Of a stretch of DNA of 64,000 nt, positions 1-64,000 are shown one piece after another. The DNA comes from an uncultured Bacteroidota bacterium. GTDB lineage: Bacteria > Bacteroidota > Bacteroidia > Bacteroidales > VadinHA17. Made by a program: the position numbers and the translations under genes. How positions within the stretch are numbered: position 1 is the stretch's first letter; every line of letters starts with the position of its first letter. The notes beneath the pieces were generated by a model. The model did not search any database. It had not been told where the DNA came from and was given only the letters and a program-made list of their open reading frames with translations. The stretch lies in NCBI GenBank assembly GCA_903844815.1, contig CAIMVD010000002.1, positions 1 through 64,000 of the forward strand. The letters run 5' to 3'.

Positions 1-2
1 CG

Positions 3-1472
3 GTTATAAATGGCTTCTCCGCTACAACCGGAATACCAATTATAAATGGATTCTCCATTACCAACGGAATACCTGTTTTAAATGGATTCTCCATTACCAA
101 CGGAATACCAATTACAAATGGATCCTCACTTACCAGCGGAATTCCGATAATAAACGGGTTGCTGAAAATTAATAGCAGTACTATAAATGAAACCAGCAAC
201 AGCGGTTCAATATTCATCTACGACTCACTCGATTTTGCTCAGAAAAATAATATCAGTTTCAAGCCAATCGCTGCTATTACGGGCACCAATACAGGAACTC
301 ACTGGATAATCCCCGGATCATTTCTTTCAGAGAATTTCAATGTCACCTATGGCCCCGGCATACTTACAATAGAACAAGCGCCTTTGTCCATTTCGATTGA
401 TAATTCTACAAAAATTTACGGATCGAAGGACCCTGAATTAACCTATAAGACAACTGAAGGGCATCTCTTTGGCGCTGATTCAATCACAGGAAACCCCGTA
501 AGAGTATCCGGGGAAAAGGCAGGTTCATACAGAATTATGAAAGGAACTATTTCAGCAGGACCTGACTACACGACCAGCATTGATAGAGGAACCCTTTCCA
601 TAAGAAAAGCAAATTTGACTGTTGCCGCCTCAACCCAGGCTATTCTGGCGGGCGATAACATTCCTGCAATAACCTTTACTTTTGCCGGCTGGCAATTTTC
701 AGATACTCCTGAAAAAGTATTTGGAACAGATGGGCCTTCATACACTGTTTCACCTGTATATACTCATGACGCCGGTACTTATATAATCAAGCCATCGGAC
801 TCGCCGGCTAACTACTTTATTACAGCTGTTCCCGGGTACCTTTATGTAAATCCGGCAGGAAGCAAGGCAAAAAGCATTGACCCGGCCTTATCCTGCGTGG
901 AAAAACTGGTAATCCCTGTTTCAGGTTATTCTTACATTGCCCACTTCGTCTACTATAACACAAACTATACCGACTTGTACATTCCGGCCGGGAACAATAA
1001 TTATGTTTCCGGAAAAGGGAAGTTCAGCCCCGTCAATCAGCCAAGCCTGTTCACACATGCCGGTGGTACATTTGATATTCTTTTCGACGGCACCTCAATA
1101 ACGTGGAATATAACTTCGATAAAATACGGCAAGACCGTTACTGAGAAAGCATCTGCAAGTTCCGCATCAACTATATGTAAAACTTCAGCAAAAGATGCGG
1201 TAATCTCCGATGAAACAGAAACGGAAACAGACCTGAACCCAGTAGCCTACCCTAACCCTGCTACCGATAAGGTCACAATTCATTATGAAGAGATAACAGA
1301 ACATTCATCGATAACTATAACCGATATGAAAGGAAGCTCATATCCTGCATCAATACTTACCATTTCGGATGATCGGCTGGAACTTGATACCAGAAATCTC
1401 CCGTCGGGATTATACATAATAGGTATCTTTGAGGGTACAAAACATAAACAATTCACGATAGTTATAAAATAA
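3..1472 (+). CDS. T9SS-secreted MBG-domain protein, 3' part only (paralogue of the gene at 1954)
   Basis: The reading frame is open from the left edge, so the true start lies outside the window; 489 residues are visible. A TTG near 159 is not a credible start because the frame upstream of it encodes the same repeat type. The visible part begins with an alternating hexapeptide array (NGFSIT and NGIPIx units). It continues with two MBG-like beta modules (each with a KIYGSKDPE-like or related motif), a beta domain containing YIAHFVYYN and FDGTSITW, and ends in a T9SS type A sorting domain (AYPNPATDKV at the start, KQFTIVIK at the end). It aligns over its whole visible length with the C-terminal quarter of the 1801-residue protein that follows, so the two are tandem paralogues. 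Whether the missing N-terminus also carries a subtilisin domain cannot be seen. Likely cell-surface or secreted; function unknown. Confidence 0.9.
   Translation, partial: VINGFSATTGIPIINGFSITNGIPVLNGFSITNGIPITNGSSLTSGIPIINGLLKINSSTINETSNSGSIFIYDSLDFAQKNNISFKPIAAITGTNTGTHWIIPGSFLSENFNVTYGPGILTIEQAPLSISIDNSTKIYGSKDPELTYKTTEGHLFGADSITGNPVRVSGEKAGSYRIMKGTISAGPDYTTSIDRGTLSIRKANLTVAASTQAILAGDNIPAITFTFAGWQFSDTPEKVFGTDGPSYTVSPVYTHDAGTYIIKPSDSPANYFITAVPGYLYVNPAGSKAKSIDPALSCVEKLVIPVSGYSYIAHFVYYNTNYTDLYIPAGNNNYVSGKGKFSPVNQPSLFTHAGGTFDILFDGTSITWNITSIKYGKTVTEKASASSASTICKTSAKDAVISDETETETDLNPVAYPNPATDKVTIHYEEITEHSSITITDMKGSSYPASILTISDDRLELDTRNLPSGLYIIGIFEGTKHKQFTIVIK
9..152 (+). repeat. Four 36-bp in-frame tandem repeats
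   Basis: Units at 9-44, 45-80, 81-116 and 117-152 each encode two hexapeptides, NGFSxT followed by NGIPxx. Units 2 and 3 differ at only a few bases; units 1 and 4 are more diverged. The array may continue to the left of the window. Confidence 0.85.
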
Positions 1473-1571
1473 TGGATGAATCCTAACTGAACTTACTCTG
1501 CGCTTTCTTTCTACGCCTTAATACAGAGGGTATTTGACCGGATTATAAAAAAATCAGCACCGGCTTGCCGG

Positions 1572-1757
1572 GAATATTTAGTTAAAACAAAGAGCGATTC
1601 AATGGCAGATCAGAAAATAAAATTTGATAAAGCGATGAACGAATGGATGGGAAAAAACAGGCAGACAGATGACATTTCTGTTATCGGATTCAGGACCAAT
1701 TACTGGCTAAAATATTTGATTCTGAACCACTCTCAATATTGTATCATTTCATCCTAA
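1572..1757 (+). pseudogene. Remnant of a SpoIIE/PP2C-type phosphatase C-terminus
   Basis: A frame through this stretch reads EYLVKTKSDSMADQK and then EWMGKNRQTDDISVIGFR (to about 1694), followed by unrelated residues and a stop at 1755-1757. This matches the last 40 or so residues of SpoIIE-type phosphatases, including the intact phosphatase encoded at 7521, which ends with SESMAEQK and WKGDNDQLDDIVVAGIK. The paired Asp (DD) is the metal-binding pair of the PP2C fold. Nothing of the N-terminal TPR or catalytic core is present. It sits directly downstream of the first giant protein, exactly where the intact phosphatase sits after the second one. Inference: leftover of a deleted gene after tandem duplication. 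Confidence 0.7.
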
Positions 1758-1864
1758 AAATGTAAAAACCACCGCTTTTATTGACAAAATAAGCCTCATT
1801 TTGACTAACAGCTAAATTTTATTGACCATTATTTAGGAATATGGCTTTTTAGTAAAGAGGAAAT

Positions 1865-1895
1865 TTTGCACAGACAGATTTAATATCTATTTTTG
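1865..1895 (+). promoter_or_regulatory. Bacteroidota-type promoter for the gene at 1954
   Basis: TTTG at 1865-1868, a 19-nt spacer, then TATTTTTG at 1888-1895 match the -33/-7 consensus (TTTG and TAnnTTTG). A start about 7 nt later gives a leader of roughly 50 nt. The leader ends in a strong purine stretch, gaggagga, just before the ATG at 1954, unusual for this phylum, where Shine-Dalgarno sites are often weak. Confidence 0.65.
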
Positions 1896-1953
1896 TTGCG
1901 GGGAATACCGTATCGAAAGGTACAAACGTTTTTAACAATAAAGAGGAGGAGAT

Positions 1954-4900
1954 ATGAAATCATTAATTTTGAAACTCGTTAACGGGATAGGTGGAGCAAT
2001 TTACCAGAAGGGAATACTCTTATCAGTCCTGTTTGTAAATCTCACAATTGCGGTTGCTTTCGGGCAGACCGGTAAAGAAGTTGAGATAACTCTGGAAGGT
2101 ATTGAATCGCTTGGCAACGGCAAATATGCCGCTCACTTTAGCTATAATAACCCAAATACTACTGATATAGCTATTTCGGATACAAGTAGTTCTATTTCCG
2201 TCAGTGACCAGCTGACGAAAAAAATCAAAGCAAAGAAAAGCAAGTCGCTTACCAAATTCAAAGCAGGGAAACAGGCCTTTGCCTTTGATAAAGAGTTTTC
2301 GGGCGATGAAGAAGTTTCCTGGACAATTGTTTTGCCAAACGGCGTAACAAAAAAAGTTTCTGCAAGCAAAGACTCAAAAAAGTGTACAATACTCCCCTCC
2401 TATACTCCACCTTCAAACGGCAAGCATGCGATCTCAATACTTGGTCCTGAGCTTGCGTCACTTTTTGAAAGCTTTTCAGCCACCGGCGCCTTAGGCTCGA
2501 AGTCTGTTTTCATTATCCGCGACTCAAAGGTTCTGATTGAGATAAAATCAACAACCGGCAACTTTGACAAATTACTTGACAAACTAATTACCAAAACAGG
2601 TTTTACTTCAGAATCTTCTTTGCCGGGTAACAATCTGATTACCGGCTGGATCCCCATAATCAATCTTATGAGCATCCAGGATTATGCAAAATACGTCGAA
2701 TATGTCAGACCTGTATTCCCATCAATCATCAACAATTCCGGCCGTGCACTTAACCTCGGAGATTACTCGTTGCACTCTGATGTTGCCAGGAAAGGATACG
2801 GAATAACAGGAAAAGGTGTCAAGGTCGGTGTACTTTCCGACAGTTACGATTCTAAAGGATTATCTGGCAACGATGTTATCAACGGAGATCTTCCCGGGGC
2901 AGGGAACATTGACGGGAACCTTCAGAATGTTGAAATCGTTAAGGAGTTTCCCTATACATCTTCCTCTCTGATTGATGAGGGTCGCGGAATGCTTCAGATA
3001 GTTCATGACATAGCACCAGGGGCTAATCTCGCCTTCAGGACCGGTTTTGTAAGCCCTGTCGATATGGCCGCTGGAATCATTGAACTGGCCGACAATGGGT
3101 GTGATATTATAATCGACGACATAACTCATATAACAGAGCCTTTTTTCAGCGACGGTATAGTCTCACAGGCTGTCAATACTGTTGCAACCAAAGGTGTATC
3201 CTATTTTTCTGCTGCAGGAAACTATGGAAAAAAATCATATTCAGCAGCTTTTATTCCTTCGAAAATTACCTTGCCTGCAGGCATTACAGGTACGGCCCAT
3301 GATTTCGGAAGCGGTGATATCTTCCAGAACGTCACTTTAAAAGATGGAAATTATTTAATCGTAATGCAGTGGGTAGATGCCGTAAATGCGAAAAACGATT
3401 TCGATATCTATCTTTCAAGTGAAGATGGCACAAGCTACCTTGGATACAACAGAAATAATATTGGCTCTCAGCCAATTGAGATATTGCCTTTTACCGTGAA
3501 AAACGGAGGCACAAATACAAACATTATGATTACCAGGACATCCGGGAGTGATAATCCGGTTGTAAAATATATTGTTTTCAAGGGCGATATAGTGATAAAC
3601 GAGTATTTTTCAGGCAATTCCACAATTGTTGGCCAGGCTAACTCTCTTGGCGCAATAACTGTAGGTGCAGTGAAATATGACAATACTCCCTATTACGGGG
3701 TCCCCGTTCCGACGATAGCCTCTTTTTCTTCTATCGGAGGAACAATGGTTAATGGCACAGTCAGACAGAAACCCGACATTACTGCTCCCAACGGAGTAAA
3801 TACAACTGTTAAGCTAAGTCCGAACGATCTCGATGGCGATGGTAATTTCGATTTTTTCGGCACTTCAGCATCTTCATCTCATGCAGCTGCAGTTGCCGCA
3901 CTTCTGAAGGAAGCCAAAACGACATTTTCAAATGAAACATTAAATCCGGAACAGACTCGAAAACTGCTTCTGTCTACTGCATTAGATATGGATGAGACCG
4001 GATTTGACATGAACACCGGTTACGGTTTCATTCAGGCCGATGCTGCCATAGCAACTTTTGCTGCTCCAAAACCTGAGATTGGCGAACTGATTTTATCACT
4101 TGGATCAATCCCCGGGAAATCAACTATCAGGATAACTGTCAAGGGAAACAACTTCATCGCAGAGACCAGCATAACGATGAATAAGGAAGTTCTTAAAACA
4201 ACCTTTGTAAGCGCCACTGAAGTTATTGCTACAATACCTGTATTTTCAGGCGACCCTGCAATTCAGGCCTACAATCCGCCGATATCCTCAAGTAAGCTTG
4301 ACGGTGGCTACTCCAATTCATTTTATTTCTCCAGACCATACAAGGACACACTAACATTTGTTGCTGAAAATGCTGCGAAAAAATACGGGGAGCCTGTACC
4401 ATCATTCACATATACAATCACAATGGCAGGCCTTCCTTTTAACACTAAAGAGCTTACGCCTGAAGAACTTGCAAGGATTTCTGATGTTCACTTCATAACT
4501 ACAGGTTCTCCAACCAGCACAGGTGGCGGTTATATAATCCGACCATATTTTGAACCGGCACTGGGATCAATTACCGATAAGAAAAATCCTTTATATGCTG
4601 TCGACAGCACTTTGCTCGGAAAATTCAAGGTTTTGTTCAATGATGGAACACTTACTGTGGAGAGAATACCTCTTAAGATTACGCCAAATAATCTCACAAA
4701 AACCTATGGACAAACCCTTACCTCCTCAGAGATCTCATACAATTATGAGCTCGACATAACAGGATTGAAAATTACCGAAGAGGAGAAAAAAATAATGCTT
4801 GAGGCAGCTAAAGCAGAACACATGGCGTCGCTGGCCGACGGAGTTCTTCTCATCGACGGAACTACCATATTCTCAGGCATTCCGATAATTAATGGAATAC

Positions 4901-7359
4901 CAATCATCAATGGAATACCGATCATTAATGGTACGGCCATTGTGAACGGCCAGGAGGTTAAAGTTGTAAATGGCCAGACTTTCATTAACGGGATACCAAT
5001 CATTAATGGAATTCCGATTATAAACGGCATTCCGATTATAAACGGGTACCCGATAGTCAATCCTGCCGACATTATCTCAGCACAAGCCCTCTTCAACGGC
5101 ATAATCATCGAAATTGTCAAGGGAATTGTTGTGAAGGTAGGTGATCTGACTTTGCCAAATGGTATTCCAATTATTAACGGCATACCAATAATAAATGGAA
5201 CCGCTTTAATCGACAATATTCAGGTTAAGGTAGAAAACGGCGTTACATTTGTCAATAATATAGCAGTAACATCCCTTAATACAATTGTTAACGGGATCCC
5301 GATCATTAACGGAATACCAATCATCAACTCGATGTATGTTGTTGATGGTATCGGAATGTTCAACGGTCTTGAAATACAAATCACGAACGGCATTCCGATA
5401 ATCAACGGAATTCCAATCATTAATGGTATTCCGATCATAAACGGGATTCCGATAATTAACGGTATTCCAATAATTAATGGTATTCCGATAATAAACGGGA
5501 TTCCGATTATTAATGGCATTCCGATAATTAACGGAGTATCCCTGACAAACTCTTTAAATGAAAATGAATTTGTCAGCCTTGAAAACATGAGCATGATGGC
5601 AAGCGAAACTGCCCTAGCGAATTCATTGTCGACGGTGAACGGAATTCCGATAATAAATGGCATTCCAATAATAAACGGAATCTCCGGAAACATACCCGAT
5701 GAATCACTTATAACGGCAGTAAATCATCAGCAGCCTGACGGAACCGTCACCGATGATCAGGGGAATATTCTGGCCAATGGCATTCCGATTATTAACGGAG
5801 TTGCACTCATCAGTGGAATTCCAATTATAAACGGTATTCCGATAATTAACGGTATTCCTATTATCAACGGGATTCCTATTATCAACGGGATTCCTATCAT
5901 AAACGGAAAAACTAAAACCAGCGGAATTCCAATAGTAATTGGAGCTACTTCCACCGATGAAATTCCAATAATCAATGGGTCTACTCTTATCAGCGAAACA
6001 ACAGGTACTTCTAATGGAACATTAATAAGCGAGAGTGCTGTGGTGAACGGAATACCGATTATTAACAGTAATACTATTAATGCGAGCAGCAATGCCGGTT
6101 TAATATTCATTTACGATGCGCTTGATTTTGCCGAGCAACAGAATCTCAGTTTTAAACCAATAGCCGCAGTTACCGGAAGCAATGCAGGAACCCATTGGAT
6201 AATACCGGGATCATATCTTTCAGAAAACTATAATGTATCCTACGGTTTGGGCATACTTACTGTAGAGAAAGCGCCTCTGACTGTCACAGTTGCCAGTACT
6301 GCAAAAATCTACGGATCTAAAGACCCTGAGTTTACCTACAAGGTAACATCAGGTCAGCTTTTCGGCGCCGATGCAATTTCAGGAAATCCTGTCAGGGCAG
6401 CTGGAGAAAAAGCAGGATCATACAAGATTGAAGCAGGCACTATTACAGCCGGTCTCGATTACAAAACAACGGTTGTAACAGGAACCCTTACAATACAGAA
6501 AGCGCCTCTGACGGTAACGGCATCAACCCAGGCTATAATAGCAGGAGCAGCCCTTCCAAAGTTTACTTTTGCTTATTCACGCTTCCAGTTTACCGATACT
6601 CCTGAAAGCGTCTTTGGCACAGCAGGTCCTTCATATACAGTTTCACCTTCATATAAAGGCCTTGCAGGTACTTATACGATCACTCCTTATGGATCTCCTG
6701 CAAACTATATAATAACATCAATTCCCGGTTATCTTTATGTTAACCCGACAGGTTCTAAGTCAAGATGTATTGTTCCGGTATTTTCGTGCATTGAAAAACT
6801 TGTAGTACCAATATCAGGTTTTTACTATATTGCCCATTTCAATTATTCCAATAGCAATGCTACTGATGTCTATATTCCGGTAGGAAAGAGTAATATTGTA
6901 ACTGGAAAAGGCAAGTTCAGTCCGATGACTCAGCCAAGTCTTTTCAAAACAACTGGCGGATCAATGGATGTCCTTTTCGACGGAACTTCGATATCATGGA
7001 GCATAACAAGCCTTAGTGTCGGTAAAATAGTTACTATGACAGCTACAGCAAGCTCCACTTCATCGATATGCAAGACCACTATTAAAGCTATGGCATCACC
7101 TGAATCTGAAGAGACCGATGTGGTTCCTGTAGCTTACCCGAACCCTGCTACCGACAAGGTTACTATCGATGCTGAAGAGATTACTGAAAATTCAGTGATT
7201 TCAATAACCGATATGAAAGGAAGCACATATCCTGTATCAATACTTTCTATTTCTGATGATCATCTGGAGCTTGATACCAGAAATCTCTCTTCGGGAGTAT
7301 ATATTATTGGTATCCTTGATGGTACAAAATATAAGCAGTTTACCATAGTAGTAAAATAG
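1954..7359 (+). CDS. Giant T9SS-secreted subtilisin-like protein with MBG domains and a GIPIIN hexapeptide array
   Basis: 1801 residues. A long-n-region signal peptide covers about 1-38. A beta domain follows (about 40-144), then a prodomain-like region, then an S8 peptidase domain with the triad visible as Asp296 (SDSYD), His351 (QIVHD) and Ser638 (GTSASSSH), and oxyanion Asn in SAAGN. A beta insertion (about 430-550) lies between His and Ser. Next come an IPT/TIG-like domain (about 705-795), an MBG domain (about 797-904), a second MBG domain interrupted by the hexapeptide array (975-1371), further MBG modules (to about 1595), a second copy of the N-terminal beta domain (about 1597-1700) and a T9SS sorting domain (about 1728-1801). 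The order and triad indicate a secreted, surface-attached protease; the substrate and the role of the array are unknown. Start fixed by the promoter and purine-rich site upstream. Confidence 0.92.
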   Translation: MKSLILKLVNGIGGAIYQKGILLSVLFVNLTIAVAFGQTGKEVEITLEGIESLGNGKYAAHFSYNNPNTTDIAISDTSSSISVSDQLTKKIKAKKSKSLTKFKAGKQAFAFDKEFSGDEEVSWTIVLPNGVTKKVSASKDSKKCTILPSYTPPSNGKHAISILGPELASLFESFSATGALGSKSVFIIRDSKVLIEIKSTTGNFDKLLDKLITKTGFTSESSLPGNNLITGWIPIINLMSIQDYAKYVEYVRPVFPSIINNSGRALNLGDYSLHSDVARKGYGITGKGVKVGVLSDSYDSKGLSGNDVINGDLPGAGNIDGNLQNVEIVKEFPYTSSSLIDEGRGMLQIVHDIAPGANLAFRTGFVSPVDMAAGIIELADNGCDIIIDDITHITEPFFSDGIVSQAVNTVATKGVSYFSAAGNYGKKSYSAAFIPSKITLPAGITGTAHDFGSGDIFQNVTLKDGNYLIVMQWVDAVNAKNDFDIYLSSEDGTSYLGYNRNNIGSQPIEILPFTVKNGGTNTNIMITRTSGSDNPVVKYIVFKGDIVINEYFSGNSTIVGQANSLGAITVGAVKYDNTPYYGVPVPTIASFSSIGGTMVNGTVRQKPDITAPNGVNTTVKLSPNDLDGDGNFDFFGTSASSSHAAAVAALLKEAKTTFSNETLNPEQTRKLLLSTALDMDETGFDMNTGYGFIQADAAIATFAAPKPEIGELILSLGSIPGKSTIRITVKGNNFIAETSITMNKEVLKTTFVSATEVIATIPVFSGDPAIQAYNPPISSSKLDGGYSNSFYFSRPYKDTLTFVAENAAKKYGEPVPSFTYTITMAGLPFNTKELTPEELARISDVHFITTGSPTSTGGGYIIRPYFEPALGSITDKKNPLYAVDSTLLGKFKVLFNDGTLTVERIPLKITPNNLTKTYGQTLTSSEISYNYELDITGLKITEEEKKIMLEAAKAEHMASLADGVLLIDGTTIFSGIPIINGIPIINGIPIINGTAIVNGQEVKVVNGQTFINGIPIINGIPIINGIPIINGYPIVNPADIISAQALFNGIIIEIVKGIVVKVGDLTLPNGIPIINGIPIINGTALIDNIQVKVENGVTFVNNIAVTSLNTIVNGIPIINGIPIINSMYVVDGIGMFNGLEIQITNGIPIINGIPIINGIPIINGIPIINGIPIINGIPIINGIPIINGIPIINGVSLTNSLNENEFVSLENMSMMASETALANSLSTVNGIPIINGIPIINGISGNIPDESLITAVNHQQPDGTVTDDQGNILANGIPIINGVALISGIPIINGIPIINGIPIINGIPIINGIPIINGKTKTSGIPIVIGATSTDEIPIINGSTLISETTGTSNGTLISESAVVNGIPIINSNTINASSNAGLIFIYDALDFAEQQNLSFKPIAAVTGSNAGTHWIIPGSYLSENYNVSYGLGILTVEKAPLTVTVASTAKIYGSKDPEFTYKVTSGQLFGADAISGNPVRAAGEKAGSYKIEAGTITAGLDYKTTVVTGTLTIQKAPLTVTASTQAIIAGAALPKFTFAYSRFQFTDTPESVFGTAGPSYTVSPSYKGLAGTYTITPYGSPANYIITSIPGYLYVNPTGSKSRCIVPVFSCIEKLVVPISGFYYIAHFNYSNSNATDVYIPVGKSNIVTGKGKFSPMTQPSLFKTTGGSMDVLFDGTSISWSITSLSVGKIVTMTATASSTSSICKTTIKAMASPESEETDVVPVAYPNPATDKVTIDAEEITENSVISITDMKGSTYPVSILSISDDHLELDTRNLSSGVYIIGILDGTKYKQFTIVVK
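4876..6066 (+). repeat. GIPIIN hexapeptide-coding array (18-bp period)
   Basis: About 27 exact GIPIIN units plus variants (GYPIVN, GIPIVI, DEIPIIN) occur in clusters of two to eight separated by short non-repeat linkers. The longest run is eight tandem units at 5389-5532. In that run no two 18-bp units are identical: all four Gly codons, several Ile codons, CCA/CCG and AAT/AAC are mixed, while the protein sequence is invariant. The array lies inside an MBG domain. Confidence 0.95.
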
Positions 7360-7399
7360 ACTATGGATAAACCCTGAACCATCAATAAAAAATAAGTTT

Positions 7400-7432
7400 A
7401 TGAGGGAAAATCTTTTCCCTCATTTCTTATTT
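7400..7432 (+). terminator. Hairpin terminator after the giant protein gene
   Basis: Perfect 11-bp inverted repeat ATGAGGGAAAA / TTTTCCCTCAT around a 2-nt centre (7400-7423), followed by a T-rich tail. It lies between the 1954 and 7521 genes, suggesting the phosphatase is transcribed separately or by read-through. Confidence 0.6.
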
Positions 7433-7520
7433 TAAACATTTGAATATGAAAAATGAATTTGGGAATTTTATTATTAACTTGTAACTCAATTTTTACGCAC
7501 ACTACCCTGCAGAAAAGACA

Positions 7521-9701
7521 ATGAAGCAATTCATCACAATACTATTAACTTTTACTTTTTCTGTACTGTATTTACCCTGTTATTCACAGCAAAAAACTCT
7601 CAGGGAGATGAGAGAAAATGTGAATAACATGAAGGATGATACGGTTAAAGTTAAGATATTGCTCGATATTTGCGACAGTATGTACAAGCCTAAACCTTTG
7701 GAAACCATTGAGTATGCCATAAAAGCACTCGGGATTTCCGAAAAACTTCAATACACAACAGGGGGAGCTTATGCCTATAAATATATCGGCATGGGTTATT
7801 TTCAACTGTCCGATTATGTAAAGGCAATAGAATATTTTCAGTTCTCTCTTGATGTCTTTGAATCCATCAAGTATAAAAAAGGCATTTCAAATATGCTGAA
7901 CAGCCTTGGAGTTACATACAGCATGCAAAAAATGCATTCCAAGGCTCTTGAGCTATACCTTAAATCGTTAAGGATTGCCGAGGAAATAAATGATCCTCTC
8001 CGTTATGTGACAGCGCTTATAAACGTAGGATACATTTACTCCGAAATGGCAATAGTCGATAAAGCAAAAGAGTACTACGACAATGCACTCATTATTGCCG
8101 AGGAAAAAAACTTTATGCAGGCAATAGGTACATTGGCCGTTAACCTGGGAGATCTTCTGTATGATAAGGGTTCATACAAAGAAGCATTGAATAATTATGA
8201 AAAATCGCTTAAGGTATTCCGCAAGACAAATACAGGTGACATATCTTATTCCCTGTTAAGTATCGGAAAAATATATGCAAGAATTGGTGAATATGATAAG
8301 GCGATCACCTACCAGGAAGAAGCATACAAAATAGCGAGCGAAAGACATGAGAAAACACGGATGGCCGAGGCATTGATAGGACTTGCCAATACTTATCTTA
8401 AAAAAGGTGAAATCCGGAATGCCCTTGATTATTTCAAAAAAGCAGAATTTTATTCAATTGAGATAGGCGCCATTAAAGAACTCAGAGATGCCTATGATGG
8501 CATGGCAAAAGCCTATGCAAAAAGAACCGATTTCTATAATGCTTATCAATACCAGAGAAAGGAATCCATTATCAAAGACAGCCTGTTCACCAAGTCAACC
8601 ATTTCACAGGTAAATCAGTTCAAGGTCCAGATCGAAATTGACTCCATGCTAAAGGTGAATGAAATCCTGAAAAAAGATTCTAAATTGCAGGAATCGAAAA
8701 ACAAAACCCAGATTCTGGTAATTATCTTCCTGATTACGGGATTCTCACTGATTTCGCTCTTTACTGTACTTCTTATCAGGGCTAATAACAATAAGAAGAA
8801 AACAAATGAAGAACTCAACAGTACAAATGAGGAGCTTAATAATACACTGGAAATTATTAATTCACAGAAGAAACTCATCGAAACGGCCCACGAAGAGATA
8901 ACTGCCAGCATAATCTATGCGAAATATATCCAGTCTTCCGTATTGCCCAAACCCAGTCAGATTGAGGCCTGCATGGGCGAACATTTTATCTTCTATCGGC
9001 CTAAGGAAATCGTGAGCGGTGATTTCTACTGGTGCTCCAGCATCGACAACCTCTCAGTTTTTGCAGCCGTTGACTGCACCGGTCACGGAGTCCCCGGCGC
9101 TTTCATGAGCATGCTTGGCACTGCCCTTCTGAATGAAATTGTAACTAAGGAACATATTACAAATCCGGTTTCTATTCTTCACCATCTCAGGAACGATATT
9201 ATTGAGTCGCTGCAACAGCAGGGAGAGACGGGTGAGATCAAGGACGGAATGGATCTTTCTCTCTGCGTAATTGACTTCAAGGCAATGAAAGCCCAGTTCG
9301 CCGGGGCTAATAATTCCATGTATGTTGTAAGGAAAAAAGATGGAAATAGCATTCCTGATACCAAGATGGTTTCATCAGATGAATTTTCCCTGTATGAACT
9401 CAAGGGCGACAGAATGCCGGTGTCGATACATGTTTCAATGGAGAACTTCACCTTGCTTGAATTTGATATAGAACAGGATGATGTGCTATACCTGTTCTCC
9501 GATGGTTATGCTGATCAGTTTGGCGGGCCCCATACGAAAAAAATGCAGTTCAAAAATTTCAAGAAACTCTTGCTGAAACATTGTTCCGAATCGATGGCTG
9601 AACAGAAAATAAGCGTTGAAAGGGAGTTTTACAAGTGGAAAGGAGACAATGATCAGCTCGACGACATTGTAGTAGCCGGAATAAAGATCAGCCAAAGATA
9701 A
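7521..9701 (+). CDS. TPR-containing membrane SpoIIE/PP2C-type serine phosphatase
   Basis: 726 residues. A signal peptide (about 1-22) is followed by a tetratricopeptide array (about 50-350, with repeated A..Y..AL and KA..Y..KAL helices), one transmembrane segment (about 398-420), a coiled coil rich in NEELNST-like repeats (about 425-465), and a SpoIIE-type PP2C domain. Metal-site motifs are GDFYW (500-504), DCTGHGVPGAF (from 518), FSDGYADQFGG (Asp661) and DD at 714-715. The topology places the TPR part in the periplasm and the phosphatase in the cytoplasm, so it likely senses an envelope signal and dephosphorylates a serine or threonine protein, such as an anti-sigma-antagonist partner. No such partner gene is adjacent. 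It follows the giant T9SS protein by 160 bp, and a remnant of a related gene follows the first copy, which suggests the pair is a unit. Confidence 0.9.
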   Translation: MKQFITILLTFTFSVLYLPCYSQQKTLREMRENVNNMKDDTVKVKILLDICDSMYKPKPLETIEYAIKALGISEKLQYTTGGAYAYKYIGMGYFQLSDYVKAIEYFQFSLDVFESIKYKKGISNMLNSLGVTYSMQKMHSKALELYLKSLRIAEEINDPLRYVTALINVGYIYSEMAIVDKAKEYYDNALIIAEEKNFMQAIGTLAVNLGDLLYDKGSYKEALNNYEKSLKVFRKTNTGDISYSLLSIGKIYARIGEYDKAITYQEEAYKIASERHEKTRMAEALIGLANTYLKKGEIRNALDYFKKAEFYSIEIGAIKELRDAYDGMAKAYAKRTDFYNAYQYQRKESIIKDSLFTKSTISQVNQFKVQIEIDSMLKVNEILKKDSKLQESKNKTQILVIIFLITGFSLISLFTVLLIRANNNKKKTNEELNSTNEELNNTLEIINSQKKLIETAHEEITASIIYAKYIQSSVLPKPSQIEACMGEHFIFYRPKEIVSGDFYWCSSIDNLSVFAAVDCTGHGVPGAFMSMLGTALLNEIVTKEHITNPVSILHHLRNDIIESLQQQGETGEIKDGMDLSLCVIDFKAMKAQFAGANNSMYVVRKKDGNSIPDTKMVSSDEFSLYELKGDRMPVSIHVSMENFTLLEFDIEQDDVLYLFSDGYADQFGGPHTKKMQFKNFKKLLLKHCSESMAEQKISVEREFYKWKGDNDQLDDIVVAGIKISQR

Positions 9702-9867
9702 CTTTCCGTTGTTTTCATTGGAGTAATATTCAAGATCTGAATTTATCCTGTCTTGTGATGAAATTAGAGACCAGCTCTTTACAATAAATCAAAACCCGGG
9801 CTGCTATGCCTCCATAATGTGCAGGAAGCAATTTATCGAAAACTTATCGCTTTTTACTAAATTTAGT

Positions 9868-9875
9868 TAACTTTG
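9868..9875 (+). promoter_or_regulatory. Putative -7 box upstream of the DUF5686 gene
   Basis: TAACTTTG fits TAnnTTTG and would give a leader of about 30 nt for the ATG at 9914. No clear TTTG is found 19-20 nt upstream, so this is tentative. Confidence 0.35.
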
Positions 9876-9913
9876 AAAGCAAAAGAAGGCTTTTTACTAA
9901 GAAACTTCATTAA

Positions 9914-12472
9914 ATGAGGCTACCAGGTTACAACCTAAAATATTTATGTCTGATATTTACTTTTCTTACTTGTCTGAATTCATTCGCTCAAAAACCCGGT
10001 AATACGGTCATAAATGGTTCGGTTACTGACTCAAAAACAGGCGAACCGGTTCCATTTGCATCAGTAATCTTAAAGGGTACAACAGTTGGTACCAGAACTG
10101 ATTCGAACGGAAAATTCAGCATTGAAACCGCGAACCCGGCCAATATCATCGAATTTTCTTTTATTGGTTACCAGAGCGAATCCAGAGAATTAATACCGGG
10201 AAAAGAACAGACCCTAAATATCCGTCTTAACCTCTCGGTTATTGAGCTCGATGAGGTAAGGGTAAAACCGCAACGGGTTAATTACAGAAATAAGAACAAT
10301 CCTGCGGTTGAACTAATTCAAAAAGTAATTGAAAAGAAAGAAATAAACCGGCCTGAGTCATACAAGTCGCTCGAATATGAAAAATACGAAAAGATCCAGT
10401 TTGCCATAAGCAATATAAATGAAAAAGCCTTCCAGGGCAGCCGGTTCGACAAATTCAGGTTTGCTTTTGAGAATGTGGATACAACAAAAAGGATAGGTAA
10501 CAACATCCTTCCGATTCTGATAATGGAGTCCCTTTCTGATCAGTATTCCAAAAATGATCCCGTTGAAAATAAGGAAGTTATCAGGGCACGAAAAATAACA
10601 AACCTTAATGAGTATTTTGACAACAAAGGCGTTTCAGGATATCTTAACTATCTGTATCAGAATATAAACATTTATGACAATGATATTTTGTTTCTCACAA
10701 ACAAATTCCTGAGCCCTATTGCAAAAACCGCTCCTTCATTCTACAGATACTATATACTTGATACTTTGTCAGTTGATAATGTCAACTGCATTAAGCTTTT
10801 CTTTGAACCACGCAATAAGGAAGATTTTCTCTTCCATGGCGACTTGTTTATTATCATGGACAGCACTTATGCCGTGAGGAAAATCGACATGGGGATAAAC
10901 AAGAATATAAATCTCGACTGGATTCAGGAAATCAGTATTACACAGGATTATGAACAATCGTTGCAGAAAAGCTGGATGCTATCCAAGGAAGATATTTCAA
11001 TTGACTTTGGCCTCGTAAAAAACACTACCGGCCTTTACGGGCAACGGGTTGTAACATACAGAAACTATAAAATCAACCTGCCTCTGGATGAGGCTGTTTT
11101 TAAGGGTCCTGAGAAGATAGAGAGAATTGATCCATTGGCTGACAGCCATAGTTATTGGGATGCAAATCGTCATATTCCGCTTACCAGTTCTGAAAAAGGA
11201 ACATACAATACAATCGATAGCCTGAGAAGGATGCCTGAGTTCAAGCTGAAAATGAAATTACTAACCCTTATAACTACAGGTTTTTACGATTTCGGGAAAA
11301 TTGAAATAGGTCCTGTTGAAAGTTTCATAAGCTATAATTCAGTGGAGGGTTGGAGGCTGCGTTTTGGTGGCAGAACATCAACAGCATTCAGTAAAAAAGC
11401 GACCTTCGATGGCTACGCGGCTTATGGTCTTAGAGACAATATTTTAAAGTATAATGCCGGTGTTTCATACTCCCTTACGCCACGTACAATTTATCAGTTC
11501 CCCGTAAAATCAGTCAGGCTGAGTTTAATGAACGATACCAGAATCCCGGGCCAGGAACTGCTCTTTACCCAACCCGACAATGCACTCCTGTCATTTAAAA
11601 GAGGACCCGATGATAAGCTGTTCCTTTACAAAACACTGAAATTAGAGTACCTGAACGAATTTGAGAACCATTTCTCAATACTCACGGGCTACAAGTATAC
11701 AAGACTGTCACCATTAGGGAATATCCATTTCAACAGAGTGGATTACCTGTCGAATGAAAATGATATTGATCATATAAATATTTCTGAATTTTTTCTTAAT
11801 CTCAGGTATGCCCCGAATGAATCATTTTACCAGGGTAAAATGTACAGATACCCCTTCCCCGGGAAATATCCTGTTATAGAACTTAAAACTGCTTTCGGAT
11901 CAAAAACTACAGGAAATGATTACGACTACCTTCGCCTGCAGTTTAGCATCAGCCGCAGGTATTATGTATCGGTTATCGGCTATACCGACATCACAGCAGA
12001 AGCAGGCAAAATATTCGGAAAGGTACCCTATCCTGTGCTGTTTATCCCTCCTGCAAATCAAACATATTCATATCTGACGAATTCATACAGCCTCATGAAT
12101 TTTCTTGAATACGTGAGTGATCAGTATGTGTCAATTAATGTGGATCACAGCTTTAACGGGTTTATATTGAATAAAATACCGCTGGTAAGCAAATTAAAGT
12201 TCAGGGAAATTATTACCTGCAAGATCATCTATGGCAGGATAAACGTAAACAACAATCCCGTTTATAATCCAATCCTTCTCAAATTTCCTGTCGATGAATC
12301 AGGGATACCTCTCACCTACTCTCTTGAATACAAACCTTATGTTGAAGCAGGTATTGGTATCTCAAATATTCTCAAAGTACTAAGGATTGACCTTGTTAAA
12401 CGATTGAATTACCTCGACCATCCCTACATCTCAACAAAAGGATTACTACTTCATATAAGGTTAGATATTTAA
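9914..12472 (+). CDS. DUF5686 outer-membrane protein with carboxypeptidase-regulatory-like domain
   Basis: 852 residues. A signal peptide ends near FAQK (about residue 27). A CarboxypepD_reg-like beta sandwich follows (about 30-115: GSVTDSKTGEPVPFASVILKG, then FSFIGYQSESREL). A long middle part and a C-terminal region rich in alternating aromatic and polar beta strands are typical of DUF5686 family proteins, a Bacteroidota group predicted to form outer-membrane beta-barrels. No plug domain of TonB receptors is present. Function is not established for the family. The gene stands alone, with 211 bp before it and a pseudogene after it. Confidence 0.8.
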   Translation: MRLPGYNLKYLCLIFTFLTCLNSFAQKPGNTVINGSVTDSKTGEPVPFASVILKGTTVGTRTDSNGKFSIETANPANIIEFSFIGYQSESRELIPGKEQTLNIRLNLSVIELDEVRVKPQRVNYRNKNNPAVELIQKVIEKKEINRPESYKSLEYEKYEKIQFAISNINEKAFQGSRFDKFRFAFENVDTTKRIGNNILPILIMESLSDQYSKNDPVENKEVIRARKITNLNEYFDNKGVSGYLNYLYQNINIYDNDILFLTNKFLSPIAKTAPSFYRYYILDTLSVDNVNCIKLFFEPRNKEDFLFHGDLFIIMDSTYAVRKIDMGINKNINLDWIQEISITQDYEQSLQKSWMLSKEDISIDFGLVKNTTGLYGQRVVTYRNYKINLPLDEAVFKGPEKIERIDPLADSHSYWDANRHIPLTSSEKGTYNTIDSLRRMPEFKLKMKLLTLITTGFYDFGKIEIGPVESFISYNSVEGWRLRFGGRTSTAFSKKATFDGYAAYGLRDNILKYNAGVSYSLTPRTIYQFPVKSVRLSLMNDTRIPGQELLFTQPDNALLSFKRGPDDKLFLYKTLKLEYLNEFENHFSILTGYKYTRLSPLGNIHFNRVDYLSNENDIDHINISEFFLNLRYAPNESFYQGKMYRYPFPGKYPVIELKTAFGSKTTGNDYDYLRLQFSISRRYYVSVIGYTDITAEAGKIFGKVPYPVLFIPPANQTYSYLTNSYSLMNFLEYVSDQYVSINVDHSFNGFILNKIPLVSKLKFREIITCKIIYGRINVNNNPVYNPILLKFPVDESGIPLTYSLEYKPYVEAGIGISNILKVLRIDLVKRLNYLDHPYISTKGLLLHIRLDI

Positions 12473-12526
12473 AAAGATCATTAGCTTTATACTGTTAAAG
12501 ATAAACATCTTATTGTTCAAAGTATT

Positions 12527-12555
12527 GCGGATTGCGGAATTTGGATTGCGGATTG
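12527..12555. repeat. Short ATTGCGG direct repeats
   Basis: Four GATTGCGG-like units around an AATTTG spacer lie just left of the AlbA_2 pseudogene. Low-complexity intergenic repeats of this kind often mark unstable or repeat-bearing spacers. Confidence 0.6.
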
Positions 12556-12576
12556 ACATAACCTTTCAGATTTTTT

Positions 12577-13060
12577 ATGGACCACTATCTTAAAAAGCTT
12601 ATCGCCAGGGGTGAAAATCAGGCAACATATCTCGGAAGGCAAAACCATACTTGAAGTTGAAGTGCCAAAGGGCGAAAAAAGGCCATATAAAGCCAAAGAT
12701 GATGAAGGAAGGTGGCTTTCATACGTCAGGCACAATGATCAGAACCTTGTTGCCAACAGGGTACTGCTCCAGGTATGGAGAAAGGAGGAAAAACCTTCAG
12801 GTGTGATGGTAAAATTCGGAAAGGCTGAGAACACTCTGATGGAATACCTCCAGAAAAACGGATCGATTACAATTTCAAAGTTCAGGAAAATAGCAGCGAT
12901 TTCGGCTTACAAAGCAGAGTCGATCCTTGCAAACCTGTTAATATTCAAGGTTTTGATCATGAATGCTTCAGAGAAAGGCTTCGGCTACGAACTCAATCCT
13001 TCTGAACCACCTGAGCCATTGAAATTAGAAGGTACACCCTACCTCCGTGGAACTCATTAA
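12577..13060 (+). pseudogene. AlbA_2/Schlafen-type DNA-binding protein, internally deleted
   Basis: The ATG at 12577 opens a frame reading MDHYLKKLIARGENQ, the usual N-terminus of AlbA_2 (divergent AAA-4/Schlafen-like) proteins. That frame ends after about 25 codons. In the next frame, from about 12614, the C-terminal half of the family is intact: SEGKTILEVEVPKGEKRPY, then SYVRHNDQNLVANRVLL and a winged-helix-like region ending at 13060. Most of the AlbA_2 core (roughly 80-100 residues by comparison with the usual architecture) is missing and the two parts are out of frame, so this is a pseudogene formed by an internal deletion. A GTG at 12611 could start a 149-residue product, but it would lack the defining domain. 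Its 3' end runs into a CTCCGTG-type intergenic repeat. Confidence 0.75.
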
Positions 13061-13085
13061 AAACTCTGTGTAACTCCGTGTTTAA
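13043..13085. repeat. CTCCGTG/ACTCTGTG intergenic repeat, one arm
   Basis: CTCCGTGGAACTC, then ACTCTGTGTAACTCCGTG, resembles the left arm of the larger hairpin at 24688-24784. It overlaps the last codons and stop of the AlbA_2 pseudogene. Confidence 0.6.
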
Positions 13086-13156
13086 TATTTTAACTGGTAT
13101 CACATAATACTCTTATGAATCACCCGGGATCTCCTGATTTAATCGAAAGTATTTTC

Positions 13157-13164
13157 TACTTTTG
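13157..13164 (+). promoter_or_regulatory. Putative -7 box for the TIM-barrel gene at 13210
   Basis: TACTTTTG fits TAnnTTTG. A TTG inside this box (13162) could extend the reading frame, but it cannot be the translation start if this is the promoter. No good -33 TTTG is seen. Confidence 0.4.
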
Positions 13165-13209
13165 ATTAAAGAATCGTACTTAGTATATAATTCCATATTA
13201 CTTACCCCT

Positions 13210-14151
13210 ATGAAAACCCGAAGGACCTTTATCAAACAATCGCTTCTTGGTGCAGGTGCACTGCTTACAGCTTCCTCATTCAGACCTGATGGCCTCTCTG
13301 ATCGTGACATTAAGGTTTCACTGGCAGAATGGTCCTTCAACCGTTCACTTGATTCAGGAAAAATGGATCACCTTGATTTCGCGGCCAGGGCAAAAAATGA
13401 ATTCGGCATTTCAGCTGTGGAATATGTAAATGGTTTCTTCGGCGGAAAGAAGATGAATTTTAAGGAAGCAGCCAAAAACAAGCCCTACCTCAACGAAATG
13501 CTTAAAAGAAGTCAGGATGCAGGCGTATTCAACCATCTCCTGATGTGCGATGATGAGGGACCTCTTTCCTCAACAACTGAAAAAGAACGACTTGAATCGG
13601 TCGAAAACCACAAAAAATGGATTGAAGCTGCAAAAATCCTGGGATGCCTTACAGTCAGAGTTAACCTTCATGGGGAAGGTGACCCTGATGAAAGGAAAAA
13701 AGCATCTATTGACTCACTTGGCCGTTTAGGGGAATTCGCGAAACCGATGCATGTAAATGTTGTGGTTGAAAATCATGGAAGTGTTACCTCCAATGCTGAC
13801 TGGCTTACCGATGTTATGAGACAGGTAAATATGGAAAACATAGGGACCCTGCCTGATTTCGGAAACTGGTGCATTTCGCATCCATGGGGAACAATCCAGG
13901 AAGGATGCAAGGAAATGTATGATATCTATAAGGGTGTTGGTCAATTACTTCGCTATGCCAAGGGCGTAAGTGCCAAAACATATGATTTTGATGCCAACGG
14001 AGAACAGCCTCTGCTTGATTACAAAAAGCTTATTGACATTGTAAAGGCCTCGGGATTCAAAGGTTATATAGGTGTTGAATACGAAGGTTTAAAACAATCA
14101 GAGGAAGAAGGCGTACGTAAAACCCAGAGCCTTCTGAAAAAATATTTATAA
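13210..14151 (+). CDS. Tat-exported xylose-isomerase-like TIM-barrel protein (sugar isomerase/epimerase family)
   Basis: 313 residues from the ATG at 13210; a TTG at 13162 adds 16 residues but spoils the signal. The N-terminus, KTRRTFIKQS followed by a hydrophobic stretch, is a twin-arginine signal. The rest is an AP-endonuclease-2/xylose-isomerase-like barrel: VSLAEWSFNRS at strand 1, AVEYVNGFF, VRVNLHGEG, VVVENHG (likely metal-binding Glu), GTLPDFGNW (Asp) and IGVEYEG (Glu) at the last strand. Proteins of this family in Bacteroidota are often envelope proteins acting on sugars or keto-sugars rather than sugar phosphates. It is a paralogue of the protein at 23726. It is convergent with the BASS transporter gene, with 6 bp between the ends. 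Exact substrate unknown. Confidence 0.85.
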   Translation: MKTRRTFIKQSLLGAGALLTASSFRPDGLSDRDIKVSLAEWSFNRSLDSGKMDHLDFAARAKNEFGISAVEYVNGFFGGKKMNFKEAAKNKPYLNEMLKRSQDAGVFNHLLMCDDEGPLSSTTEKERLESVENHKKWIEAAKILGCLTVRVNLHGEGDPDERKKASIDSLGRLGEFAKPMHVNVVVENHGSVTSNADWLTDVMRQVNMENIGTLPDFGNWCISHPWGTIQEGCKEMYDIYKGVGQLLRYAKGVSAKTYDFDANGEQPLLDYKKLIDIVKASGFKGYIGVEYEGLKQSEEEGVRKTQSLLKKYL

Positions 14152-14157
14152 CGGTTT

Positions 14158-15066
14158 TCAGGATTCAAAATCAGCGAAAACTTCTATTTTGTTCGCCTTC
14201 TTGATTATGTAACTGTAAAGAGCTGCGGTCCAGAAAGAGAACATCGCATATATTAATGATGGCTTAACCATATCAGGATCGTGTAACAGGGTTCCTGCAA
14301 CAAGGAAGGCCAGAGTTGTATTATGTACCGATGCTTCAATTCCTATTGTATATGAATTTCTTGTTCCCAGTTTTGTGATTTTTCCCAGAAAAAAGCCCCA
14401 TGACATGCATAATACATTTAACAGCAAGGCATAAGGCAGAATATTGAGAATTTCATTAAGTGTAATTCCAGTACCTCCCGATTTTTTATCAGCGAAGAAA
14501 TATATTATGAAAATTATGCCCAGGGCTACTATCAGCAGGGACTTAATGGGACGTTGCGCTTTCAAGGCAAAGACAGGATTACGGTTTCTTAACCATACAC
14601 CTATACCTGCAGGAATAATAGTCACTGAAAAAATCTGAATTATAGTCTCAAGGTATGAAAGATGAATATGAGCCGATTCACCATAGTAGAACACAAGACT
14701 CAGATTTACTAAAAAAGGAATTGTAAATAAAGTTATCAGGCTGTTAATTGAAGTAAAGACAATGGAGAGGGCTACGTTTCCTTTAAAGAAATAAGTCAGA
14801 ATCCCTGATGTTGTCCCTCCGGGGCAGGAAGCAAGTATAATCAGCCCCACCTTAAAGGGCAATGACATATTCGAAAACAAAGTAATTATAAGCGCTATTG
14901 CCGGCAAAACTATAATCTGTGAGGTCAGACCGATGAACAACGGCCGCGGAAACAGGAAGATATCCCTGAAATTCCTGGGAGTTAATGACAAACCTACACC
15001 GAACATTATTAATGCCAGTATGGTACTAAGCAGAATATCAATAAATGAGTAAGAGGACTGAGCCAT
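14158..15066 (-). CDS. Bile acid:sodium symporter family (BASS) transporter
   Basis: 302 residues with about nine to ten hydrophobic segments and no signal peptide. It contains family signatures: a conserved CPGGTTSGILTYFFKGN segment (crossover helix and sodium-site region) and IGIEASVHNTTLAF (the equivalent of the conserved E..QN sodium-site helix). Predicted inner-membrane sodium-coupled importer of an organic anion; in bacteria the substrate may be a bile acid, pantoate or another carboxylate, and sequence alone does not tell. It ends next to the TIM-barrel gene but on the opposite strand. The start at 15066 is an ATG preceded by AT-rich sequence. Confidence 0.88.
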   Translation of the reverse strand: MAQSSYSFIDILLSTILALIMFGVGLSLTPRNFRDIFLFPRPLFIGLTSQIIVLPAIALIITLFSNMSLPFKVGLIILASCPGGTTSGILTYFFKGNVALSIVFTSINSLITLFTIPFLVNLSLVFYYGESAHIHLSYLETIIQIFSVTIIPAGIGVWLRNRNPVFALKAQRPIKSLLIVALGIIFIIYFFADKKSGGTGITLNEILNILPYALLLNVLCMSWGFFLGKITKLGTRNSYTIGIEASVHNTTLAFLVAGTLLHDPDMVKPSLIYAMFSFWTAALYSYIIKKANKIEVFADFES

Positions 15067-15189
15067 AATTAAACCTGATCAAATCGAATTACCATTAACC
15101 TGAAACATTCTTTCCTATCAAATATAGTATTAAAACGTTTCTCTTCAGCTTAACGATTGAATAAGTTTATGATCAGACTGATAATTCTT

Positions 15190-16323
15190 TCAGCTTATAC
15201 CAAGTTTCTTAGCTATTGCTGACGGTATTGCACTTTTATTAACCATGCAGTTTGTGGTCCGAAGCATAATATAAGCCTTGGACACATAAATGAATCCGTC
15301 ATATTTACCCATAACTCCCCAGGAATTCTTCACCTTGTAGAAAGTGTTTCCAGCCTGATCGGTTGCCAAACCTACTATATGCATCCCATGATCGTCGGTA
15401 GTGGCATAGTTGTCAAATTCCTTTTGCCTCAGCTCCTGAGTAATTGCTTTCTCCGGTTTAGGTCCGCTGAACGCCTTTGCTGTCTCTTCTTCGGTCATCT
15501 CGTTCCAGTTTTTTTCAGGGATAATTGCAACTCCCTGTTTCATCGAGAATCCCTTGTCGCTCATATCGCTTGCCCATGCCACAGTATAACCGTTTGCCAA
15601 TGCGTTGTCAATGACCTGCATGAATTCATCCAGAGGCAGATTATAAAATGACCCTCCGGCCCAGTTGTCGGGCAATTCAAGCATAAACTGCTTATAAAAC
15701 GGATGATGGCTGAAAGAGGTAAACACAAAATAATCATCGGGATTGATTCCCAGTTCCTTCATGAAACTTGCAGGGGTATAGGTTTTCCCCTCATAGGTGA
15801 AACCAGCCGGCATTTTCCCGAGGTAGGCATCGAGGATCCCATTAACTCCGGCAAGCCATGCGGTTGTCAGTTTCGGGCTTTTTATCACGGCATCCATGTA
15901 TCCCTTCATAGCCGCATCCATCTCACTGTGGTTATGCTTTTTCTCCCCGTAGTTCAGGCCCGGATAGGCGTCATCGGGAACAAGTCCTATTTCACGGCTG
16001 CCGCTTATCACATCACCATATTCTCCTCCTCCGGCTAACGTGGAACTTCCATGCATCCTTGCATACATATCGGTTTTTTTCTCATAAGTATGCCTGACAA
16101 TGTACATTTCAGAGAGATCAACCGGCTTCTTCCCTAAACGTATAATTTCTGATTCGAAGAGGGAAATTCCTGAAAAACACCAGCAGGTATTTGTTGCGCT
16201 CTGATTCTTAACCGGCGTACATGGGATATCCTTCTTCGTTGTGAAGTTGTAACCCGTTTCCTGGCTGAAAGCCAGTGTACTTGTAAGAAGCAGTAAAACT
16301 GACAGTCTGATTAAATTCTTCAT
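15190..16323 (-). CDS. Exported C1-family cysteine peptidase (bleomycin-hydrolase/aminopeptidase C-like)
   Basis: 377 residues with a signal peptide (about 1-20, ending near AFSQE). Papain-family catalytic motifs are present in order: VKNQSATNTCWCFSG with the nucleophile Cys, DDHGMHIVGLA with the catalytic His, and KNSWG with the Asn. The spacing and the DYFVFTSFSHHPFYKQF segment resemble the C1B (bleomycin hydrolase) subfamily as found, exported, in Bacteroidota. Likely a periplasmic or secreted aminopeptidase. It lies 23 bp downstream of the lipoprotein gene on the same strand, suggesting co-transcription. Confidence 0.87.
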   Translation of the reverse strand: MKNLIRLSVLLLLTSTLAFSQETGYNFTTKKDIPCTPVKNQSATNTCWCFSGISLFESEIIRLGKKPVDLSEMYIVRHTYEKKTDMYARMHGSSTLAGGGEYGDVISGSREIGLVPDDAYPGLNYGEKKHNHSEMDAAMKGYMDAVIKSPKLTTAWLAGVNGILDAYLGKMPAGFTYEGKTYTPASFMKELGINPDDYFVFTSFSHHPFYKQFMLELPDNWAGGSFYNLPLDEFMQVIDNALANGYTVAWASDMSDKGFSMKQGVAIIPEKNWNEMTEEETAKAFSGPKPEKAITQELRQKEFDNYATTDDHGMHIVGLATDQAGNTFYKVKNSWGVMGKYDGFIYVSKAYIMLRTTNCMVNKSAIPSAIAKKLGIS

Positions 16324-16346
16324 AATATCATGTTATTTAATTGTAT

Positions 16347-17693
16347 CTATTCGGGAATGAGCTGACCTCCGTCTGCCAGAGAATATGTAAGTCCACCCAG
16401 CGATGGGTTGGCCCCTGATTTATAGAAGACATTAAATCCGTTCCCTGTAATATTTTTTACCGAGGAACCGGTAATCATCGGATTTGAGAGCAGGCCGTTA
16501 ATATGCGATGTTGCCGTTAAAGTCCAGTTGCTGCTGTAATCCATGGTTAAGGATACAAGGTTGGCAGTATTGCTGTTATTGATAGCTCCTGTAAAAGCGG
16601 AATAGTTTTTCAGCGAAATGTTAGCCTTGCTGCTGGCGTCCACATGAATAAGGCCCGACATAGTTTGGCCATCGGCAACAAAAATTGCATTACCCCCGTT
16701 TGCAGCAGATGATCCGCCCCAGCTTCCTTTTATACACCTGATCAAAGTATCGCAGCTGTTTGAAAGAGCAACTCCTTTCAAAGTATAATATGCCGTTGAG
16801 TTGGTATTATAGAACATTCCTCCCTTTTTACCAGTGTAGGTAAAGGAGCCGCCTGTCATGGTCAGATGGCCTGCAACAACCGAAGGGTTTCCTGAAGTGC
16901 TCTGAAAAACCAGGGATCCCCATTTGTCGAAGGTGCATTTAACCGTACACTTCACGAGTTCTATTGAATTCGATCCTTCAACCACAAGAGCTTCAGCCCC
17001 TTTAGCCGTGAATGTGGCCGTGTCGCATCGTATTGATCCGTTTGAATATATGGCAGGAGAATTGGCTCCGTTTGAAGTATATGCTCCTCTCAGAACGGTA
17101 ATGATCCCACCGCAGATGACACTGGAATTTGCACCGGAGGTAGTTACGGTATCATTTATAACCTTGATTATTGCTCCACCCGCACTCATTATTCCGTTAG
17201 AACTCTCTCCCGTAGTGGTTAATTTATCTCTTTCAGTGTTTATACTTGCATTCCCATAGGCAAAAATACCATTAGCTCCTTTACCCGTGGACGAAATCAG
17301 ATCATCTTCGGTATTTATTACTGCAACTTCATTTTCACCATAGGCAAGCATCACCGCATTCAGACCATACAAACTGCTGTTTTCGACTGAAGATGAATTT
17401 CCTCCGGTAGAAACAATTGAAAGGGTAAGGTTATATGTTCCGCCTGTGACCTTTACAGCCGACAAATCAGCAGTTGAAGTAAAGAAAGTCTGTCCGTTTT
17501 GGATTACCGTGCCATGGCTCTGGCTGTAGGTTCCATAGCCGTTCCCTGAGCCGGTGTTATCTTTTTTACATCCGGTTAACCCAAAGGTGAAACAAGCCAG
17601 TAAAACAATCATTGCTTTACCAGACACAAAAGAAAAAATACGGTTAACTCTCATTGATCCATTATATTTTAACTGGGTCACTTCCTTTTTCAT
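16347..17693 (-). CDS. Lipoprotein with predicted right-handed beta-helix repeats
   Basis: 448 residues. The lipobox is FGLTGC, followed by KKDNTGSGNG. A start 13 codons later (17654) gives a more normal signal length and is a good alternative. The mature part has repeated short beta rungs such as NGIFAYGNASINTERDKLTTTG and SNGIMSAGGAIIKV, an organisation seen in parallel beta-helix and polymorphic outer-membrane-type proteins. No catalytic motif was recognised. Likely anchored in the outer membrane as an adhesin-like or scaffold protein. It lies between the helicase gene (27 bp gap) and the C1 peptidase gene (23 bp gap), all on the minus strand. Confidence 0.75.
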   Translation of the reverse strand: MKKEVTQLKYNGSMRVNRIFSFVSGKAMIVLLACFTFGLTGCKKDNTGSGNGYGTYSQSHGTVIQNGQTFFTSTADLSAVKVTGGTYNLTLSIVSTGGNSSSVENSSLYGLNAVMLAYGENEVAVINTEDDLISSTGKGANGIFAYGNASINTERDKLTTTGESSNGIMSAGGAIIKVINDTVTTSGANSSVICGGIITVLRGAYTSNGANSPAIYSNGSIRCDTATFTAKGAEALVVEGSNSIELVKCTVKCTFDKWGSLVFQSTSGNPSVVAGHLTMTGGSFTYTGKKGGMFYNTNSTAYYTLKGVALSNSCDTLIRCIKGSWGGSSAANGGNAIFVADGQTMSGLIHVDASSKANISLKNYSAFTGAINNSNTANLVSLTMDYSSNWTLTATSHINGLLSNPMITGSSVKNITGNGFNVFYKSGANPSLGGLTYSLADGGQLIPE

Positions 17694-17720
17694 TACAATA
17701 AATTTTAAAATGGCAGCCTG

Positions 17721-18959
17721 TTATTCCTTTGTTCCCGGTCTTCTTCCCTTTCTGTAAAAGCCCCGTTTAGGCCTGCTTTTTTCTGTTTTCGTCTCAGCGG
17801 GACGGTGGTCGGGAATCTTATCGTGTTTCTCTGCTATGAAGTCAGGCAGGATGGCTTTAGGTACCTCATATCCAATCAGTTTTTCAATCCGGCGAAGCTT
17901 TTCAATATCAGGCCTGTTCACGAGGGTAACGGCTACGCCGGTAGTCTCGGCCCGGGCAGTACGGCCGACACGATGAACGTAATCCTCGGCATCGCCGGGA
18001 ACATCATAATTTATTACAAGATTTATGTCCTTAATATCGATGCCCCGGCTCAATACGTCAGTAGCCACAAGGACACGTGTTTTTCGCGACCGGAACCGGA
18101 GCAACATGTCTTCCCTTTCCTTCTGCTCAAGATCCGATGATATGCCTTCCACCTTGTATTCTCTCGAACGGAGGCCCTTAACAATTTCAGTCACTTTCTT
18201 CCTTGTTGAGCTGAAGATGAGAATACTGGTATAATCAGGATGGTCAGCGATAAGACTGTTTACTAGAGGCAATTTCATATCGTCGCTTAACATATACACA
18301 TTCTGTGTAACTCCTTCGGCGGGCTTGGATATTTCAAGCGAGATTTTAAAAGGATCCCTCATAATGCTTTTCGCCATTGTCCTGATCTTTGGCGGCATGG
18401 TTGCGCTAAACATCAAAGTCTGCCGTTTCTTCGGGACATGCGAAATTATTCGCATAATATCGTCGTAAAATCCGATATCGAGCATACGGTCGGCTTCGTC
18501 CAGAATAAGTGTTTCAATCTGGTTGAATTTCACATAACCCTGATTGAGATGCGATATAAGCCTTCCTGGCGTTGCAACAATTATATCGGCACCCTTCGAA
18601 AGGGCAGTTCTCTCCTGCTCCCACCCGCTGCCGTCGCCTCCACCGTAAACAGCTATTGATGTAATATTCAGCGTATAGGCGAATCCTACTATTTGCTGGT
18701 CGATCTGTATGGCAAGTTCTCTTGTTGGTACAAGAATCAGTGTATGTGTATGACTGGGACGATTTTCCGAAATATGGTTCATTATGGGAAGAAGGTAAGC
18801 AGCCGTTTTTCCTGTTCCCGTCTGTGCACAGGCTATGAGATCCTTCCCCTTAAGTATGACCGGAATTGCCTGTTCCTGTATGGGAGTAGCTTCTCTGAAT
18901 CCCATGTAATCAATTGATTCCAATATTTCAGGATTCAAGTCTAATTCTTCAAATATCAT
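17721..18959 (-). CDS. DEAD-box ATP-dependent RNA helicase (RhlE-like)
   Basis: 412 residues with all helicase motifs in order: Q motif (GFREATPIQEQAIP), Walker A (AQTGTGKT), PTRELA, GG, TPGRL, DEAD (LILDEADRML), SAT (MFSATMP), then ARGID-like LSRGIDIKDI and HRVGRTARA. A basic C-terminal tail (KSRPKRGFYRKGRRPG) probably aids RNA binding. Cytoplasmic RNA remodelling in ribosome assembly, cold adaptation or RNA decay. It is the first gene of a minus-strand run, but the following lipoprotein and peptidase are functionally unrelated. No clear promoter was recognised upstream. Confidence 0.95.
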   Translation of the reverse strand: MIFEELDLNPEILESIDYMGFREATPIQEQAIPVILKGKDLIACAQTGTGKTAAYLLPIMNHISENRPSHTHTLILVPTRELAIQIDQQIVGFAYTLNITSIAVYGGGDGSGWEQERTALSKGADIIVATPGRLISHLNQGYVKFNQIETLILDEADRMLDIGFYDDIMRIISHVPKKRQTLMFSATMPPKIRTMAKSIMRDPFKISLEISKPAEGVTQNVYMLSDDMKLPLVNSLIADHPDYTSILIFSSTRKKVTEIVKGLRSREYKVEGISSDLEQKEREDMLLRFRSRKTRVLVATDVLSRGIDIKDINLVINYDVPGDAEDYVHRVGRTARAETTGVAVTLVNRPDIEKLRRIEKLIGYEVPKAILPDFIAEKHDKIPDHRPAETKTEKSRPKRGFYRKGRRPGTKE

Positions 18960-19097
18960 TTATGTTATGCGAATTTTAATAAAATAATGCCAATCGGTAA
19001 AGATAGCAAAAAAAGAGATAAGGAACTAAAGTGACAACGGGCAGGGAGTAAACATGATTGTTATCATCAAAATATTTCTCTGACCGAAATTACTGCC
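18960..19097. other. Intergenic spacer, nothing recognised
   Basis: AT-rich spacer upstream of the helicase gene and of the small histidine-rich reading frame. No convincing promoter pair or RNA structure was seen. Confidence 0.5.
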
Positions 19098-19169
19098 ATG
19101 AACAAAATAGCAAATATGGGCGAAGATCACGATCATGACAGGCATTTTGACGGTGAGAATCATCAGTAG
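19098..19169 (+). CDS. Possible 23-residue His/Asp-rich peptide
   Basis: ATG at 19098, stop at 19167-19169. The peptide has five His in 23 residues (GEDHDHDRH core), which would suit metal binding. A strong terminator begins 16 bp after the stop, which implies a short transcript ends here. No ribosome binding site or promoter was recognised, and there is no homology argument, so the call is tentative. Confidence 0.3.
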   Translation: MNKIANMGEDHDHDRHFDGENHQ

Positions 19170-19184
19170 TCAAAAACTTTTAAG

Positions 19185-19212
19185 ACCCCGGAAAAACATC
19201 CGGGGTTTTTTA
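19185..19212 (+). terminator. Rho-independent terminator
   Basis: Stem ACCCCGG / CCGGGGT with an 8-nt A-rich loop, followed by six Ts. It lies 16 bp after the small His-rich frame and 150 bp before the TonB receptor gene, and no annotated plus-strand gene ends upstream of it. Confidence 0.75.
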
Positions 19213-19326
19213 TTCCCTCAATAGCAGACCTGTTGTCAAACATCCGGTTCATCGCCGGAAATCTCCGGTCATCTTCTTTATCTTTTGACTTGTCATCATT
19301 TATTTTTCCTTGTCATTTTACCGGAA

Positions 19327-19334
19327 TAGCTTTG
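19327..19334 (+). promoter_or_regulatory. Putative -7 box for the TonB receptor operon
   Basis: TAGCTTTG fits TAnnTTTG; a TTTT lies 19 nt upstream (19304-19307) as an imperfect -33. The leader would be about 15-20 nt. Confidence 0.45.
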
Positions 19335-19356
19335 TAATAAATTAAAATTAACGAGC

Positions 19357-21732
19357 ATGAAAAAGTTCCTGTATATCCTGGCATTATCATTTGCAACAAT
19401 TCTTTCCCTGTTTGCCTCTGATGAAATGACACAAACCATTCGTGGTACAGTTACCGATGCAATATCTGGTTATCCTATTGCAGGAGCGACTGTTATTTTG
19501 GTGAATTCTCAACCGGTAGTAGGCGTGCTTTCCGATATCAACGGTAAATTTGAGATGAAAAAGGTTCCACTGGGCAGACAGTCAATCCTGATAAGCTATC
19601 TTGGTTATGAATCAAAAAGATTAGACAATCTATTGCTTGTCAGTGGAAAAGAGCTGGCTCTGGATGTAAAGCTGGATGAAAAGCTAAACTCTATCGGTGA
19701 GGTTGTGGTGAAGGCAACAGTAAAAAAAGCAGAAGCCCTGAATGAACTTGCCATGGTCAGTGCCCGTACTTTTTCGGTAGAGGAAACAGAACGTTTTGCG
19801 GGCAGCCTTGGCGATCCTGCCAGGATGGTTGCCAACTATGCTGGAGTAATGACCCAGAATGACTCGCGAAATGATATAATTATTCGCGGCAATTCCCCGT
19901 CGGGCGTACTATGGAGACTGGAGGGAATAGAGATTCCAAATCCAAACCATTTCGGCGCCCAGGGAACTACCGGAGGACCCGTGAGCATGGTAAACAATAA
20001 TCTCCTTGCAAACTCCGATTTCTTAACAGGAGCCTTCCCTGCTGAATATGGGAATGCCCTGGCGGGAGCTTTTGACCTGAATTTAAGGTCGGGAAATGCC
20101 AATAAGTATGAGTTTACCGGCCAGGTGGGATTCAATGGGTTTGAATTTGGAGCGGAAGGCCCTTTAATTAAGCTTAAAAACGGCCAGAATGCCTCATTCC
20201 TTGCCAACTATCGTTATTCAACCCTCGAACTGATAAGTAAAATGGGATTCAATGTGGGAACCGGGACCGCAATACCTCAATACCAGGACCTTACATTCCT
20301 GGTTGACCTGCCGGGAACAAAATCAGGAAGATTCAAACTCTTTGGCCTGTGGGGTAAAAGTTTCATAGCCCTTGGAAGAGACCTTACAGATACAACTGAA
20401 AACCTGTACAATCCGATAGGAGCCGCAACCGACTTCGGATCTGAACTTGGAGTTATTGGGTTATCACATACGTACTATTTCAATGAAAAAACACGTATAA
20501 AATCCTCCCTGTCGTGGCAACATTCAAATTCACAGGCGCTAGTCGATTCGATAAAAAGTGAAAACTTTGTTCCCTATATCCGTGAAAACCAGACTGAGAA
20601 TAAACTTTCATTTTCAACCCAGCTCAGAAAGAAGTTCAACGCTTCCGATAATGCAAGCCTGGGTCTTATAATCGACAACTATACAATAACTTATCTCGAC
20701 AGTATTTATGACCCTGATTATTCAAAATTTGTAACTTTTACCGATATTGACGGAAAGATGATGCTGTACAGGGCTTATGCCCAATGGCAGCACATATTTA
20801 GCGCCAGACTGACCACTTATGCAGGGGTGCATCTCCAATATGCTGCCATTAACAATGAACTGTCTCCCGAACCCCGGCTTAGTTTAAGCTATAAGACATC
20901 TTCAAATGGTTCCCTTAACGTTGGAATCGGCCTGCACAGCCAACTCCAGCCTAAAGGGGTATACTATTTTCAGGAATATAATCCGGCCACCTCAGGTTAT
21001 TTGAAGACAAATGAAAATCTGGGCCTCTCAAAAAGCACACACTTTGTTCTTGGTTACCAGCATCTTTTCGGAAATGACTTTCGGGTTAAACTTGAGAGTT
21101 ATTACCAGCACCTGTATAATATCCCTGTTAAAGCCTCCTTCCCCCAATACTCTCTTATCAACACCGGAGATCAGTTTGGAACTGTTTTGGAAGACAGCCT
21201 TATCAATACCGGCAAAGGTAAAAACTATGGTATCGAAATGACCATAGAGAAATTTATGAGCAAGGGCTGGTATTTCCTCTTTACAACTTCTCTCTTTAAT
21301 TCCAAATATACCGGTTCCGATGGAATATGGAGAAATACCGCTTTCAACGGGAATTATGTATTTAACCTCCTTGGCGGGTATGAACACAAACTGGGCAGAC
21401 GCTCAACGTTTACAGTTGATATTAAGACAGTTTGGGCAGGCGGCAAAAGGTATCTTCCTCTTGACCTCGAAGTCTCACGGAAGCAACAGGCAAATGTATA
21501 TGACTGGACTAATGCTTATCAGGACAAATACAACGACTATTTCCGTACCGATCTCCGGTTTGGCATAAAGGTTAACCGCACTAAATTCAGTCATGAATGG
21601 GGAATTGATCTTCAAAATGTTACGGGTTACCGCAGCATCTTCACCCAGGGTTATGATGGTAAAAAAGATAAACCCTATTATGTTTACCAGCAGGGATTCA
21701 TCCCCATGTTTCTTTACAGGATACGGTTTTGA
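19357..21732 (+). CDS. TonB-dependent outer-membrane receptor with carboxypeptidase-regulatory-like N-terminal domain
   Basis: 791 residues. A signal peptide ends near FASDE (about 22). A CarboxypepD_reg-like domain (about 27-115: RGTVTDAISGYPIAGATVIL) precedes a plug domain (about 125-240: NDIIIRGNSPSGVLWRLEGIEIPNPNHF) and a beta-barrel that ends in aromatic-rich strands, with FLYRIRF at the very C-terminus as in outer-membrane barrels. Shorter than SusC-type receptors (about 1000), and no SusD gene is near. The substrate is therefore not a typical SusCD glycan and cannot be named. Two signalling genes follow: a LytS-like kinase 30 bp downstream and its regulator, suggesting ligand uptake and sensing are linked. 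Confidence 0.92.
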   Translation: MKKFLYILALSFATILSLFASDEMTQTIRGTVTDAISGYPIAGATVILVNSQPVVGVLSDINGKFEMKKVPLGRQSILISYLGYESKRLDNLLLVSGKELALDVKLDEKLNSIGEVVVKATVKKAEALNELAMVSARTFSVEETERFAGSLGDPARMVANYAGVMTQNDSRNDIIIRGNSPSGVLWRLEGIEIPNPNHFGAQGTTGGPVSMVNNNLLANSDFLTGAFPAEYGNALAGAFDLNLRSGNANKYEFTGQVGFNGFEFGAEGPLIKLKNGQNASFLANYRYSTLELISKMGFNVGTGTAIPQYQDLTFLVDLPGTKSGRFKLFGLWGKSFIALGRDLTDTTENLYNPIGAATDFGSELGVIGLSHTYYFNEKTRIKSSLSWQHSNSQALVDSIKSENFVPYIRENQTENKLSFSTQLRKKFNASDNASLGLIIDNYTITYLDSIYDPDYSKFVTFTDIDGKMMLYRAYAQWQHIFSARLTTYAGVHLQYAAINNELSPEPRLSLSYKTSSNGSLNVGIGLHSQLQPKGVYYFQEYNPATSGYLKTNENLGLSKSTHFVLGYQHLFGNDFRVKLESYYQHLYNIPVKASFPQYSLINTGDQFGTVLEDSLINTGKGKNYGIEMTIEKFMSKGWYFLFTTSLFNSKYTGSDGIWRNTAFNGNYVFNLLGGYEHKLGRRSTFTVDIKTVWAGGKRYLPLDLEVSRKQQANVYDWTNAYQDKYNDYFRTDLRFGIKVNRTKFSHEWGIDLQNVTGYRSIFTQGYDGKKDKPYYVYQQGFIPMFLYRIRF

Positions 21733-21762
21733 AATATTGACTAGATTTGTATTGCCGGAACT

Positions 21763-22773
21763 ATGAAAGACAAATACTTCACTAAAAGCCTTTTTGGACT
21801 TATTCCCCTGGTGGGTTTAGTTATTGCAGTGATATACCTGATCAGTTTTGGGATCTACGATATAAGTTTATCAATAAAGTATACTATTCATGCTATAACA
21901 ATAACTGCAGGGTTATGGCTGGGATGTCAGAAAATTGTAAGCATCCTCTGGAAGAAGTACCCATGGGAAATCAACCCTCTCAAGCATCTTTTTATAGAAA
22001 TATCTGCCATTCTTGCATATACATTGCTGTTTAGCTATGTATTATACATCCTTGAGAGAGTGTTTTGGGAAATACCAAGAATGGCAAGTACCGGATTTGA
22101 GATTTTTATCACACTTTTAATTACCTTTCTTATTACCTCCGTTTATGAATCAATATTTTTTTACGAGCAGTGGAAGTATAATTTTTCAAAATCGATAAGG
22201 CTCGAAAAAGACAACCTGGAAGCCAGGTATGAAGCTCTCAGGGCTCAGATCAATCCGCATTTCCTCTTTAACAGCCTCAACAGTCTTACCAGCATGGTGG
22301 CTGATAATAAGCCTGTGGTGGATTATGTTCAGAACCTGTCGGATTTGCTCAGGTATATGATGACAAGCGGGGAAAAAGAACTTGTTTTGCTTAGTGAAGA
22401 ACTCGGGATACTGCGGAGTTACATAACTCTTCATCTGACCAGATTTAGCGGTTCTCTTGAAATAAAGGTTGATATCCCTGAAAACATGCACAATGGTGCA
22501 GTACCTCCTCTTGTACTACAAATGCTTGTTGAAAACTGCATGAAGCACAATGTTATCTCTAAGGAAAGACCTCTCAGGGTAAGAATTGTTGCCAACAATG
22601 AATCAATAACCGTTACAAATAATCTTCAGCGAAGGAGTACTGTTGTTTCAACCGGGCAGGGCCTTGATAATATAAGGGGGCGTTACGCTTTCTTCACCTC
22701 TGCAAGCGTTGAAGTGTTTGAAAACGATGAAATATTTGAAGTAAAAATCCCGGTTCTTCAGGCAGAATTATGA
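21763..22773 (+). CDS. LytS/YehU-type sensor histidine kinase
   Basis: 336 residues. About four transmembrane helices (1-140) precede a His_kinase domain (PF06580 type): RAQINPHFLFNSLNSL carries the phospho-accepting His, followed by a HATPase-like segment with VENCMKHN (N box) and GQGLDNIRGRY (G box). No extracytoplasmic sensor domain is visible, so the membrane part probably senses. The stop overlaps the start of the LytTR regulator gene by an ATGA, evidence of a translationally coupled pair. It starts 30 bp after the TonB receptor gene. Confidence 0.93.
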   Translation: MKDKYFTKSLFGLIPLVGLVIAVIYLISFGIYDISLSIKYTIHAITITAGLWLGCQKIVSILWKKYPWEINPLKHLFIEISAILAYTLLFSYVLYILERVFWEIPRMASTGFEIFITLLITFLITSVYESIFFYEQWKYNFSKSIRLEKDNLEARYEALRAQINPHFLFNSLNSLTSMVADNKPVVDYVQNLSDLLRYMMTSGEKELVLLSEELGILRSYITLHLTRFSGSLEIKVDIPENMHNGAVPPLVLQMLVENCMKHNVISKERPLRVRIVANNESITVTNNLQRRSTVVSTGQGLDNIRGRYAFFTSASVEVFENDEIFEVKIPVLQAEL

Positions 22774-23528
22774 TCAGGACACTTATAATAGAAGATGAAC
22801 AGCCTGCTGCCTTCCGTCTGGAGAGCCTGCTAAAGAGCCTTGATCCGGAAATTGAGGTGGTTGCCGTAATTGATACGGTGGAATCGGCAGTAAGATGGTT
22901 TGAAACCCACCCCCACCCCGACCTCATTATGCTCGACATCCAGCTCGGTGATGGTCTGAGTTTTGGCATTTTCAATAAAACAAAAGTAGAATCATACGTG
23001 ATCTTCTCCACTGCCTATGATGAATATGCAATAAGGGCTTTTGAACTTAACAGCATCGATTACCTTCTTAAACCCATAAGCGAAACCCGACTTGCCCAAA
23101 GCCTTGCCAAATTTAAGAAATTCAGCACTGCACAACAGAATGTCAATATTCAGAAGCTGCTTGAAACTCTGGAGAATCGCGACAGCAGATATAAAAGACG
23201 ATTTGTCGTCACCATTACCGGAAAAATAAAGATAGTTGAAACCGAAAATGTTGCATTCTTTTATTCCAAAGAAAAAAATACCTTTTTATGCACAGCTGAC
23301 CAGAGACACTATCCTGTTGAATACTCATTAGATCAGCTTGAGTCACTGCTTAATCCGGAGCTGTTTTTCAGGGTAAACAGGCAATATATTGTTCAGTATA
23401 AAAGCATTAATAAGATCTTCATTCTGTCGAAGAGCAGGATAAAGATTGAAACAGTTCCTTCTTCAGAGGAAGAGATCCTTGTGAGTTCATCGCGCACTTC
23501 CGATTTCAGGAACTGGCTTGAGAGCTAA
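22770..23528 (+). CDS. LytTR-family response regulator
   Basis: 252 residues. A receiver domain (1-120) has EDE acidic residues near the N-terminus, the phosphorylated Asp in LIMLDIQLGDG, and a conserved Lys in LKPI. A LytTR DNA-binding domain (about 145-250) shows the usual VAFFYSKEKNTFL and FFRVNRQYIVQYKSI pattern. It partners the overlapping LytS-like kinase. The target promoter is unknown; the upstream TonB receptor operon is a reasonable guess by proximity. The region after it (to 23725) is about 200 bp without recognised signals. Confidence 0.94.
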   Translation: MIRTLIIEDEQPAAFRLESLLKSLDPEIEVVAVIDTVESAVRWFETHPHPDLIMLDIQLGDGLSFGIFNKTKVESYVIFSTAYDEYAIRAFELNSIDYLLKPISETRLAQSLAKFKKFSTAQQNVNIQKLLETLENRDSRYKRRFVVTITGKIKIVETENVAFFYSKEKNTFLCTADQRHYPVEYSLDQLESLLNPELFFRVNRQYIVQYKSINKIFILSKSRIKIETVPSSEEEILVSSSRTSDFRNWLES

Positions 23529-23725
23529 CACTGACATAACTTTCCGGATTTGATCATAAAAAAACTACAAAAGTCTTTACCACAGGAAATAACAGATTGT
23601 TAATAATGTTTAATTAGAGGCTCTAAATATGTCAGTTCATATGGAGTTCAAATAACATAATGTGTAAATTGCAGATGATAAAATGAACCACCGACTCATA
23701 ATTCCAACCTGAAAAATTAATAACT

Positions 23726-24598
23726 ATGAAAATGAAGTCTTTTTTTTTCACTCTCCTCTTTGCAGGAGTTATCAGTACAAATCTCTTTGCCCAAAAGGAG
23801 GTTTATAAAATCTCCCTTGCTGAATGGTCGCTTCACCGTACGATTGGAAAAGGAACAATCTCCAACCTGGATTTTCCGCGAATCACAAAAAAAACTTACG
23901 GTCTTGATGCCGTTGAGTACGTCTCTACTTTCTTCAAAGGAAAGGGAGAAGATACAGCATATCTTACCGCATTAAAGGACTCCTGCAATAAATACGGAGT
24001 GAAGAGTTTGCTGATCATGGTCGATAGTGAAGGCAGTCTCGCTGATACTTCTAAGGCTGCCAGGACAAAAGCGGTTGAGAATCATTATAAATGGGTAAAA
24101 GCGGCAAAATTTTTAGGATGCCATTCTATAAGAGTAAATGCTGCCGGCAGGGGCACAATGGGTCAGATGCAGGCTGCGGCTATTGACGGATTGGGCAGAT
24201 TATCGGATTATGCAGCGGGATTCGGGATCAATGTAATTGTTGAAAACCATGGTGGAAATTCTTCCTACGGCAAATGGCTTGCTGAAATTATGAAAACCGT
24301 TAATAAGCCAAACTGCGGAACGTTGCCTGATCTCGGAAATTTCTATGAGTATGACCGTTACAAGGGTGTTACCGAACTGATGCCTTATGCAAAGGGAGTC
24401 AGCGGGAAAACACTTGAATTTGATGCCGAAGGAAATGAAACAAGGGTTGACTTCGCCAAAATGATGAAGATCATTTCCGATTCGAAATATACAGGCTACA
24501 TTGATGTTGAGTACGAAGGCAATACCTTAAGTGAAGATGAAGGCATCAAGGCTTCTATTATTCTGATTAATAAAGTTATTGCACCATATAATAAGTAA
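23726..24598 (+). CDS. Exported xylose-isomerase-like TIM-barrel protein (paralogue of 13210)
   Basis: 290 residues with a Sec signal peptide ending near LFAQK (about 22), unlike its Tat-exported paralogue. The mature protein follows the same pattern: ISLAEWSLHRT at strand 1, AVEYVSTFFKG, SIRVNAAGRG, VIVENHGG (Glu), GTLPDLGNF (Asp) and IDVEYEG (Glu). These residues fit a divalent metal site at the barrel mouth. Predicted periplasmic sugar isomerase, epimerase or hydratase. It stands alone between the LytTR gene and a repeat-rich spacer. Having two paralogues using two export routes suggests both work in the envelope. Confidence 0.85.
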   Translation: MKMKSFFFTLLFAGVISTNLFAQKEVYKISLAEWSLHRTIGKGTISNLDFPRITKKTYGLDAVEYVSTFFKGKGEDTAYLTALKDSCNKYGVKSLLIMVDSEGSLADTSKAARTKAVENHYKWVKAAKFLGCHSIRVNAAGRGTMGQMQAAAIDGLGRLSDYAAGFGINVIVENHGGNSSYGKWLAEIMKTVNKPNCGTLPDLGNFYEYDRYKGVTELMPYAKGVSGKTLEFDAEGNETRVDFAKMMKIISDSKYTGYIDVEYEGNTLSEDEGIKASIILINKVIAPYNK

Positions 24599-24687
24599 AT
24601 TGGATTCTCATTTTCCAATATTTATAGAGCAGTATCTCAGACCTTATAATTATTCCATTTTATAACAAAGTGGTCGTTTAAAAAGTT

Positions 24688-24784
24688 CTCCGTGGAACTC
24701 TGTGTCAACTCTGTGCATCTCCGTGTAAGTTCTTAATTACTTGTTACACAGAGAGGCACAGAGTATACACAGAGAGACACAGAG
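24688..24784. repeat. Long imperfect hairpin built of ACACAGAG-type repeats
   Basis: Left arm 24688-24728 and right arm 24744-24784 are each 41 nt and complementary at about 33 of 41 positions, around a 15-nt centre. Each arm is itself made of GTG/CTC (or ACACAGAG) near-repeats. A related single arm occurs at 13043-13085. Confidence 0.8.
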
Positions 24785-25157
24785 ACAGCCAAAATACATT
24801 CCTGGCTTTTGAATCATCCTTTATTTTATAAGCCATCCTCCGTTATTATTACATCTGCGCCCGCAGGTATAACTGTTTTTCCAAATAATTTCATGGCAGC
24901 TTTTTCTCATTATGAGAATAGAATCTCATTTTGGGATATTTATTGTTTCATCAACATTACGTAATCCTTTCACAGTATGCACTTTCAGCCTGCTTGCAGT
25001 TTAAGGCCCGGATATTGCCATAGGAATTCATGTACTGTTAAAAGCTGCAAACTACCTTTTTACTTTAAACGAAAGGCACTTCAAGTTCTCTGGCAGAGCT
25101 CGCTTTTGGCAGAATTTAGCACTCATTAACCCATTCAGTAGTTATTAACAATTAAAA
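24785..25157. other. Intergenic spacer with a possible minus-strand gene remnant
   Basis: A short minus-strand frame ending at 24826 reads KLFGKTVIPAGADVIITEDGL, which looks protein-like, but it is closed by a stop about 24 codons upstream. It may be the tail of a lost gene. Otherwise no promoter or RNA was recognised before the ATG at 25158. Confidence 0.3.
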
Positions 25158-26933
25158 ATGAAGAACATGAGAGAAAAAAGAAAATCAGGAGGAGGCATTC
25201 ATGAAATGCTGAAAAGTGCAATTAATGCTGGTCTTATCCAGCCATTTTTATATTTAATGTTAATGACCGTTTTTATTTCGGGCTGTACAAAGGATGAAAC
25301 TCCGATTGATAATGGACCAGAACTGATGACTGTCGCAGGAATTGCTAAAGTTATTCCCCTGAATCTTACTGACAGTATTGTCGTTGACCCCGTTGTCAGT
25401 GTGACTTTCAACCAGGGTACAGATCCGGCAACTATCTCCGCATCAGCTTCAACTCTCACACTTAAAAAAGGCAACACTCCTGTTCCGGGGACAACATCTG
25501 TTTCAGGGACTACAGCAATATTCACCCCGGTAACAGATCTGTCACAGAATACCGTATATACTGCAACAATTACTGCAATTAAAAAAAGCGGTTCCGATAG
25601 TCATGAAATACATGAATATACATGGAAATTCAAAACCGGTAAACATCATAGCGTACATTCACTTTCAATAGTCGCATTAGCCCCCGTGAATAATGCAACA
25701 GCTGCTCCTGCCACCTCATTGCCAACAATAACCTTTAATCATGAGCTGACATCATCGATGAAAAAAACGATCTCTGTAGTACTGAAAAAAGGCACGGCGA
25801 TTGTCGAAGGTTCATTGTCGTTTTCAGGAAGTGACGCCATATTCAAACCCACAGCAAATCTATCGCCAAATACTCAATATAATGGCATGGTCAGGTTCGG
25901 AGGCGAGAATGACGAAGGCGAGAATGACGAAGGCGAGAATGACGAAGGCGAGAATGACGAAGGTGAAAATAACAACTCCGGAAAGACAGTAATATGGAGC
26001 TTTACAACGGGTGGTGACTCAGGAAATGATGCAACTGCTCCTACTATTGGTTCAGTACGACCCGCAAGTAATGCCGTATCAGTTGCAACTGCCACAAATT
26101 GCACTGTTACTTTCAGTGAACCAATGAATTCAGCAACAATTACTCCGGCAACATTTACACTTAAACTGGGAACAATAGCAGTTGCAGGCACAATAAGCTA
26201 TCTGGGCACAACAGCTACATTTACTCCGACAGCGGCTCTGGCCTCTAACACCTCATATACAGGAACGGTGACAACAGGGGTTAAAGATGCTGCAGGAAAT
26301 GCTCTGGCCGCAAATTATTCCTGGACTTTTACAACAGTTTCTGCCGCAGTTACAGATGTTATACCTCCAACAGTACTATCCTCAATTCCAATATCTAATG
26401 CAACAGTTGTAGCGGTAAACGTTGCTCCTTCTGTAATTTTCAGTGAAGCAATGAATTCAACCACCATCACTTCTTCAACATTTACGCTTAAGCAGGGAAC
26501 AACACCTGTTGCGGGTACAGTAACTTACTCTGGAAACACTGCTAAATTTGCTCCTGCTGCAGTTCTTGCCGGAAATACTGTATACACTGCGACAATCACA
26601 ACAGGAGTAAAAGATGCCGCAGGAAATGCTTTGGCGGCAAATCACAGCTGGAGTTTTACAACCATTGCATCGGTTGCCGGTTTATCATTTGCCTCTGATG
26701 TGGTACCTGTTCTCAACCTGTGCAATACCTGTCATACCCATGGTTGGACAACATCAACCGTATCATCGACTTTTTATGCAAATCTTGTCAGCGCCGGCTA
26801 TGTAAATGCTGCTTCACCAACATCTGGCAAAATTTATACAAAGCTTAACGGCGGACATCCCGGATCAGTTGTTACACTGGCCGATGTAAACAAAATTCTC
26901 ACCTGGATAACTGAGGGATCGAAGAACAATTAA
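25158..26933 (+). CDS. Lipoprotein with Ig-like (SbsA/Big_5) repeats, acidic repeat and C-terminal c-type heme motif
   Basis: 591 residues. The N-terminus is charged and long, with a hydrophobic segment ending in a lipobox (FISGC, followed by TKDETP). Four Ig-like SbsA/Big_5-type domains follow (about 55-170, 175-285, 295-395, 410-510), recognised by repeated SVTFNQG/VTFSEPMNSATIT and YTATIT or YTGTVTTGVKDAAGNALAANYSWTF patterns. Domain 2 contains an acidic GENDE tandem repeat. The C-terminal about 75 residues contain CNTCHTHGW, a CxxCH heme-attachment motif, in a domain resembling small c-type cytochromes. Ig stalk plus heme head suggests an outer-membrane surface redox or carbohydrate-binding protein. 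No second cytochrome gene is nearby. Function inferred only. Confidence 0.8.
   Translation: MKNMREKRKSGGGIHEMLKSAINAGLIQPFLYLMLMTVFISGCTKDETPIDNGPELMTVAGIAKVIPLNLTDSIVVDPVVSVTFNQGTDPATISASASTLTLKKGNTPVPGTTSVSGTTAIFTPVTDLSQNTVYTATITAIKKSGSDSHEIHEYTWKFKTGKHHSVHSLSIVALAPVNNATAAPATSLPTITFNHELTSSMKKTISVVLKKGTAIVEGSLSFSGSDAIFKPTANLSPNTQYNGMVRFGGENDEGENDEGENDEGENDEGENNNSGKTVIWSFTTGGDSGNDATAPTIGSVRPASNAVSVATATNCTVTFSEPMNSATITPATFTLKLGTIAVAGTISYLGTTATFTPTAALASNTSYTGTVTTGVKDAAGNALAANYSWTFTTVSAAVTDVIPPTVLSSIPISNATVVAVNVAPSVIFSEAMNSTTITSSTFTLKQGTTPVAGTVTYSGNTAKFAPAAVLAGNTVYTATITTGVKDAAGNALAANHSWSFTTIASVAGLSFASDVVPVLNLCNTCHTHGWTTSTVSSTFYANLVSAGYVNAASPTSGKIYTKLNGGHPGSVVTLADVNKILTWITEGSKNN
25902..25973 (+). 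repeat. 15-bp in-frame tandem repeat (GENDE)n
   Basis: Four identical units of GGCGAGAATGACGAA (25902-25961) are followed by a partial diverged unit. The identical DNA indicates recent expansion and possible length variation by slippage. Confidence 0.92.
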
Positions 26934-26946
26934 AACATAAAAATCA

Positions 26947-26982
26947 AAAAGAGGCTGCCCCGCAGGGGACAGCCTCTTTTTT
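26947..26982. terminator. Bidirectional terminator between convergent genes
   Basis: Stem AAAAGAGGCTG-CCC / GGG-CAGCCTCTTTT around GCAG, with T-runs in both directions. It serves the Ig-repeat lipoprotein gene (+) and the RND operon (-). Confidence 0.85.
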
Positions 26983-27002
26983 TATTTCAACAGAAACCGG
27001 AA

Positions 27003-30000
27003 TTATCTTCGTGCCAGCCTGTTTGTCTTACGCCGTTGCCTTGCAATATTTCTCTGATAAATTACTAAGTACATGACTGGTATCAGCACCAGGGTAAGGA
27101 AGGTGGCAAAACTTAATCCGAAAATAATGGTCCATGATAAAGGCCCGAAAAACATTACATTATCACCTCCGAAATGAAGCTGCGGGTTAAGGGAAGTAAG
27201 CAGTGTTGCGAAGTTAATGTTCATACCTACTGCAAGTGGAATAAGGCCCAGTATTGTTGCCGTAGCCGTAAGAATAACCGGAGTAATACGGGTCTTGCCT
27301 GCTTCAATAATTGCCTGACGGGTTTTTAAACCGCTTGCCTTTAAAACATCGGTAAACTCTACAAGCAATATTCCGTTCCTGACAACAATTCCGGCCAGAG
27401 CCACTATGCCCATTCCGGTCATGATAATTGATATGGTCATTCCAAAAATCATATATCCAAGCAGAACGCCAATCAAACTAAAAACTACCTCTGAAATAAT
27501 TATGAGGGCCTTCGACATTGAGTTGAACTGGGTTATAAGGATAAACATTATAAGGAATAATGCCAGCATCATCGCTTTTGAGAGAAATACCATTGATTCT
27601 TTCTGATCTTCCTGCTCGCCTGTAATACGGATATCTATTTCTGATGATTTCGAAAATTTTGGTATTTCCTTTTTTAACCGGGTATTTATCTGATTGGCAT
27701 TAAATCCGGCAATAACGTTCGAGGAAAGGGTAATTACTCTTTTCAGGTTAAGCCGGTTAATCTGTCCGTAACTGTTCACATAATCTATTTTAGCTACTAC
27801 CGAAAGTGGAATCTGCCGTAATAACCCTGAATTCATATCGCGATAGGTAATTGTAAGATTGAGAAGCTGCTCAATATCCTTACGCTGATTCTCTTCAAAC
27901 CTGAGCATGATAGGATATTGGTCTTCCCCTTCCCTGAACTTCGATATTTCTTTTCCAAGCTGACCGGTACGGATAGCATCGCCTACAATGGCAGCACTTA
28001 TTCCCTCAAAATTTGCCCGTTCGCGATCGAGTCTGATAATAATCTCAGGTTTTGTTGATGCGAAATCGGCTTTCAGTTCTTCTATTCCACCAATCCGAAG
28101 CGAATCAATATATCTTTTAAGGCGGTCTGAATTTGCAGCAAGCTGGCTCAGATCGTCACCAAATATTTCAATATTAACAGGTTTTCCCGTCGGTGGCCCC
28201 ATTGAAGTCTTACCAACTACAATCTCGGCTCCCGGAATATCCTTCAGAGCTTCGCGCATAGGGTTCATATAAGCATTTGTGCTTTGTCCTTTGCGGTCTT
28301 TAAATTCTACAAAATTTATGGAGATCTTAGCAAGGTTAGATGATTTGGTTGAATTATCGAAATTGTTATCTGAGGCAAGAAATGCCACATTTGTAACTAC
28401 AGATTCAACTACCGGATTATTCTCTCCAAGAACTTTCATTATCCTTGCCTCTGCCATACGGGAAACAGAATCTGTCACCTCAAGTCCTGTCCCAACAGGC
28501 ATCTTTATGTAGGCGATAACCGTATTCGGTTCATTATCAGGGAAAAACACAACCTTGGGCTTTACAATATTGTTCATAACCATAGTAAAGACAAATAAAC
28601 CGATCATTCCCGTAAGGATGTAACCCGGACGTTTCCCGGTTAATACCCATTTGAGAAGATTTTCATACTTCCTCATGAGGGCCGGCAAAAAGTGCGACTG
28701 GAATTTCCTCAGGACCTTATATATATACAAATTATGAAGCATGAATGAGATAGCTATGAAAATCAGCAGATTAGCCAAAGCCGGAAGATGAAGCAGATAG
28801 AATGGAACTGAAGCAGCTGCTATCATTGCTGTAATTTTAAATATTTTTGGCAATGGAAGCGGGCGATCCTCTTCATCGTGCTTCATAAAATCAACTGCAA
28901 ATACCGGATTAAACAGATATGCAACTATCAATGAGGCAAATAGTGTAATTATAAGTGTAACCGGGATGAAAACCATAAAATTTCCCACAACCCCCGGCCA
29001 GAAAGCTAGAGGGAAGAAAGGGGCAAGTGTTGTAAGAGTGCCTGAAAGAATCGGTACAAATACTTCTCCTGCAGCAAGTTTTGCCGAACGAGAGATATCC
29101 ATTTTAGTCTTTTTGTGAATACGGTGAGTATTCTCAATGACAACAATGGCATCGTCGACAACAATTCCAAGCGCAAAGATGAATGCAAACATCACAAGCA
29201 TGTTCATTGTAAAGCCGATCCAGGGCAGGAAAATATATGCTATTGCCATGGAGAGAGGTACCGAGAACCCGACAAATATCGCGTTAACCAACCCCATAAA
29301 GAACATAAGGACTATGGTAACCAGGATAAAGCCAATAATAATTGTATTGTTAAGCTCATTCACCGTATTACGGGTTCTTACTGACTGATCACCTGTAACT
29401 TCCACTATAAGATTCGACGGAAATTTATTCTTCTGCATGTCGGTAATTATTGCCTGGATCTGGTCGGCGGCATCGAGCAGGTTCTGTCCACTCTTTTTTA
29501 CAACATTGAGTGTTACAACATTCTTGCCATTATAACGCGCAAAATTTTCAGCCTGTTTAAAACCATCACGGACAATTGCAATTTCTTTCAGTTTAACCTG
29601 GGCACCGCTTGATGTGTTTATGACGATATCCCTTATCTGATCAAGATTACTCACTTCACCCAAGACCCTTATGGAACGGCTCATCCCCTGCAAATCGATG
29701 TTACCGCCTGATACTGTCATATTATTAAGACTTACCGCCTGTTCAACATCCCTGAAGGTCAGACTGGCTGCCTTCATCTTGTACATGTCGATATCGACCT
29801 GGATCTCCCTGGTTAATGCACCTCCTATTTCAACCCGTGTAATCTCTTTCAGACCCTCAATCCTGTCCTGCATTTCGTCGGCATATTTCTTTATGCGGTC
29901 AAGTGGAATATCGCCTGAAAGGTTAATATACTGGATAGGCATTTCTGAAAGATCAATTTCCATTACCGAGGGTTCAATAAATGAAGGATCAGTAGGTAAA

Positions 30001-30374
30001 TCTTTCTTTGTCTTATCCACAGCATCCTTAACCTTCTGCTTGGCTTCCTTGATCTCAATACCGGTATTAAACTCTACGATGATTGCCGAGAAATCCTGAA
30101 CCGAACGTGAGGTAATTTTCTTTACCCCGCTTATTGATTTCAGGTTCTTCTCTAACGGCCTGGTTATCAGGTTTTCCATATCCACAGGGGATGTTCCCGG
30201 ATAGATTGTGTTGACATTTATCATCGGAATGACAATCTCGGGAATCTGTTCTTTCGGGATGGAGTTATAATTTATTATCCCAAAAGCGCATATGATGAAA
30301 ACCAGCACATAAACGCTGATCTTATTATCGATAGCCCAGCTGGTTGCAAAAAATTCTTTATTCAGTTTTTCCAT
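27003..30374 (-). CDS. RND-family efflux permease (HAE1-like)
   Basis: 1123 residues from the ATG at 30374; a TTG 33 bp upstream would add 11 residues but is less likely. Typical AcrB-like layout: TM1 near the N-terminus (KISVYVLVFIICAFG), a periplasmic porter region, and a TM4 segment with the proton-relay pair in GIVVDDAIVVIEN, then a second half repeating the pattern. Longer than the usual 1030-1050, because about 70 extra residues with two hydrophobic segments lie in the central part between the two halves (near PVFAVDFMKHDEEDRP to LYIYKVLRKFQ). Exports drugs, bile-type detergents or other amphiphiles using proton motive force with the adaptor and TolC proteins encoded upstream in the same operon. 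Confidence 0.93.
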   Translation of the reverse strand: MEKLNKEFFATSWAIDNKISVYVLVFIICAFGIINYNSIPKEQIPEIVIPMINVNTIYPGTSPVDMENLITRPLEKNLKSISGVKKITSRSVQDFSAIIVEFNTGIEIKEAKQKVKDAVDKTKKDLPTDPSFIEPSVMEIDLSEMPIQYINLSGDIPLDRIKKYADEMQDRIEGLKEITRVEIGGALTREIQVDIDMYKMKAASLTFRDVEQAVSLNNMTVSGGNIDLQGMSRSIRVLGEVSNLDQIRDIVINTSSGAQVKLKEIAIVRDGFKQAENFARYNGKNVVTLNVVKKSGQNLLDAADQIQAIITDMQKNKFPSNLIVEVTGDQSVRTRNTVNELNNTIIIGFILVTIVLMFFMGLVNAIFVGFSVPLSMAIAYIFLPWIGFTMNMLVMFAFIFALGIVVDDAIVVIENTHRIHKKTKMDISRSAKLAAGEVFVPILSGTLTTLAPFFPLAFWPGVVGNFMVFIPVTLIITLFASLIVAYLFNPVFAVDFMKHDEEDRPLPLPKIFKITAMIAAASVPFYLLHLPALANLLIFIAISFMLHNLYIYKVLRKFQSHFLPALMRKYENLLKWVLTGKRPGYILTGMIGLFVFTMVMNNIVKPKVVFFPDNEPNTVIAYIKMPVGTGLEVTDSVSRMAEARIMKVLGENNPVVESVVTNVAFLASDNNFDNSTKSSNLAKISINFVEFKDRKGQSTNAYMNPMREALKDIPGAEIVVGKTSMGPPTGKPVNIEIFGDDLSQLAANSDRLKRYIDSLRIGGIEELKADFASTKPEIIIRLDRERANFEGISAAIVGDAIRTGQLGKEISKFREGEDQYPIMLRFEENQRKDIEQLLNLTITYRDMNSGLLRQIPLSVVAKIDYVNSYGQINRLNLKRVITLSSNVIAGFNANQINTRLKKEIPKFSKSSEIDIRITGEQEDQKESMVFLSKAMMLALFLIMFILITQFNSMSKALIIISEVVFSLIGVLLGYMIFGMTISIIMTGMGIVALAGIVVRNGILLVEFTDVLKASGLKTRQAIIEAGKTRITPVILTATATILGLIPLAVGMNINFATLLTSLNPQLHFGGDNVMFFGPLSWTIIFGLSFATFLTLVLIPVMYLVIYQRNIARQRRKTNRLARR

Positions 30375-30421
30375 GAAAAATAATATTAGTTTTTCCGGTT
30401 TATTCAAAACCTGCCATACAA

Positions 30422-31549
30422 TTAAAATCGGATATAATCACCATCAATGAGTTCCTGAAAACCAACTGAAATAACTTTATCGCCTTCACTTAATCCTTTA
30501 ATGACTTCAGCAACACCATTATAGCTATTGCCTAACACAACAGGTTGTTTAACAGCCACATTGTATTTGTCTTTTGGATGAACCACATAGACATAGCTGC
30601 CAACCTGATCGGTCTGGATAATATTCATAGGCACAAGGATAGAATTATCGGAATGATAATCATTAACCTGAATAATGGCTATCATATTGGCTTTCATATC
30701 CTGAATACCTTCTGTTATTTTTGTTTCAATCAGGAAAGTACGGTTAACAGGATTTATATATTTGCTTACAAAATCAACAGAGGCCTCCACCGATTTGTTA
30801 ATATCCGGAAAGAGGACAATAAGGCGGTCTCCCACCTGTATTCTTGAAGAATATGCTTCGGAAACTTCAGCAGTTACTTTAAGGTTTTTGAAAGCTACAA
30901 CCCTGTAAGCTGCCAAACGCGGATCGGGAGATACAACCCCTCCTACTTTAATGTTACACTCTTCAATTGTACCACTAATAGGTGATTTGATTTTAAATTT
31001 TTCGATCTGCTCCCTGAGAGATGAGATCTGGCGGTCGAGAGCTTCCTTAGTAGTTTTTGACTGAAGGTACTGAACTTCACTGCCGATCTTCTGGTCCCAG
31101 AGACGAGTCTGTTTTTCGAAAATATCTGATGCAAGCTTATACTGGCTTTCAAGTCCTTCCAGCTGACTGCGGAACTGTTTATCATCAATCTGTGCAAGAA
31201 CCTGCCCTTTTACAACTTTCTGACCAACATCGGCATATTTTGAGGCAACAGAACCCATGGCTTCGGCAAAAACGGCTGCATTCTGGTCGCCGTCAAGCTT
31301 CCCCTGGACTCTTATAAAATGATCGAATTCAGTTGCTTTGGTTTCAGTTAGCCCGACAAATTTAAAATCTTCAGCATTAAGTACCTCGGGATTTTCTGCC
31401 TTAAGCTCTTTTTCAAGCATCTTTATCTGTTCAGTTAATGCAGCCTGCTGGTCTTTCAATTTTGATAATTGCGCCTTTTTATCACTGCTGCATGCTGACA
31501 AACCTAATAATACTGCAAGAATTGTTATTTTTAAAGTAATGGTTTTCAT
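30422..31549 (-). CDS. RND efflux periplasmic adaptor lipoprotein (HlyD/MFP family)
   Basis: 375 residues. The signal ends in a lipobox (LGLSAC, then SSDKK), so it is anchored to the inner membrane by lipid. A coiled-coil hairpin, split lipoyl domain (KYADVGQKVVKGQVLAQID and IKSPISGTIEECNIKVGGVV) and beta-barrel domain follow. It bridges the RND permease and the TolC-like channel. It lies 47 bp upstream of the permease start and 47 bp downstream of the TolC-like gene, all on the minus strand. Confidence 0.93.
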   Translation of the reverse strand: MKTITLKITILAVLLGLSACSSDKKAQLSKLKDQQAALTEQIKMLEKELKAENPEVLNAEDFKFVGLTETKATEFDHFIRVQGKLDGDQNAAVFAEAMGSVASKYADVGQKVVKGQVLAQIDDKQFRSQLEGLESQYKLASDIFEKQTRLWDQKIGSEVQYLQSKTTKEALDRQISSLREQIEKFKIKSPISGTIEECNIKVGGVVSPDPRLAAYRVVAFKNLKVTAEVSEAYSSRIQVGDRLIVLFPDINKSVEASVDFVSKYINPVNRTFLIETKITEGIQDMKANMIAIIQVNDYHSDNSILVPMNIIQTDQVGSYVYVVHPKDKYNVAVKQPVVLGNSYNGVAEVIKGLSEGDKVISVGFQELIDGDYIRF

Positions 31550-31596
31550 ATCTGATCTGATTTGTAATGTTTTGATTTAAAAAATCTTTTTCCTGA

Positions 31597-32970
31597 TTAT
31601 TTAACAGTTAGTATACGGTCGAGCTTTGCTTTGGCATTCAACAAGGTAAGAATTGAAGTATAATATGCCTGTTCCGCTGCCAGAAACTGAGACTGATTCT
31701 GAGCCAGTTCAAAGCTTGTAGAGATACCTTCTTTATATTTGACAAGGGTTTTTAAATATACCTTCCTGCTCAGCAGGATACTTTCGCTGTTTGTAAGAAA
31801 ATTCCCGTGTGCCGTCTGATAGGTAGTAAGTGCAGTTTCAAATTCAAGAATCAATCCCTGAGCTGCGTTTTCGGAATTGATACGTGCCTTTTCCAGATCA
31901 AACTTTGCCTGACTCACCCTGGATGTTCTGGTACCGCTGGTAAAAATGGGGATGTTCAATCCCACTCCAACCAGATCTTTCACGGCAAAATTGAAAGATG
32001 GCTGGTGAGTTTGTTCATGCCTCCTGTAAAATGCGCTTACTGTGGGAAGATACTTCGATTCTTCTCTTCTCACAAACAGGGCTGATGAACTTTCCAGATT
32101 GCGAACTATCTTGTAATCAATACTCTTTTCGTAATCAAACACCGGGGCGGCAAGGTATTGAATATTTCCCTGCTGAATCATAGCCGGAAGGCTGTCAGTT
32201 AATTCAACATTCTGGCTGATATCCATCCCGAGCTGATATTTTAAAAGCTTTAGCGACACCTCTCTCTGCGACTCAACAGAAGCAACAAGTCTTTGCAGAT
32301 TCGATAAACTGATTTTAATCTGGTCAACATCAGTCTCCTCATTAAAACCCTGCTCATTCATTTTCTGTGCATCTTTATAGGTCTGATCAACCGATGCAAG
32401 ACTTGCTTTAAGAACCCGAAGACTCTCGCAAAGAACCAGATATAGATGGTAGGTACCGGCTACAGTCTCTTTTGTTGAGGACTCTGTTTTAGCCAGTGAG
32501 TTTACAGAGATCTCCTTAAATACTCTTGTGGCCTGAAGACCCACAATGTATTCACCGCTGAAAATAAGCTGCGATAGCGTAAAATCGAAAGTCGTATTAT
32601 CGGGTACACCCAGCGGAACTTTTGGTGACTGTTTATATGCTTTCATTATATCCGTATTCGTAATAAAACCTTCTGGCAGAGAAGAAGGATCGAGATAAGA
32701 CCCGAAGCTCAGTTCCGGTACAACAAACTGATGCTGATAGTTAGCTGAAAAGCCAAGTTGGGGAAGTCCCATGGCTATTGTTTCCCATATCCGCTTATCG
32801 GCACTCAGAACGTCAATCTTTGCATTCTTCATGGCACGGTTATTTTGAAGTGCAAAGTCCTGTGCCTCGGTTAATGATAATTTTAATACTTCTTTGCTGT
32901 CCTGGCTTATTCCTTTAAAGCATAATCCAAGAATTACTAATGTCAAAAGATATCTTCGTATCTGATTCAT
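31597..32970 (-). CDS. TolC-family outer-membrane efflux channel
   Basis: 457 residues with a signal peptide (ending near GISQ). Two repeats of the outer-membrane efflux protein fold are visible: N-terminal LSLTEAQDFALQNNRAMKNAKIDV and a second half starting near LSSALFVRREES, both with long amphipathic helices. Exit duct for the RND pump encoded downstream. It starts 7 bp after the TetR gene stop. Confidence 0.92.
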   Translation of the reverse strand: MNQIRRYLLTLVILGLCFKGISQDSKEVLKLSLTEAQDFALQNNRAMKNAKIDVLSADKRIWETIAMGLPQLGFSANYQHQFVVPELSFGSYLDPSSLPEGFITNTDIMKAYKQSPKVPLGVPDNTTFDFTLSQLIFSGEYIVGLQATRVFKEISVNSLAKTESSTKETVAGTYHLYLVLCESLRVLKASLASVDQTYKDAQKMNEQGFNEETDVDQIKISLSNLQRLVASVESQREVSLKLLKYQLGMDISQNVELTDSLPAMIQQGNIQYLAAPVFDYEKSIDYKIVRNLESSSALFVRREESKYLPTVSAFYRRHEQTHQPSFNFAVKDLVGVGLNIPIFTSGTRTSRVSQAKFDLEKARINSENAAQGLILEFETALTTYQTAHGNFLTNSESILLSRKVYLKTLVKYKEGISTSFELAQNQSQFLAAEQAYYTSILTLLNAKAKLDRILTVK

Positions 32971-32977
32971 ACGTTGT

Positions 32978-33604
32978 TTAATTAATGTTATTGGTTTCCA
33001 ATTCTTTTATTTTTCTTTCTAAAACGATTATCCCTTTTTCAGTGGCTATACCACGAATATGATAAGTTAACAGTTCCGTAAACAGTTTCAGTGAGGTGAA
33101 CTCTTCGACTGTAAAGAGATCATTTGAGTGAATGCTTTCTGATCTCGAAAGATATAGCTTTGCAATTATTTCGTCATTCATCTCAGCACGGTACAGACCC
33201 TCTTCCTTGCCTTTCTTAAGGTTCAGAAGAATATAGTTATAGACACCCGATCTCCGGGCTTTAACGATTTTCTCGTAATGATGCGGATAGTATTTTTCAA
33301 GGTCATGCTCAGTAGCAGGGTTCTGGGTGCGTATTATTCTGTTCATGAAAACTGTGATCTCAAAAAGCTCCTCAATTGCATTAAACTCAGTACTGAGGCA
33401 TTTACAAATCTCTTTCTGACGTATTTCAATTTCGTAATCAAGGTATTTTCCTACAAGATCATCCTTGTCGGAAACAAACCTGTACAGAGTTTTTTTCGAA
33501 ATCCCCAGCTCTCTTGCCACATCATCCATTGTGATACTCTTGATGCCATATTTCATGTACCATTCCCGGACCTTCATAAGGATGATTTGCAGATCAATAT
33601 TCAT
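32978..33604 (-). CDS. TetR/AcrR-family regulator of the RND efflux operon
   Basis: 208 residues. An N-terminal helix-turn-helix domain is visible (YGIKSITMDDVARELGISKKTLYRFV, residues about 19-45), followed by an all-helical ligand-binding domain. First gene of the tetR-tolC-adaptor-permease operon. The start at 33604 is preferred over the Met nine codons later because helix 1 of the fold needs these residues. The -7 box ends 4 nt upstream of the ATG, so the message is leaderless or nearly so. It probably represses its own operon by binding the palindrome at 33632-33659. The inducer is unknown. Confidence 0.92.
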   Translation of the reverse strand: MNIDLQIILMKVREWYMKYGIKSITMDDVARELGISKKTLYRFVSDKDDLVGKYLDYEIEIRQKEICKCLSTEFNAIEELFEITVFMNRIIRTQNPATEHDLEKYYPHHYEKIVKARRSGVYNYILLNLKKGKEEGLYRAEMNDEIIAKLYLSRSESIHSNDLFTVEEFTSLKLFTELLTYHIRGIATEKGIIVLERKIKELETNNIN

Positions 33605-33608
33605 GCGG

Positions 33609-33640
33609 CAAAACTAAAACAAAAAAACATAGGAAACAAA
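33609..33640 (-). promoter_or_regulatory. Bacteroidota-type promoter of the tetR-RND operon
   Basis: On the minus strand, TTTG (33637-33640), a 20-nt spacer and TAGTTTTG (33609-33616) match the -33/-7 consensus. The -33 box lies inside the operator palindrome. Confidence 0.7.
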
Positions 33641-33659
33641 TTTTACATAAATTGTTTCC
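33632..33659. promoter_or_regulatory. Candidate TetR operator (palindrome)
   Basis: GGAAACAA (33632-33639) and TTGTTTCC (33652-33659) are perfect 8-bp inverted arms around a 12-bp AT-rich centre, 28 bp in all. The left arm overlaps the -33 box, so binding would block the promoter. Confidence 0.7.
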
Positions 33660-33789
33660 GGAGTTTATTTTATTGCTGGTAAATAGCAGATAATCATTTA
33701 AGTTATTACCAACTAACCTTTGAAAATGAAGTTGTCATACCGGAAAATTGTTTTTCTTTGTAATAGCCGATACCTTTAATACAAACCAG

Positions 33790-35649
33790 ATGAGAAACAG
33801 ATCAGCAGTTTTACTTGTAATGACAACAGTCTTTTTTATGCTGACGGGAATCCTTTCCGCTCAGACTCCAGTTTCTAATCAACCGCTTGCCGCTACTTCT
33901 GAAACAACTGTCCCTGTGATAGTAAATGGCGAAGCACAGAAAATACCTGCTTTTGAAAACCCCGATGAGTGGATACGGCACGATCTGTGGGTAGAAACCG
34001 AATTCGATACTGACGGTAACGGTAAGCCCGACAGGATGCATGTTGATGTAACCCGACCAAAACAGACAGACACTGAAGGTCTTAAACTCCCTGTAATTTA
34101 TGAGTCAAGCCCCTATTTTGCAGGGACAGGTACTACCGAAAAGAAATATTTCTGGGATGTAAGACAGGAGCTTAATGCAAGTCCTGCTGCTCACAGCCAT
34201 CCTTCACCTATTGAAAGACGCGGAAAACGCCCGGTCATCTCATCTTCGCTGACCAGGACCTGGGTACCTTTAGGTTTTATAGTCATTCATTCATCAGCTC
34301 CAGGAACCGGGCTGTCGCAAGGCTGCCCTACAGTTGGAACCAGGATTGAGGCACTTGCACCCAAGGCTGTGATTGACTGGCTCAACGGAAGGGCAAAAGG
34401 ATATACAACCCCCGACGGCGATGAAGAGGTTAAGGCTTACTGGACCACAGGCAAGGTAGGGATGACAGGCACATCGTACAACGGAACCATACCATTTGCG
34501 GCTGCCACAACAGGTGTTGAAGGACTGGAAGCAATCATTCCCGTTTCACCAAATAACTCATATTATCATTACTACCGGTCAAACGGACTTGTTCGCAGCC
34601 CGGGCGGATATCTGGGCGAAGATGTCGACGTACTTTACGATTTTATTCATTCCAATCCCGACAATTGCGCATATTGCGACAGTATAGTTCGCGACGGGGA
34701 AATGGCTCAGGGACAGGACCGGATAAAAGGCGATTACAACGATTTCTGGGCCAGGCGCGACCTGATGACTTATATCAAACCTTTCAAAGCCGCAATCCTG
34801 ATGGCTCACGGCTTCAACGACTGGAATGTTATGATAAGCCACAGTTCACGCTTCATAAACGTCCTCAGGGAACAGGGGGTCCCGGTTCAGGTCTATTTTC
34901 ACCAGGGCGGTCACGGTGGTGATCCACCACTGCCAATGATGAACAGGTGGTTTACGAGGTATCTCTTCGGTATTCAGAACGGTGTGGAAAATGACCCGAA
35001 GGCATGGATCGTCCGTGAAGGTGATGACAGGCTTAAGCCAACACCTTACGCAGATTTTCCCAATCCGCAGGCATCATTTGTTGATTTTTTCCTCACAGCA
35101 GGTGCACCTGTAAACGGCAACCTGGTGACTGCAAAAGGGCCAAAACAGCCTAAGGAGACACTGACCGATAATTACTCTTTTACCGGAAATGTCCTTGCCC
35201 AGGCTGAAAGCACAAATCATAGGTTAATGTATCTTTCTCCAGTATTAAAACAACCTGTTCATATTTCAGGAACCATATCAATTACAATAAGGGTTTCAAG
35301 CAGTAAGCCGGCCGCAAACCTGACTGTCTGGCTTGTTGAACTCCCGTGGAATAGTGCCAGGGATGCAAAGATAACGGATAATATTATTACACGCGGATGG
35401 GCCGATCTTCAGAATAACACTTCGCTTACTGAAAGCAGTCCGCTTAAGCCTGGCAGGTTTTATGATATGACTTTCGAACTTGAACCTGATGACCAGATTA
35501 TCCCGGCAGGAAAGCAGATAGGCCTGATGATCTTTTCGAGCGACAGGGAATTTACCCTGCAGCCCGAACCGGGGACGAAGCTGACTGTTGATCTTAACGG
35601 AACTTCGGTGAGGATCCCCGTTGTTGGAGGCGCAAACGCAATTAAATAA
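33790..35649 (+). CDS. Exported CocE/NonD-family hydrolase (X-Pro dipeptidyl-peptidase S15-like)
   Basis: 619 residues from the ATG at 33790; an upstream TTG (33748) adds 14 unlikely residues. A signal peptide ends near LSAQ. The alpha/beta hydrolase part has the nucleophile Ser in GMTGTSYNG, an acid in AHGFNDWN and the His in HQGGHGGDP, matching the CocE/S15 family. The C-terminal part (from about residue 430) is the jelly-roll domain of the same family. Periplasmic serine hydrolase that cleaves acyl esters or X-Pro dipeptides; the sequence does not decide which. Transcribed away from the RND operon. Confidence 0.9.
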   Translation: MRNRSAVLLVMTTVFFMLTGILSAQTPVSNQPLAATSETTVPVIVNGEAQKIPAFENPDEWIRHDLWVETEFDTDGNGKPDRMHVDVTRPKQTDTEGLKLPVIYESSPYFAGTGTTEKKYFWDVRQELNASPAAHSHPSPIERRGKRPVISSSLTRTWVPLGFIVIHSSAPGTGLSQGCPTVGTRIEALAPKAVIDWLNGRAKGYTTPDGDEEVKAYWTTGKVGMTGTSYNGTIPFAAATTGVEGLEAIIPVSPNNSYYHYYRSNGLVRSPGGYLGEDVDVLYDFIHSNPDNCAYCDSIVRDGEMAQGQDRIKGDYNDFWARRDLMTYIKPFKAAILMAHGFNDWNVMISHSSRFINVLREQGVPVQVYFHQGGHGGDPPLPMMNRWFTRYLFGIQNGVENDPKAWIVREGDDRLKPTPYADFPNPQASFVDFFLTAGAPVNGNLVTAKGPKQPKETLTDNYSFTGNVLAQAESTNHRLMYLSPVLKQPVHISGTISITIRVSSSKPAANLTVWLVELPWNSARDAKITDNIITRGWADLQNNTSLTESSPLKPGRFYDMTFELEPDDQIIPAGKQIGLMIFSSDREFTLQPEPGTKLTVDLNGTSVRIPVVGGANAIK

Positions 35650-35686
35650 CCCATGGACTTCTGTGAAATATTTAACACAATATTTT

Positions 35687-35718
35687 TTTGCCCTGCATTC
35701 CTTTCTTTCTTATTTTTG
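35687..35718 (+). promoter_or_regulatory. Bacteroidota-type promoter for the Gfo/Idh/MocA gene
   Basis: TTTG (35687-35690), a 20-nt spacer and TATTTTTG (35711-35718) match the consensus exactly. The leader would be about 77 nt. Confidence 0.65.
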
Positions 35719-35801
35719 ATGTTATGAAGAATAAAGACAGCCGATAGATTTCATTTGACTTTTAATCCCATTGACGTACCAAATATTTAATCCCTGAGCA
35801 T

Positions 35802-37175
35802 ATGAAAAATCATAGTTTTTCAGTTTCGCGTCGCCTTTTTATACAAAAAGCAACGGCTGCTGCTTTTGCAGCTCCATTTATTCTCCGGTCAAAATCGAAT
35901 GGATTGCCGCAGAACAGCAAGCTGAACCATGCATGCATCGGGGTCGGCGGGATGATGGGAATGTCGGACCTTCAGAGCTTTAAAAAACACCCGGGGGTTC
36001 AGATAGTAGCAATATGCGATGTTGATGCAAACAACCTTAAAAAAGCCTCAGAACTACTGCCTGAGGCACGAACCTATACCGACTGGCGTGAACTTCTTGA
36101 AAAGGAAGGCAGCAGAATTGACTCGGTAAACGTTACTGTTCCTGATCATAATCATTTCGCTATTGCATATAATGCCATCCTTAAGGGGAAACATGTATAT
36201 TGCCAGAAACCCATGTGTCACGATGTAGCTGAGGTTCGGATACTTACCGAGGCAGCTGTGAAAGCGGGTGTGGTAACGCAGCTTGGCACCCAGATTGCTG
36301 CCAGTATTGGCGATCGCACAGCAGTTAAGTGGATTAAAGAGGGAATTATTGGTAAGGTAAAACACGCCTATCTCTGTTCAAACCGTCCGGGCGCCGAGAT
36401 TTACAGGCTCCAGGGACCACGTCCTGCACAAGGACAGGATGTTCCTGTAAACCTGAACTGGGACCTATGGACCGGAACAGCCCCTGTCCGCCCATTTGCA
36501 CCGGATATCTATCATCCGGTTAAATGGAGAGCATGGCAGGATTTCGGAACCGGATGGTCGGGAGATATTGGCTGTCATATTTTTGATGCTGTATGGAAAG
36601 GGCTTGGCCTTAAGCCTCCGGTTTCGGTAATAGCCGAAGTTCAGAAATCGTGGAAGGAATCGCCGGAACGAAGAGCTGATACCTGGCCTCAGGGAAACCA
36701 TATAACCTGGATGTTCCCGGGCAACGCACTTACCGAGTCTAACCAGCTTCCTCTGGAATGGTTCGATGGTGAGTTTTTTCCGCCAAAAGAGATTAGAGAA
36801 ATATATACCGGAAAAGAATATCCTGGGGAATCATCGATGCTGGTCGGAACCGAAGGAGCTCTTCTCTCAATACATACGGGAAGACCTTTTCTCTACCCGG
36901 AAAGTAAATTCAAGGACATAAAAGCACCGGAACTGGAAGAACGCGATCATTACCATCTTTTTGTTGATGCTTGCCTGGGTGGGGCTAAAACCGAATCACA
37001 TTTTGCACAATCAGGACCAATGACCGAGGCAATCCTCCTTGGAACAGTGGCAGCCCGTGTACCTGACCAGTTACTTGAATGGGATTCTGTAAATCTGAAG
37101 TTCACCAATAATACTGACGCAAATAAATACCTCTCGCGCACCTATCGCAAGGGATGGAGTACGGCGCGATTTTAA
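35802..37175 (+). CDS. Tat-exported Gfo/Idh/MocA-family oxidoreductase
   Basis: 457 residues. The N-terminus has a twin-arginine motif (SRRLFIQK) and a hydrophobic stretch. A Rossmann NAD(P)-binding domain follows (ACIGVGGMMGMSD glycine-rich loop, then VAICDVDANNL), and the family lysine occurs in YCQKPMCHDV, near residue 140. The C-terminal part is the substrate-binding alpha/beta domain. Tat export means the folded protein is exported with its nucleotide cofactor bound, as known for other exported members. Likely oxidises or reduces a sugar or glycoside in the periplasm. Convergent with purU, with only 4 bp between the two ends. Confidence 0.9.
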   Translation: MKNHSFSVSRRLFIQKATAAAFAAPFILRSKSNGLPQNSKLNHACIGVGGMMGMSDLQSFKKHPGVQIVAICDVDANNLKKASELLPEARTYTDWRELLEKEGSRIDSVNVTVPDHNHFAIAYNAILKGKHVYCQKPMCHDVAEVRILTEAAVKAGVVTQLGTQIAASIGDRTAVKWIKEGIIGKVKHAYLCSNRPGAEIYRLQGPRPAQGQDVPVNLNWDLWTGTAPVRPFAPDIYHPVKWRAWQDFGTGWSGDIGCHIFDAVWKGLGLKPPVSVIAEVQKSWKESPERRADTWPQGNHITWMFPGNALTESNQLPLEWFDGEFFPPKEIREIYTGKEYPGESSMLVGTEGALLSIHTGRPFLYPESKFKDIKAPELEERDHYHLFVDACLGGAKTESHFAQSGPMTEAILLGTVAARVPDQLLEWDSVNLKFTNNTDANKYLSRTYRKGWSTARF

Positions 37176-37179
37176 TAAA

Positions 37180-38007
37180 TTATTCGAAGACCACAGTTTT
37201 ATTGCTATATACAAGAACCCTGTCGTCAAATACAAGTTGCATAGCCCTGGCCAGTGCAGCGGTCTCATTTTCCCTCCCCGCCTTAATAAGATCAGGCAAC
37301 AGGAGTGAATGATTTACTGTTATAATTTTTTGAGTAATAATGGGGCCTTCATCCAGATCGTTAGTTATAAAATGAGCTGTTGCACCAATTATTTTCACTC
37401 CGCGTTTGTAGGCCTGTTTGTAAGGATTCGCACCTATAAAAGCAGGTAAAAAGGAATGATGGATATTGATAATCCGCATCTTAAACGAAGATATGAATCC
37501 AGGTGAAAGGATACGCATAAACTTAGCCAGAATAAGAAAATCAGGATTATACCGGGTGACTATATCCAAAATTTCATCCTCAAATTTCTCTCTGCTTTTT
37601 GACTCATGCGATACCAGATAAAACGGAATCCCGAATTGCTCTGTAATATCTTTCAGATCGTCATGGTTTCCGATTACGCACTGCACATCGGCTCCCAGGG
37701 TTTTGAAATGGTTTCGTATCAGTATATCGCTCAGACAATGGTATTCCCGTGTAACCAGTACAACTATTTTCTTATCGGGCAAAGGATTAACCCTCACAAT
37801 AGCATCATCAGGAAGGACCTTCATCAAATCCTTCTCAATGTTTTGAATATTTGAGATATTTTCTACCATCACTCGTACAAAGAATCTCTTTTCTTCAACA
37901 TCCACATGTTCTCGCATTGCAACAATATTATATCCTGCTTTTGCAAGAACTGAGGCGATATCTGCAACCAGGCCAACCCTGTCATTACATTGTATAAGAA
38001 TAACCAT
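37180..38007 (-). CDS. purU: Formyltetrahydrofolate deformylase
   Basis: 275 residues. An N-terminal ACT-like domain (residues 1-80, ILIQCNDRVGLVADIASVLAKAGYNIV) is joined to a formyltransferase-fold domain with the catalytic segment NIHHSFLPAFIGANPY and the Asp-bearing THXXDXGPI-type loop (TNDLDEGPIITQ). It hydrolyses 10-formyl-THF to formate and THF, balancing one-carbon pools. Cytoplasmic. Length is normal for the family (about 280). Confidence 0.95.
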   Translation of the reverse strand: MVILIQCNDRVGLVADIASVLAKAGYNIVAMREHVDVEEKRFFVRVMVENISNIQNIEKDLMKVLPDDAIVRVNPLPDKKIVVLVTREYHCLSDILIRNHFKTLGADVQCVIGNHDDLKDITEQFGIPFYLVSHESKSREKFEDEILDIVTRYNPDFLILAKFMRILSPGFISSFKMRIINIHHSFLPAFIGANPYKQAYKRGVKIIGATAHFITNDLDEGPIITQKIITVNHSLLLPDLIKAGRENETAALARAMQLVFDDRVLVYSNKTVVFE

Positions 38008-38037
38008 ATCAATTTAGTTAGTTAGAAGACCATATCA

Positions 38038-38045
38038 CAAAGATA
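38038..38045 (-). promoter_or_regulatory. Putative -7 box of purU
   Basis: On the minus strand, TATCTTTG fits TAnnTTTG and gives a leader of about 25 nt. No clear -33 box is present. Confidence 0.4.
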
Positions 38046-38308
38046 ACTTACATACACTCTTAAATTCCCTTTATCGTTTAAAAAAACCATGTATCACTTT
38101 TTAGTATACTAACTGCTGCAGGCATTTTCATTATCATAAATACAACCAAAAACATAAATAACAGCGTTTCCGTTTTCGATGGTCAATGGATTATCTGACT
38201 TGTAATTCCTAATATTTCCAAATTTAAGACCCTTAAGCAATTAGTGTGAAATAAAATTTATTTATTTCTATATATTTAATAATTTAGAGGTACAAATAGT
38301 TCCTTAAA
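38046..38308. other. AT-rich spacer between purU and the tldD-like gene
   Basis: No promoter pair, RNA or repeat was recognised upstream of the ATG at 38309. Confidence 0.5.
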
Positions 38309-39850
38309 ATGAAACCAATATCACGACGAAAATTCATTAAGGATACAGCCATAGCGGGTTCCTTATTGTTTCTTCCCGGTCTGGAAGCGAGTATGTCGTT
38401 GGATTCAAAACAATCAAGCAACTACTTCCTGAAGGAATTTGGGATTGATGAAGCCCTCTGCCAGAAATTACTGGCAAAAGCTCTTTCAAAGGGTGGCGAT
38501 TTTGCCGACCTGTATTTCGAGTACTCAGTATCGAACTATCTGGGTCTCGAAGATGCCAAAGTTAATCAATCATATGGCGACATCTCATTAGGTGTCGGAA
38601 TCCGAACTGTTAAAGGAGATCGGATCGGGTATGGTTTTACCCAGGTTCTTACTCCGGAATCGATGCTTTCGGCAGCATCAACAGCGTCAACTCTCTGTAA
38701 TCTGAATGCATCACCTGTAAGTAAAACATTTCAAAAGCTAAAGACAGCAGATTATTACCATGTTCCTCCTGAATTTAATGGTATTCCGGCAAAGGAAAAA
38801 CTACCCCTGCTTCAAACTGTAAACCAAAAGTGTTTTTCATTATCACCCGAGGTCGTAAAAGTGATTGCCGGCTTTTCAAACCAGGTAAAACGTATTATGA
38901 TAGTTTCGAGCGACGGTATTATTGCGGAAGATCTGATTCCGTCAGGATTCTTAGCTGCCTCTGTTGTAGCTGAACGTAACGGCAAGCGTGAGCAAGCGTC
39001 ATGGAACCTTGGAGGCCGTCGCGATTTTTCTTTTTATACCGACAAGGTGATAACTGAAATCGCTGACAAGGCAGTTAATAATGCCCTAACCCTCTTTGAG
39101 GCTAACCAGCCTCCTGCAGGTGAGATGCCTGTAGTTCTCGGACCAGGCATTACCGGGATCCTGTTACATGAGGCCATAGGACATGGCATGGAAGCTGATT
39201 TCAACCGTAAAAAAATCTCTACATATACTTCAATGATAGGGAAAAAAGTTGCGGAACCTTTCATCACAATTGTTGATGATGGAACCAATATGAACCTGGC
39301 AGGAAGTATAAATGTCGATGATGAAGGAATCCCCGGCAAAAAAACCATCCTTGTTGAAAATGGGATTCTCACCAGCTATATCCACGATAAGATATCAGCC
39401 AAACATTACGGTGTTGAACCGACAGGCAACGGACGCAGGCAGGATTTCCAGAATTATCCCATACCCCGTATGCGTAATACTTTTATGCTCGCTGGTAGCG
39501 CCAATCCCGACGATGTGATAAGAGAAGCCGGGAATGGAATATATATCGAAGACGTCAGTAACGGACAGGTAAAAATCGGCGAAGGAGACTTTGCTTTTTA
39601 TGTTTCAAAAGGCAGGTTAATTGAAAACGGAAAATTAACTTCCCCTATTAAGGATGTGAATATAATGGGAAACGGTCCAAAAATGTTAACTAATATCACA
39701 ATGGTTGCAAATGATCTTGATATGTACTATGGTGGAGCCGGACAATGTGGCAAGAACGGACAGGGAGTGCCTGTATCATTCGGATTGCCAACCTGTCTTG
39801 TTAAATCGTTAACCGTTGGTGGCACACAGCAGAAAGGAGGTCAGTCATGA
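38309..39850 (+). CDS. tldD: Tat-exported TldD-family metalloprotease subunit
   Basis: 513 residues. A twin-arginine signal (SRRKFIKDTAIAGS) precedes a TldD-type domain with the zinc motif HEAIGH (residues 287-292). The start overlaps nothing; the stop overlaps the next gene's ATG (ATGA at 39847-39850). In Escherichia coli TldD pairs with TldE (PmbA) as a cytoplasmic heterodimer that cleaves unfolded peptides; here the Tat signal on TldD implies periplasmic action, a known variant in Bacteroidota. The neighbouring partner lacks an obvious signal, so it may ride along with TldD. Confidence 0.92.
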   Translation: MKPISRRKFIKDTAIAGSLLFLPGLEASMSLDSKQSSNYFLKEFGIDEALCQKLLAKALSKGGDFADLYFEYSVSNYLGLEDAKVNQSYGDISLGVGIRTVKGDRIGYGFTQVLTPESMLSAASTASTLCNLNASPVSKTFQKLKTADYYHVPPEFNGIPAKEKLPLLQTVNQKCFSLSPEVVKVIAGFSNQVKRIMIVSSDGIIAEDLIPSGFLAASVVAERNGKREQASWNLGGRRDFSFYTDKVITEIADKAVNNALTLFEANQPPAGEMPVVLGPGITGILLHEAIGHGMEADFNRKKISTYTSMIGKKVAEPFITIVDDGTNMNLAGSINVDDEGIPGKKTILVENGILTSYIHDKISAKHYGVEPTGNGRRQDFQNYPIPRMRNTFMLAGSANPDDVIREAGNGIYIEDVSNGQVKIGEGDFAFYVSKGRLIENGKLTSPIKDVNIMGNGPKMLTNITMVANDLDMYYGGAGQCGKNGQGVPVSFGLPTCLVKSLTVGGTQQKGGQS

Positions 39851-41184
39851 ATAACCAGAGTAGTCAAAAGGAATTCCAGGAACTCGCAAACTGGACTCTG
39901 GACCAGGCAAAAAAAGCCGGCGCAAATGATTCAAGGGTTAACATCTCACGAAGACGCTTTGTAGAGATTAATTATCGCGATCGCAGCCCGGAAGTTATAA
40001 AGGAAGCTACAACTCAGGGGCTCTATCTAGAAGTCTTTATTAATAACAGGTTTGCCGGAAAATCGACTCCTGATTTCAGAAAGTCAACAATGACAGGTTT
40101 TATCACCGAATTGATCGATAATGCCAGGATAATGGAAGAAGATCCTTTCCGCACCCTTCCCGATCCAAAGTACTATGCCGGGAGAACAGAAACAGATCTT
40201 CAGCTGGCCGATCCCTCCCAGTCAGGACTGACACCTGAAAAGAGACATGAAATGGTAAAAGAAGTTGAAAATGCCTGTCTTAAAAAGGGAGGCAGCAGGG
40301 TAATCTCAGTAGAGGCAGGAGAATATGATGAAACCTACGAGGAGTATGTTAAATCGAGCAATGGCTTTGTTGGTGCAAACCAAACAACTCAATGCTGGAC
40401 CGGCGCCTCCATGACTGCCCAGGATGAGGGTGAACGCCGGCCTGCCGGCTATCACTGGGTAGGATCACGCTATCGAAGCGATCTGCCCGATCTGGATGAA
40501 GTAGGAAATACTGCTGCTGTAAGAACTCTCGATCTTTTAGGCGGCAAGAAAATTGCATCAGAGATACTTCCGATAATAATTGAGAACCGCATTACACCTA
40601 ATGTTCTGGGTGGACTCCTCAATCCAATGTCAGGCAGAAGCATTCAGCAGAAAAGATCTTTCCTTTCTGATAAAAAAGGAGAGCTGCTTGGCAGTAAACT
40701 CCTTACAGTTCAGGACGATCCCTTTCTTCTGAGGGGCCTGGGTTCAAATTATTACGACGGAGATGGTTTCCCAACAAAAAAGAGAGAACTTATTACAAAT
40801 GGCACTCTGAATGATTTCCTCATCGACTGGTACTACAGCCGCAAACTTGGATGGGAACCCACTTCAGGATCAACTACAAACATAATTATCCCATCCGGAA
40901 ACCGGTCTTTGGAAACTATCATCAAAGACCTTGGCAGATGCATACTAATTACCGAATTCATAGGTGGAAATTCGAACTCAACTACCGGTGACTTCTCCGT
41001 GGGAATTATCGGGAAATTATTTGATAAGGGACAGTTTGTACAAAACATTGCTGAAATGAATATTGCCGATAACCATCTTAAATTCTGGAAAAAACTTGTT
41101 GAAGTTGCCAATGATCCGTGGGAATACAGTCAGTTCCGAATCCCAAGCCTTGTATTTGACGGAGTCATGGTTGCCGGAATATGA
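39847..41184 (+). CDS. TldE/PmbA-like partner of the TldD protein
   Basis: 445 residues, same fold as TldD but without an HExxxH motif, as expected for the TldE subunit. The 4-bp overlap with the TldD gene indicates translational coupling and a fixed partner. No signal peptide is visible, so if TldD is exported by Tat this protein would be carried in complex with it. The role may be maturation of peptides or proteolysis of unfolded segments. Confidence 0.9.
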   Translation: MNNQSSQKEFQELANWTLDQAKKAGANDSRVNISRRRFVEINYRDRSPEVIKEATTQGLYLEVFINNRFAGKSTPDFRKSTMTGFITELIDNARIMEEDPFRTLPDPKYYAGRTETDLQLADPSQSGLTPEKRHEMVKEVENACLKKGGSRVISVEAGEYDETYEEYVKSSNGFVGANQTTQCWTGASMTAQDEGERRPAGYHWVGSRYRSDLPDLDEVGNTAAVRTLDLLGGKKIASEILPIIIENRITPNVLGGLLNPMSGRSIQQKRSFLSDKKGELLGSKLLTVQDDPFLLRGLGSNYYDGDGFPTKKRELITNGTLNDFLIDWYYSRKLGWEPTSGSTTNIIIPSGNRSLETIIKDLGRCILITEFIGGNSNSTTGDFSVGIIGKLFDKGQFVQNIAEMNIADNHLKFWKKLVEVANDPWEYSQFRIPSLVFDGVMVAGI

Positions 41185-41234
41185 TAACCGTCTTAGCCAT
41201 TTTTTGCCGGCAGACATAATCATCCTAAAACAGT

Positions 41235-41263
41235 AACCCCGCAGCGATTTTTCCTGCGGGGTT
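41235..41263 (+). terminator. Terminator after the TldD/TldE pair
   Basis: AACCCCGCAG / CTGCGGGGTT stem with a 9-nt loop and a T-rich tail, before the rseC-rnf operon. Confidence 0.85.
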
Positions 41264-41356
41264 CTTATTTCAGCTTAAAAAAAGCATTTCATGATAAATG
41301 ACAGGTTTTCCCTGCTCCTGATTCACTACTTTTTCGACCTATTATTTCGGGAGGAA

Positions 41357-41776
41357 ATGGATAAAAATCAGTACTCTGATATTTCTCATGAGGGCATGGT
41401 TCAGCAGACAAATGAAAATTCTGTCACTGTATTATTGTCACCCAAAACAAGCTGTACGGGCTGTGATGGGAAAAATTCATGCAACTTGTCAGGCAAAGAG
41501 GATAAAATTGTAACAATATCAGGAAATTATAATGTAAGGCCCGGAGACAGTGTAACAGTATCAATGAAACAGTCGATGGGATATTTTGCCCTGTTCCTTG
41601 GATATCTGCTGCCGCTTTTCCTGGTTGTCGGCATCCTTGTAATATTGCTTTCATTCTCTGTAAATGAGTTATTGTCAGGCCTCTTATCCATTGCGATTTT
41701 ATTACCTTATTATTTGATATTGATTGTTTTCCGGAAAGGAATTAATAATAAATTTTCATTCACTCTTAAAACATAA
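41357..41776 (+). CDS. RseC/SoxR-reducing-system family membrane protein
   Basis: 139 residues from the ATG at 41357, which has a strong GGGAGGAA site 5 nt upstream; the ATG at 41291 adds 22 unlikely residues. A Cys-containing soluble N-terminal part ([11 protein letters not shown], typical of RseC cysteines) is followed by two transmembrane segments ([21 protein letters not shown] and [17 protein letters not shown]). Conserved next to rnf genes; thought to link electron flow to SoxR or membrane redox control. First gene of the Rnf operon. Confidence 0.88.
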
Positions 41777-41783
41777 AACAGAG

Positions 41784-42647
41784 ATGAGTTCCACTGTTTT
41801 GATGACAATAATAAGTCTCACCTTGCTGGGACTACTTTCCTCTGTCATTTTATATTTTATTGCACAGAAATTTCAGGTTTTTGAAGATCCGAGAATTGAT
41901 GAGATCCAGGCAATACTTCCTGCTGCAAATTGCGGTGGCTGCGGTTTTGCCGGATGCAGAAACTTTGCCGAGGCTCTTGTAAAAGCCGATACCATGGACG
42001 GGTTGAATTGTCCTGTCGGCGGAAGCGGCACAATGACGGCGGCTGCCCGAATACTCGGCAAAGAACCTGTTCCGGCTGATCCCATGGTTGCAGTTCTGCT
42101 TTGTAACGGCACCCCGGGGAACAGACCCCGAACATCAAAATATGATGGTGCGTCTGATTGCAGAATAACACATAACCTCTATGCCGGAGAAACCGATTGT
42201 GCCTTTGGTTGTGTTAGTCATGGCGACTGTGTAAAAGTCTGCAGCTTCGATGCCATGTACATGGACAACCGGACTGGACTTCCTGTAATAATTGATGAAA
42301 AATGCGTTGCATGCGGCTTGTGTGTTAAAGCTTGTCCCCGGAAAATAATTGAGCTACGCAAAAAAGCTAAAAAAGACAGGAAACTTTACGTGGCCTGTGC
42401 GAATAAAGATAAGGGAGGCCCCGCACGCAGAGCCTGCAAAGTAGCCTGTATTGCCTGTAACAAATGTTTAAATGTCTGTGAGTTCGGAGCCATCAAAATC
42501 GAAAATAACCTTGCATATATTGATGCCCTGAAATGCACCTTCTGCAGAAAATGTGTTTCAGTCTGTCCCACGGAATCTATACTTGAACTGAACTTCCCTC
42601 CTCCAAAAGCCAAGGCGGAGGTCCGGGAAGCGACAGTTAACGCCTGA
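41784..42647 (+). CDS. rnfB: Rnf complex subunit B (iron-sulfur ferredoxin-like)
   Basis: 287 residues from the ATG at 41784; the frame also opens earlier (41724), overlapping the rseC end, but that adds 20 unlikely residues. A TM anchor is followed by a 4Fe-4S domain with [11 protein letters not shown] and, downstream, three ferredoxin-type clusters: [23 protein letters not shown] and [12 protein letters not shown]. It passes electrons from reduced ferredoxin to the membrane part of the complex. Confidence 0.96.
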
Positions 42648-42675
42648 TAATTACCATACCTTAAAATTATATAAA

Positions 42676-44022
42676 GTGATTAAGACATTCCCTTACGGAG
42701 GGACTCACCCCCCTGATAATAAACTTACAGCCGACGGCAAAATAGTTTACCCTCCGCTGCCTTCATCAGTATCTATACCTCTTCTCCAACATGCCGGAAT
42801 TCCTGCTATTTCTGTGGTAACTAAGGGCGACAAGGTCCTTACAGGTCAGCTTATAGCAAAAGCAGGAGGCTTTATATCGGCTAATATCCATTCATCGGTT
42901 TCGGGAGTTGTTACAAAAATCGACAAGGTCACCGACAGTTCAGGATACAAACAGGAGTCGATAATCATCGAAGTTACCGGTGACGAGTGGAAAGACACAA
43001 TTGACAGGGATCCTGCGATAAGAAGGGAAATTATCTTATCGGGTGAAGAGATCCTGAACAGATGCCTCGAATCAGGCATTGTCGGACTCGGAGGGGCTGC
43101 CTTTCCCACCCATGTCAAACTGAAAGTCCCCGCCGGCAAAAAATGCGATCTTCTTATCATCAACGGAGTGGAATGTGAGCCCTACCTTACCTCTGACCAT
43201 CGGATGATGCTTGAAAAAGGGGAAGAGATAATAACCGGAATATTAATTATGATGAAAGCCCTCAATGTAAGCAGGGCTATGATTGGAATAGAAAATAATA
43301 AACCCGATACAATTGAACATCTCGGTAAGCTTTGCAAAGAAATTTCGGAGATTACTGTTCATCCGCTGAAGGTTAAATATCCCCAGGGGGGAGAAAAACA
43401 ACTGATAAAAGCGCTTATTAACAGGGAAGTGCCCAGCGGGGGCCTTCCGATTGATGTCGGGGTTGTCGTTCAGAATGCAGGTACTGCCTTCGCTGTTTAC
43501 GAGGCTGTCCAGAAAAACAAGCCTCTTATCGAAAGGGTGGTTACAATTACCGGCAAATCACTTGCATCTCCTTCTAATTACATGGTCAGGATTGGCACCT
43601 TAGTGAGCGACCTTATAAAAGCAGCAGGAGGTTTACCTGAAAATACGGGCAAAATAATAAACGGAGGGCCCATGATGGGCAAGGCTGTCACTACGGCTGA
43701 TGTTCCCGTGGTAAAAGCAACATCAGGAATTGTGATTCTCAAAAAGGAAGAATCCTTAAGAAGACCCGTTGGTCCATGCATCCGTTGCGGAAAATGCAAT
43801 ACAGTGTGTGCTCTGAAGCTTGAACCATATCTGCTGATGGCATTAACCCGGAAAGATCTGACCGAAAGGGCAGAAACAGAAAGGATTACCGACTGCTGCG
43901 AGTGTGGATCATGCAGTTACATTTGTCCGGCAGCCAGGCCATTGCTCGATTACATTCGGCTTGGCAAGTCGCAGGTGCTTCAAATGAAACGTGAAAGAAC
44001 TCTTGAAAAAAATAAAGCATAA
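42676..44022 (+). CDS. rnfC: Rnf complex subunit C (NADH/FMN-binding)
   Basis: 448 residues with a GTG start at 42676; the N-terminal KTFPYGGTHPPDNK is the family signature. An NADH-binding Rossmann-like part (GLGGAAFPTHVKL) and the SLBB-like domain come next, then two 4Fe-4S sites: CIRCGKCNTVC and CCECGSCSYIC. Peripheral cytoplasmic subunit that reduces NAD+. The gene after it starts at 44022, overlapping its last base. Confidence 0.96.
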   Translation: MIKTFPYGGTHPPDNKLTADGKIVYPPLPSSVSIPLLQHAGIPAISVVTKGDKVLTGQLIAKAGGFISANIHSSVSGVVTKIDKVTDSSGYKQESIIIEVTGDEWKDTIDRDPAIRREIILSGEEILNRCLESGIVGLGGAAFPTHVKLKVPAGKKCDLLIINGVECEPYLTSDHRMMLEKGEEIITGILIMMKALNVSRAMIGIENNKPDTIEHLGKLCKEISEITVHPLKVKYPQGGEKQLIKALINREVPSGGLPIDVGVVVQNAGTAFAVYEAVQKNKPLIERVVTITGKSLASPSNYMVRIGTLVSDLIKAAGGLPENTGKIINGGPMMGKAVTTADVPVVKATSGIVILKKEESLRRPVGPCIRCGKCNTVCALKLEPYLLMALTRKDLTERAETERITDCCECGSCSYICPAARPLLDYIRLGKSQVLQMKRERTLEKNKA

Positions 44023-45023
44023 TGAGTAACGTCCTTAATATCTCTCCCGCACCGCACATTTTCGCGAAGGATACCACCCGATCGCTGATGCTCGATGTAA
44101 TAATTGCCCTCTCCCCTGCCCTCATAGCATCAATCTACTACTTTGGCTACGGGGCGATTATTGTAACACTTACTTCGGTGGTTTCATGTCTCGTTTTCGA
44201 ATACCTCATCCAGAGATTTGTACTTAAAGGACCAGTTACGATCACCGACGGATCGGCAGTAGTAACTGGTTTGCTCCTGGCATTCAATTTACCATCGAAT
44301 ATGCCGGTTTTCATAATAATTATCGGAAGCATTGTATCGATAGGCATTGCCAAGATGACCTTCGGGGGACTTGGAAACAATCCGTTCAATCCGGCTCTTG
44401 TTGGCAGGGTATTTCTCCTGATATCCTTCCCTGTTCAGATGACCAGCTGGCCTGTCCCTTCGGGTTTCAATACAGGATATTCTGATGCCGTTACCGGGGC
44501 AACTCCGCTGGCCCTTGTTAAAGAAGGTCTGAAGAACGGAGAATCGGTTTCTGATCTTATGCACCAGGTACCTTCACATATGCAGATGTTTTATGGACAT
44601 ATGGGTGGATCGATGGGGGAAGTTGCAGCAGCAGCGCTTATCCTTGGCCTGATATATATGTTAATACGAAAAACAATAACATGGCATATTCCTGTGGCAG
44701 TGCTTGGAAGCATAGCTGCTTTTACAGCAATTCTCTGGCTCATCAACCCTGATAAAAATGCAGATCCCATGTTTCACCTTCTTACGGGGGGAGTCATGCT
44801 CGGGGCAATATTCATGGCAACCGATTATGTAACTTCACCCATGTCGTATAAAGGCATGATTATTTTCGGGGTCGGAATCGGGGTCCTCACTGTTATCATA
44901 AGGGTATTCGGAGCGTATCCCGAAGGTATTTCGTTTGCTATCCTGATAATGAATGCCTTCGTACCGCTAATGAACAAGTACATTAAACCTGTAAGATTCG
45001 GAGAGGAGGTTAGCAATGGCTAA
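44022..45023 (+). CDS. rnfD: Rnf complex subunit D (flavin-bearing membrane subunit)
   Basis: 333 residues, about nine to ten transmembrane helices. The FMN-attachment Thr lies in a TGAT-type motif (SDAVTGATPLALV), flanked by Pro-rich loops as in NqrB/RnfD. It forms part of the sodium or proton channel. The 3' end overlaps rnfG by 8 bp. Confidence 0.96.
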   Translation: MSNVLNISPAPHIFAKDTTRSLMLDVIIALSPALIASIYYFGYGAIIVTLTSVVSCLVFEYLIQRFVLKGPVTITDGSAVVTGLLLAFNLPSNMPVFIIIIGSIVSIGIAKMTFGGLGNNPFNPALVGRVFLLISFPVQMTSWPVPSGFNTGYSDAVTGATPLALVKEGLKNGESVSDLMHQVPSHMQMFYGHMGGSMGEVAAAALILGLIYMLIRKTITWHIPVAVLGSIAAFTAILWLINPDKNADPMFHLLTGGVMLGAIFMATDYVTSPMSYKGMIIFGVGIGVLTVIIRVFGAYPEGISFAILIMNAFVPLMNKYIKPVRFGEEVSNG

Positions 45024-45591
45024 GATTGAATCATCTTTTAAAAATATGGTGCTTTCGCTCACGCTTATTTCTCTGGGGGCGTCCATAGCACTTGGATTTG
45101 TGCATGAATTCACAAAAGAACCTATTGAGTTATCCAAACTTAATAAGAAAATTGAGGCAATTAAAAAGGTAGTCCCTGAATTTAATAATGACCCTGCAGC
45201 CGAGATGTATAAGCTGCCATCTGAATGGGGCGACAGCCTCGAGGTATATCCGGCAAAAAAGGATAATGAATTAGTAGGCTATGGGGTTAAAACATATTCG
45301 AAAAAGGGTTACAGCGGCAATATTACCCTGGTTGTCGGTTTAAAGCCTGATGGCACAATTTTTAATATTACAGTCCTCGAGCAGAAAGAGACTCCCGGAC
45401 TTGGAACAAAAATGGTTTTACCGGCCTTCAAGGATCAGTTTAATGATAAAAATCCTGCCTCATTCAAAATGAAAGTAAAAAAAGACGGAGGACAGGTTGA
45501 TGCTATAACTGCAGCTACAATCAGTTCAAGGGCGTTTTGCGATGCAGTACAGAATGCTTATTCAACACTTAAGAAAGGAGATTTGAAATGA
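45016..45591 (+). CDS. rnfG: Rnf complex subunit G (covalently flavinylated)
   Basis: 191 residues: an N-terminal TM anchor and a periplasmic FMN-binding domain. The flavin-accepting Thr is in DAITAATISS near the C-terminus. Overlaps rnfD at its start and rnfE at its end (4 bp). Confidence 0.95.
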   Translation: MAKIESSFKNMVLSLTLISLGASIALGFVHEFTKEPIELSKLNKKIEAIKKVVPEFNNDPAAEMYKLPSEWGDSLEVYPAKKDNELVGYGVKTYSKKGYSGNITLVVGLKPDGTIFNITVLEQKETPGLGTKMVLPAFKDQFNDKNPASFKMKVKKDGGQVDAITAATISSRAFCDAVQNAYSTLKKGDLK

Positions 45592-46169
45592 ATCAGCTTC
45601 AGAATTTCACAAAAGGGTTTATTAAGGAAAACCCGATACTGGTACTTGTTCTGGGAACCTGTCCTACGCTTGCAACAAGTACCTCAGCGCTTAACGGAAT
45701 GGGAATGGGGCTCGCGACCACCTTTGTCCTTATAGGCTCCAATGTTGTGATATCACTGCTTGCCAATGTGATACCCGATAAAGTAAGAATACCGGCCTTC
45801 ATTGTAGTTATAGCTTCCTTTGTCACCGTTGTGGACCTTGTAATGCAGGCCTATGTGCCATCTTTATATGAAACGCTGGGAATATTCATTCCGCTGATTG
45901 TTGTAAACTGTATTGTCCTCGGCCGGGCTGAAGCCTTTGCTAACAAAAATACTGTCTTTTCATCGCTGCTCGACGGATTTGGGATGGGGCTTGGATTTAC
46001 GATGGCCCTTGGAATTCTGGGTACTTTCCGCGAACTGGTAGGTAGCGGATCAATCTTTGGATACAAATTTATTAAAGGTGATGGAATCCTGGTTTTCATC
46101 CTTGCCCCCGGAGCTTTCATAGCGCTTGGTTACCTTATTGCCATAATTAACAGAGTCAGGAAAACATAA
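45588..46169 (+). CDS. rnfE: Rnf complex subunit E
   Basis: 193 residues, six transmembrane helices; typical opening NPILVLVLGTCPTLATS and closing IINRVRK. With RnfA forms the ion-translocating core. The start overlaps rnfG. Confidence 0.95.
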   Translation: MNQLQNFTKGFIKENPILVLVLGTCPTLATSTSALNGMGMGLATTFVLIGSNVVISLLANVIPDKVRIPAFIVVIASFVTVVDLVMQAYVPSLYETLGIFIPLIVVNCIVLGRAEAFANKNTVFSSLLDGFGMGLGFTMALGILGTFRELVGSGSIFGYKFIKGDGILVFILAPGAFIALGYLIAIINRVRKT

Positions 46170-46181
46170 TTGCACGACAGT

Positions 46182-46757
46182 ATGGAATACATAATTATAA
46201 TAATTTCGGCACTGCTTGTAAATAACGTAGTGCTCGCACAGTTCCTCGGGGTATGTCCGTTCCTTGGCGTTTCAAATAAAGTCGATACTGCCATAGGAAT
46301 GGGAGGAGCAGTAACATTTGTCATTGTGATCGCAACAACGGTTACCTACCTTATCCAGATTTATGTTCTGAATAAGCTGGGAATTGCATTCATGCAGACA
46401 ATCACCTTCATCCTGGTAATAGCTGCCCTTGTTCAGATGGTTGAGATTATCCTTAAAAAAGTCAGTCAGCCCCTTTACCAGGCCCTGGGGATCTTTCTTC
46501 CACTCATTACAACAAACTGTGCGGTCCTCGGGGTTGCCATCCTTGTTATACAAAAGAATTATAATCTTCTTCAGGGAGTCGTTTTTGGTGGGTCAACTGC
46601 CCTGGGATTTGGGTTTGCGCTTGTTATAATGGCCGGAATAAGAGAACAACTCGAATTAGCTGATATCCCTGACGGAATGAAAGGAGTTCCGATCTCGCTG
46701 GTTATTGCAGGTATTCTGGCGCTTGCATTTATGGGGTTTTCGGGTATAGTAAGATAA
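46182..46757 (+). CDS. rnfA: Rnf complex subunit A
   Basis: 191 residues from the ATG at 46182 ([21 protein letters not shown]); the family start is close to this, and a TTG at 46170 adds four residues. Six transmembrane helices. It completes the rnfBCDGEA set, so the cell can couple ferredoxin oxidation to NAD+ reduction and sodium or proton export. Confidence 0.95.
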
Positions 46758-46832
46758 AATCATCCTAATACTACCTGAGCCCTTTATTTAAATACAAAGA
46801 ACTAAGAGTTTCACACAAAGGAATAAAAAAGA

Positions 46833-46868
46833 AACCCCGCAGAAACATAAGTTGCGGGGTTCATATTT
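46833..46868. terminator. Bidirectional terminator after the rnf operon
   Basis: AACCCCGCA / TGCGGGGTT stem with an 11-nt loop; the T-run is better on the minus strand, serving the lipoprotein gene that ends at 46882. Confidence 0.8.
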
Positions 46869-46881
46869 TAAAATAATTCAC

Positions 46882-47421
46882 TTAAAGCACCCCGGCAGTT
46901 ACAGTAACCCCCAAATTAAGACTGGCAGTAAATGTCATTGGTCCGCTTGTATTTCCGCTAAGGGTAAGAGTGATTTTCTTATCACTTGTCAACTTGGCTG
47001 CTACAGCATCCAGAATACTGGCTGATATAACCGGAGTGAATATGCCATTTGCCGATGTAATATTAGTTTGTGTGAAAACATTCCCAACACCTGTAACATC
47101 AAGGGCTATTGAATTGATAGTCTGACCAGCACTTAAACCTGTTATTGTTATAACCAGGGTATTGAGGTCAATCGACTTTATCTTCGACAAGTAGGGTGCA
47201 ATATCAGTATTGCTGGCAAGTGTAAGATCCTGCGATTTGGTAAAGGTGATAGCTGTGACAGCATCTGCCTGACCGGCTGATTTTTTCGTTGGTGCGACAA
47301 CAACCACAGGGATGTCGGCTTTCAGGTTAGTGTCAATTGGTACTGTTGTAGCATCCTTTAATTTATCGCACCCTGAAAAAAGAGCCACTGAAGCCAGTAA
47401 TAGAAACATTTTTGTTTTCAT
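46882..47421 (-). CDS. Small hypothetical lipoprotein
   Basis: 179 residues from the ATG at 47421; a TTG 33 bp earlier is less likely. The signal is KMFLLLASVALFSGC, a clear lipobox. The mature part is beta-rich and low in motifs (ITGLSAGQTINSIALDVTG, TLSGNTSGPMTFTASLNLGV). No family recognised. The 11 bp to 46871 hold the rnf terminator. Confidence 0.75.
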   Translation of the reverse strand: MKTKMFLLLASVALFSGCDKLKDATTVPIDTNLKADIPVVVVAPTKKSAGQADAVTAITFTKSQDLTLASNTDIAPYLSKIKSIDLNTLVITITGLSAGQTINSIALDVTGVGNVFTQTNITSANGIFTPVISASILDAVAAKLTSDKKITLTLSGNTSGPMTFTASLNLGVTVTAGVL

Positions 47422-47794
47422 AATAATAGTTGTTAAGGTTTGTAATCTGAACAAGAAAGTTAAAAACTGAATATTATAATTTGCCGTTAATAAATCTACC
47501 CAAAATTAACCTTTTAAATTAGATTTGAAACCGGCCATCTGGTTCGTTTTCTAAAGAACAATATTAAAAGCATAATGTTCAAAGAATTGGCAGAAGATTT
47601 TTACTGGTAAAAATCTTTTATTTAAATGTCAAATACCCTGGATAACCTGCTTGTCAGGATGTAACAATTAGAGAAACAGAATGCCGGTGATACAATTCAT
47701 TACAATTTTTTCTAAATATTTCCATATCTTCTTACTAAAAGTTATCTTCATTTGCCTTAACTTTTTAATTTTACACAAACAAAATAATAACCAT
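47422..47794. other. Intergenic spacer, nothing recognised
   Basis: AT-rich, between the divergent lipoprotein and cupin genes. A frame opening at 47681 extends into the cupin but looks like non-coding hydrophobic sequence. No promoter pair was confirmed. Confidence 0.5.
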
Positions 47795-48145
47795 ATGAAA
47801 ATCATATCTATCGATCAGGTTGAAAAGAAGAAAGTCGGCATGGAGGGTGCCAATGGTGCATGGAAACAGCTCCCGCTTGGTAGCGGCGATGGGGTACCCG
47901 TCTATTCATACAGGGTATTCACCCTGGAGCCTGGTGGAAATACTCCCTATCATGTACATCCCTATGAGCATATGAATTTTATAATCGAAGGCGAAGGATG
48001 CTTAGTAAATGAAGCAGGGGAAGAGAGACATTTAAAAGCTGGTGATTTTGCCCTCGTCGATCCGAATGAAAAACATCAGTACCGGAATAATTCAACCGTT
48101 ATGGACTTCAAAATGATCTGTGGAGTGCCTAAGGAATTTGAATAA
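47795..48145 (+). CDS. Cupin-domain protein
   Basis: 116 residues from the ATG at 47795. A single conserved double-stranded beta-helix: PYHVHPYEHMNFIIEGEG (metal-binding His, His and Glu pattern) and DPNEKHQYRN (second His). Such small cupins bind a metal and act as isomerases, dioxygenases or sugar-binding proteins; this one is not assignable. Cytoplasmic. The upstream frame from 47681 is unlikely coding. Confidence 0.88.
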   Translation: MKIISIDQVEKKKVGMEGANGAWKQLPLGSGDGVPVYSYRVFTLEPGGNTPYHVHPYEHMNFIIEGEGCLVNEAGEERHLKAGDFALVDPNEKHQYRNNSTVMDFKMICGVPKEFE

Positions 48146-48198
48146 CCGTAAGGTTTCTACCTGAATGGTTAGTGGTTATTAAAATAATCATGTCAGCG

Positions 48199-50010
48199 CT
48201 ATTTTTTTTCAGGAAGTGAAAAACAGAATGTTGTTCCTTTATCAGGTTCCGAATTCACCCAAATCTTTCCTTTATGTTTCTCCACATAATCTTTACAAAG
48301 GAAAAGACCTAAACCGGTACCTGTTTCGTTTGCTGTTCCTGCAGTCGAAGTTGCCTGCGAAATATCAAACAGTCTGGCAAGGGCTTCGGGACCCATTCCA
48401 GTTCCATTATCCGAAACAACAACAGTAACATCAGATCCGGATTGTTCAGCATAAATACTTATTTGTCCTCCGGGATTTGTAAATTTTATAGCATTTGACA
48501 CCAGATTTCGCAAAATTGTCTTTAGCATATTGACATCGGCAAAAATTTTCAATTCGAATGATGATGGACAATTGATCGAAATATCTTTTGCAATCGCAAC
48601 AGGTGAAAGGATTTCAAGTACTTTCAGGCAAATCTGGTTAAAATTTACTTCCTCCGGTTCATAAGCTATTTTACCCGATTTAGATTTAGCCCACAGCAAG
48701 ATATCCTCCAGCAGATTGAAGATCGTTTGGGCAGATTTATGAATACTTTTAGCAGATGATTCAATATCGGTGAAATCATACTTATGAATATTCTCCGAAA
48801 GCAACTCCGAAAAACCCAATAGTGAACAGAACGGGCTCTTCAGGTCATGGGCAATGATCGACATAAACCTGTCCTTGTCGGAATTAAGCTTACTTAACTC
48901 CTGATTTTGATTTGAAATCTTAAGCTCAAGCAGTTTCCGCTCGGTAATGTTGTGTATTACAACCAGCCGGCTGTTTGGATGGCTCAGGATAGTTTGTTTG
49001 GTAATCCTATAGGTTGAAATCTCATCATTGTTTTTTATATCTATCTCTTTTATTGTTTCATGATCAAGAACTGCATTCAGTAAAAGCAGGACTGATGCAT
49101 CAGAGGATTCTGCCCGGATACCAATAATATTCTTATTTCGTATTCCGAGGAATGATAAGGCGGATTCGTTTATGTCAATTATTCTGTTTTGTCCATCAAG
49201 TACTAAGATTCCTTCCGGCAGGACTTCAACAAGCCTTTCCCTGGCCACGGGTACCAAATCAAGAAAAGGGGTAGATAAAATAGCAAAAGCAAAAAGAGAC
49301 CCGCTTAAAATTATACTTATTGGCGGCAAATCAATTCCCGATACCGGACTAATTCCAAATAAATAAAATATACTTGCTATCCATGGACATAAACCGGCAA
49401 AGAAAATTATAAACCCCTGAGCACGGAAAACTTTCTTTTGATAAAAAATAAAGTAGAAAAGGAAGTAGGTTGATAAAATAAACAGTATATAGTTATATGC
49501 CAGATAACCAATCCAGAACCATATTCCATGGTAATATTCCATGATATTGGTTTTCTCAGATATTGAGGAAAACCCTGACCATATCAGGTAGTGCTGGCCG
49601 TTTGTTAATGCAAACAATAAGGTAACTACAGGAATAATAAAGAGCAGCAGAATATTCTTAGTTGAAATAAACCTCCCTTTCCCGGTAAAGCGAAGAACAA
49701 AAATGAAGTAAAGCACCGGAGCTGAAACAGCTCCAAAATATTCGAGTTTGGACCAGAAGATTTTCAAATCGACTGACTGTGAAGCGGTTTCGAAAATAAT
49801 CCAGAAGGCCCAGAAACCACTTGCTATCATAAGTAAAGCAAGTTCTTTTGCACAATTTACAGATCGTCGTTGCCAGGCAAGAAAAGCCCCGAAAAACGAA
49901 ATCATTGAAACAACGAGGAATAAAGCTGAATAGATTGTGAAAATAAAATTCATCCAAGGATTATAAACTGGTAAATTATTCAATCCATCAAATTTAGAGA
50001 ATATATTCAT
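48199..50010 (-). CDS. 7TM-PAS sensor histidine kinase
   Basis: 603 residues from the ATG at 50010; a GTG at 50046 adds 12 residues. The N-terminal about 235 residues are a seven-helix membrane domain (histidine-kinase N-terminal 7TM type). A PAS domain (about 265-370, GILVLDGQNRIIDINESALSFLG), a HisKA dimerisation helix (FMSIIAHDLKSPFCSLLGF, with the phosphorylated His) and a HATPase domain (LRNLVSNAIKFTNPGG, DNGTGMGPEALARLF, GTGLGLFLC) follow. No response regulator gene is adjacent, so it is an orphan kinase. A purine-rich GAAGG lies just upstream of the chosen ATG. Confidence 0.92.
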   Translation of the reverse strand: MNIFSKFDGLNNLPVYNPWMNFIFTIYSALFLVVSMISFFGAFLAWQRRSVNCAKELALLMIASGFWAFWIIFETASQSVDLKIFWSKLEYFGAVSAPVLYFIFVLRFTGKGRFISTKNILLLFIIPVVTLLFALTNGQHYLIWSGFSSISEKTNIMEYYHGIWFWIGYLAYNYILFILSTYFLFYFIFYQKKVFRAQGFIIFFAGLCPWIASIFYLFGISPVSGIDLPPISIILSGSLFAFAILSTPFLDLVPVARERLVEVLPEGILVLDGQNRIIDINESALSFLGIRNKNIIGIRAESSDASVLLLLNAVLDHETIKEIDIKNNDEISTYRITKQTILSHPNSRLVVIHNITERKLLELKISNQNQELSKLNSDKDRFMSIIAHDLKSPFCSLLGFSELLSENIHKYDFTDIESSAKSIHKSAQTIFNLLEDILLWAKSKSGKIAYEPEEVNFNQICLKVLEILSPVAIAKDISINCPSSFELKIFADVNMLKTILRNLVSNAIKFTNPGGQISIYAEQSGSDVTVVVSDNGTGMGPEALARLFDISQATSTAGTANETGTGLGLFLCKDYVEKHKGKIWVNSEPDKGTTFCFSLPEKK

Positions 50011-50337
50011 ACCTTCATGACAGATAACAGCAAAAAGCAGATGCACAATATTCCGGTTTCAAACGAAAGAGTAGTTTTAAGTAATCCTGAATGCGGTGTG
50101 TACAGCTTCTTTGTAATGGTTAATGGAGTTTCAAATCTGCCTTTTTAACTTAATTTATGATAATGAACATACCTGATTTTAAAATAATATTCATTCCTTT
50201 ATAATCAGAGCCGACACCCATATCTTAATACTAACAATCCTTATTAATTCCGCAAACAGGCAATTATACCCTGATATTAAAATAGCCGTTTACTAACAAC
50301 ATAACAAGACTTCAAATAAATTTTAAATATATTAACC
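50011..50337. other. Intergenic spacer, little recognised
   Basis: A 35-codon frame at 50041-50148 on the plus strand has no supporting signal. The rest is AT-rich. No promoter pair seen for either flanking gene. Confidence 0.4.
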
Positions 50338-51186
50338 ATGGCTTATTCGTATTTTTTAAACATTCTTTTGCTTCTTTTCATGTGCAGCGGCAACAATGAC
50401 AAATTATCAGAAAAATCGGGCTGGCAAACTCTTTTTAACGGGAAAGACCTCTCAGGATGGGATACTTATCTGGGACCAAAATATGATACCCTGTTGAAAA
50501 AAAGAGAATCAATGCCATTAGGACTCAATAATGATCCTTCCGGAGTATTTAGCGTTGTTAATCAGGGAAATGAGAACCTGATTAGGATTTCCGGTGAACA
50601 TTTCGGAGGCATTTCCACAACAGAAGAATTTGAAAACTATCATTTGCAGTTACAGTTCAAATGGGGACAATTAAAATGGGCACCGAGGAAGACTGCGAAG
50701 AAAGACAGCGGATTAATGTACCATGCTGTTGGCCCTCACGGAGCTGACGGAGGGAACTGGATGAGGTCGCACGAGTTTCAGGTCCAGGAAGGTGATTGTG
50801 GTGATTACTGGGGTTGTGCCGGAGCTATTTTTGATGTTAAGGCGAAAAAAGACAGTAAAAATCTATATGTATATGATGAGACCGCAGACATGTTATCATT
50901 TGGAATAACAAGCTCTGCTGGCAGACATTGCGTAAAATCCCCTGATGCAGAAAAACCTTCCGGAGAATGGAACACAGTCGACCTCTATTGCTTTGGCTCT
51001 ACCAGTGTGCATGTACTGAATGGAAAAGTTATTATGATACTCCATAACTCGCGTCAAACGGATGAAGGCAAAGAAACGCCGCTTACGAAAGGGAAGATTC
51101 AGATTCAGTCAGAAGGAGCAGAAGTTTTTTACCGGAGCATTAAAATACGCCCTATCGAAAAACTTCCGGGTAATCTCCTGAATTAG
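50338..51186 (+). CDS. DUF1080 (3-keto-disaccharide hydrolase domain) protein, probable lipoprotein
   Basis: 282 residues. The N-terminus is hydrophobic and ends in LFMCSGNND, a probable lipobox. The mature part is a DUF1080 (concanavalin-like) domain starting WQTLFNGKDLSGWDTYLG, with the conserved HEFQVQEGDCGDYWG and GEWNTVDLYCFG stretches. DUF1080 proteins have been linked to cleavage of 3-keto-glycosides in Bacteroidota. Longer than the two other DUF1080 copies (216 residues). It is convergent with the copy at 51377; a shared hairpin terminator lies between them. Confidence 0.85.
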   Translation: MAYSYFLNILLLLFMCSGNNDKLSEKSGWQTLFNGKDLSGWDTYLGPKYDTLLKKRESMPLGLNNDPSGVFSVVNQGNENLIRISGEHFGGISTTEEFENYHLQLQFKWGQLKWAPRKTAKKDSGLMYHAVGPHGADGGNWMRSHEFQVQEGDCGDYWGCAGAIFDVKAKKDSKNLYVYDETADMLSFGITSSAGRHCVKSPDAEKPSGEWNTVDLYCFGSTSVHVLNGKVIMILHNSRQTDEGKETPLTKGKIQIQSEGAEVFYRSIKIRPIEKLPGNLLN

Positions 51187-51316
51187 TTATTCAAACTTCA
51201 AGACGCAGTTTAATACTGAAACAAATTGTCAGTTATGACGGAATTACACTTTTCGTCGATCATCAAAATGCCATTATAGGACCTCTTTCTGTAACCGAAG
51301 ATCACTCATTAAAATA

Positions 51317-51351
51317 CAAAACCCTGCAGAGGAAGATACTGCGGGGTTTGT
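51317..51351. terminator. Terminator between convergent DUF1080 genes
   Basis: CAAACCCTGCAG / CTGCGGGGTTTG arms with one mismatch; tail is only moderately T-rich. Confidence 0.7.
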
Positions 51352-51376
51352 GATTTAAATAGTATACTTCTCCCTC

Positions 51377-52027
51377 TCACTTTAAAGGTCTAACAGCAAC
51401 CTCCTTAAAAAATACTATTGAAAGAGAATCATGATTTTGCAGACCCATATAACCTGATTCTGGTCTGGGCCCGGGCTCAGGCTCATAGCTTCTCGTTTTC
51501 GCCCGCACCGGATCTCCCTCTTTAAAATCTGTTACTTTTTCCCCATTAATAGTCACCATGGTTCTTTGCCCGTCGAGAGTTATTTCCATTGTATTCCACT
51601 CTCCCTGTTTTTTCTGAGGATGGGCCATCGCTTTTGTAAGAGAATATAAAACGCCTGAGCAGTGATACTCACCCCCTACATGCCTTGTCCCATTGTCTAT
51701 CTGGACTTCATATCCCTTATTTATGGCATCCCATTCATCTTTCGGTTTTTCCGGTACTCTTATGAATACACCCGAATTGCAGTCATTGTCCTTAACGTTG
51801 TATACAACCCTGATGATACAGTTGCTGAATTTCTCAGCAGGATAAACGATCATGCCCATCCCTCCTACTGTCTTCAGCAGACCATTTTCGACAACAAATT
51901 TACCTGGTCCTACCTGCTCCCAGCCTGTTAAATCTTTGCCATTGAAAAGCTGACGCCATTTCTTTTCCTGGCTCGACCAGGAGATCAGAAAAATTACAAA
52001 AAACAAAAACAGAAGATTCTTTTTCAT
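51377..52027 (-). CDS. DUF1080 protein with a degenerate lipobox
   Basis: 216 residues. The signal peptide ends ISWSSQEKK, where its close paralogue at 56716 has ISCSNQEKK: the lipobox Cys (TGC) has become Trp (TGG). The mature part is a full DUF1080 domain (WRQLFNGKDLTGWEQVGPG to VFFKEVAVRPLK) with HVGGEYHCSGVLYSL and GEWNTMEITLDGQR. If expressed it would be a soluble periplasmic protein instead of a lipoprotein. It is a recent duplicate, including about 70 bp upstream of the start codon. Confidence 0.85.
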   Translation of the reverse strand: MKKNLLFLFFVIFLISWSSQEKKWRQLFNGKDLTGWEQVGPGKFVVENGLLKTVGGMGMIVYPAEKFSNCIIRVVYNVKDNDCNSGVFIRVPEKPKDEWDAINKGYEVQIDNGTRHVGGEYHCSGVLYSLTKAMAHPQKKQGEWNTMEITLDGQRTMVTINGEKVTDFKEGDPVRAKTRSYEPEPGPRPESGYMGLQNHDSLSIVFFKEVAVRPLK

Positions 52028-52097
52028 AGGTACATAAATTGATGTCCATGAATTTAAGAAATTTCGGGAAAACAGAGGAGTGATTCTGAAAAATAAT
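52028..52097. repeat. Duplicated 5' flank of the DUF1080 paralogues, copy 1
   Basis: This upstream segment matches 57367-57437 closely in order and length, including aaattgatgtcc and aatttaagaaattt stretches. Confidence 0.75.
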
Positions 52098-52247
52098 TAA
52101 TCATATATAGTTTAAATTAGTTTATTATGACCGGCCCTTGTAGGTATTATTAAAAAGTCTAAAAAGGAAAGCATTGCCAGGTTAGTCAAACAAAATAAAT
52201 CAAAATTTGTATCTTGATTCATAATTTCCTCATCAGCGAATACTAAT

Positions 52248-53105
52248 ATGAAAAGTCTTATCAATGCCAGCCTTTTCCTTTTCTTAAATCTCCAGTTATT
52301 TGGCCAGACTATCTCGGGGAAAGTCGAAGGGATTTCAAATAACGAACCGTTGGTTTATGCCGGTATCGGAGTCATTGAGACTAACGTTGGTACTATTACA
52401 AATGAAGAAGGTGAGTTCAGTTTAGAGGTCAAAGGACTTCCGGTTAATTCCCGGGTCAGATTTTCAATGGTTGGATTCAAATCGAAAACCTTTACAATTG
52501 AGGAGCTTCTGGATAAGGAAAATATAATACGACTTGATAGTGAGATTTACAATTTACCTGAGGTGATTATAAACCCTTCCGGAAGAATAAGGAAGGTTGG
52601 AACAACTGGTATCTCTCCCGGGGGAGGAGTATGCGGATGGGGTGGAACCCAGACCGGTAAAGGATGGGAAGTCGGAACTAAAATAAAGTTGGGAGACATT
52701 CCTGTCAGGTTAAGAAGTATACATATTCGCGTTAATAACCAATCGTACGACAGCACTCTGTTTCGGCTGCATATCAGGAATATAGTTGGAAGCTTGCCAG
52801 GCAATGAATTGCTGAAGAATGACATTTTAATCTCCTTAACAAAAGAGAAAGGTTGGGTAGAAATTGACTTAGATAAATACAATTTGGTTTACGAAGGCGC
52901 TATTGCATTGTCGCTGGAATGGATAAAAATATTCTGTGTGGATATTAACAAATTTATTACTGTTAACGGGGAGAAACGTCTTGCCGCAGGGGTAACATTA
53001 GAAAAAAAGCGAAATCAGGGATGCATATTTACAAAATGGGGCACCGAAGCAAAATGGGTAAGACATGATAATGAAAGTCCCTGTATTTACATGACTGTTC
53101 AGTAA
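52248..53105 (+). CDS. Carboxypeptidase-regulatory-like domain protein
   Basis: 285 residues with a signal peptide ending near LFGQ. The N-terminal domain is a CarboxypepD_reg-like sandwich (ISGKVEGISNNEPLVYAGIGVIE, then VRFSMVGFKSKTF). The second half is beta-rich, with Gly-rich ISPGGGVCGWGGTQTGKG, and has no recognised family; the first half is typical of TonB receptor N-termini, but no plug or barrel follows. Exported; role unknown. It lies between two DUF1080 copies. Confidence 0.75.
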   Translation: MKSLINASLFLFLNLQLFGQTISGKVEGISNNEPLVYAGIGVIETNVGTITNEEGEFSLEVKGLPVNSRVRFSMVGFKSKTFTIEELLDKENIIRLDSEIYNLPEVIINPSGRIRKVGTTGISPGGGVCGWGGTQTGKGWEVGTKIKLGDIPVRLRSIHIRVNNQSYDSTLFRLHIRNIVGSLPGNELLKNDILISLTKEKGWVEIDLDKYNLVYEGAIALSLEWIKIFCVDINKFITVNGEKRLAAGVTLEKKRNQGCIFTKWGTEAKWVRHDNESPCIYMTVQ

Positions 53106-53280
53106 TGGACTACAAAGGAGGCAGTAGATGCCCACATTCTGGAATTCTGTATACATCTTGCGGAATAAAATCTTGCCTGTTTTCTTGACTCAGGTTGATA
53201 TAAGACCTAAATTTAATTCCGATTTGTTTACTGGAAGTTTAATTTTCCCCTGATCTCTTTAACTTTTAAATCTTAAAGAC

Positions 53281-53724
53281 ATGAAAACAAAGTTATTTTT
53301 CTTGTTATCAGTTTTCCTGGTTTCCGGGTTTGTTATGCTGTCAGCACAAGACCTGAATTCATCAGGGAATGGCTCAATTGTAACTGAGAAAAAGGTAAAT
53401 CTTTATGTACCTGTTTATTGCGATGATGTACTTGTTGATGAACTATTGGGAACGATTTCGGCCCACTGGGTGAGGCATTATAAGAATGGAGTTGTCGATT
53501 TTACTATTATCAGAGCTTCAGGTGAACTGACAAGCATTATCTCCGGCGAAAAATTTCAGGACATGGAATTCATAAAAATGGAAGTGCCAAAACCAGGCTT
53601 TGTCACTTCCTTTGACAATATTAAAGGTGACAAAGGCGCTCTGTACAATATCTCGCTAATAATCGACTGGCCTGAAAATACCTGGGTAGTCAAAAATGCA
53701 ACCTGCACCGGGAATGTGAAATAG
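53281..53724 (+). CDS. Small exported hypothetical protein
   Basis: 147 residues with a clear signal peptide (KTKLFFLLSVFLVSGFVML, then SAQ). The mature part is beta-rich, with no known motif. It lies 175 bp after the carboxypeptidase-like protein gene. Confidence 0.65.
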   Translation: MKTKLFFLLSVFLVSGFVMLSAQDLNSSGNGSIVTEKKVNLYVPVYCDDVLVDELLGTISAHWVRHYKNGVVDFTIIRASGELTSIISGEKFQDMEFIKMEVPKPGFVTSFDNIKGDKGALYNISLIIDWPENTWVVKNATCTGNVK

Positions 53725-53944
53725 AATTCCATTTTTATTCTCTGACAGCAGAAGCAACAAAATCTGGAAATATAAAGACAAAAAGTCCGGAATGGACTTG
53801 GTATGTATAAACAAGGCTGCCGAGATTACTTACTATCAGACCTGATTTTAGGTAATATTTTAGCGTGGTTTAATATGGATTTTGCTGCCGATTAAAATAC
53901 AAAATTCCGCAAATAGGAATCAGTGTGAAGGGGAGAGTGAGTTT

Positions 53945-56419
53945 TCATTCATACCTCAGTGACTCCACCGGATTTCTCCTGGCTGCTTTCCAGCTTTGCC
54001 ATGTCACTGTAATAATTGCGATTGTTAATGCGATTAATCCGGCAAGTGCAAAAATCCACAAGCCTATTTTTGTCTGATAGGCGAAGTTTTCCAGCCATTT
54101 ATTCAAGACAAACCAGGCCAGTGGCGTGGCAATGAAAAAAGCTATGACTACCCATTTAACGAAATTACGACTCAGCATTACCAGAATTTCTAAGTCACTG
54201 GAGCCATTAATTTTTCGAATCCCGATTTCTTTGGTTCGTTTCCTGGCAGAATAGACTGCAAGGACGAAAAGTCCAATGACAGAGATGAAAATTGCAAGAA
54301 TTGTGAACAGGGTAAATACCCGGCCAAATGCCTGATCGGCTTTGTATTGCATATTGAATTCCTCGTCAAGGAAGAAGTATTGAAAATGATCTTCCGGATA
54401 GATCTGTTTCCAGGTTTTTTCAATATTAGCAATTGTTTGTTTTAAACCGGATGAGTTTAATTTGATTGAATAGTATCCAATATCTGACATCCAGCTATAT
54501 CCATAGAAGAAAATAACAGGTTTAATCTCCTTCCTCAGCGATTCGTGGTGATAATTCTTCAGGACTCCAATAATCTTAAATTCCTTATCTCCAACCCTTA
54601 CCATGGTATTAATCGCTGATGATGCATCGGAATAACCCAGTTGTTTTAATGCAGATTCGTTTATGATCATAGTATTGTTGCTTTCATTTTCTTCTTCTGA
54701 AAACGGCAAGCCTGCAACCAGTTTAAGGTTAAAAGTTGGAATAAAATTATAATCGATATATGCGTATGCAAAAACATTTGCTGCATTGGGCTGATCGGTC
54801 ACCTTACGGACATCCTGCTTTTTCCACAGAATTTCTTTTCCCGGAAGAATAGACGAGGTGGCAACAGACTCAACGCCGGGTAATTGTCTGATCTGTTCTT
54901 TGTAGGCATTTAACCTGGTCATTCGCTGTGGCCGTCCGATTTGAGTTGGTGGGGAAAATGTGACGAGTGTACGATCAATATTAACACCTAAATCAGCCGA
55001 CTTCATATAATTAATCTGCTTGAAAACAGTAATTACTGCAGCAATCAGGAATATGGATGCAGCAAACTGGGCTACAACCAAAAACTTGCGTAAATCGAGC
55101 GAATTTGTTACCGAAGTGTGAATCCCTTTAAACAAATCGAGTGCCTTATATGAAGAAAGATACAGTGCAGGATATAATCCGGAAATAAGTACACCAGCAA
55201 TGATTATAACGATAAGGACAATTACATAATCCCATCCGATTGATGTTATAATTGGCAGATCAGTGAACGAAGAGAACCTGTCTTTGAGTAGAAACACCAA
55301 AACAAGTGCGATTAACACACTAATCAAATTAGTAAAAAACGCTTCAGCCAAAAACTGGTAAACGAGATGTTTCTTCGCTGCACCTGCCATTTTCCTGATC
55401 CCAATTGATTTGGCATGGTCAACAGCCCTGATAAGCGTGAGATTGACGAAATTAATCCAGGCAATAATCAGAATAACAATTGCGATAAATATCATGGCTA
55501 TGACCGAGTTGCGGTCTCCATTTATTTTACTCTCATTGTCCAGATGCGAATTCAGGTGAATGCCTTTTATATTCTGAAGACGAAACTCTGTCTTTCCATT
55601 GTTTCCTGTAATCTTTTGAGTATAGTCAACCCCAATCCGGGCAATTTTTGATTCAATTTGCTTACTATCAGTTCCCGGTTTGAGCAACAGATAACTGTAC
55701 CAGCCATTATAGCCATATTCCCAACTGGTGACCTGTTTTTTCAAAACGTAAGCATTCGGGTTTTTAATAATTTCGGTGCCCGTTACATCATCCCAGTTTT
55801 GGTAATAGTGATAGTAGGTCTGGAGACTAAGTAACATATCAAATGAAATATGAGAATTCGATGGAAGATCTTTATAAACGCCAGTAACACAGAAACGCCA
55901 GCCCTGGCATACTTTAAACCATTTCCCGACAGCATTTGTTGTTCCAAACAGACTCAGGGCTGCCGATTCTGAAATGACAGAGGAATAGAGCGGAATTAAA
56001 GGATTATCTGTTCTAACATCAATGTAGTCGAGTTTAAAAACACTTTGAAAGGTTGAGTCGGCTACATACATCTGAATGTCAGCAATCTGGTTATCTTCAT
56101 TGTAAACAGTCACAACATCCTTAAAAAGTTGTGTACTGCCAATCACTTCCGGTACTTTCTCTTTTAAGACAGGAGCCATGCCACCAAGTGTCCGGGCGCT
56201 ATTAAAACTTAGTTCCCCATTTTGATAACGTGTATAGCTGATCCGGTAAATGTTATCGGCATTTTTCCAGTTATTATCGTAGCTGTACTCATGCGCCACA
56301 TGCATAAGTATCAAAATAGAGGATGCCAGCCCAACAGCCAGTCCGGAAATATTTATTAATGAAAGTGATTTATGCTTAAAGAAGTTTCTTGATGATATTT
56401 TCCAGTTTGCAGAGTTCAT
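53945..56419 (-). CDS. FtsX/MacB-type ABC transporter permease
   Basis: 824 residues. Two FtsX/MacB_PCD halves: each has a periplasmic core and membrane segments, with the first at residues about 20-430 (SLINISGLAVGLASSILIL, a motif of this family) and the last TMs near the C-terminus, which ends ARRNPVESLRYE as usual for these permeases. No ATPase subunit gene is adjacent. Likely part of an envelope lipoprotein or peptide export or mechanotransmission system. Typical of Bacteroidota, which have many such stand-alone permeases. Confidence 0.9.
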   Translation of the reverse strand: MNSANWKISSRNFFKHKSLSLINISGLAVGLASSILILMHVAHEYSYDNNWKNADNIYRISYTRYQNGELSFNSARTLGGMAPVLKEKVPEVIGSTQLFKDVVTVYNEDNQIADIQMYVADSTFQSVFKLDYIDVRTDNPLIPLYSSVISESAALSLFGTTNAVGKWFKVCQGWRFCVTGVYKDLPSNSHISFDMLLSLQTYYHYYQNWDDVTGTEIIKNPNAYVLKKQVTSWEYGYNGWYSYLLLKPGTDSKQIESKIARIGVDYTQKITGNNGKTEFRLQNIKGIHLNSHLDNESKINGDRNSVIAMIFIAIVILIIAWINFVNLTLIRAVDHAKSIGIRKMAGAAKKHLVYQFLAEAFFTNLISVLIALVLVFLLKDRFSSFTDLPIITSIGWDYVIVLIVIIIAGVLISGLYPALYLSSYKALDLFKGIHTSVTNSLDLRKFLVVAQFAASIFLIAAVITVFKQINYMKSADLGVNIDRTLVTFSPPTQIGRPQRMTRLNAYKEQIRQLPGVESVATSSILPGKEILWKKQDVRKVTDQPNAANVFAYAYIDYNFIPTFNLKLVAGLPFSEEENESNNTMIINESALKQLGYSDASSAINTMVRVGDKEFKIIGVLKNYHHESLRKEIKPVIFFYGYSWMSDIGYYSIKLNSSGLKQTIANIEKTWKQIYPEDHFQYFFLDEEFNMQYKADQAFGRVFTLFTILAIFISVIGLFVLAVYSARKRTKEIGIRKINGSSDLEILVMLSRNFVKWVVIAFFIATPLAWFVLNKWLENFAYQTKIGLWIFALAGLIALTIAIITVTWQSWKAARRNPVESLRYE

Positions 56420-56463
56420 TTGTAATTTGGTCCTTATGTATATTTAAAATCCCGGGAGACGAC

Positions 56464-56471
56464 CAAAATTA
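56464..56471 (-). promoter_or_regulatory. Putative -7 box of the FtsX permease gene
   Basis: On the minus strand TAATTTTG fits TAnnTTTG, with a leader of about 38 nt. No -33 box recognised. Confidence 0.35.
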
Positions 56472-56594
56472 GAAAATTCCCCCAAATATCTTTGTTACTA
56501 TAAAAATTCGGATGTCATTGCCACAGTTGGCTGGCTAAAAGGAGCATCTGCATTTTACGAAATTCATCACCTAATTCGTTAGCCCTTCTATACA

Positions 56595-56626
56595 AAACCC
56601 TGCAAGACATTGATCTTGCAGGGTTT
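56595..56626. terminator. Hairpin terminator near the second DUF1080 copy
   Basis: Perfect 13-bp stem AAACCCTGCAAGA / TCTTGCAGGGTTT around CATTGA. It lies between the 5' end of the permease and the 3' end of the DUF1080 gene (both minus strand), so it most likely ends the DUF1080 transcript that finishes at 56716. Confidence 0.7.
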
Positions 56627-56715
56627 ATGATTATGACACAAATCCTGTTTACCTGAATAATTTTCCGTTACCCGGCTCTAATTTATATGGTTCACAGGAA
56701 TTTACCTATTCCTGT

Positions 56716-57366
56716 TCACCTGAGAGGTTTAACAGCAACTTCCTTAAAATATACGGTTGAAAGAGAATCATGATTTTGCAGTCCCATATAACCTGATTCT
56801 GGTCTGGGTCCACGCTCCGGTTCGAAATCTCTCGATTTTGGCTGAACCGCATCTCCCTCCTTAAAATCAGTTACCTTTACTCCATTAATTGTCACTATGG
56901 TTCTTTGCCCATCGAGTGTAATCTCCATAGTATTCCATTCTCCAGTTTTATTTTGTGGATGGGCCATTGCTTTTGTAAGTGAATACAAAACTCCTGAGCA
57001 GTGATACTCGCCTCCTACATGCCTGGTCCCATTGTCAATCTGTACTTCATAACCTTTATTTACTGCATACCATTCATCATTCGGTTTTTCAGGTATTCTT
57101 ATGAAAACTCCCGAATTGCAGTCATTGTCTTTTACGTTATAAACAACCCTGATAACAGTATTGCTGAATTTCTCAGCAGGATAGAGGATCATGCCCATCC
57201 CTCCTACTGTTTTAAGCAGACCATCTTCGACAACAAAATTACCGGGTCCTACCTGTTCCCAGCCTGTTAAATCCTTGCCATTGAAAAGCTGACGCCATTT
57301 CTTCTCCTGGTTAGAGCAGGAAATCAGAAAAACCCCAAGGAATAAAACCAAAAGATATTTTTTCAT
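56716..57366 (-). CDS. DUF1080 lipoprotein, close paralogue of the gene at 51377
   Basis: 216 residues. Intact lipobox (VFLISC, then SNQEKK). The DUF1080 domain is nearly the same as the copy at 51377, differing in scattered residues (NKTGEW for KKQGEW, for example). Probably the active membrane-anchored copy. DUF1080 proteins may act as 3-keto-glycoside lyases or hydrolases; here the substrate is unknown. Confidence 0.87.
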   Translation of the reverse strand: MKKYLLVLFLGVFLISCSNQEKKWRQLFNGKDLTGWEQVGPGNFVVEDGLLKTVGGMGMILYPAEKFSNTVIRVVYNVKDNDCNSGVFIRIPEKPNDEWYAVNKGYEVQIDNGTRHVGGEYHCSGVLYSLTKAMAHPQNKTGEWNTMEITLDGQRTIVTINGVKVTDFKEGDAVQPKSRDFEPERGPRPESGYMGLQNHDSLSTVYFKEVAVKPLR

Positions 57367-57437
57367 AGGTACACAAATTGATGTCCTCCAATTTAAGAAA
57401 TTTCATGAAAACATGAGGTGTTATTCTGAAAAATAAA
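57367..57437. repeat. Duplicated 5' flank of the DUF1080 paralogues, copy 2
   Basis: Matches 52028-52097. The similarity fades beyond about 57437. From there to 57632 no gene was recognised; a 34-codon frame ending near 57615 has no supporting evidence. Confidence 0.75.
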
Positions 57438-57632
57438 GGATCTGAAGCGTTGGAAAGACGTTCATGATAACCCTTCAGTATGCCATCGTGTCCATCCGGC
57501 ATTCTTGAACCCTGGTGGAAAAAAGTTTTCATTACTGGATTACGGATGCGTATTTTAAAATGTTTGTTAATCCGAAATCATTTGGGGAATTTTTATTCGA
57601 GAACGGTGAATAAAAATGACAGGAGAGAACTT

Positions 57633-58409
57633 CTAATGCTTTTTCCAAAAATATTCTTTCTGAAAGTTAAATATTATTCCTGCCTGTATCTGATTGGTCT
57701 GAGTGGAGTATTCATATCTGATATCAAACCTGAATCTGTCACTTAACCTGAATTCAGTCCCGGCTATTCCTCCAAAACCAAACTTCTCCACTAAATTTAT
57801 CGTTGGACCGGCATATAACTTTTGCCATGAAGGAGTCATGTTATAAAGGAACTGATGTACAAAATTAATATGGAACCCTGATTTTTTGTTCAGGTATATT
57901 TTAGAAAAAGTAGTTGTGCCATCAGTCATATAGTACCTGTCCGAAAAGGTCATAATGCTCATTCCATACTCGATAGCAGAATGTTTAAAGGTTTTTCTGC
58001 AACCAAAAACCCATCCGGCACCTTTAACATAGTCCTCGCCTTCAAAAAATCCCTTTACAAATGAGTAGGACGGATAAAAATAAAAATCATTTGATAATAA
58101 TATCAATTCACCAAGAAGCGCTCCAATGCCAATGTACGTAACAGGTCGTATAGTTTTTTCCGGACTGCCCGAACTTCCGATATTGATCCGGGGCCATGCC
58201 GTTTTATAGGATCCCGGATTATCTGAACAATTGCTATTATTCAGAATTACATCAGACGCTATATTTAAATCCTTTGAGAAAGGAAATTCATAATAATAAA
58301 TGCCAGCTGATTTATTAAATAAATCAATCTCATTTGTGAAATATAATCCATTCCCAGAGAGAGTTAGTTCAGTCAACATACAGATTAAGAATAGAAGACC
58401 GTTCTTCAT
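57633..58409 (-). CDS. Exported hypothetical protein, predicted outer-membrane barrel
   Basis: 258 residues with a signal peptide (about 1-18). The second half has alternating strands (GFGGIAGTEFRLSDRFRFDIRYEYST) and ends in aromatic residues, typical of small outer-membrane beta-barrels. No family assigned. It lies 12 bp downstream of another barrel gene on the same strand. Confidence 0.6.
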   Translation of the reverse strand: MKNGLLFLICMLTELTLSGNGLYFTNEIDLFNKSAGIYYYEFPFSKDLNIASDVILNNSNCSDNPGSYKTAWPRINIGSSGSPEKTIRPVTYIGIGALLGELILLSNDFYFYPSYSFVKGFFEGEDYVKGAGWVFGCRKTFKHSAIEYGMSIMTFSDRYYMTDGTTTFSKIYLNKKSGFHINFVHQFLYNMTPSWQKLYAGPTINLVEKFGFGGIAGTEFRLSDRFRFDIRYEYSTQTNQIQAGIIFNFQKEYFWKKH

Positions 58410-58421
58410 TTTAAGTAGCTG

Positions 58422-59147
58422 TTAATTTGCAGAAGGGTGATTCAACCTGCCATTTAATTTCAATTTAAACAGGTAAGCAAGGCTGAAAGTTACCGATGTT
58501 TCTTTAACCGCGACAGGTGTTGACATTATATTGGTTATGTCGGTTCCTGCTCTTAGCTCAAAGGATAAAAGATCTGATTTGACCGAAAAATCAACTCTTA
58601 ATCCGAAAATGGCTCCTAAACCTACCTGAAGATCATCCTCCCTTGATTTTGTACCATTATATGAAACCAGGAGAGGAACCCGGCAAAAAGGACCGGCAAA
58701 AATTTTCAGATTTGAATTCTTCCCAAATGATAATCCGGGAAGGAGTGAGAATTGGATTACTGAACCCGACAGAGTATAATCGGTATTGGTTATACTGCCA
58801 TCAGGGTAAGTTCGACGCCATTCAGAATAGTTTATGTTGTGTCTGATCCATATATAGTTCACCTCTGGTTGAAGGGAGAAATGATTGTTGCTTTTGACAT
58901 CCAGAAATAATCCTAAGCTGAACCCTGCCCTGACTCTGTTTTCGTCATTTACGGTTAAACTGTAGCCATGAGGTCCTGAACCAACTGGCGACATTTGAAA
59001 ATCAGATAAGCATATCCCTGGACGAATTCCGATTGAAAATCTTCTTATTGTTTCAGTTGTGTCCTTAATTTCCATGCTGAACAGAATGCGAGGGACCATA
59101 AACATAAAAAAACACATGGGAAGCAACCGGCTTGAATATTTAAACAT
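58422..59147 (-). CDS. Outer-membrane beta-barrel protein (PorT-like family)
   Basis: 241 residues with a signal peptide (about 1-25). Repeated amphipathic strands (SIGIRPGICLSDF, HFSLQPEVNYIW, LLSFELRAGTDI, TFSLAYLFKL) fit the OMP_b-brl_2/PorT-like family. The C-terminus does not end in Phe, but that is common for these. Likely an integral outer-membrane protein of unknown role. Pairs with the gene at 57633. Confidence 0.7.
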   Translation of the reverse strand: MFKYSSRLLPMCFFMFMVPRILFSMEIKDTTETIRRFSIGIRPGICLSDFQMSPVGSGPHGYSLTVNDENRVRAGFSLGLFLDVKSNNHFSLQPEVNYIWIRHNINYSEWRRTYPDGSITNTDYTLSGSVIQFSLLPGLSFGKNSNLKIFAGPFCRVPLLVSYNGTKSREDDLQVGLGAIFGLRVDFSVKSDLLSFELRAGTDITNIMSTPVAVKETSVTFSLAYLFKLKLNGRLNHPSAN

Positions 59148-59436
59148 CTTGTTTAGTAATTTCTACCTGTAAGCTCTATTTTGACAGATCCTTCAAATAA
59201 TTACCATCACTTGTCCACCACCTTGCTCAGAAACTTCGTTATCAGTACTTCTGCCTGCGTTAATACAGGCTCCCTATTTACACTTAGTCAAATTTACTAA
59301 ATAATTTGTGGCAAAATGCACACAAATTATTTTTGCATTATATTTGAACGGGCTATTAAAAAACAATCATAATAGTAAAAGAAAATTATTACTAACATCT
59401 TTTTTAGCAAGTATTTACATCCTTAAAAAAATTCAG

Positions 59437-61842
59437 ATGAAAAGAATTCTCAAAATCGCACTTAAAGTATTACTGGCTTTAATTGGATTAGTTTTAATTT
59501 TTGTGATTATTGGAGCCATATATGTAAATAACATTTTACTGAACATCGACAAAAAAGACAAATTCAGAAATGCTGAAATTAAAGAAATCACAAAAGATGG
59601 ATACAAGTTCAAAGATTTGAACCGTAATGGCGCTTTGGATATTTACGAAGATGCCCGCAAGCCGATTGAAGAGAGAGTGAACAATGCTTTATCCCTAATG
59701 ACTCCGGAAGAAAAAGTGCGGCTTCTGAAAGGTTCCGGAATGGCATCTATGATTGGCAAAGGACCAAAGGACGGAGTCGCTGGCGCAGCTGGCACGATCG
59801 TTCCGGTACCGCGTCTGGGCCTCCCGGCCATTATTTTGTCTGATGGTCCGGCCGGATTACGTATTGCACCTACTAGAAAAAACGACAAAAATACTTATTA
59901 CGCCACAGCATTCCCAATTGGAACTCTCCTGGCATCGACCTGGAATACAGTGCTTGTTGAACAAGTTGGCAATGCGATGGGAAACGAATGCCTTGAATAT
60001 GGTATTGATGTGATACTCGGACCTGGTGCCAACATTCACCGTAACCCATTATGCGGACGAAACTTTGAATATTACTCAGAAGATCCGGTGGTGACCGGAA
60101 ATATCGGCGCCGCGATGGTTAATGGTATCGAGTCGAACGGTGTGGGAGCTTCGGTAAAGCACTTCACGGCGAACAACCAGGAAACAAACCGTAATCAAAA
60201 CAACGTTATTGTTTCTGATCGTGCCATGCGTGAAATCTATCTGAAGGGTTATGAGATCATTGTAAAAAAAGCTCAGCCATGGACCATTATGTCGTCGTAT
60301 AACCTGGTGAATGGAACCCATGTTTCAGCCAGTAAAGACCTGCTGACCGATATCTTGCGAACTGACTGGGGTTTTGAAGGATTAGTAATGACAGATTGGT
60401 ACGGAGGAACCAATCCGCCTGCTGAGCTGAGTGCTGGTAACGATCTTTTTGAGCCGGGAACCAGAAAACAATATAAAAGCTTAATGAAAGCCTCAGAAAA
60501 CGGCAACCTTCCGGCAGAAGACCTCGACACATCGGTGAAACGAATTCTTCGACTGATCCTGAAATCGAAGAAAATGGAAGGATATAAATACAGTAACAAA
60601 CCCGATCTGAAGGCTCATGCACTGATTTCCCGGCAATCAGCTTCTGAAGGAATTGTGCTGTTAAAAAATAACACCACTCTTCCGATGAAAGGGGTAAAGG
60701 AAGTAGCCTTATTTGGAGTAACTTCCTATGAATTTATTATGGGAGGCACAGGTTCAGGAAGCGTGAACGAAGCTTACACAATTTCGCTTAAGGAAGGAAT
60801 GACCAATGCAGGATTTGCAATAAACGCTGCTTCGGAGAAAGCATTTCTGGCCTTCAAAGCTGCTAACAAGGAAGCCTTTAAGTCCAACGCCCTGTCAAAA
60901 ATGATTGGCTCAAAACGTCCTCCCGAATTACTTCTTTCAAAAGAATTGTTGGCGGAATGTATTAATACTTCCGATTTAGCCATAATCACGATTGGCAGGA
61001 ATAGTGGAGAAGGCGTTGACCGTGTGAAAGAAAGCGACTTTGACCTTTCAGGTGATGAACAGAAAATGATCGGTGACGTCTGTGATAATTTTCATGCTGC
61101 CGGGAAAAAAGTCGTGGTGGTTTTGAACATCGGTGGCGTAATCGAAACTGCTTCATGGAAAGACAAACCCGATGCCATTTTACTCGCATGGCAGGGAGGA
61201 CAGGAAGCCGGAAACTCTGTAGCCGACCTCCTGAGCGGGAAGGTTAACCCAAGCGGCAAACTTACAATGACCTTCCCTATTGCCCTGGAAGACCATGCTT
61301 CGAGTGCAAACTTTCCAATGAGCGGAGCTCCGATGAACTTTAGCTATATGTTTTCCAAAAAGCTAAAACCCATGGAAAAACAGATTAAAAACAATGACTT
61401 CACCAAATACGAAGAAGGTATTTATGTCGGATACCGGCATTTCGATAAAAAACATTTGGATGTTTCGTATCCCTTTGGTTATGGTTTATCCTACACCAGC
61501 TTCGGATATGAAAACATGAAAGTGGAAGTAGCCGATGGAATGATTAATATTTCGGTTTCGGTAAAAAACACAGGCGAAGTGGCTGGTAAAGAAACAGTGG
61601 AGATCTACACTTCAAAACCGGAAACAGACATCGACCGTCCGGTTCAGGAATTAAAAGCGTTTGCAAAAACACCGACACTCAACCCTGGAGAAACGATTGA
61701 ACTGATCATGAGCATTCCGGTTTCTGATCTTTCATATTGGAACGAAAACACGTCTTCATGGACTTTGGAAAAAGGTATTTACAGTATTAATGCTGCTTCC
61801 TCTTCGAGAGATACGCGACTCAGCCAGAAAATCAGTTTATAG
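59437..61842 (+). CDS. Membrane-anchored GH3 beta-glucosidase
   Basis: 801 residues from the ATG at 59437; a GTG at 59308 adds 43 residues and is less likely. A single N-terminal transmembrane segment (ILKIALKVLLALIGLVLIF) anchors the enzyme, facing the periplasm. The GH3 N-domain has the nucleophile Asp in GLVMTDWYGG and the opening LNRNGALDIYEDARKPIEERV; a C-domain and a fibronectin-III-like domain (YVGYRHFDKK to end) follow. Hydrolyses beta-glucosides or related glycosides. It may act on the same glycosides as the DUF1080 proteins. Confidence 0.92.
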   Translation: MKRILKIALKVLLALIGLVLIFVIIGAIYVNNILLNIDKKDKFRNAEIKEITKDGYKFKDLNRNGALDIYEDARKPIEERVNNALSLMTPEEKVRLLKGSGMASMIGKGPKDGVAGAAGTIVPVPRLGLPAIILSDGPAGLRIAPTRKNDKNTYYATAFPIGTLLASTWNTVLVEQVGNAMGNECLEYGIDVILGPGANIHRNPLCGRNFEYYSEDPVVTGNIGAAMVNGIESNGVGASVKHFTANNQETNRNQNNVIVSDRAMREIYLKGYEIIVKKAQPWTIMSSYNLVNGTHVSASKDLLTDILRTDWGFEGLVMTDWYGGTNPPAELSAGNDLFEPGTRKQYKSLMKASENGNLPAEDLDTSVKRILRLILKSKKMEGYKYSNKPDLKAHALISRQSASEGIVLLKNNTTLPMKGVKEVALFGVTSYEFIMGGTGSGSVNEAYTISLKEGMTNAGFAINAASEKAFLAFKAANKEAFKSNALSKMIGSKRPPELLLSKELLAECINTSDLAIITIGRNSGEGVDRVKESDFDLSGDEQKMIGDVCDNFHAAGKKVVVVLNIGGVIETASWKDKPDAILLAWQGGQEAGNSVADLLSGKVNPSGKLTMTFPIALEDHASSANFPMSGAPMNFSYMFSKKLKPMEKQIKNNDFTKYEEGIYVGYRHFDKKHLDVSYPFGYGLSYTSFGYENMKVEVADGMINISVSVKNTGEVAGKETVEIYTSKPETDIDRPVQELKAFAKTPTLNPGETIELIMSIPVSDLSYWNENTSSWTLEKGIYSINAASSSRDTRLSQKISL

Positions 61843-61891
61843 ATATTAAATTAAACCTTTTAAAAATAAAACCCAGCAGATAGAAATCAGT

Positions 61892-61971
61892 GTGAGAGTG
61901 AGAGTGAGTATGGAGAAAAAAAGAAGTGAGAGTAATCACTCGTACCTTCGCACTCGCTCTCACTCTCACTC
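61892..61971. repeat. GAGTGAGAGTG inverted repeat
   Basis: Left arm 61892-61909 and right arm 61952-61969 form 18-bp arms with one mismatch; each arm is a GAGTGA repeat. A T-run follows the right arm, so it may terminate the GH3 transcript. A sequence like its left flank (ATCAGTGTGA then GAGAGTGAG) also occurs near 53918-53940. Confidence 0.75.
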
Positions 61972-61981
61972 TTTTTTTAAG

Positions 61982-62054
61982 TGGTGCCACCAGGAATCGA
62001 ACCGGGGACACATGGATTTTCAGTCCATTGCTCTACCGACTGAGCTATGGCACC
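61982..62054 (-). tRNA. tRNA-Phe (GAA)
   Basis: 73 nt. Acceptor stem GGTGCCA / TGGCACC, D-arm with GCTC...GAGC, anticodon stem ATGGA/TCCAT around CTGAAAA giving anticodon GAA, and a TTCGATT T-loop. The T-stem has one C-U mismatch (51-63) and CCA is not encoded. Confidence 0.9.
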
Positions 62055-62067
62055 TCTTTTCGGTCTG

Positions 62068-62098
62068 CAAATATATACCTCTAATCGGATTTGGCAAA
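62068..62098 (-). promoter_or_regulatory. Bacteroidota-type promoter of tRNA-Phe
   Basis: On the minus strand TTTG (62095-62098), 19 nt and TATATTTG (62068-62075) match the consensus; the start lies about 7 nt before the tRNA 5' end. Confidence 0.7.
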
Positions 62099-62120
62099 AC
62101 CTTTTTTAAAAAAATTACCA

Positions 62121-62152
62121 TTTGGATTCATTTTATTCATAACGTACATTTG
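62121..62152 (+). promoter_or_regulatory. Bacteroidota-type promoter of the M16 peptidase gene
   Basis: TTTG (62121-62124), 20 nt and TACATTTG (62145-62152) match the consensus; leader about 15 nt to the ATG at 62174. Divergent from the tRNA promoter. Confidence 0.7.
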
Positions 62153-62173
62153 CAGACTTACTTATAACCCACG

Positions 62174-63394
62174 ATGGATATCCTCATTCATACCCTCGAT
62201 AATGGCATTAGGCTGGTCCATCAAACCATCCCCGGCCTTGTGGCTCACTGCGGCGTCATTATAAATACAGGTTCCCGCGATGAATCCCCTGACGAACACG
62301 GCATGGCCCACTTCATTGAACACATGCTGTTTAAGGGGACAAAAAAGCGCAGGGCATATCATATCCTCAGCAGGCTCGAAGACGTGGGCGGTGAACTCAA
62401 TGCCTATACAACAAAGGAGGAAACGGCCATCCATGCTTCCTTCCTGAAGGATGACTACGAAAGGGCCATAGACCTCATAAGCGACATCGTTTTTAACTCA
62501 GTCTTCCCTGAAAAGGAGATTGAAAAGGAAAAAGATGTAGTACTCGAAGAGATAAACTCCTACCTCGACACCCCCGCCGAACTCATATTCGACGACTTCG
62601 AGGAGCTGGTCTTCGCCGGGCAGCCCATCGGAAGGAATATACTGGGCTCCGAAAAATCGGTAACAGAGTTCTCGAGGGAAAAAGTAACATCCTTCATCGA
62701 AAGAAATTATGGCACCGACCAGATTGTCTTCTGTTCAATAGGAAATATTAGCAATGAAAAAATTCTGAAACTCTTCAGGACCTGCTTTGGACAGGTCCCA
62801 TTATCTCATAAAAACAATAGTTCTTCAGCTAAATGGGAATATAAACCAGCTTCACTGACAGTAAAAAAGGATACATATCAGAACCATTATATAATCGGAA
62901 ACCTTGCATACAATCTTAAGGATCCCCGCAGGACGGGCATGTACCTGCTGAACAACATCCTGGGAGGACAGGGCATGAACTCCCGCCTCAACCTCTCGCT
63001 CCGCGAAAAGAACGGACTGGCTTATAATGTCGAATCAAACTATGCACCATACTCTGACACAGGAGTCTTTTCTATCTATTTCGGTACCGACAGCCAGAAC
63101 CTCGAAAAGAGTATCTCAATAACTATGGCCGAACTCAACAGGCTCCGCACTTCAAGACTGGGCTCAATACAGCTTAGCAAGGCTAAGAACCAGGTTAAGG
63201 GCTACCTGGCCAGGGGCTTTGAAAACCACGAGAGCCTGATGCTGAGTCATGGAAAAAGCATCCTTGTTTTCGACCGGATAGATAATATCGAAGACCTGGT
63301 CAAAAAGATTGATCTGATAACAGCAACCGATCTGCTCGAAATAGCCAATGAGGTGTTTGAACCTTCCAGGTTATCTGCTTTGTTGTACAGATGA
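62174..63394 (+). CDS. M16-family zinc metallopeptidase (insulinase family, M16B-like)
   Basis: 406 residues. The inverted zinc motif HFIEH (His46, Glu49, His50) and the downstream Glu in KEKDVVLEEINSYLD are present. The second half has the GGQGMNSRLNLSLREKNGLAYNVES signature of M16 peptidases. No signal peptide. Short form (about 400 residues), related to processing-peptidase-like bacterial M16B proteins that degrade peptides in the cytoplasm. The O-methyltransferase gene follows on the same strand after about 95 bp. Confidence 0.94.
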   Translation: MDILIHTLDNGIRLVHQTIPGLVAHCGVIINTGSRDESPDEHGMAHFIEHMLFKGTKKRRAYHILSRLEDVGGELNAYTTKEETAIHASFLKDDYERAIDLISDIVFNSVFPEKEIEKEKDVVLEEINSYLDTPAELIFDDFEELVFAGQPIGRNILGSEKSVTEFSREKVTSFIERNYGTDQIVFCSIGNISNEKILKLFRTCFGQVPLSHKNNSSSAKWEYKPASLTVKKDTYQNHYIIGNLAYNLKDPRRTGMYLLNNILGGQGMNSRLNLSLREKNGLAYNVESNYAPYSDTGVFSIYFGTDSQNLEKSISITMAELNRLRTSRLGSIQLSKAKNQVKGYLARGFENHESLMLSHGKSILVFDRIDNIEDLVKKIDLITATDLLEIANEVFEPSRLSALLYR

Positions 63395-63402
63395 GAAGAG
63401 TT

Positions 63403-63436
63403 TGGAGTGTCTAGAGTGTCTAAAGTGTCTGGAGTT
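63403..63436. repeat. 9-bp tandem repeat
   Basis: Three units of TRRAGTGTC followed by a partial unit, in the gap between the M16 and methyltransferase genes. Confidence 0.75.
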
Positions 63437-63490
63437 GAGTGAGAAAACAGATGTTCTTAAATCAGTAATTTGTTTTTTAAATTATTACAG

Positions 63491-64000
63491 ATGAGCAAGA
63501 AACTTGAACAATATATTCGTGAACATTCAACACCGGAAGATCCCGTACTTGAAGATCTTTACAGGCAGACCCATATCCGGTTTGTAAACCCAAATATGGT
63601 TTCAGGTCATGTGCAGGGGAAATTCCTGGAGTTCATTTCGAGGATGATATCTCCCGAAAACATACTTGAGATCGGAACTTTTACAGGATACTCGGCAATT
63701 TGTTTGTCAAAAGGACTGAGGGAGAATGGGAAGCTGATTACAATTGAAATTAATGACGAGCTCTCTTCCTTCGCTGCGGAATATTTCGAAAAAACAGGCA
63801 CTGAGGATAAGATCGTTGCCATGACAGGTAATGCACTTGAGATAATTCCCTCGCTTGACCTGAAATTTGACCTTGTATTCATCGATGGCGACAAAAGGGA
63901 ATACATCGAATACTACAAACTCATCATCGGGAAAGTAAATTCCGGGGGATATATCCTCGCCGATAATGTCCTGTGGGGAGGAAAAGTCATCGAAAAGGAG
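63491..64000 (+). CDS. Class I O-methyltransferase (COG4122-like), 5' part
   Basis: 170 residues visible to the right edge; the frame remains open. Contains the SAM-binding motif ILEIGTFTGYSAICLS, the acidic residue in TIEIND, and FDLVFIDGDKREYIEYY and GGYILADNVLWGG, all typical of the catechol/caffeoyl-CoA-type O-methyltransferase family (metal-dependent). Cytoplasmic. Starts at the ATG at 63491, about 95 bp after the M16 gene. Confidence 0.93.
   Translation, partial: MSKKLEQYIREHSTPEDPVLEDLYRQTHIRFVNPNMVSGHVQGKFLEFISRMISPENILEIGTFTGYSAICLSKGLRENGKLITIEINDELSSFAAEYFEKTGTEDKIVAMTGNALEIIPSLDLKFDLVFIDGDKREYIEYYKLIIGKVNSGGYILADNVLWGGKVIEKE

Follow-up and report, generated by a model that had tools for sequence, protein, structure and literature searches.

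How does a protein come to hold some 27 copies of one hexapeptide when no two of the DNA units that encode them are alike? This question is raised by gene A of an uncultured Bacteroidota bacterium (Bacteroidales, VadinHA17), which lies in the 64,000-nucleotide stretch analysed here, referred to as the window and forming the start of contig C2 in a 6.37-Mb assembly. A sequence-only reading of this stretch had proposed strong selection on the peptide, combined with avoidance or a long absence of homogenisation, and had suggested that the repeats could build a solenoid; it lacked the S8/MBG/T9SS context of the array, the shift in unit type from lineage to lineage and the TPR signalling neighbour that are described below. 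The account that we favour, if only moderately, is that gene A encodes an exported S8 array protein with a β-solenoid-like surface, that its units are held by peptide selection with rare resetting, and that it would work together with its TPR receptor-like neighbour.

Peptide uniformity and DNA diversity in the window

The array extends from residue 975 (base 4876) to residue 1371 (base 6066) of the gene A product (Table 1). Its exact GIPIIN units, which do number 27 as had been read from the sequence, are grouped as runs of 3, 3, 2, 2, 8, 2, 1, 5 and 1. A degenerate peptide pattern spanning four units matched ten times in the window, and none of 100 dinucleotide shuffles contained a match; a peptide array of this kind is not remotely expected by chance. 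At the DNA level all 27 of the 27 GIPIIN 18-mers are distinct, including the eight of the longest run, whose differences had been noticed earlier. When synonymous codons were redealt per unit position, 25.89 ± 0.96 distinct units were expected, and 30% of 2000 such codon shuffles were likewise without any identical pair of units. Because random synonymous choice gives such diversity, all-distinct units need no avoidance of DNA identity, and the special feature of the array is its uniform peptide, not unusual DNA diversity. The silent sites of the window array resemble random draws, in agreement with the proposal that homogenisation has long been absent here.

Table 1. Features of the gene A locus, with positions in the window.
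Feature	Positions	Strand	Basis or remark
Gene C, further array gene, 3' part	1..1472	+	5' part at end of contig C194
Short open frame with similarity to the TPR-SpoIIE C terminus	1491..1757	+	blastp 43% over 42 aa vs residues 681-722, E 5.6e-9 (two-sequence comparison)
Gene A: S8 protease-like protein, 1801 aa, with MBG domains, hexapeptide array and T9SS type A sorting domain	1954..7359	+	ORF; Pfam PF00082, PF18676, PF18962; NCBIfam TIGR04183
Peptidase_S8 match, aa 351-691; GTSA (Ser) and AAGN (Asn) motifs, without HGTH string	3004..4026	+	Pfam and motif search
Probable first half of MBG domain split by array: TYG motif, then predicted helix	4642..4815	+	Alignments; profile searches weak
Array: 27 exact GIPIIN units and degenerate 6-/8-residue units ending NG	4876..6066	+	
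Tandem run of eight units, eight different 18-mers	5389..5532	+	
Tandem run of five units	5815..5904	+	
Probable second half of split MBG domain, MBG_2 profile positions 38-72	6157..6261	+	E 3.5e-4, 21.5 bits, under curated cut-off 25
Next MBG_2 domain, complete, aa 1442-1513	6277..6492	+	Pfam
Por secretion system C-terminal sorting domain, aa 1728-1794	7135..7335	+	Pfam
TPR-SpoIIE gene, encoding TPR repeats, a single hydrophobic segment (aa 395) and a SpoIIE-type phosphatase output	7521..9701	+	Pfam; hydropathy; conserved neighbour

The protein that carries the array

Comparison of the gene A product with Pfam gave 55.6 bits against the S8 peptidase profile PF00082 (cut-off 21.8) and, over the whole protein in four stretches, 101.3 bits against MBG_2 (PF18676; curated cut-off 25 bits). 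The T9SS type A tail was matched by both PF18962 (45.4 bits, cut-off 27) and TIGR04183 (31.1, cut-off 23), and was found in all eight relatives scanned, in seven of them above cut-off. MBG_2 was also matched by each of 27 array regions at E ≤ 0.1 in Pfam. The piece that precedes the array in the window had no Pfam match, MBG_2 included, and the same piece in two of ten relatives gave weak matches to MBG_2 positions 1-29 and 1-36 (E 0.028 and 0.1). We conclude with moderate confidence, from these profile matches and alignments, that the array probably splits one MBG domain of the gene A product.

Whether the S8 domain is capable of catalysis is uncertain. The HGTH string is absent from all 34 family frames, five of which end before that region, DEGR is present in the 29 that reach it, and GTSA is found in 32 of the 34. 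In the window (about 2836-3860) and in 29 uncut relatives and paralogues, the S8 domain features S[DN]S[YF] and DEGR, and the Ser and Asn motifs are kept; we take the two former motifs to stand at the places where D-S-G and H-G-T-H are usual. Sequence alignment of the S8 region with solved structures spans the Ser end only. The motifs suggest that the mechanism of the domain may be altered or lost. Two relatives differ at the other end of the protein, where L090 has a malectin domain before the T9SS tail and L073 a laminin-G-like match at that place; carbohydrate-binding parts may have been swapped in there.

The array itself is likely to be missed by automatic annotation, because the Pfam and NCBIfam copies searched have no model for it, and no solved relative was found by sequence; the earlier remark that it resembles no described domain holds to this extent. 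Whole-protein scores exceed the cut-off of Pam3_gp18 (Pfam) and, in L063, that of LED_rpt (Pfam); both candidates were rejected, as these scores are sums of many weak pieces, and no row tabulated has a stretch that is significant alone. NCBIfam gave no match in the window array region, and its matches to the 27 array regions, which comprise six unrelated-looking families with a best E of 4.7e-7 (a PTS subunit model, 10 members), were taken as repeat artefacts. PADLOC returned a subtilase, IetS, three TPR-type models and PDC-S39, all of them partial. A literature search by title and abstract start found nothing on the array or its unit strings, on Bacteroidetes MBG domains or on the gene pair, and the novelty of the array is limited to the literature and libraries searched here.

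Relatives and changes of unit type

A scan of genome contigs with an alignment as query returned 33 loci, of which 31 (L063-L093) carry the array frame; L094 and L095, which are without an S8-array frame, were excluded from all counts. The S8 part of the gene A product was matched in 30 of the 31 array loci, L068 ending before that part. Hosts include Neolewinella, Lewinella, Saprospiraceae, Maribacter, Formosa, Algibacter, Xanthomarina, Robiginitalea and several Bacteroidetes MAGs. Within the window's genus 5 of 62 genomes gave a match, the window's own being counted. In a set of 60 genomes, again with the window's own, the S8 region alone was matched (E ≤ 1e-20) in four, and these are identical to the four with arrays. 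Matches of low identity elsewhere in the phylum, such as G279 and G263 at 16%, were treated as unrelated. The S8 protein of L054 (G181) has a divergent array in which the units read A-[RK]-[AQ]-L-[IV]-N and not G-x-P-x-x-N.

Across the relatives the generic unit is G-Φ-[PSA]-Φ-[IV]-N, and the dominant form depends on the lineage: GIPIIN, GIPVIN, GIPLVN (often with GIALVN), GIPIVN, GISLVN and GLSLVN all occur in this role, as do GVSLVN, GTALVN, GIALVN, GLALVN and GLSVIN. Mean hexamer identity is 0.51 within proteins vs 0.10 between them (34 proteins). Four fetched loci, L044-L047, are the same genes as L068, L071, L069 and L077, respectively, and were left out of this comparison and of the pair and codon-usage analyses, together with L048 (GLSVIN) and L054.

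The majority residue at position 3 (P, S or A), under which mixed arrays were also entered, requires six changes on the tree of 29 S8 regions, where the minimum is two and the shuffled mean 12.3, and well-supported branches force at least two position-3 changes for each label. Unit type therefore differs between lineages and changes on the tree. The dominant type covers 25 of 28 units in L069 and again in L071, and 14 of the 15 units of Maribacter arcticus (L087) are GLSLVN, the relatives around it having mixed arrays. The simplest account would be rare resetting of whole arrays at the DNA level, fresh in L081 (see below), with silent decay under peptide selection thereafter; added selection for like units is possible.

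Peptide selection and silent change between relatives

Amino acid identity between related proteins is 0.69-0.99 in the hexamers vs 0.45-0.84 in the rest of the protein, and is higher in the hexamers in 18 of 18 pairs, although hexamer sites were picked where one member of the pair matched the motif, a choice that may raise their identity. The values are, for example, 0.99 vs 0.70 in L071/L069 and 0.98 vs 0.84 in L064/L065. L071 and L069 (also fetched as L045/L046) have all 25 of 25 aligned GISLVN units in common, in the same layout of 12 runs. The hexamer peptide is thus held by purifying selection, as the sequence-only reading had supposed.

Silent codons retain a memory of unit position in five of the six pairs with identity ≥ 0.80 elsewhere in the protein. 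In L064/L065, 0.61 of silent codons are common to aligned units vs 0.37 for non-aligned ones, and the corresponding values are 0.60 vs 0.48 in L077/L078, 0.55 vs 0.46 in L079/L080, 0.50 vs 0.35 in L082/L089 and 0.52 vs 0.35 in L092/L093; L077/L079, the sixth of these closest pairs, has no such memory (0.40 aligned vs 0.42 non-aligned). Memory is slight or absent in the other pairs, and in L083/L082 the relation is the reverse, over five units. The memory in the closest pairs indicates vertical descent of the units, and close relatives keep their units position by position while the silent codons drift to saturation. There is a hint that silent change is faster inside the hexamers: in 15 of 18 pairs, which are not independent of one another, silent identity is lower there than at sites elsewhere with the same residue (MH z -2.69 to +0.64).

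Compared with the codon usage of their own genes, eight of 34 arrays have units that are more alike overall (z ≥ 2), none is unusually diverse (z ≤ -2), and in seven of the 34 neighbouring units are more alike than predicted (z ≥ 2). The strongest case is the GIALVN array of L081 (Saprospiraceae), whose 13 units comprise only seven distinct 18-mers and whose neighbouring units share 0.83 of silent codons vs 0.37 expected (z 7.5); this is recent DNA homogenisation. Seven arrays were also shuffled per column, with L047 and L048 included: these two have two identical unit pairs each vs 0.25 and 0.28 in the shuffles (P 0.016 and 0.026), neighbouring units of G008 are more alike than in the shuffles (P 0.01), and the other arrays of the seven do not differ from expectation. 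Homogenisation therefore exists, but is rare or old. Homogenised unit DNA in relatives had been named beforehand as evidence against the sequence-only reading, and such DNA is present in L081.

Two other explanations of the uniform peptide and its diverse DNA bear on the same data. Silent diversity could itself be selected, with codons kept different against recombination and unit loss, as would fit the 27 of 27 distinct units and the low silent identity of hexamers in 15 of the 18 non-independent pairs. The number of distinct units is, however, the random expectation, identical pairs in L047 and L048 exceed those of the shuffles, and the codon-usage comparison gives no array below expectation and eight above; we regard selected diversity as most improbable, and the avoidance of homogenisation suggested earlier finds no support in any of the 34 arrays. 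Alternatively, the array could be low-complexity filler without a defined fold, uniform only through occasional DNA duplication, of which L081 provides an instance and with which the low model confidence reported below would agree. We regard filler as very unlikely: in all 18 pairs the hexamers surpass the remainder of the protein in conservation, and run layouts are fixed between related species.

A candidate fold for the array

AF2 modelling of the window region with 27 sequences gave a mean pLDDT of 51.7, with ten-residue block means of 22-86 in the array. Residues 201-300 of the model, which contain interrupted units, reach block means of 52-86, and the eight- and five-unit runs lie at 22-46. 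Part of the array is modelled as EEEE--EEEE, that is, as four-residue strands with gaps at NG. The compact array of Maribacter arcticus (L087), modelled with 16 sequences, has a mean of 48.7 and lies mostly at 21-49 in the array. Naming a fold from either model was rejected, as confidence in the array is too low. A Foldseek search of the PDB with the window model listed 114 matches at E ≤ 10 and none at E ≤ 0.001, and a PDB sequence search with the array listed three at E ≤ 10, the best of which (E 0.015) was taken as chance. The solenoid suggested by the sequence-only reading stays plausible, with the low AF2 confidence and the lack of a Foldseek match at E ≤ 0.001 counting against it.

The interruptions of the array are informative. 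Of 889 spacings from one N/D-G turn to the next in 33 proteins, 793 are even, 597 of them being the six-residue unit itself; the other distances up to 40 comprise 195 even and 94 odd ones. In 27 distinct 8-residue units, positions -3 and -5 relative to NG are mostly aliphatic (0.85 and 0.67) and positions -2 and -4 mostly polar (0.74 and 0.85). The 75 distinct degenerate six-residue units are aliphatic at -3 in 0.88, at -4 in 0.11 and at -2 in 0.67, and polar at -5 in 0.43, a weaker pattern than in the 8-residue units.

An antiparallel β-meander, in which four-residue strands alternate with two-residue Asn-Gly hairpins and which perhaps stacks or polymerises into fibres, agrees with the four-residue strands and two-residue gaps of the AF2 model, and with a hexamer that is apolar on both faces, the degenerate six-residue units being aliphatic at both -2 and -3. 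NG is, moreover, the classical type I' hairpin turn. Even strands joined by two-residue turns would alternate the residue sets, whereas polar and apolar positions in the 8-residue units have a constant parity counted from NG; a solenoid therefore fits better than a meander of two-residue hairpins, and we consider the meander unlikely, if still a serious candidate. A left-handed β-helix like that of hexapeptide transferases or antifreeze proteins, for which the hexapeptide pattern is [LIV]-x-x-x-[STAV]-x, would account for the six-residue period and for the aliphatic residue that precedes N, two positions after a small one. Against it, the 27 array regions matched 11 Pfam families at E ≤ 0.1, and Hexapep is not one of these; moreover, the 8-residue units are polar on the 3/5 face and apolar on the 2/4 face, the reverse of what is expected. 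In a test for three-unit coils on 19 mixed arrays, units three apart were less alike than in shuffles (z -2.6), which counts against a simple coil of three units for the solenoid too, and this negative lag-3 identity adds to our strong doubt about a left-handed helix. The fold that we propose from the residue pattern is a β-strand solenoid with NG turns.

Gene cluster and TPR neighbour

Gene A probably stands in tandem with two further array genes. The last 141 bases of contig C194 (the end of L043) are identical to the first 141 bases of the window; because of this repetition, the assembly break lies inside the array of gene C. The array of gene C has 21 copies of GIPIIN in the C194 piece, and that of gene B 16 copies of GIPVIN. 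If the overlap is true adjacency, the order is B, TPR-SpoIIE, C, short TPR-SpoIIE-end frame, A, TPR-SpoIIE, where the short frame at 1491-1757 is by its similarity a probable decayed remnant of gene C's TPR-SpoIIE partner.

A relative of the TPR-SpoIIE protein is encoded within 25 of the 31 array loci, and was not found in six, three of which are contigs of < 6 kb. It lies downstream on the same strand in 14 loci (13 of these without an intervening open frame > 100 aa), upstream on the opposite strand in three, and in the other eight upstream on the same strand, separated by a single open frame. Three of the intervening frames were scanned, giving two HD-domain proteins and one without a match; in the Flavobacteriaceae loci L084 and L087 (about 1971-2815), the TPR-cyclase gene and the array gene are separated by a gene for an HD-domain protein. 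The window's genome encodes 16 TPR-SpoIIE relatives in 6.37 Mb, two of them in the gene A cluster, a density that predicts about 0.03 per 11-kb stretch and serves as a rough control only, as the loci come from other genomes and E-value scales differ. The output domain varies: 11 TPR proteins scanned comprise three with SpoIIE, six with a guanylate/adenylate cyclase and two with a histidine kinase. Simple hydropathy places a hydrophobic segment in the middle of 14 of the 25 TPR neighbours and of the window's own, three others being cut short, which suggests that the neighbour is likely to be a membrane receptor in many loci. An exported protein encoded beside a receptor-like protein with changeable output is the strongest functional clue, and it is an association only.

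Proposed role and comparison with known systems

In the account that we favour, the array is the repeat region of an S8 protease-like protein that would be exported by means of its T9SS tail, and is probably inserted in one MBG domain. Each G-Φ-[PSA]-Φ-[IV]-N unit would probably form one short β-strand closed by an Asn-Gly turn, and the units together an elongated, β-solenoid-like surface. Its usual history would be rare resetting at the DNA level and then long silent decay. The surface may serve as a scaffold in a protease/receptor module, as a binding or spacer surface that is the partner of the adjoining TPR receptor-like protein; information on the exported protein would then be relayed by the output domain of that neighbour, be it a SpoIIE phosphatase, a cyclase or a histidine kinase. 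A more far-reaching proposal is that arrays are surfaces for like-with-like recognition or polymerisation, in which each lineage and paralogue retains a single unit type because units must match, and the type switches as a whole, and that the array protein is ligand or reporter of the adjacent TPR receptor in a Bacteroidota signalling module of secreted protein and receptor that is absent from the literature searched; this we consider distinctly unlikely.

Uniformity of protein and uniformity of DNA are fully uncoupled in this array, and its relatives are found at different stages, L081 being fresh and the window saturated, which makes the family a test bed for the ways in which uniformity is maintained in repeat proteins. 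That array genes are often paired with genes for TPR receptor-like proteins of differing output points, in addition, to an uncharacterised module of exported protein and receptor.

Parts of the array protein have counterparts in known systems. The YGX-type MBG domain (PF18676, MBG_2) is present and its seeming halves flank the array, although the MBG_2 profile does not include the array. With the S8 subtilases exported by T9SS the protein shares the S8 profile match, GTSA, AAGN and the T9SS type A domain, but it is without HGTH and adds MBG domains and the array. The LpxA-type left-handed β-helix likewise repeats every six residues and has an aliphatic as well as a small position; in contrast to it, the array has a conserved N-G and no Hexapep match, and its 8-residue units face the opposite way when judged by the general LpxA-type facing. 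The array resembles, in general, other tandem repeat proteins whose peptide is conserved and whose codons have diverged: such proteins descend vertically under purifying selection and are homogenised on occasion. The array differs from these in that the dominant type changes by lineage for most of its units, as in the 25 of 28 units of L069 and L071.
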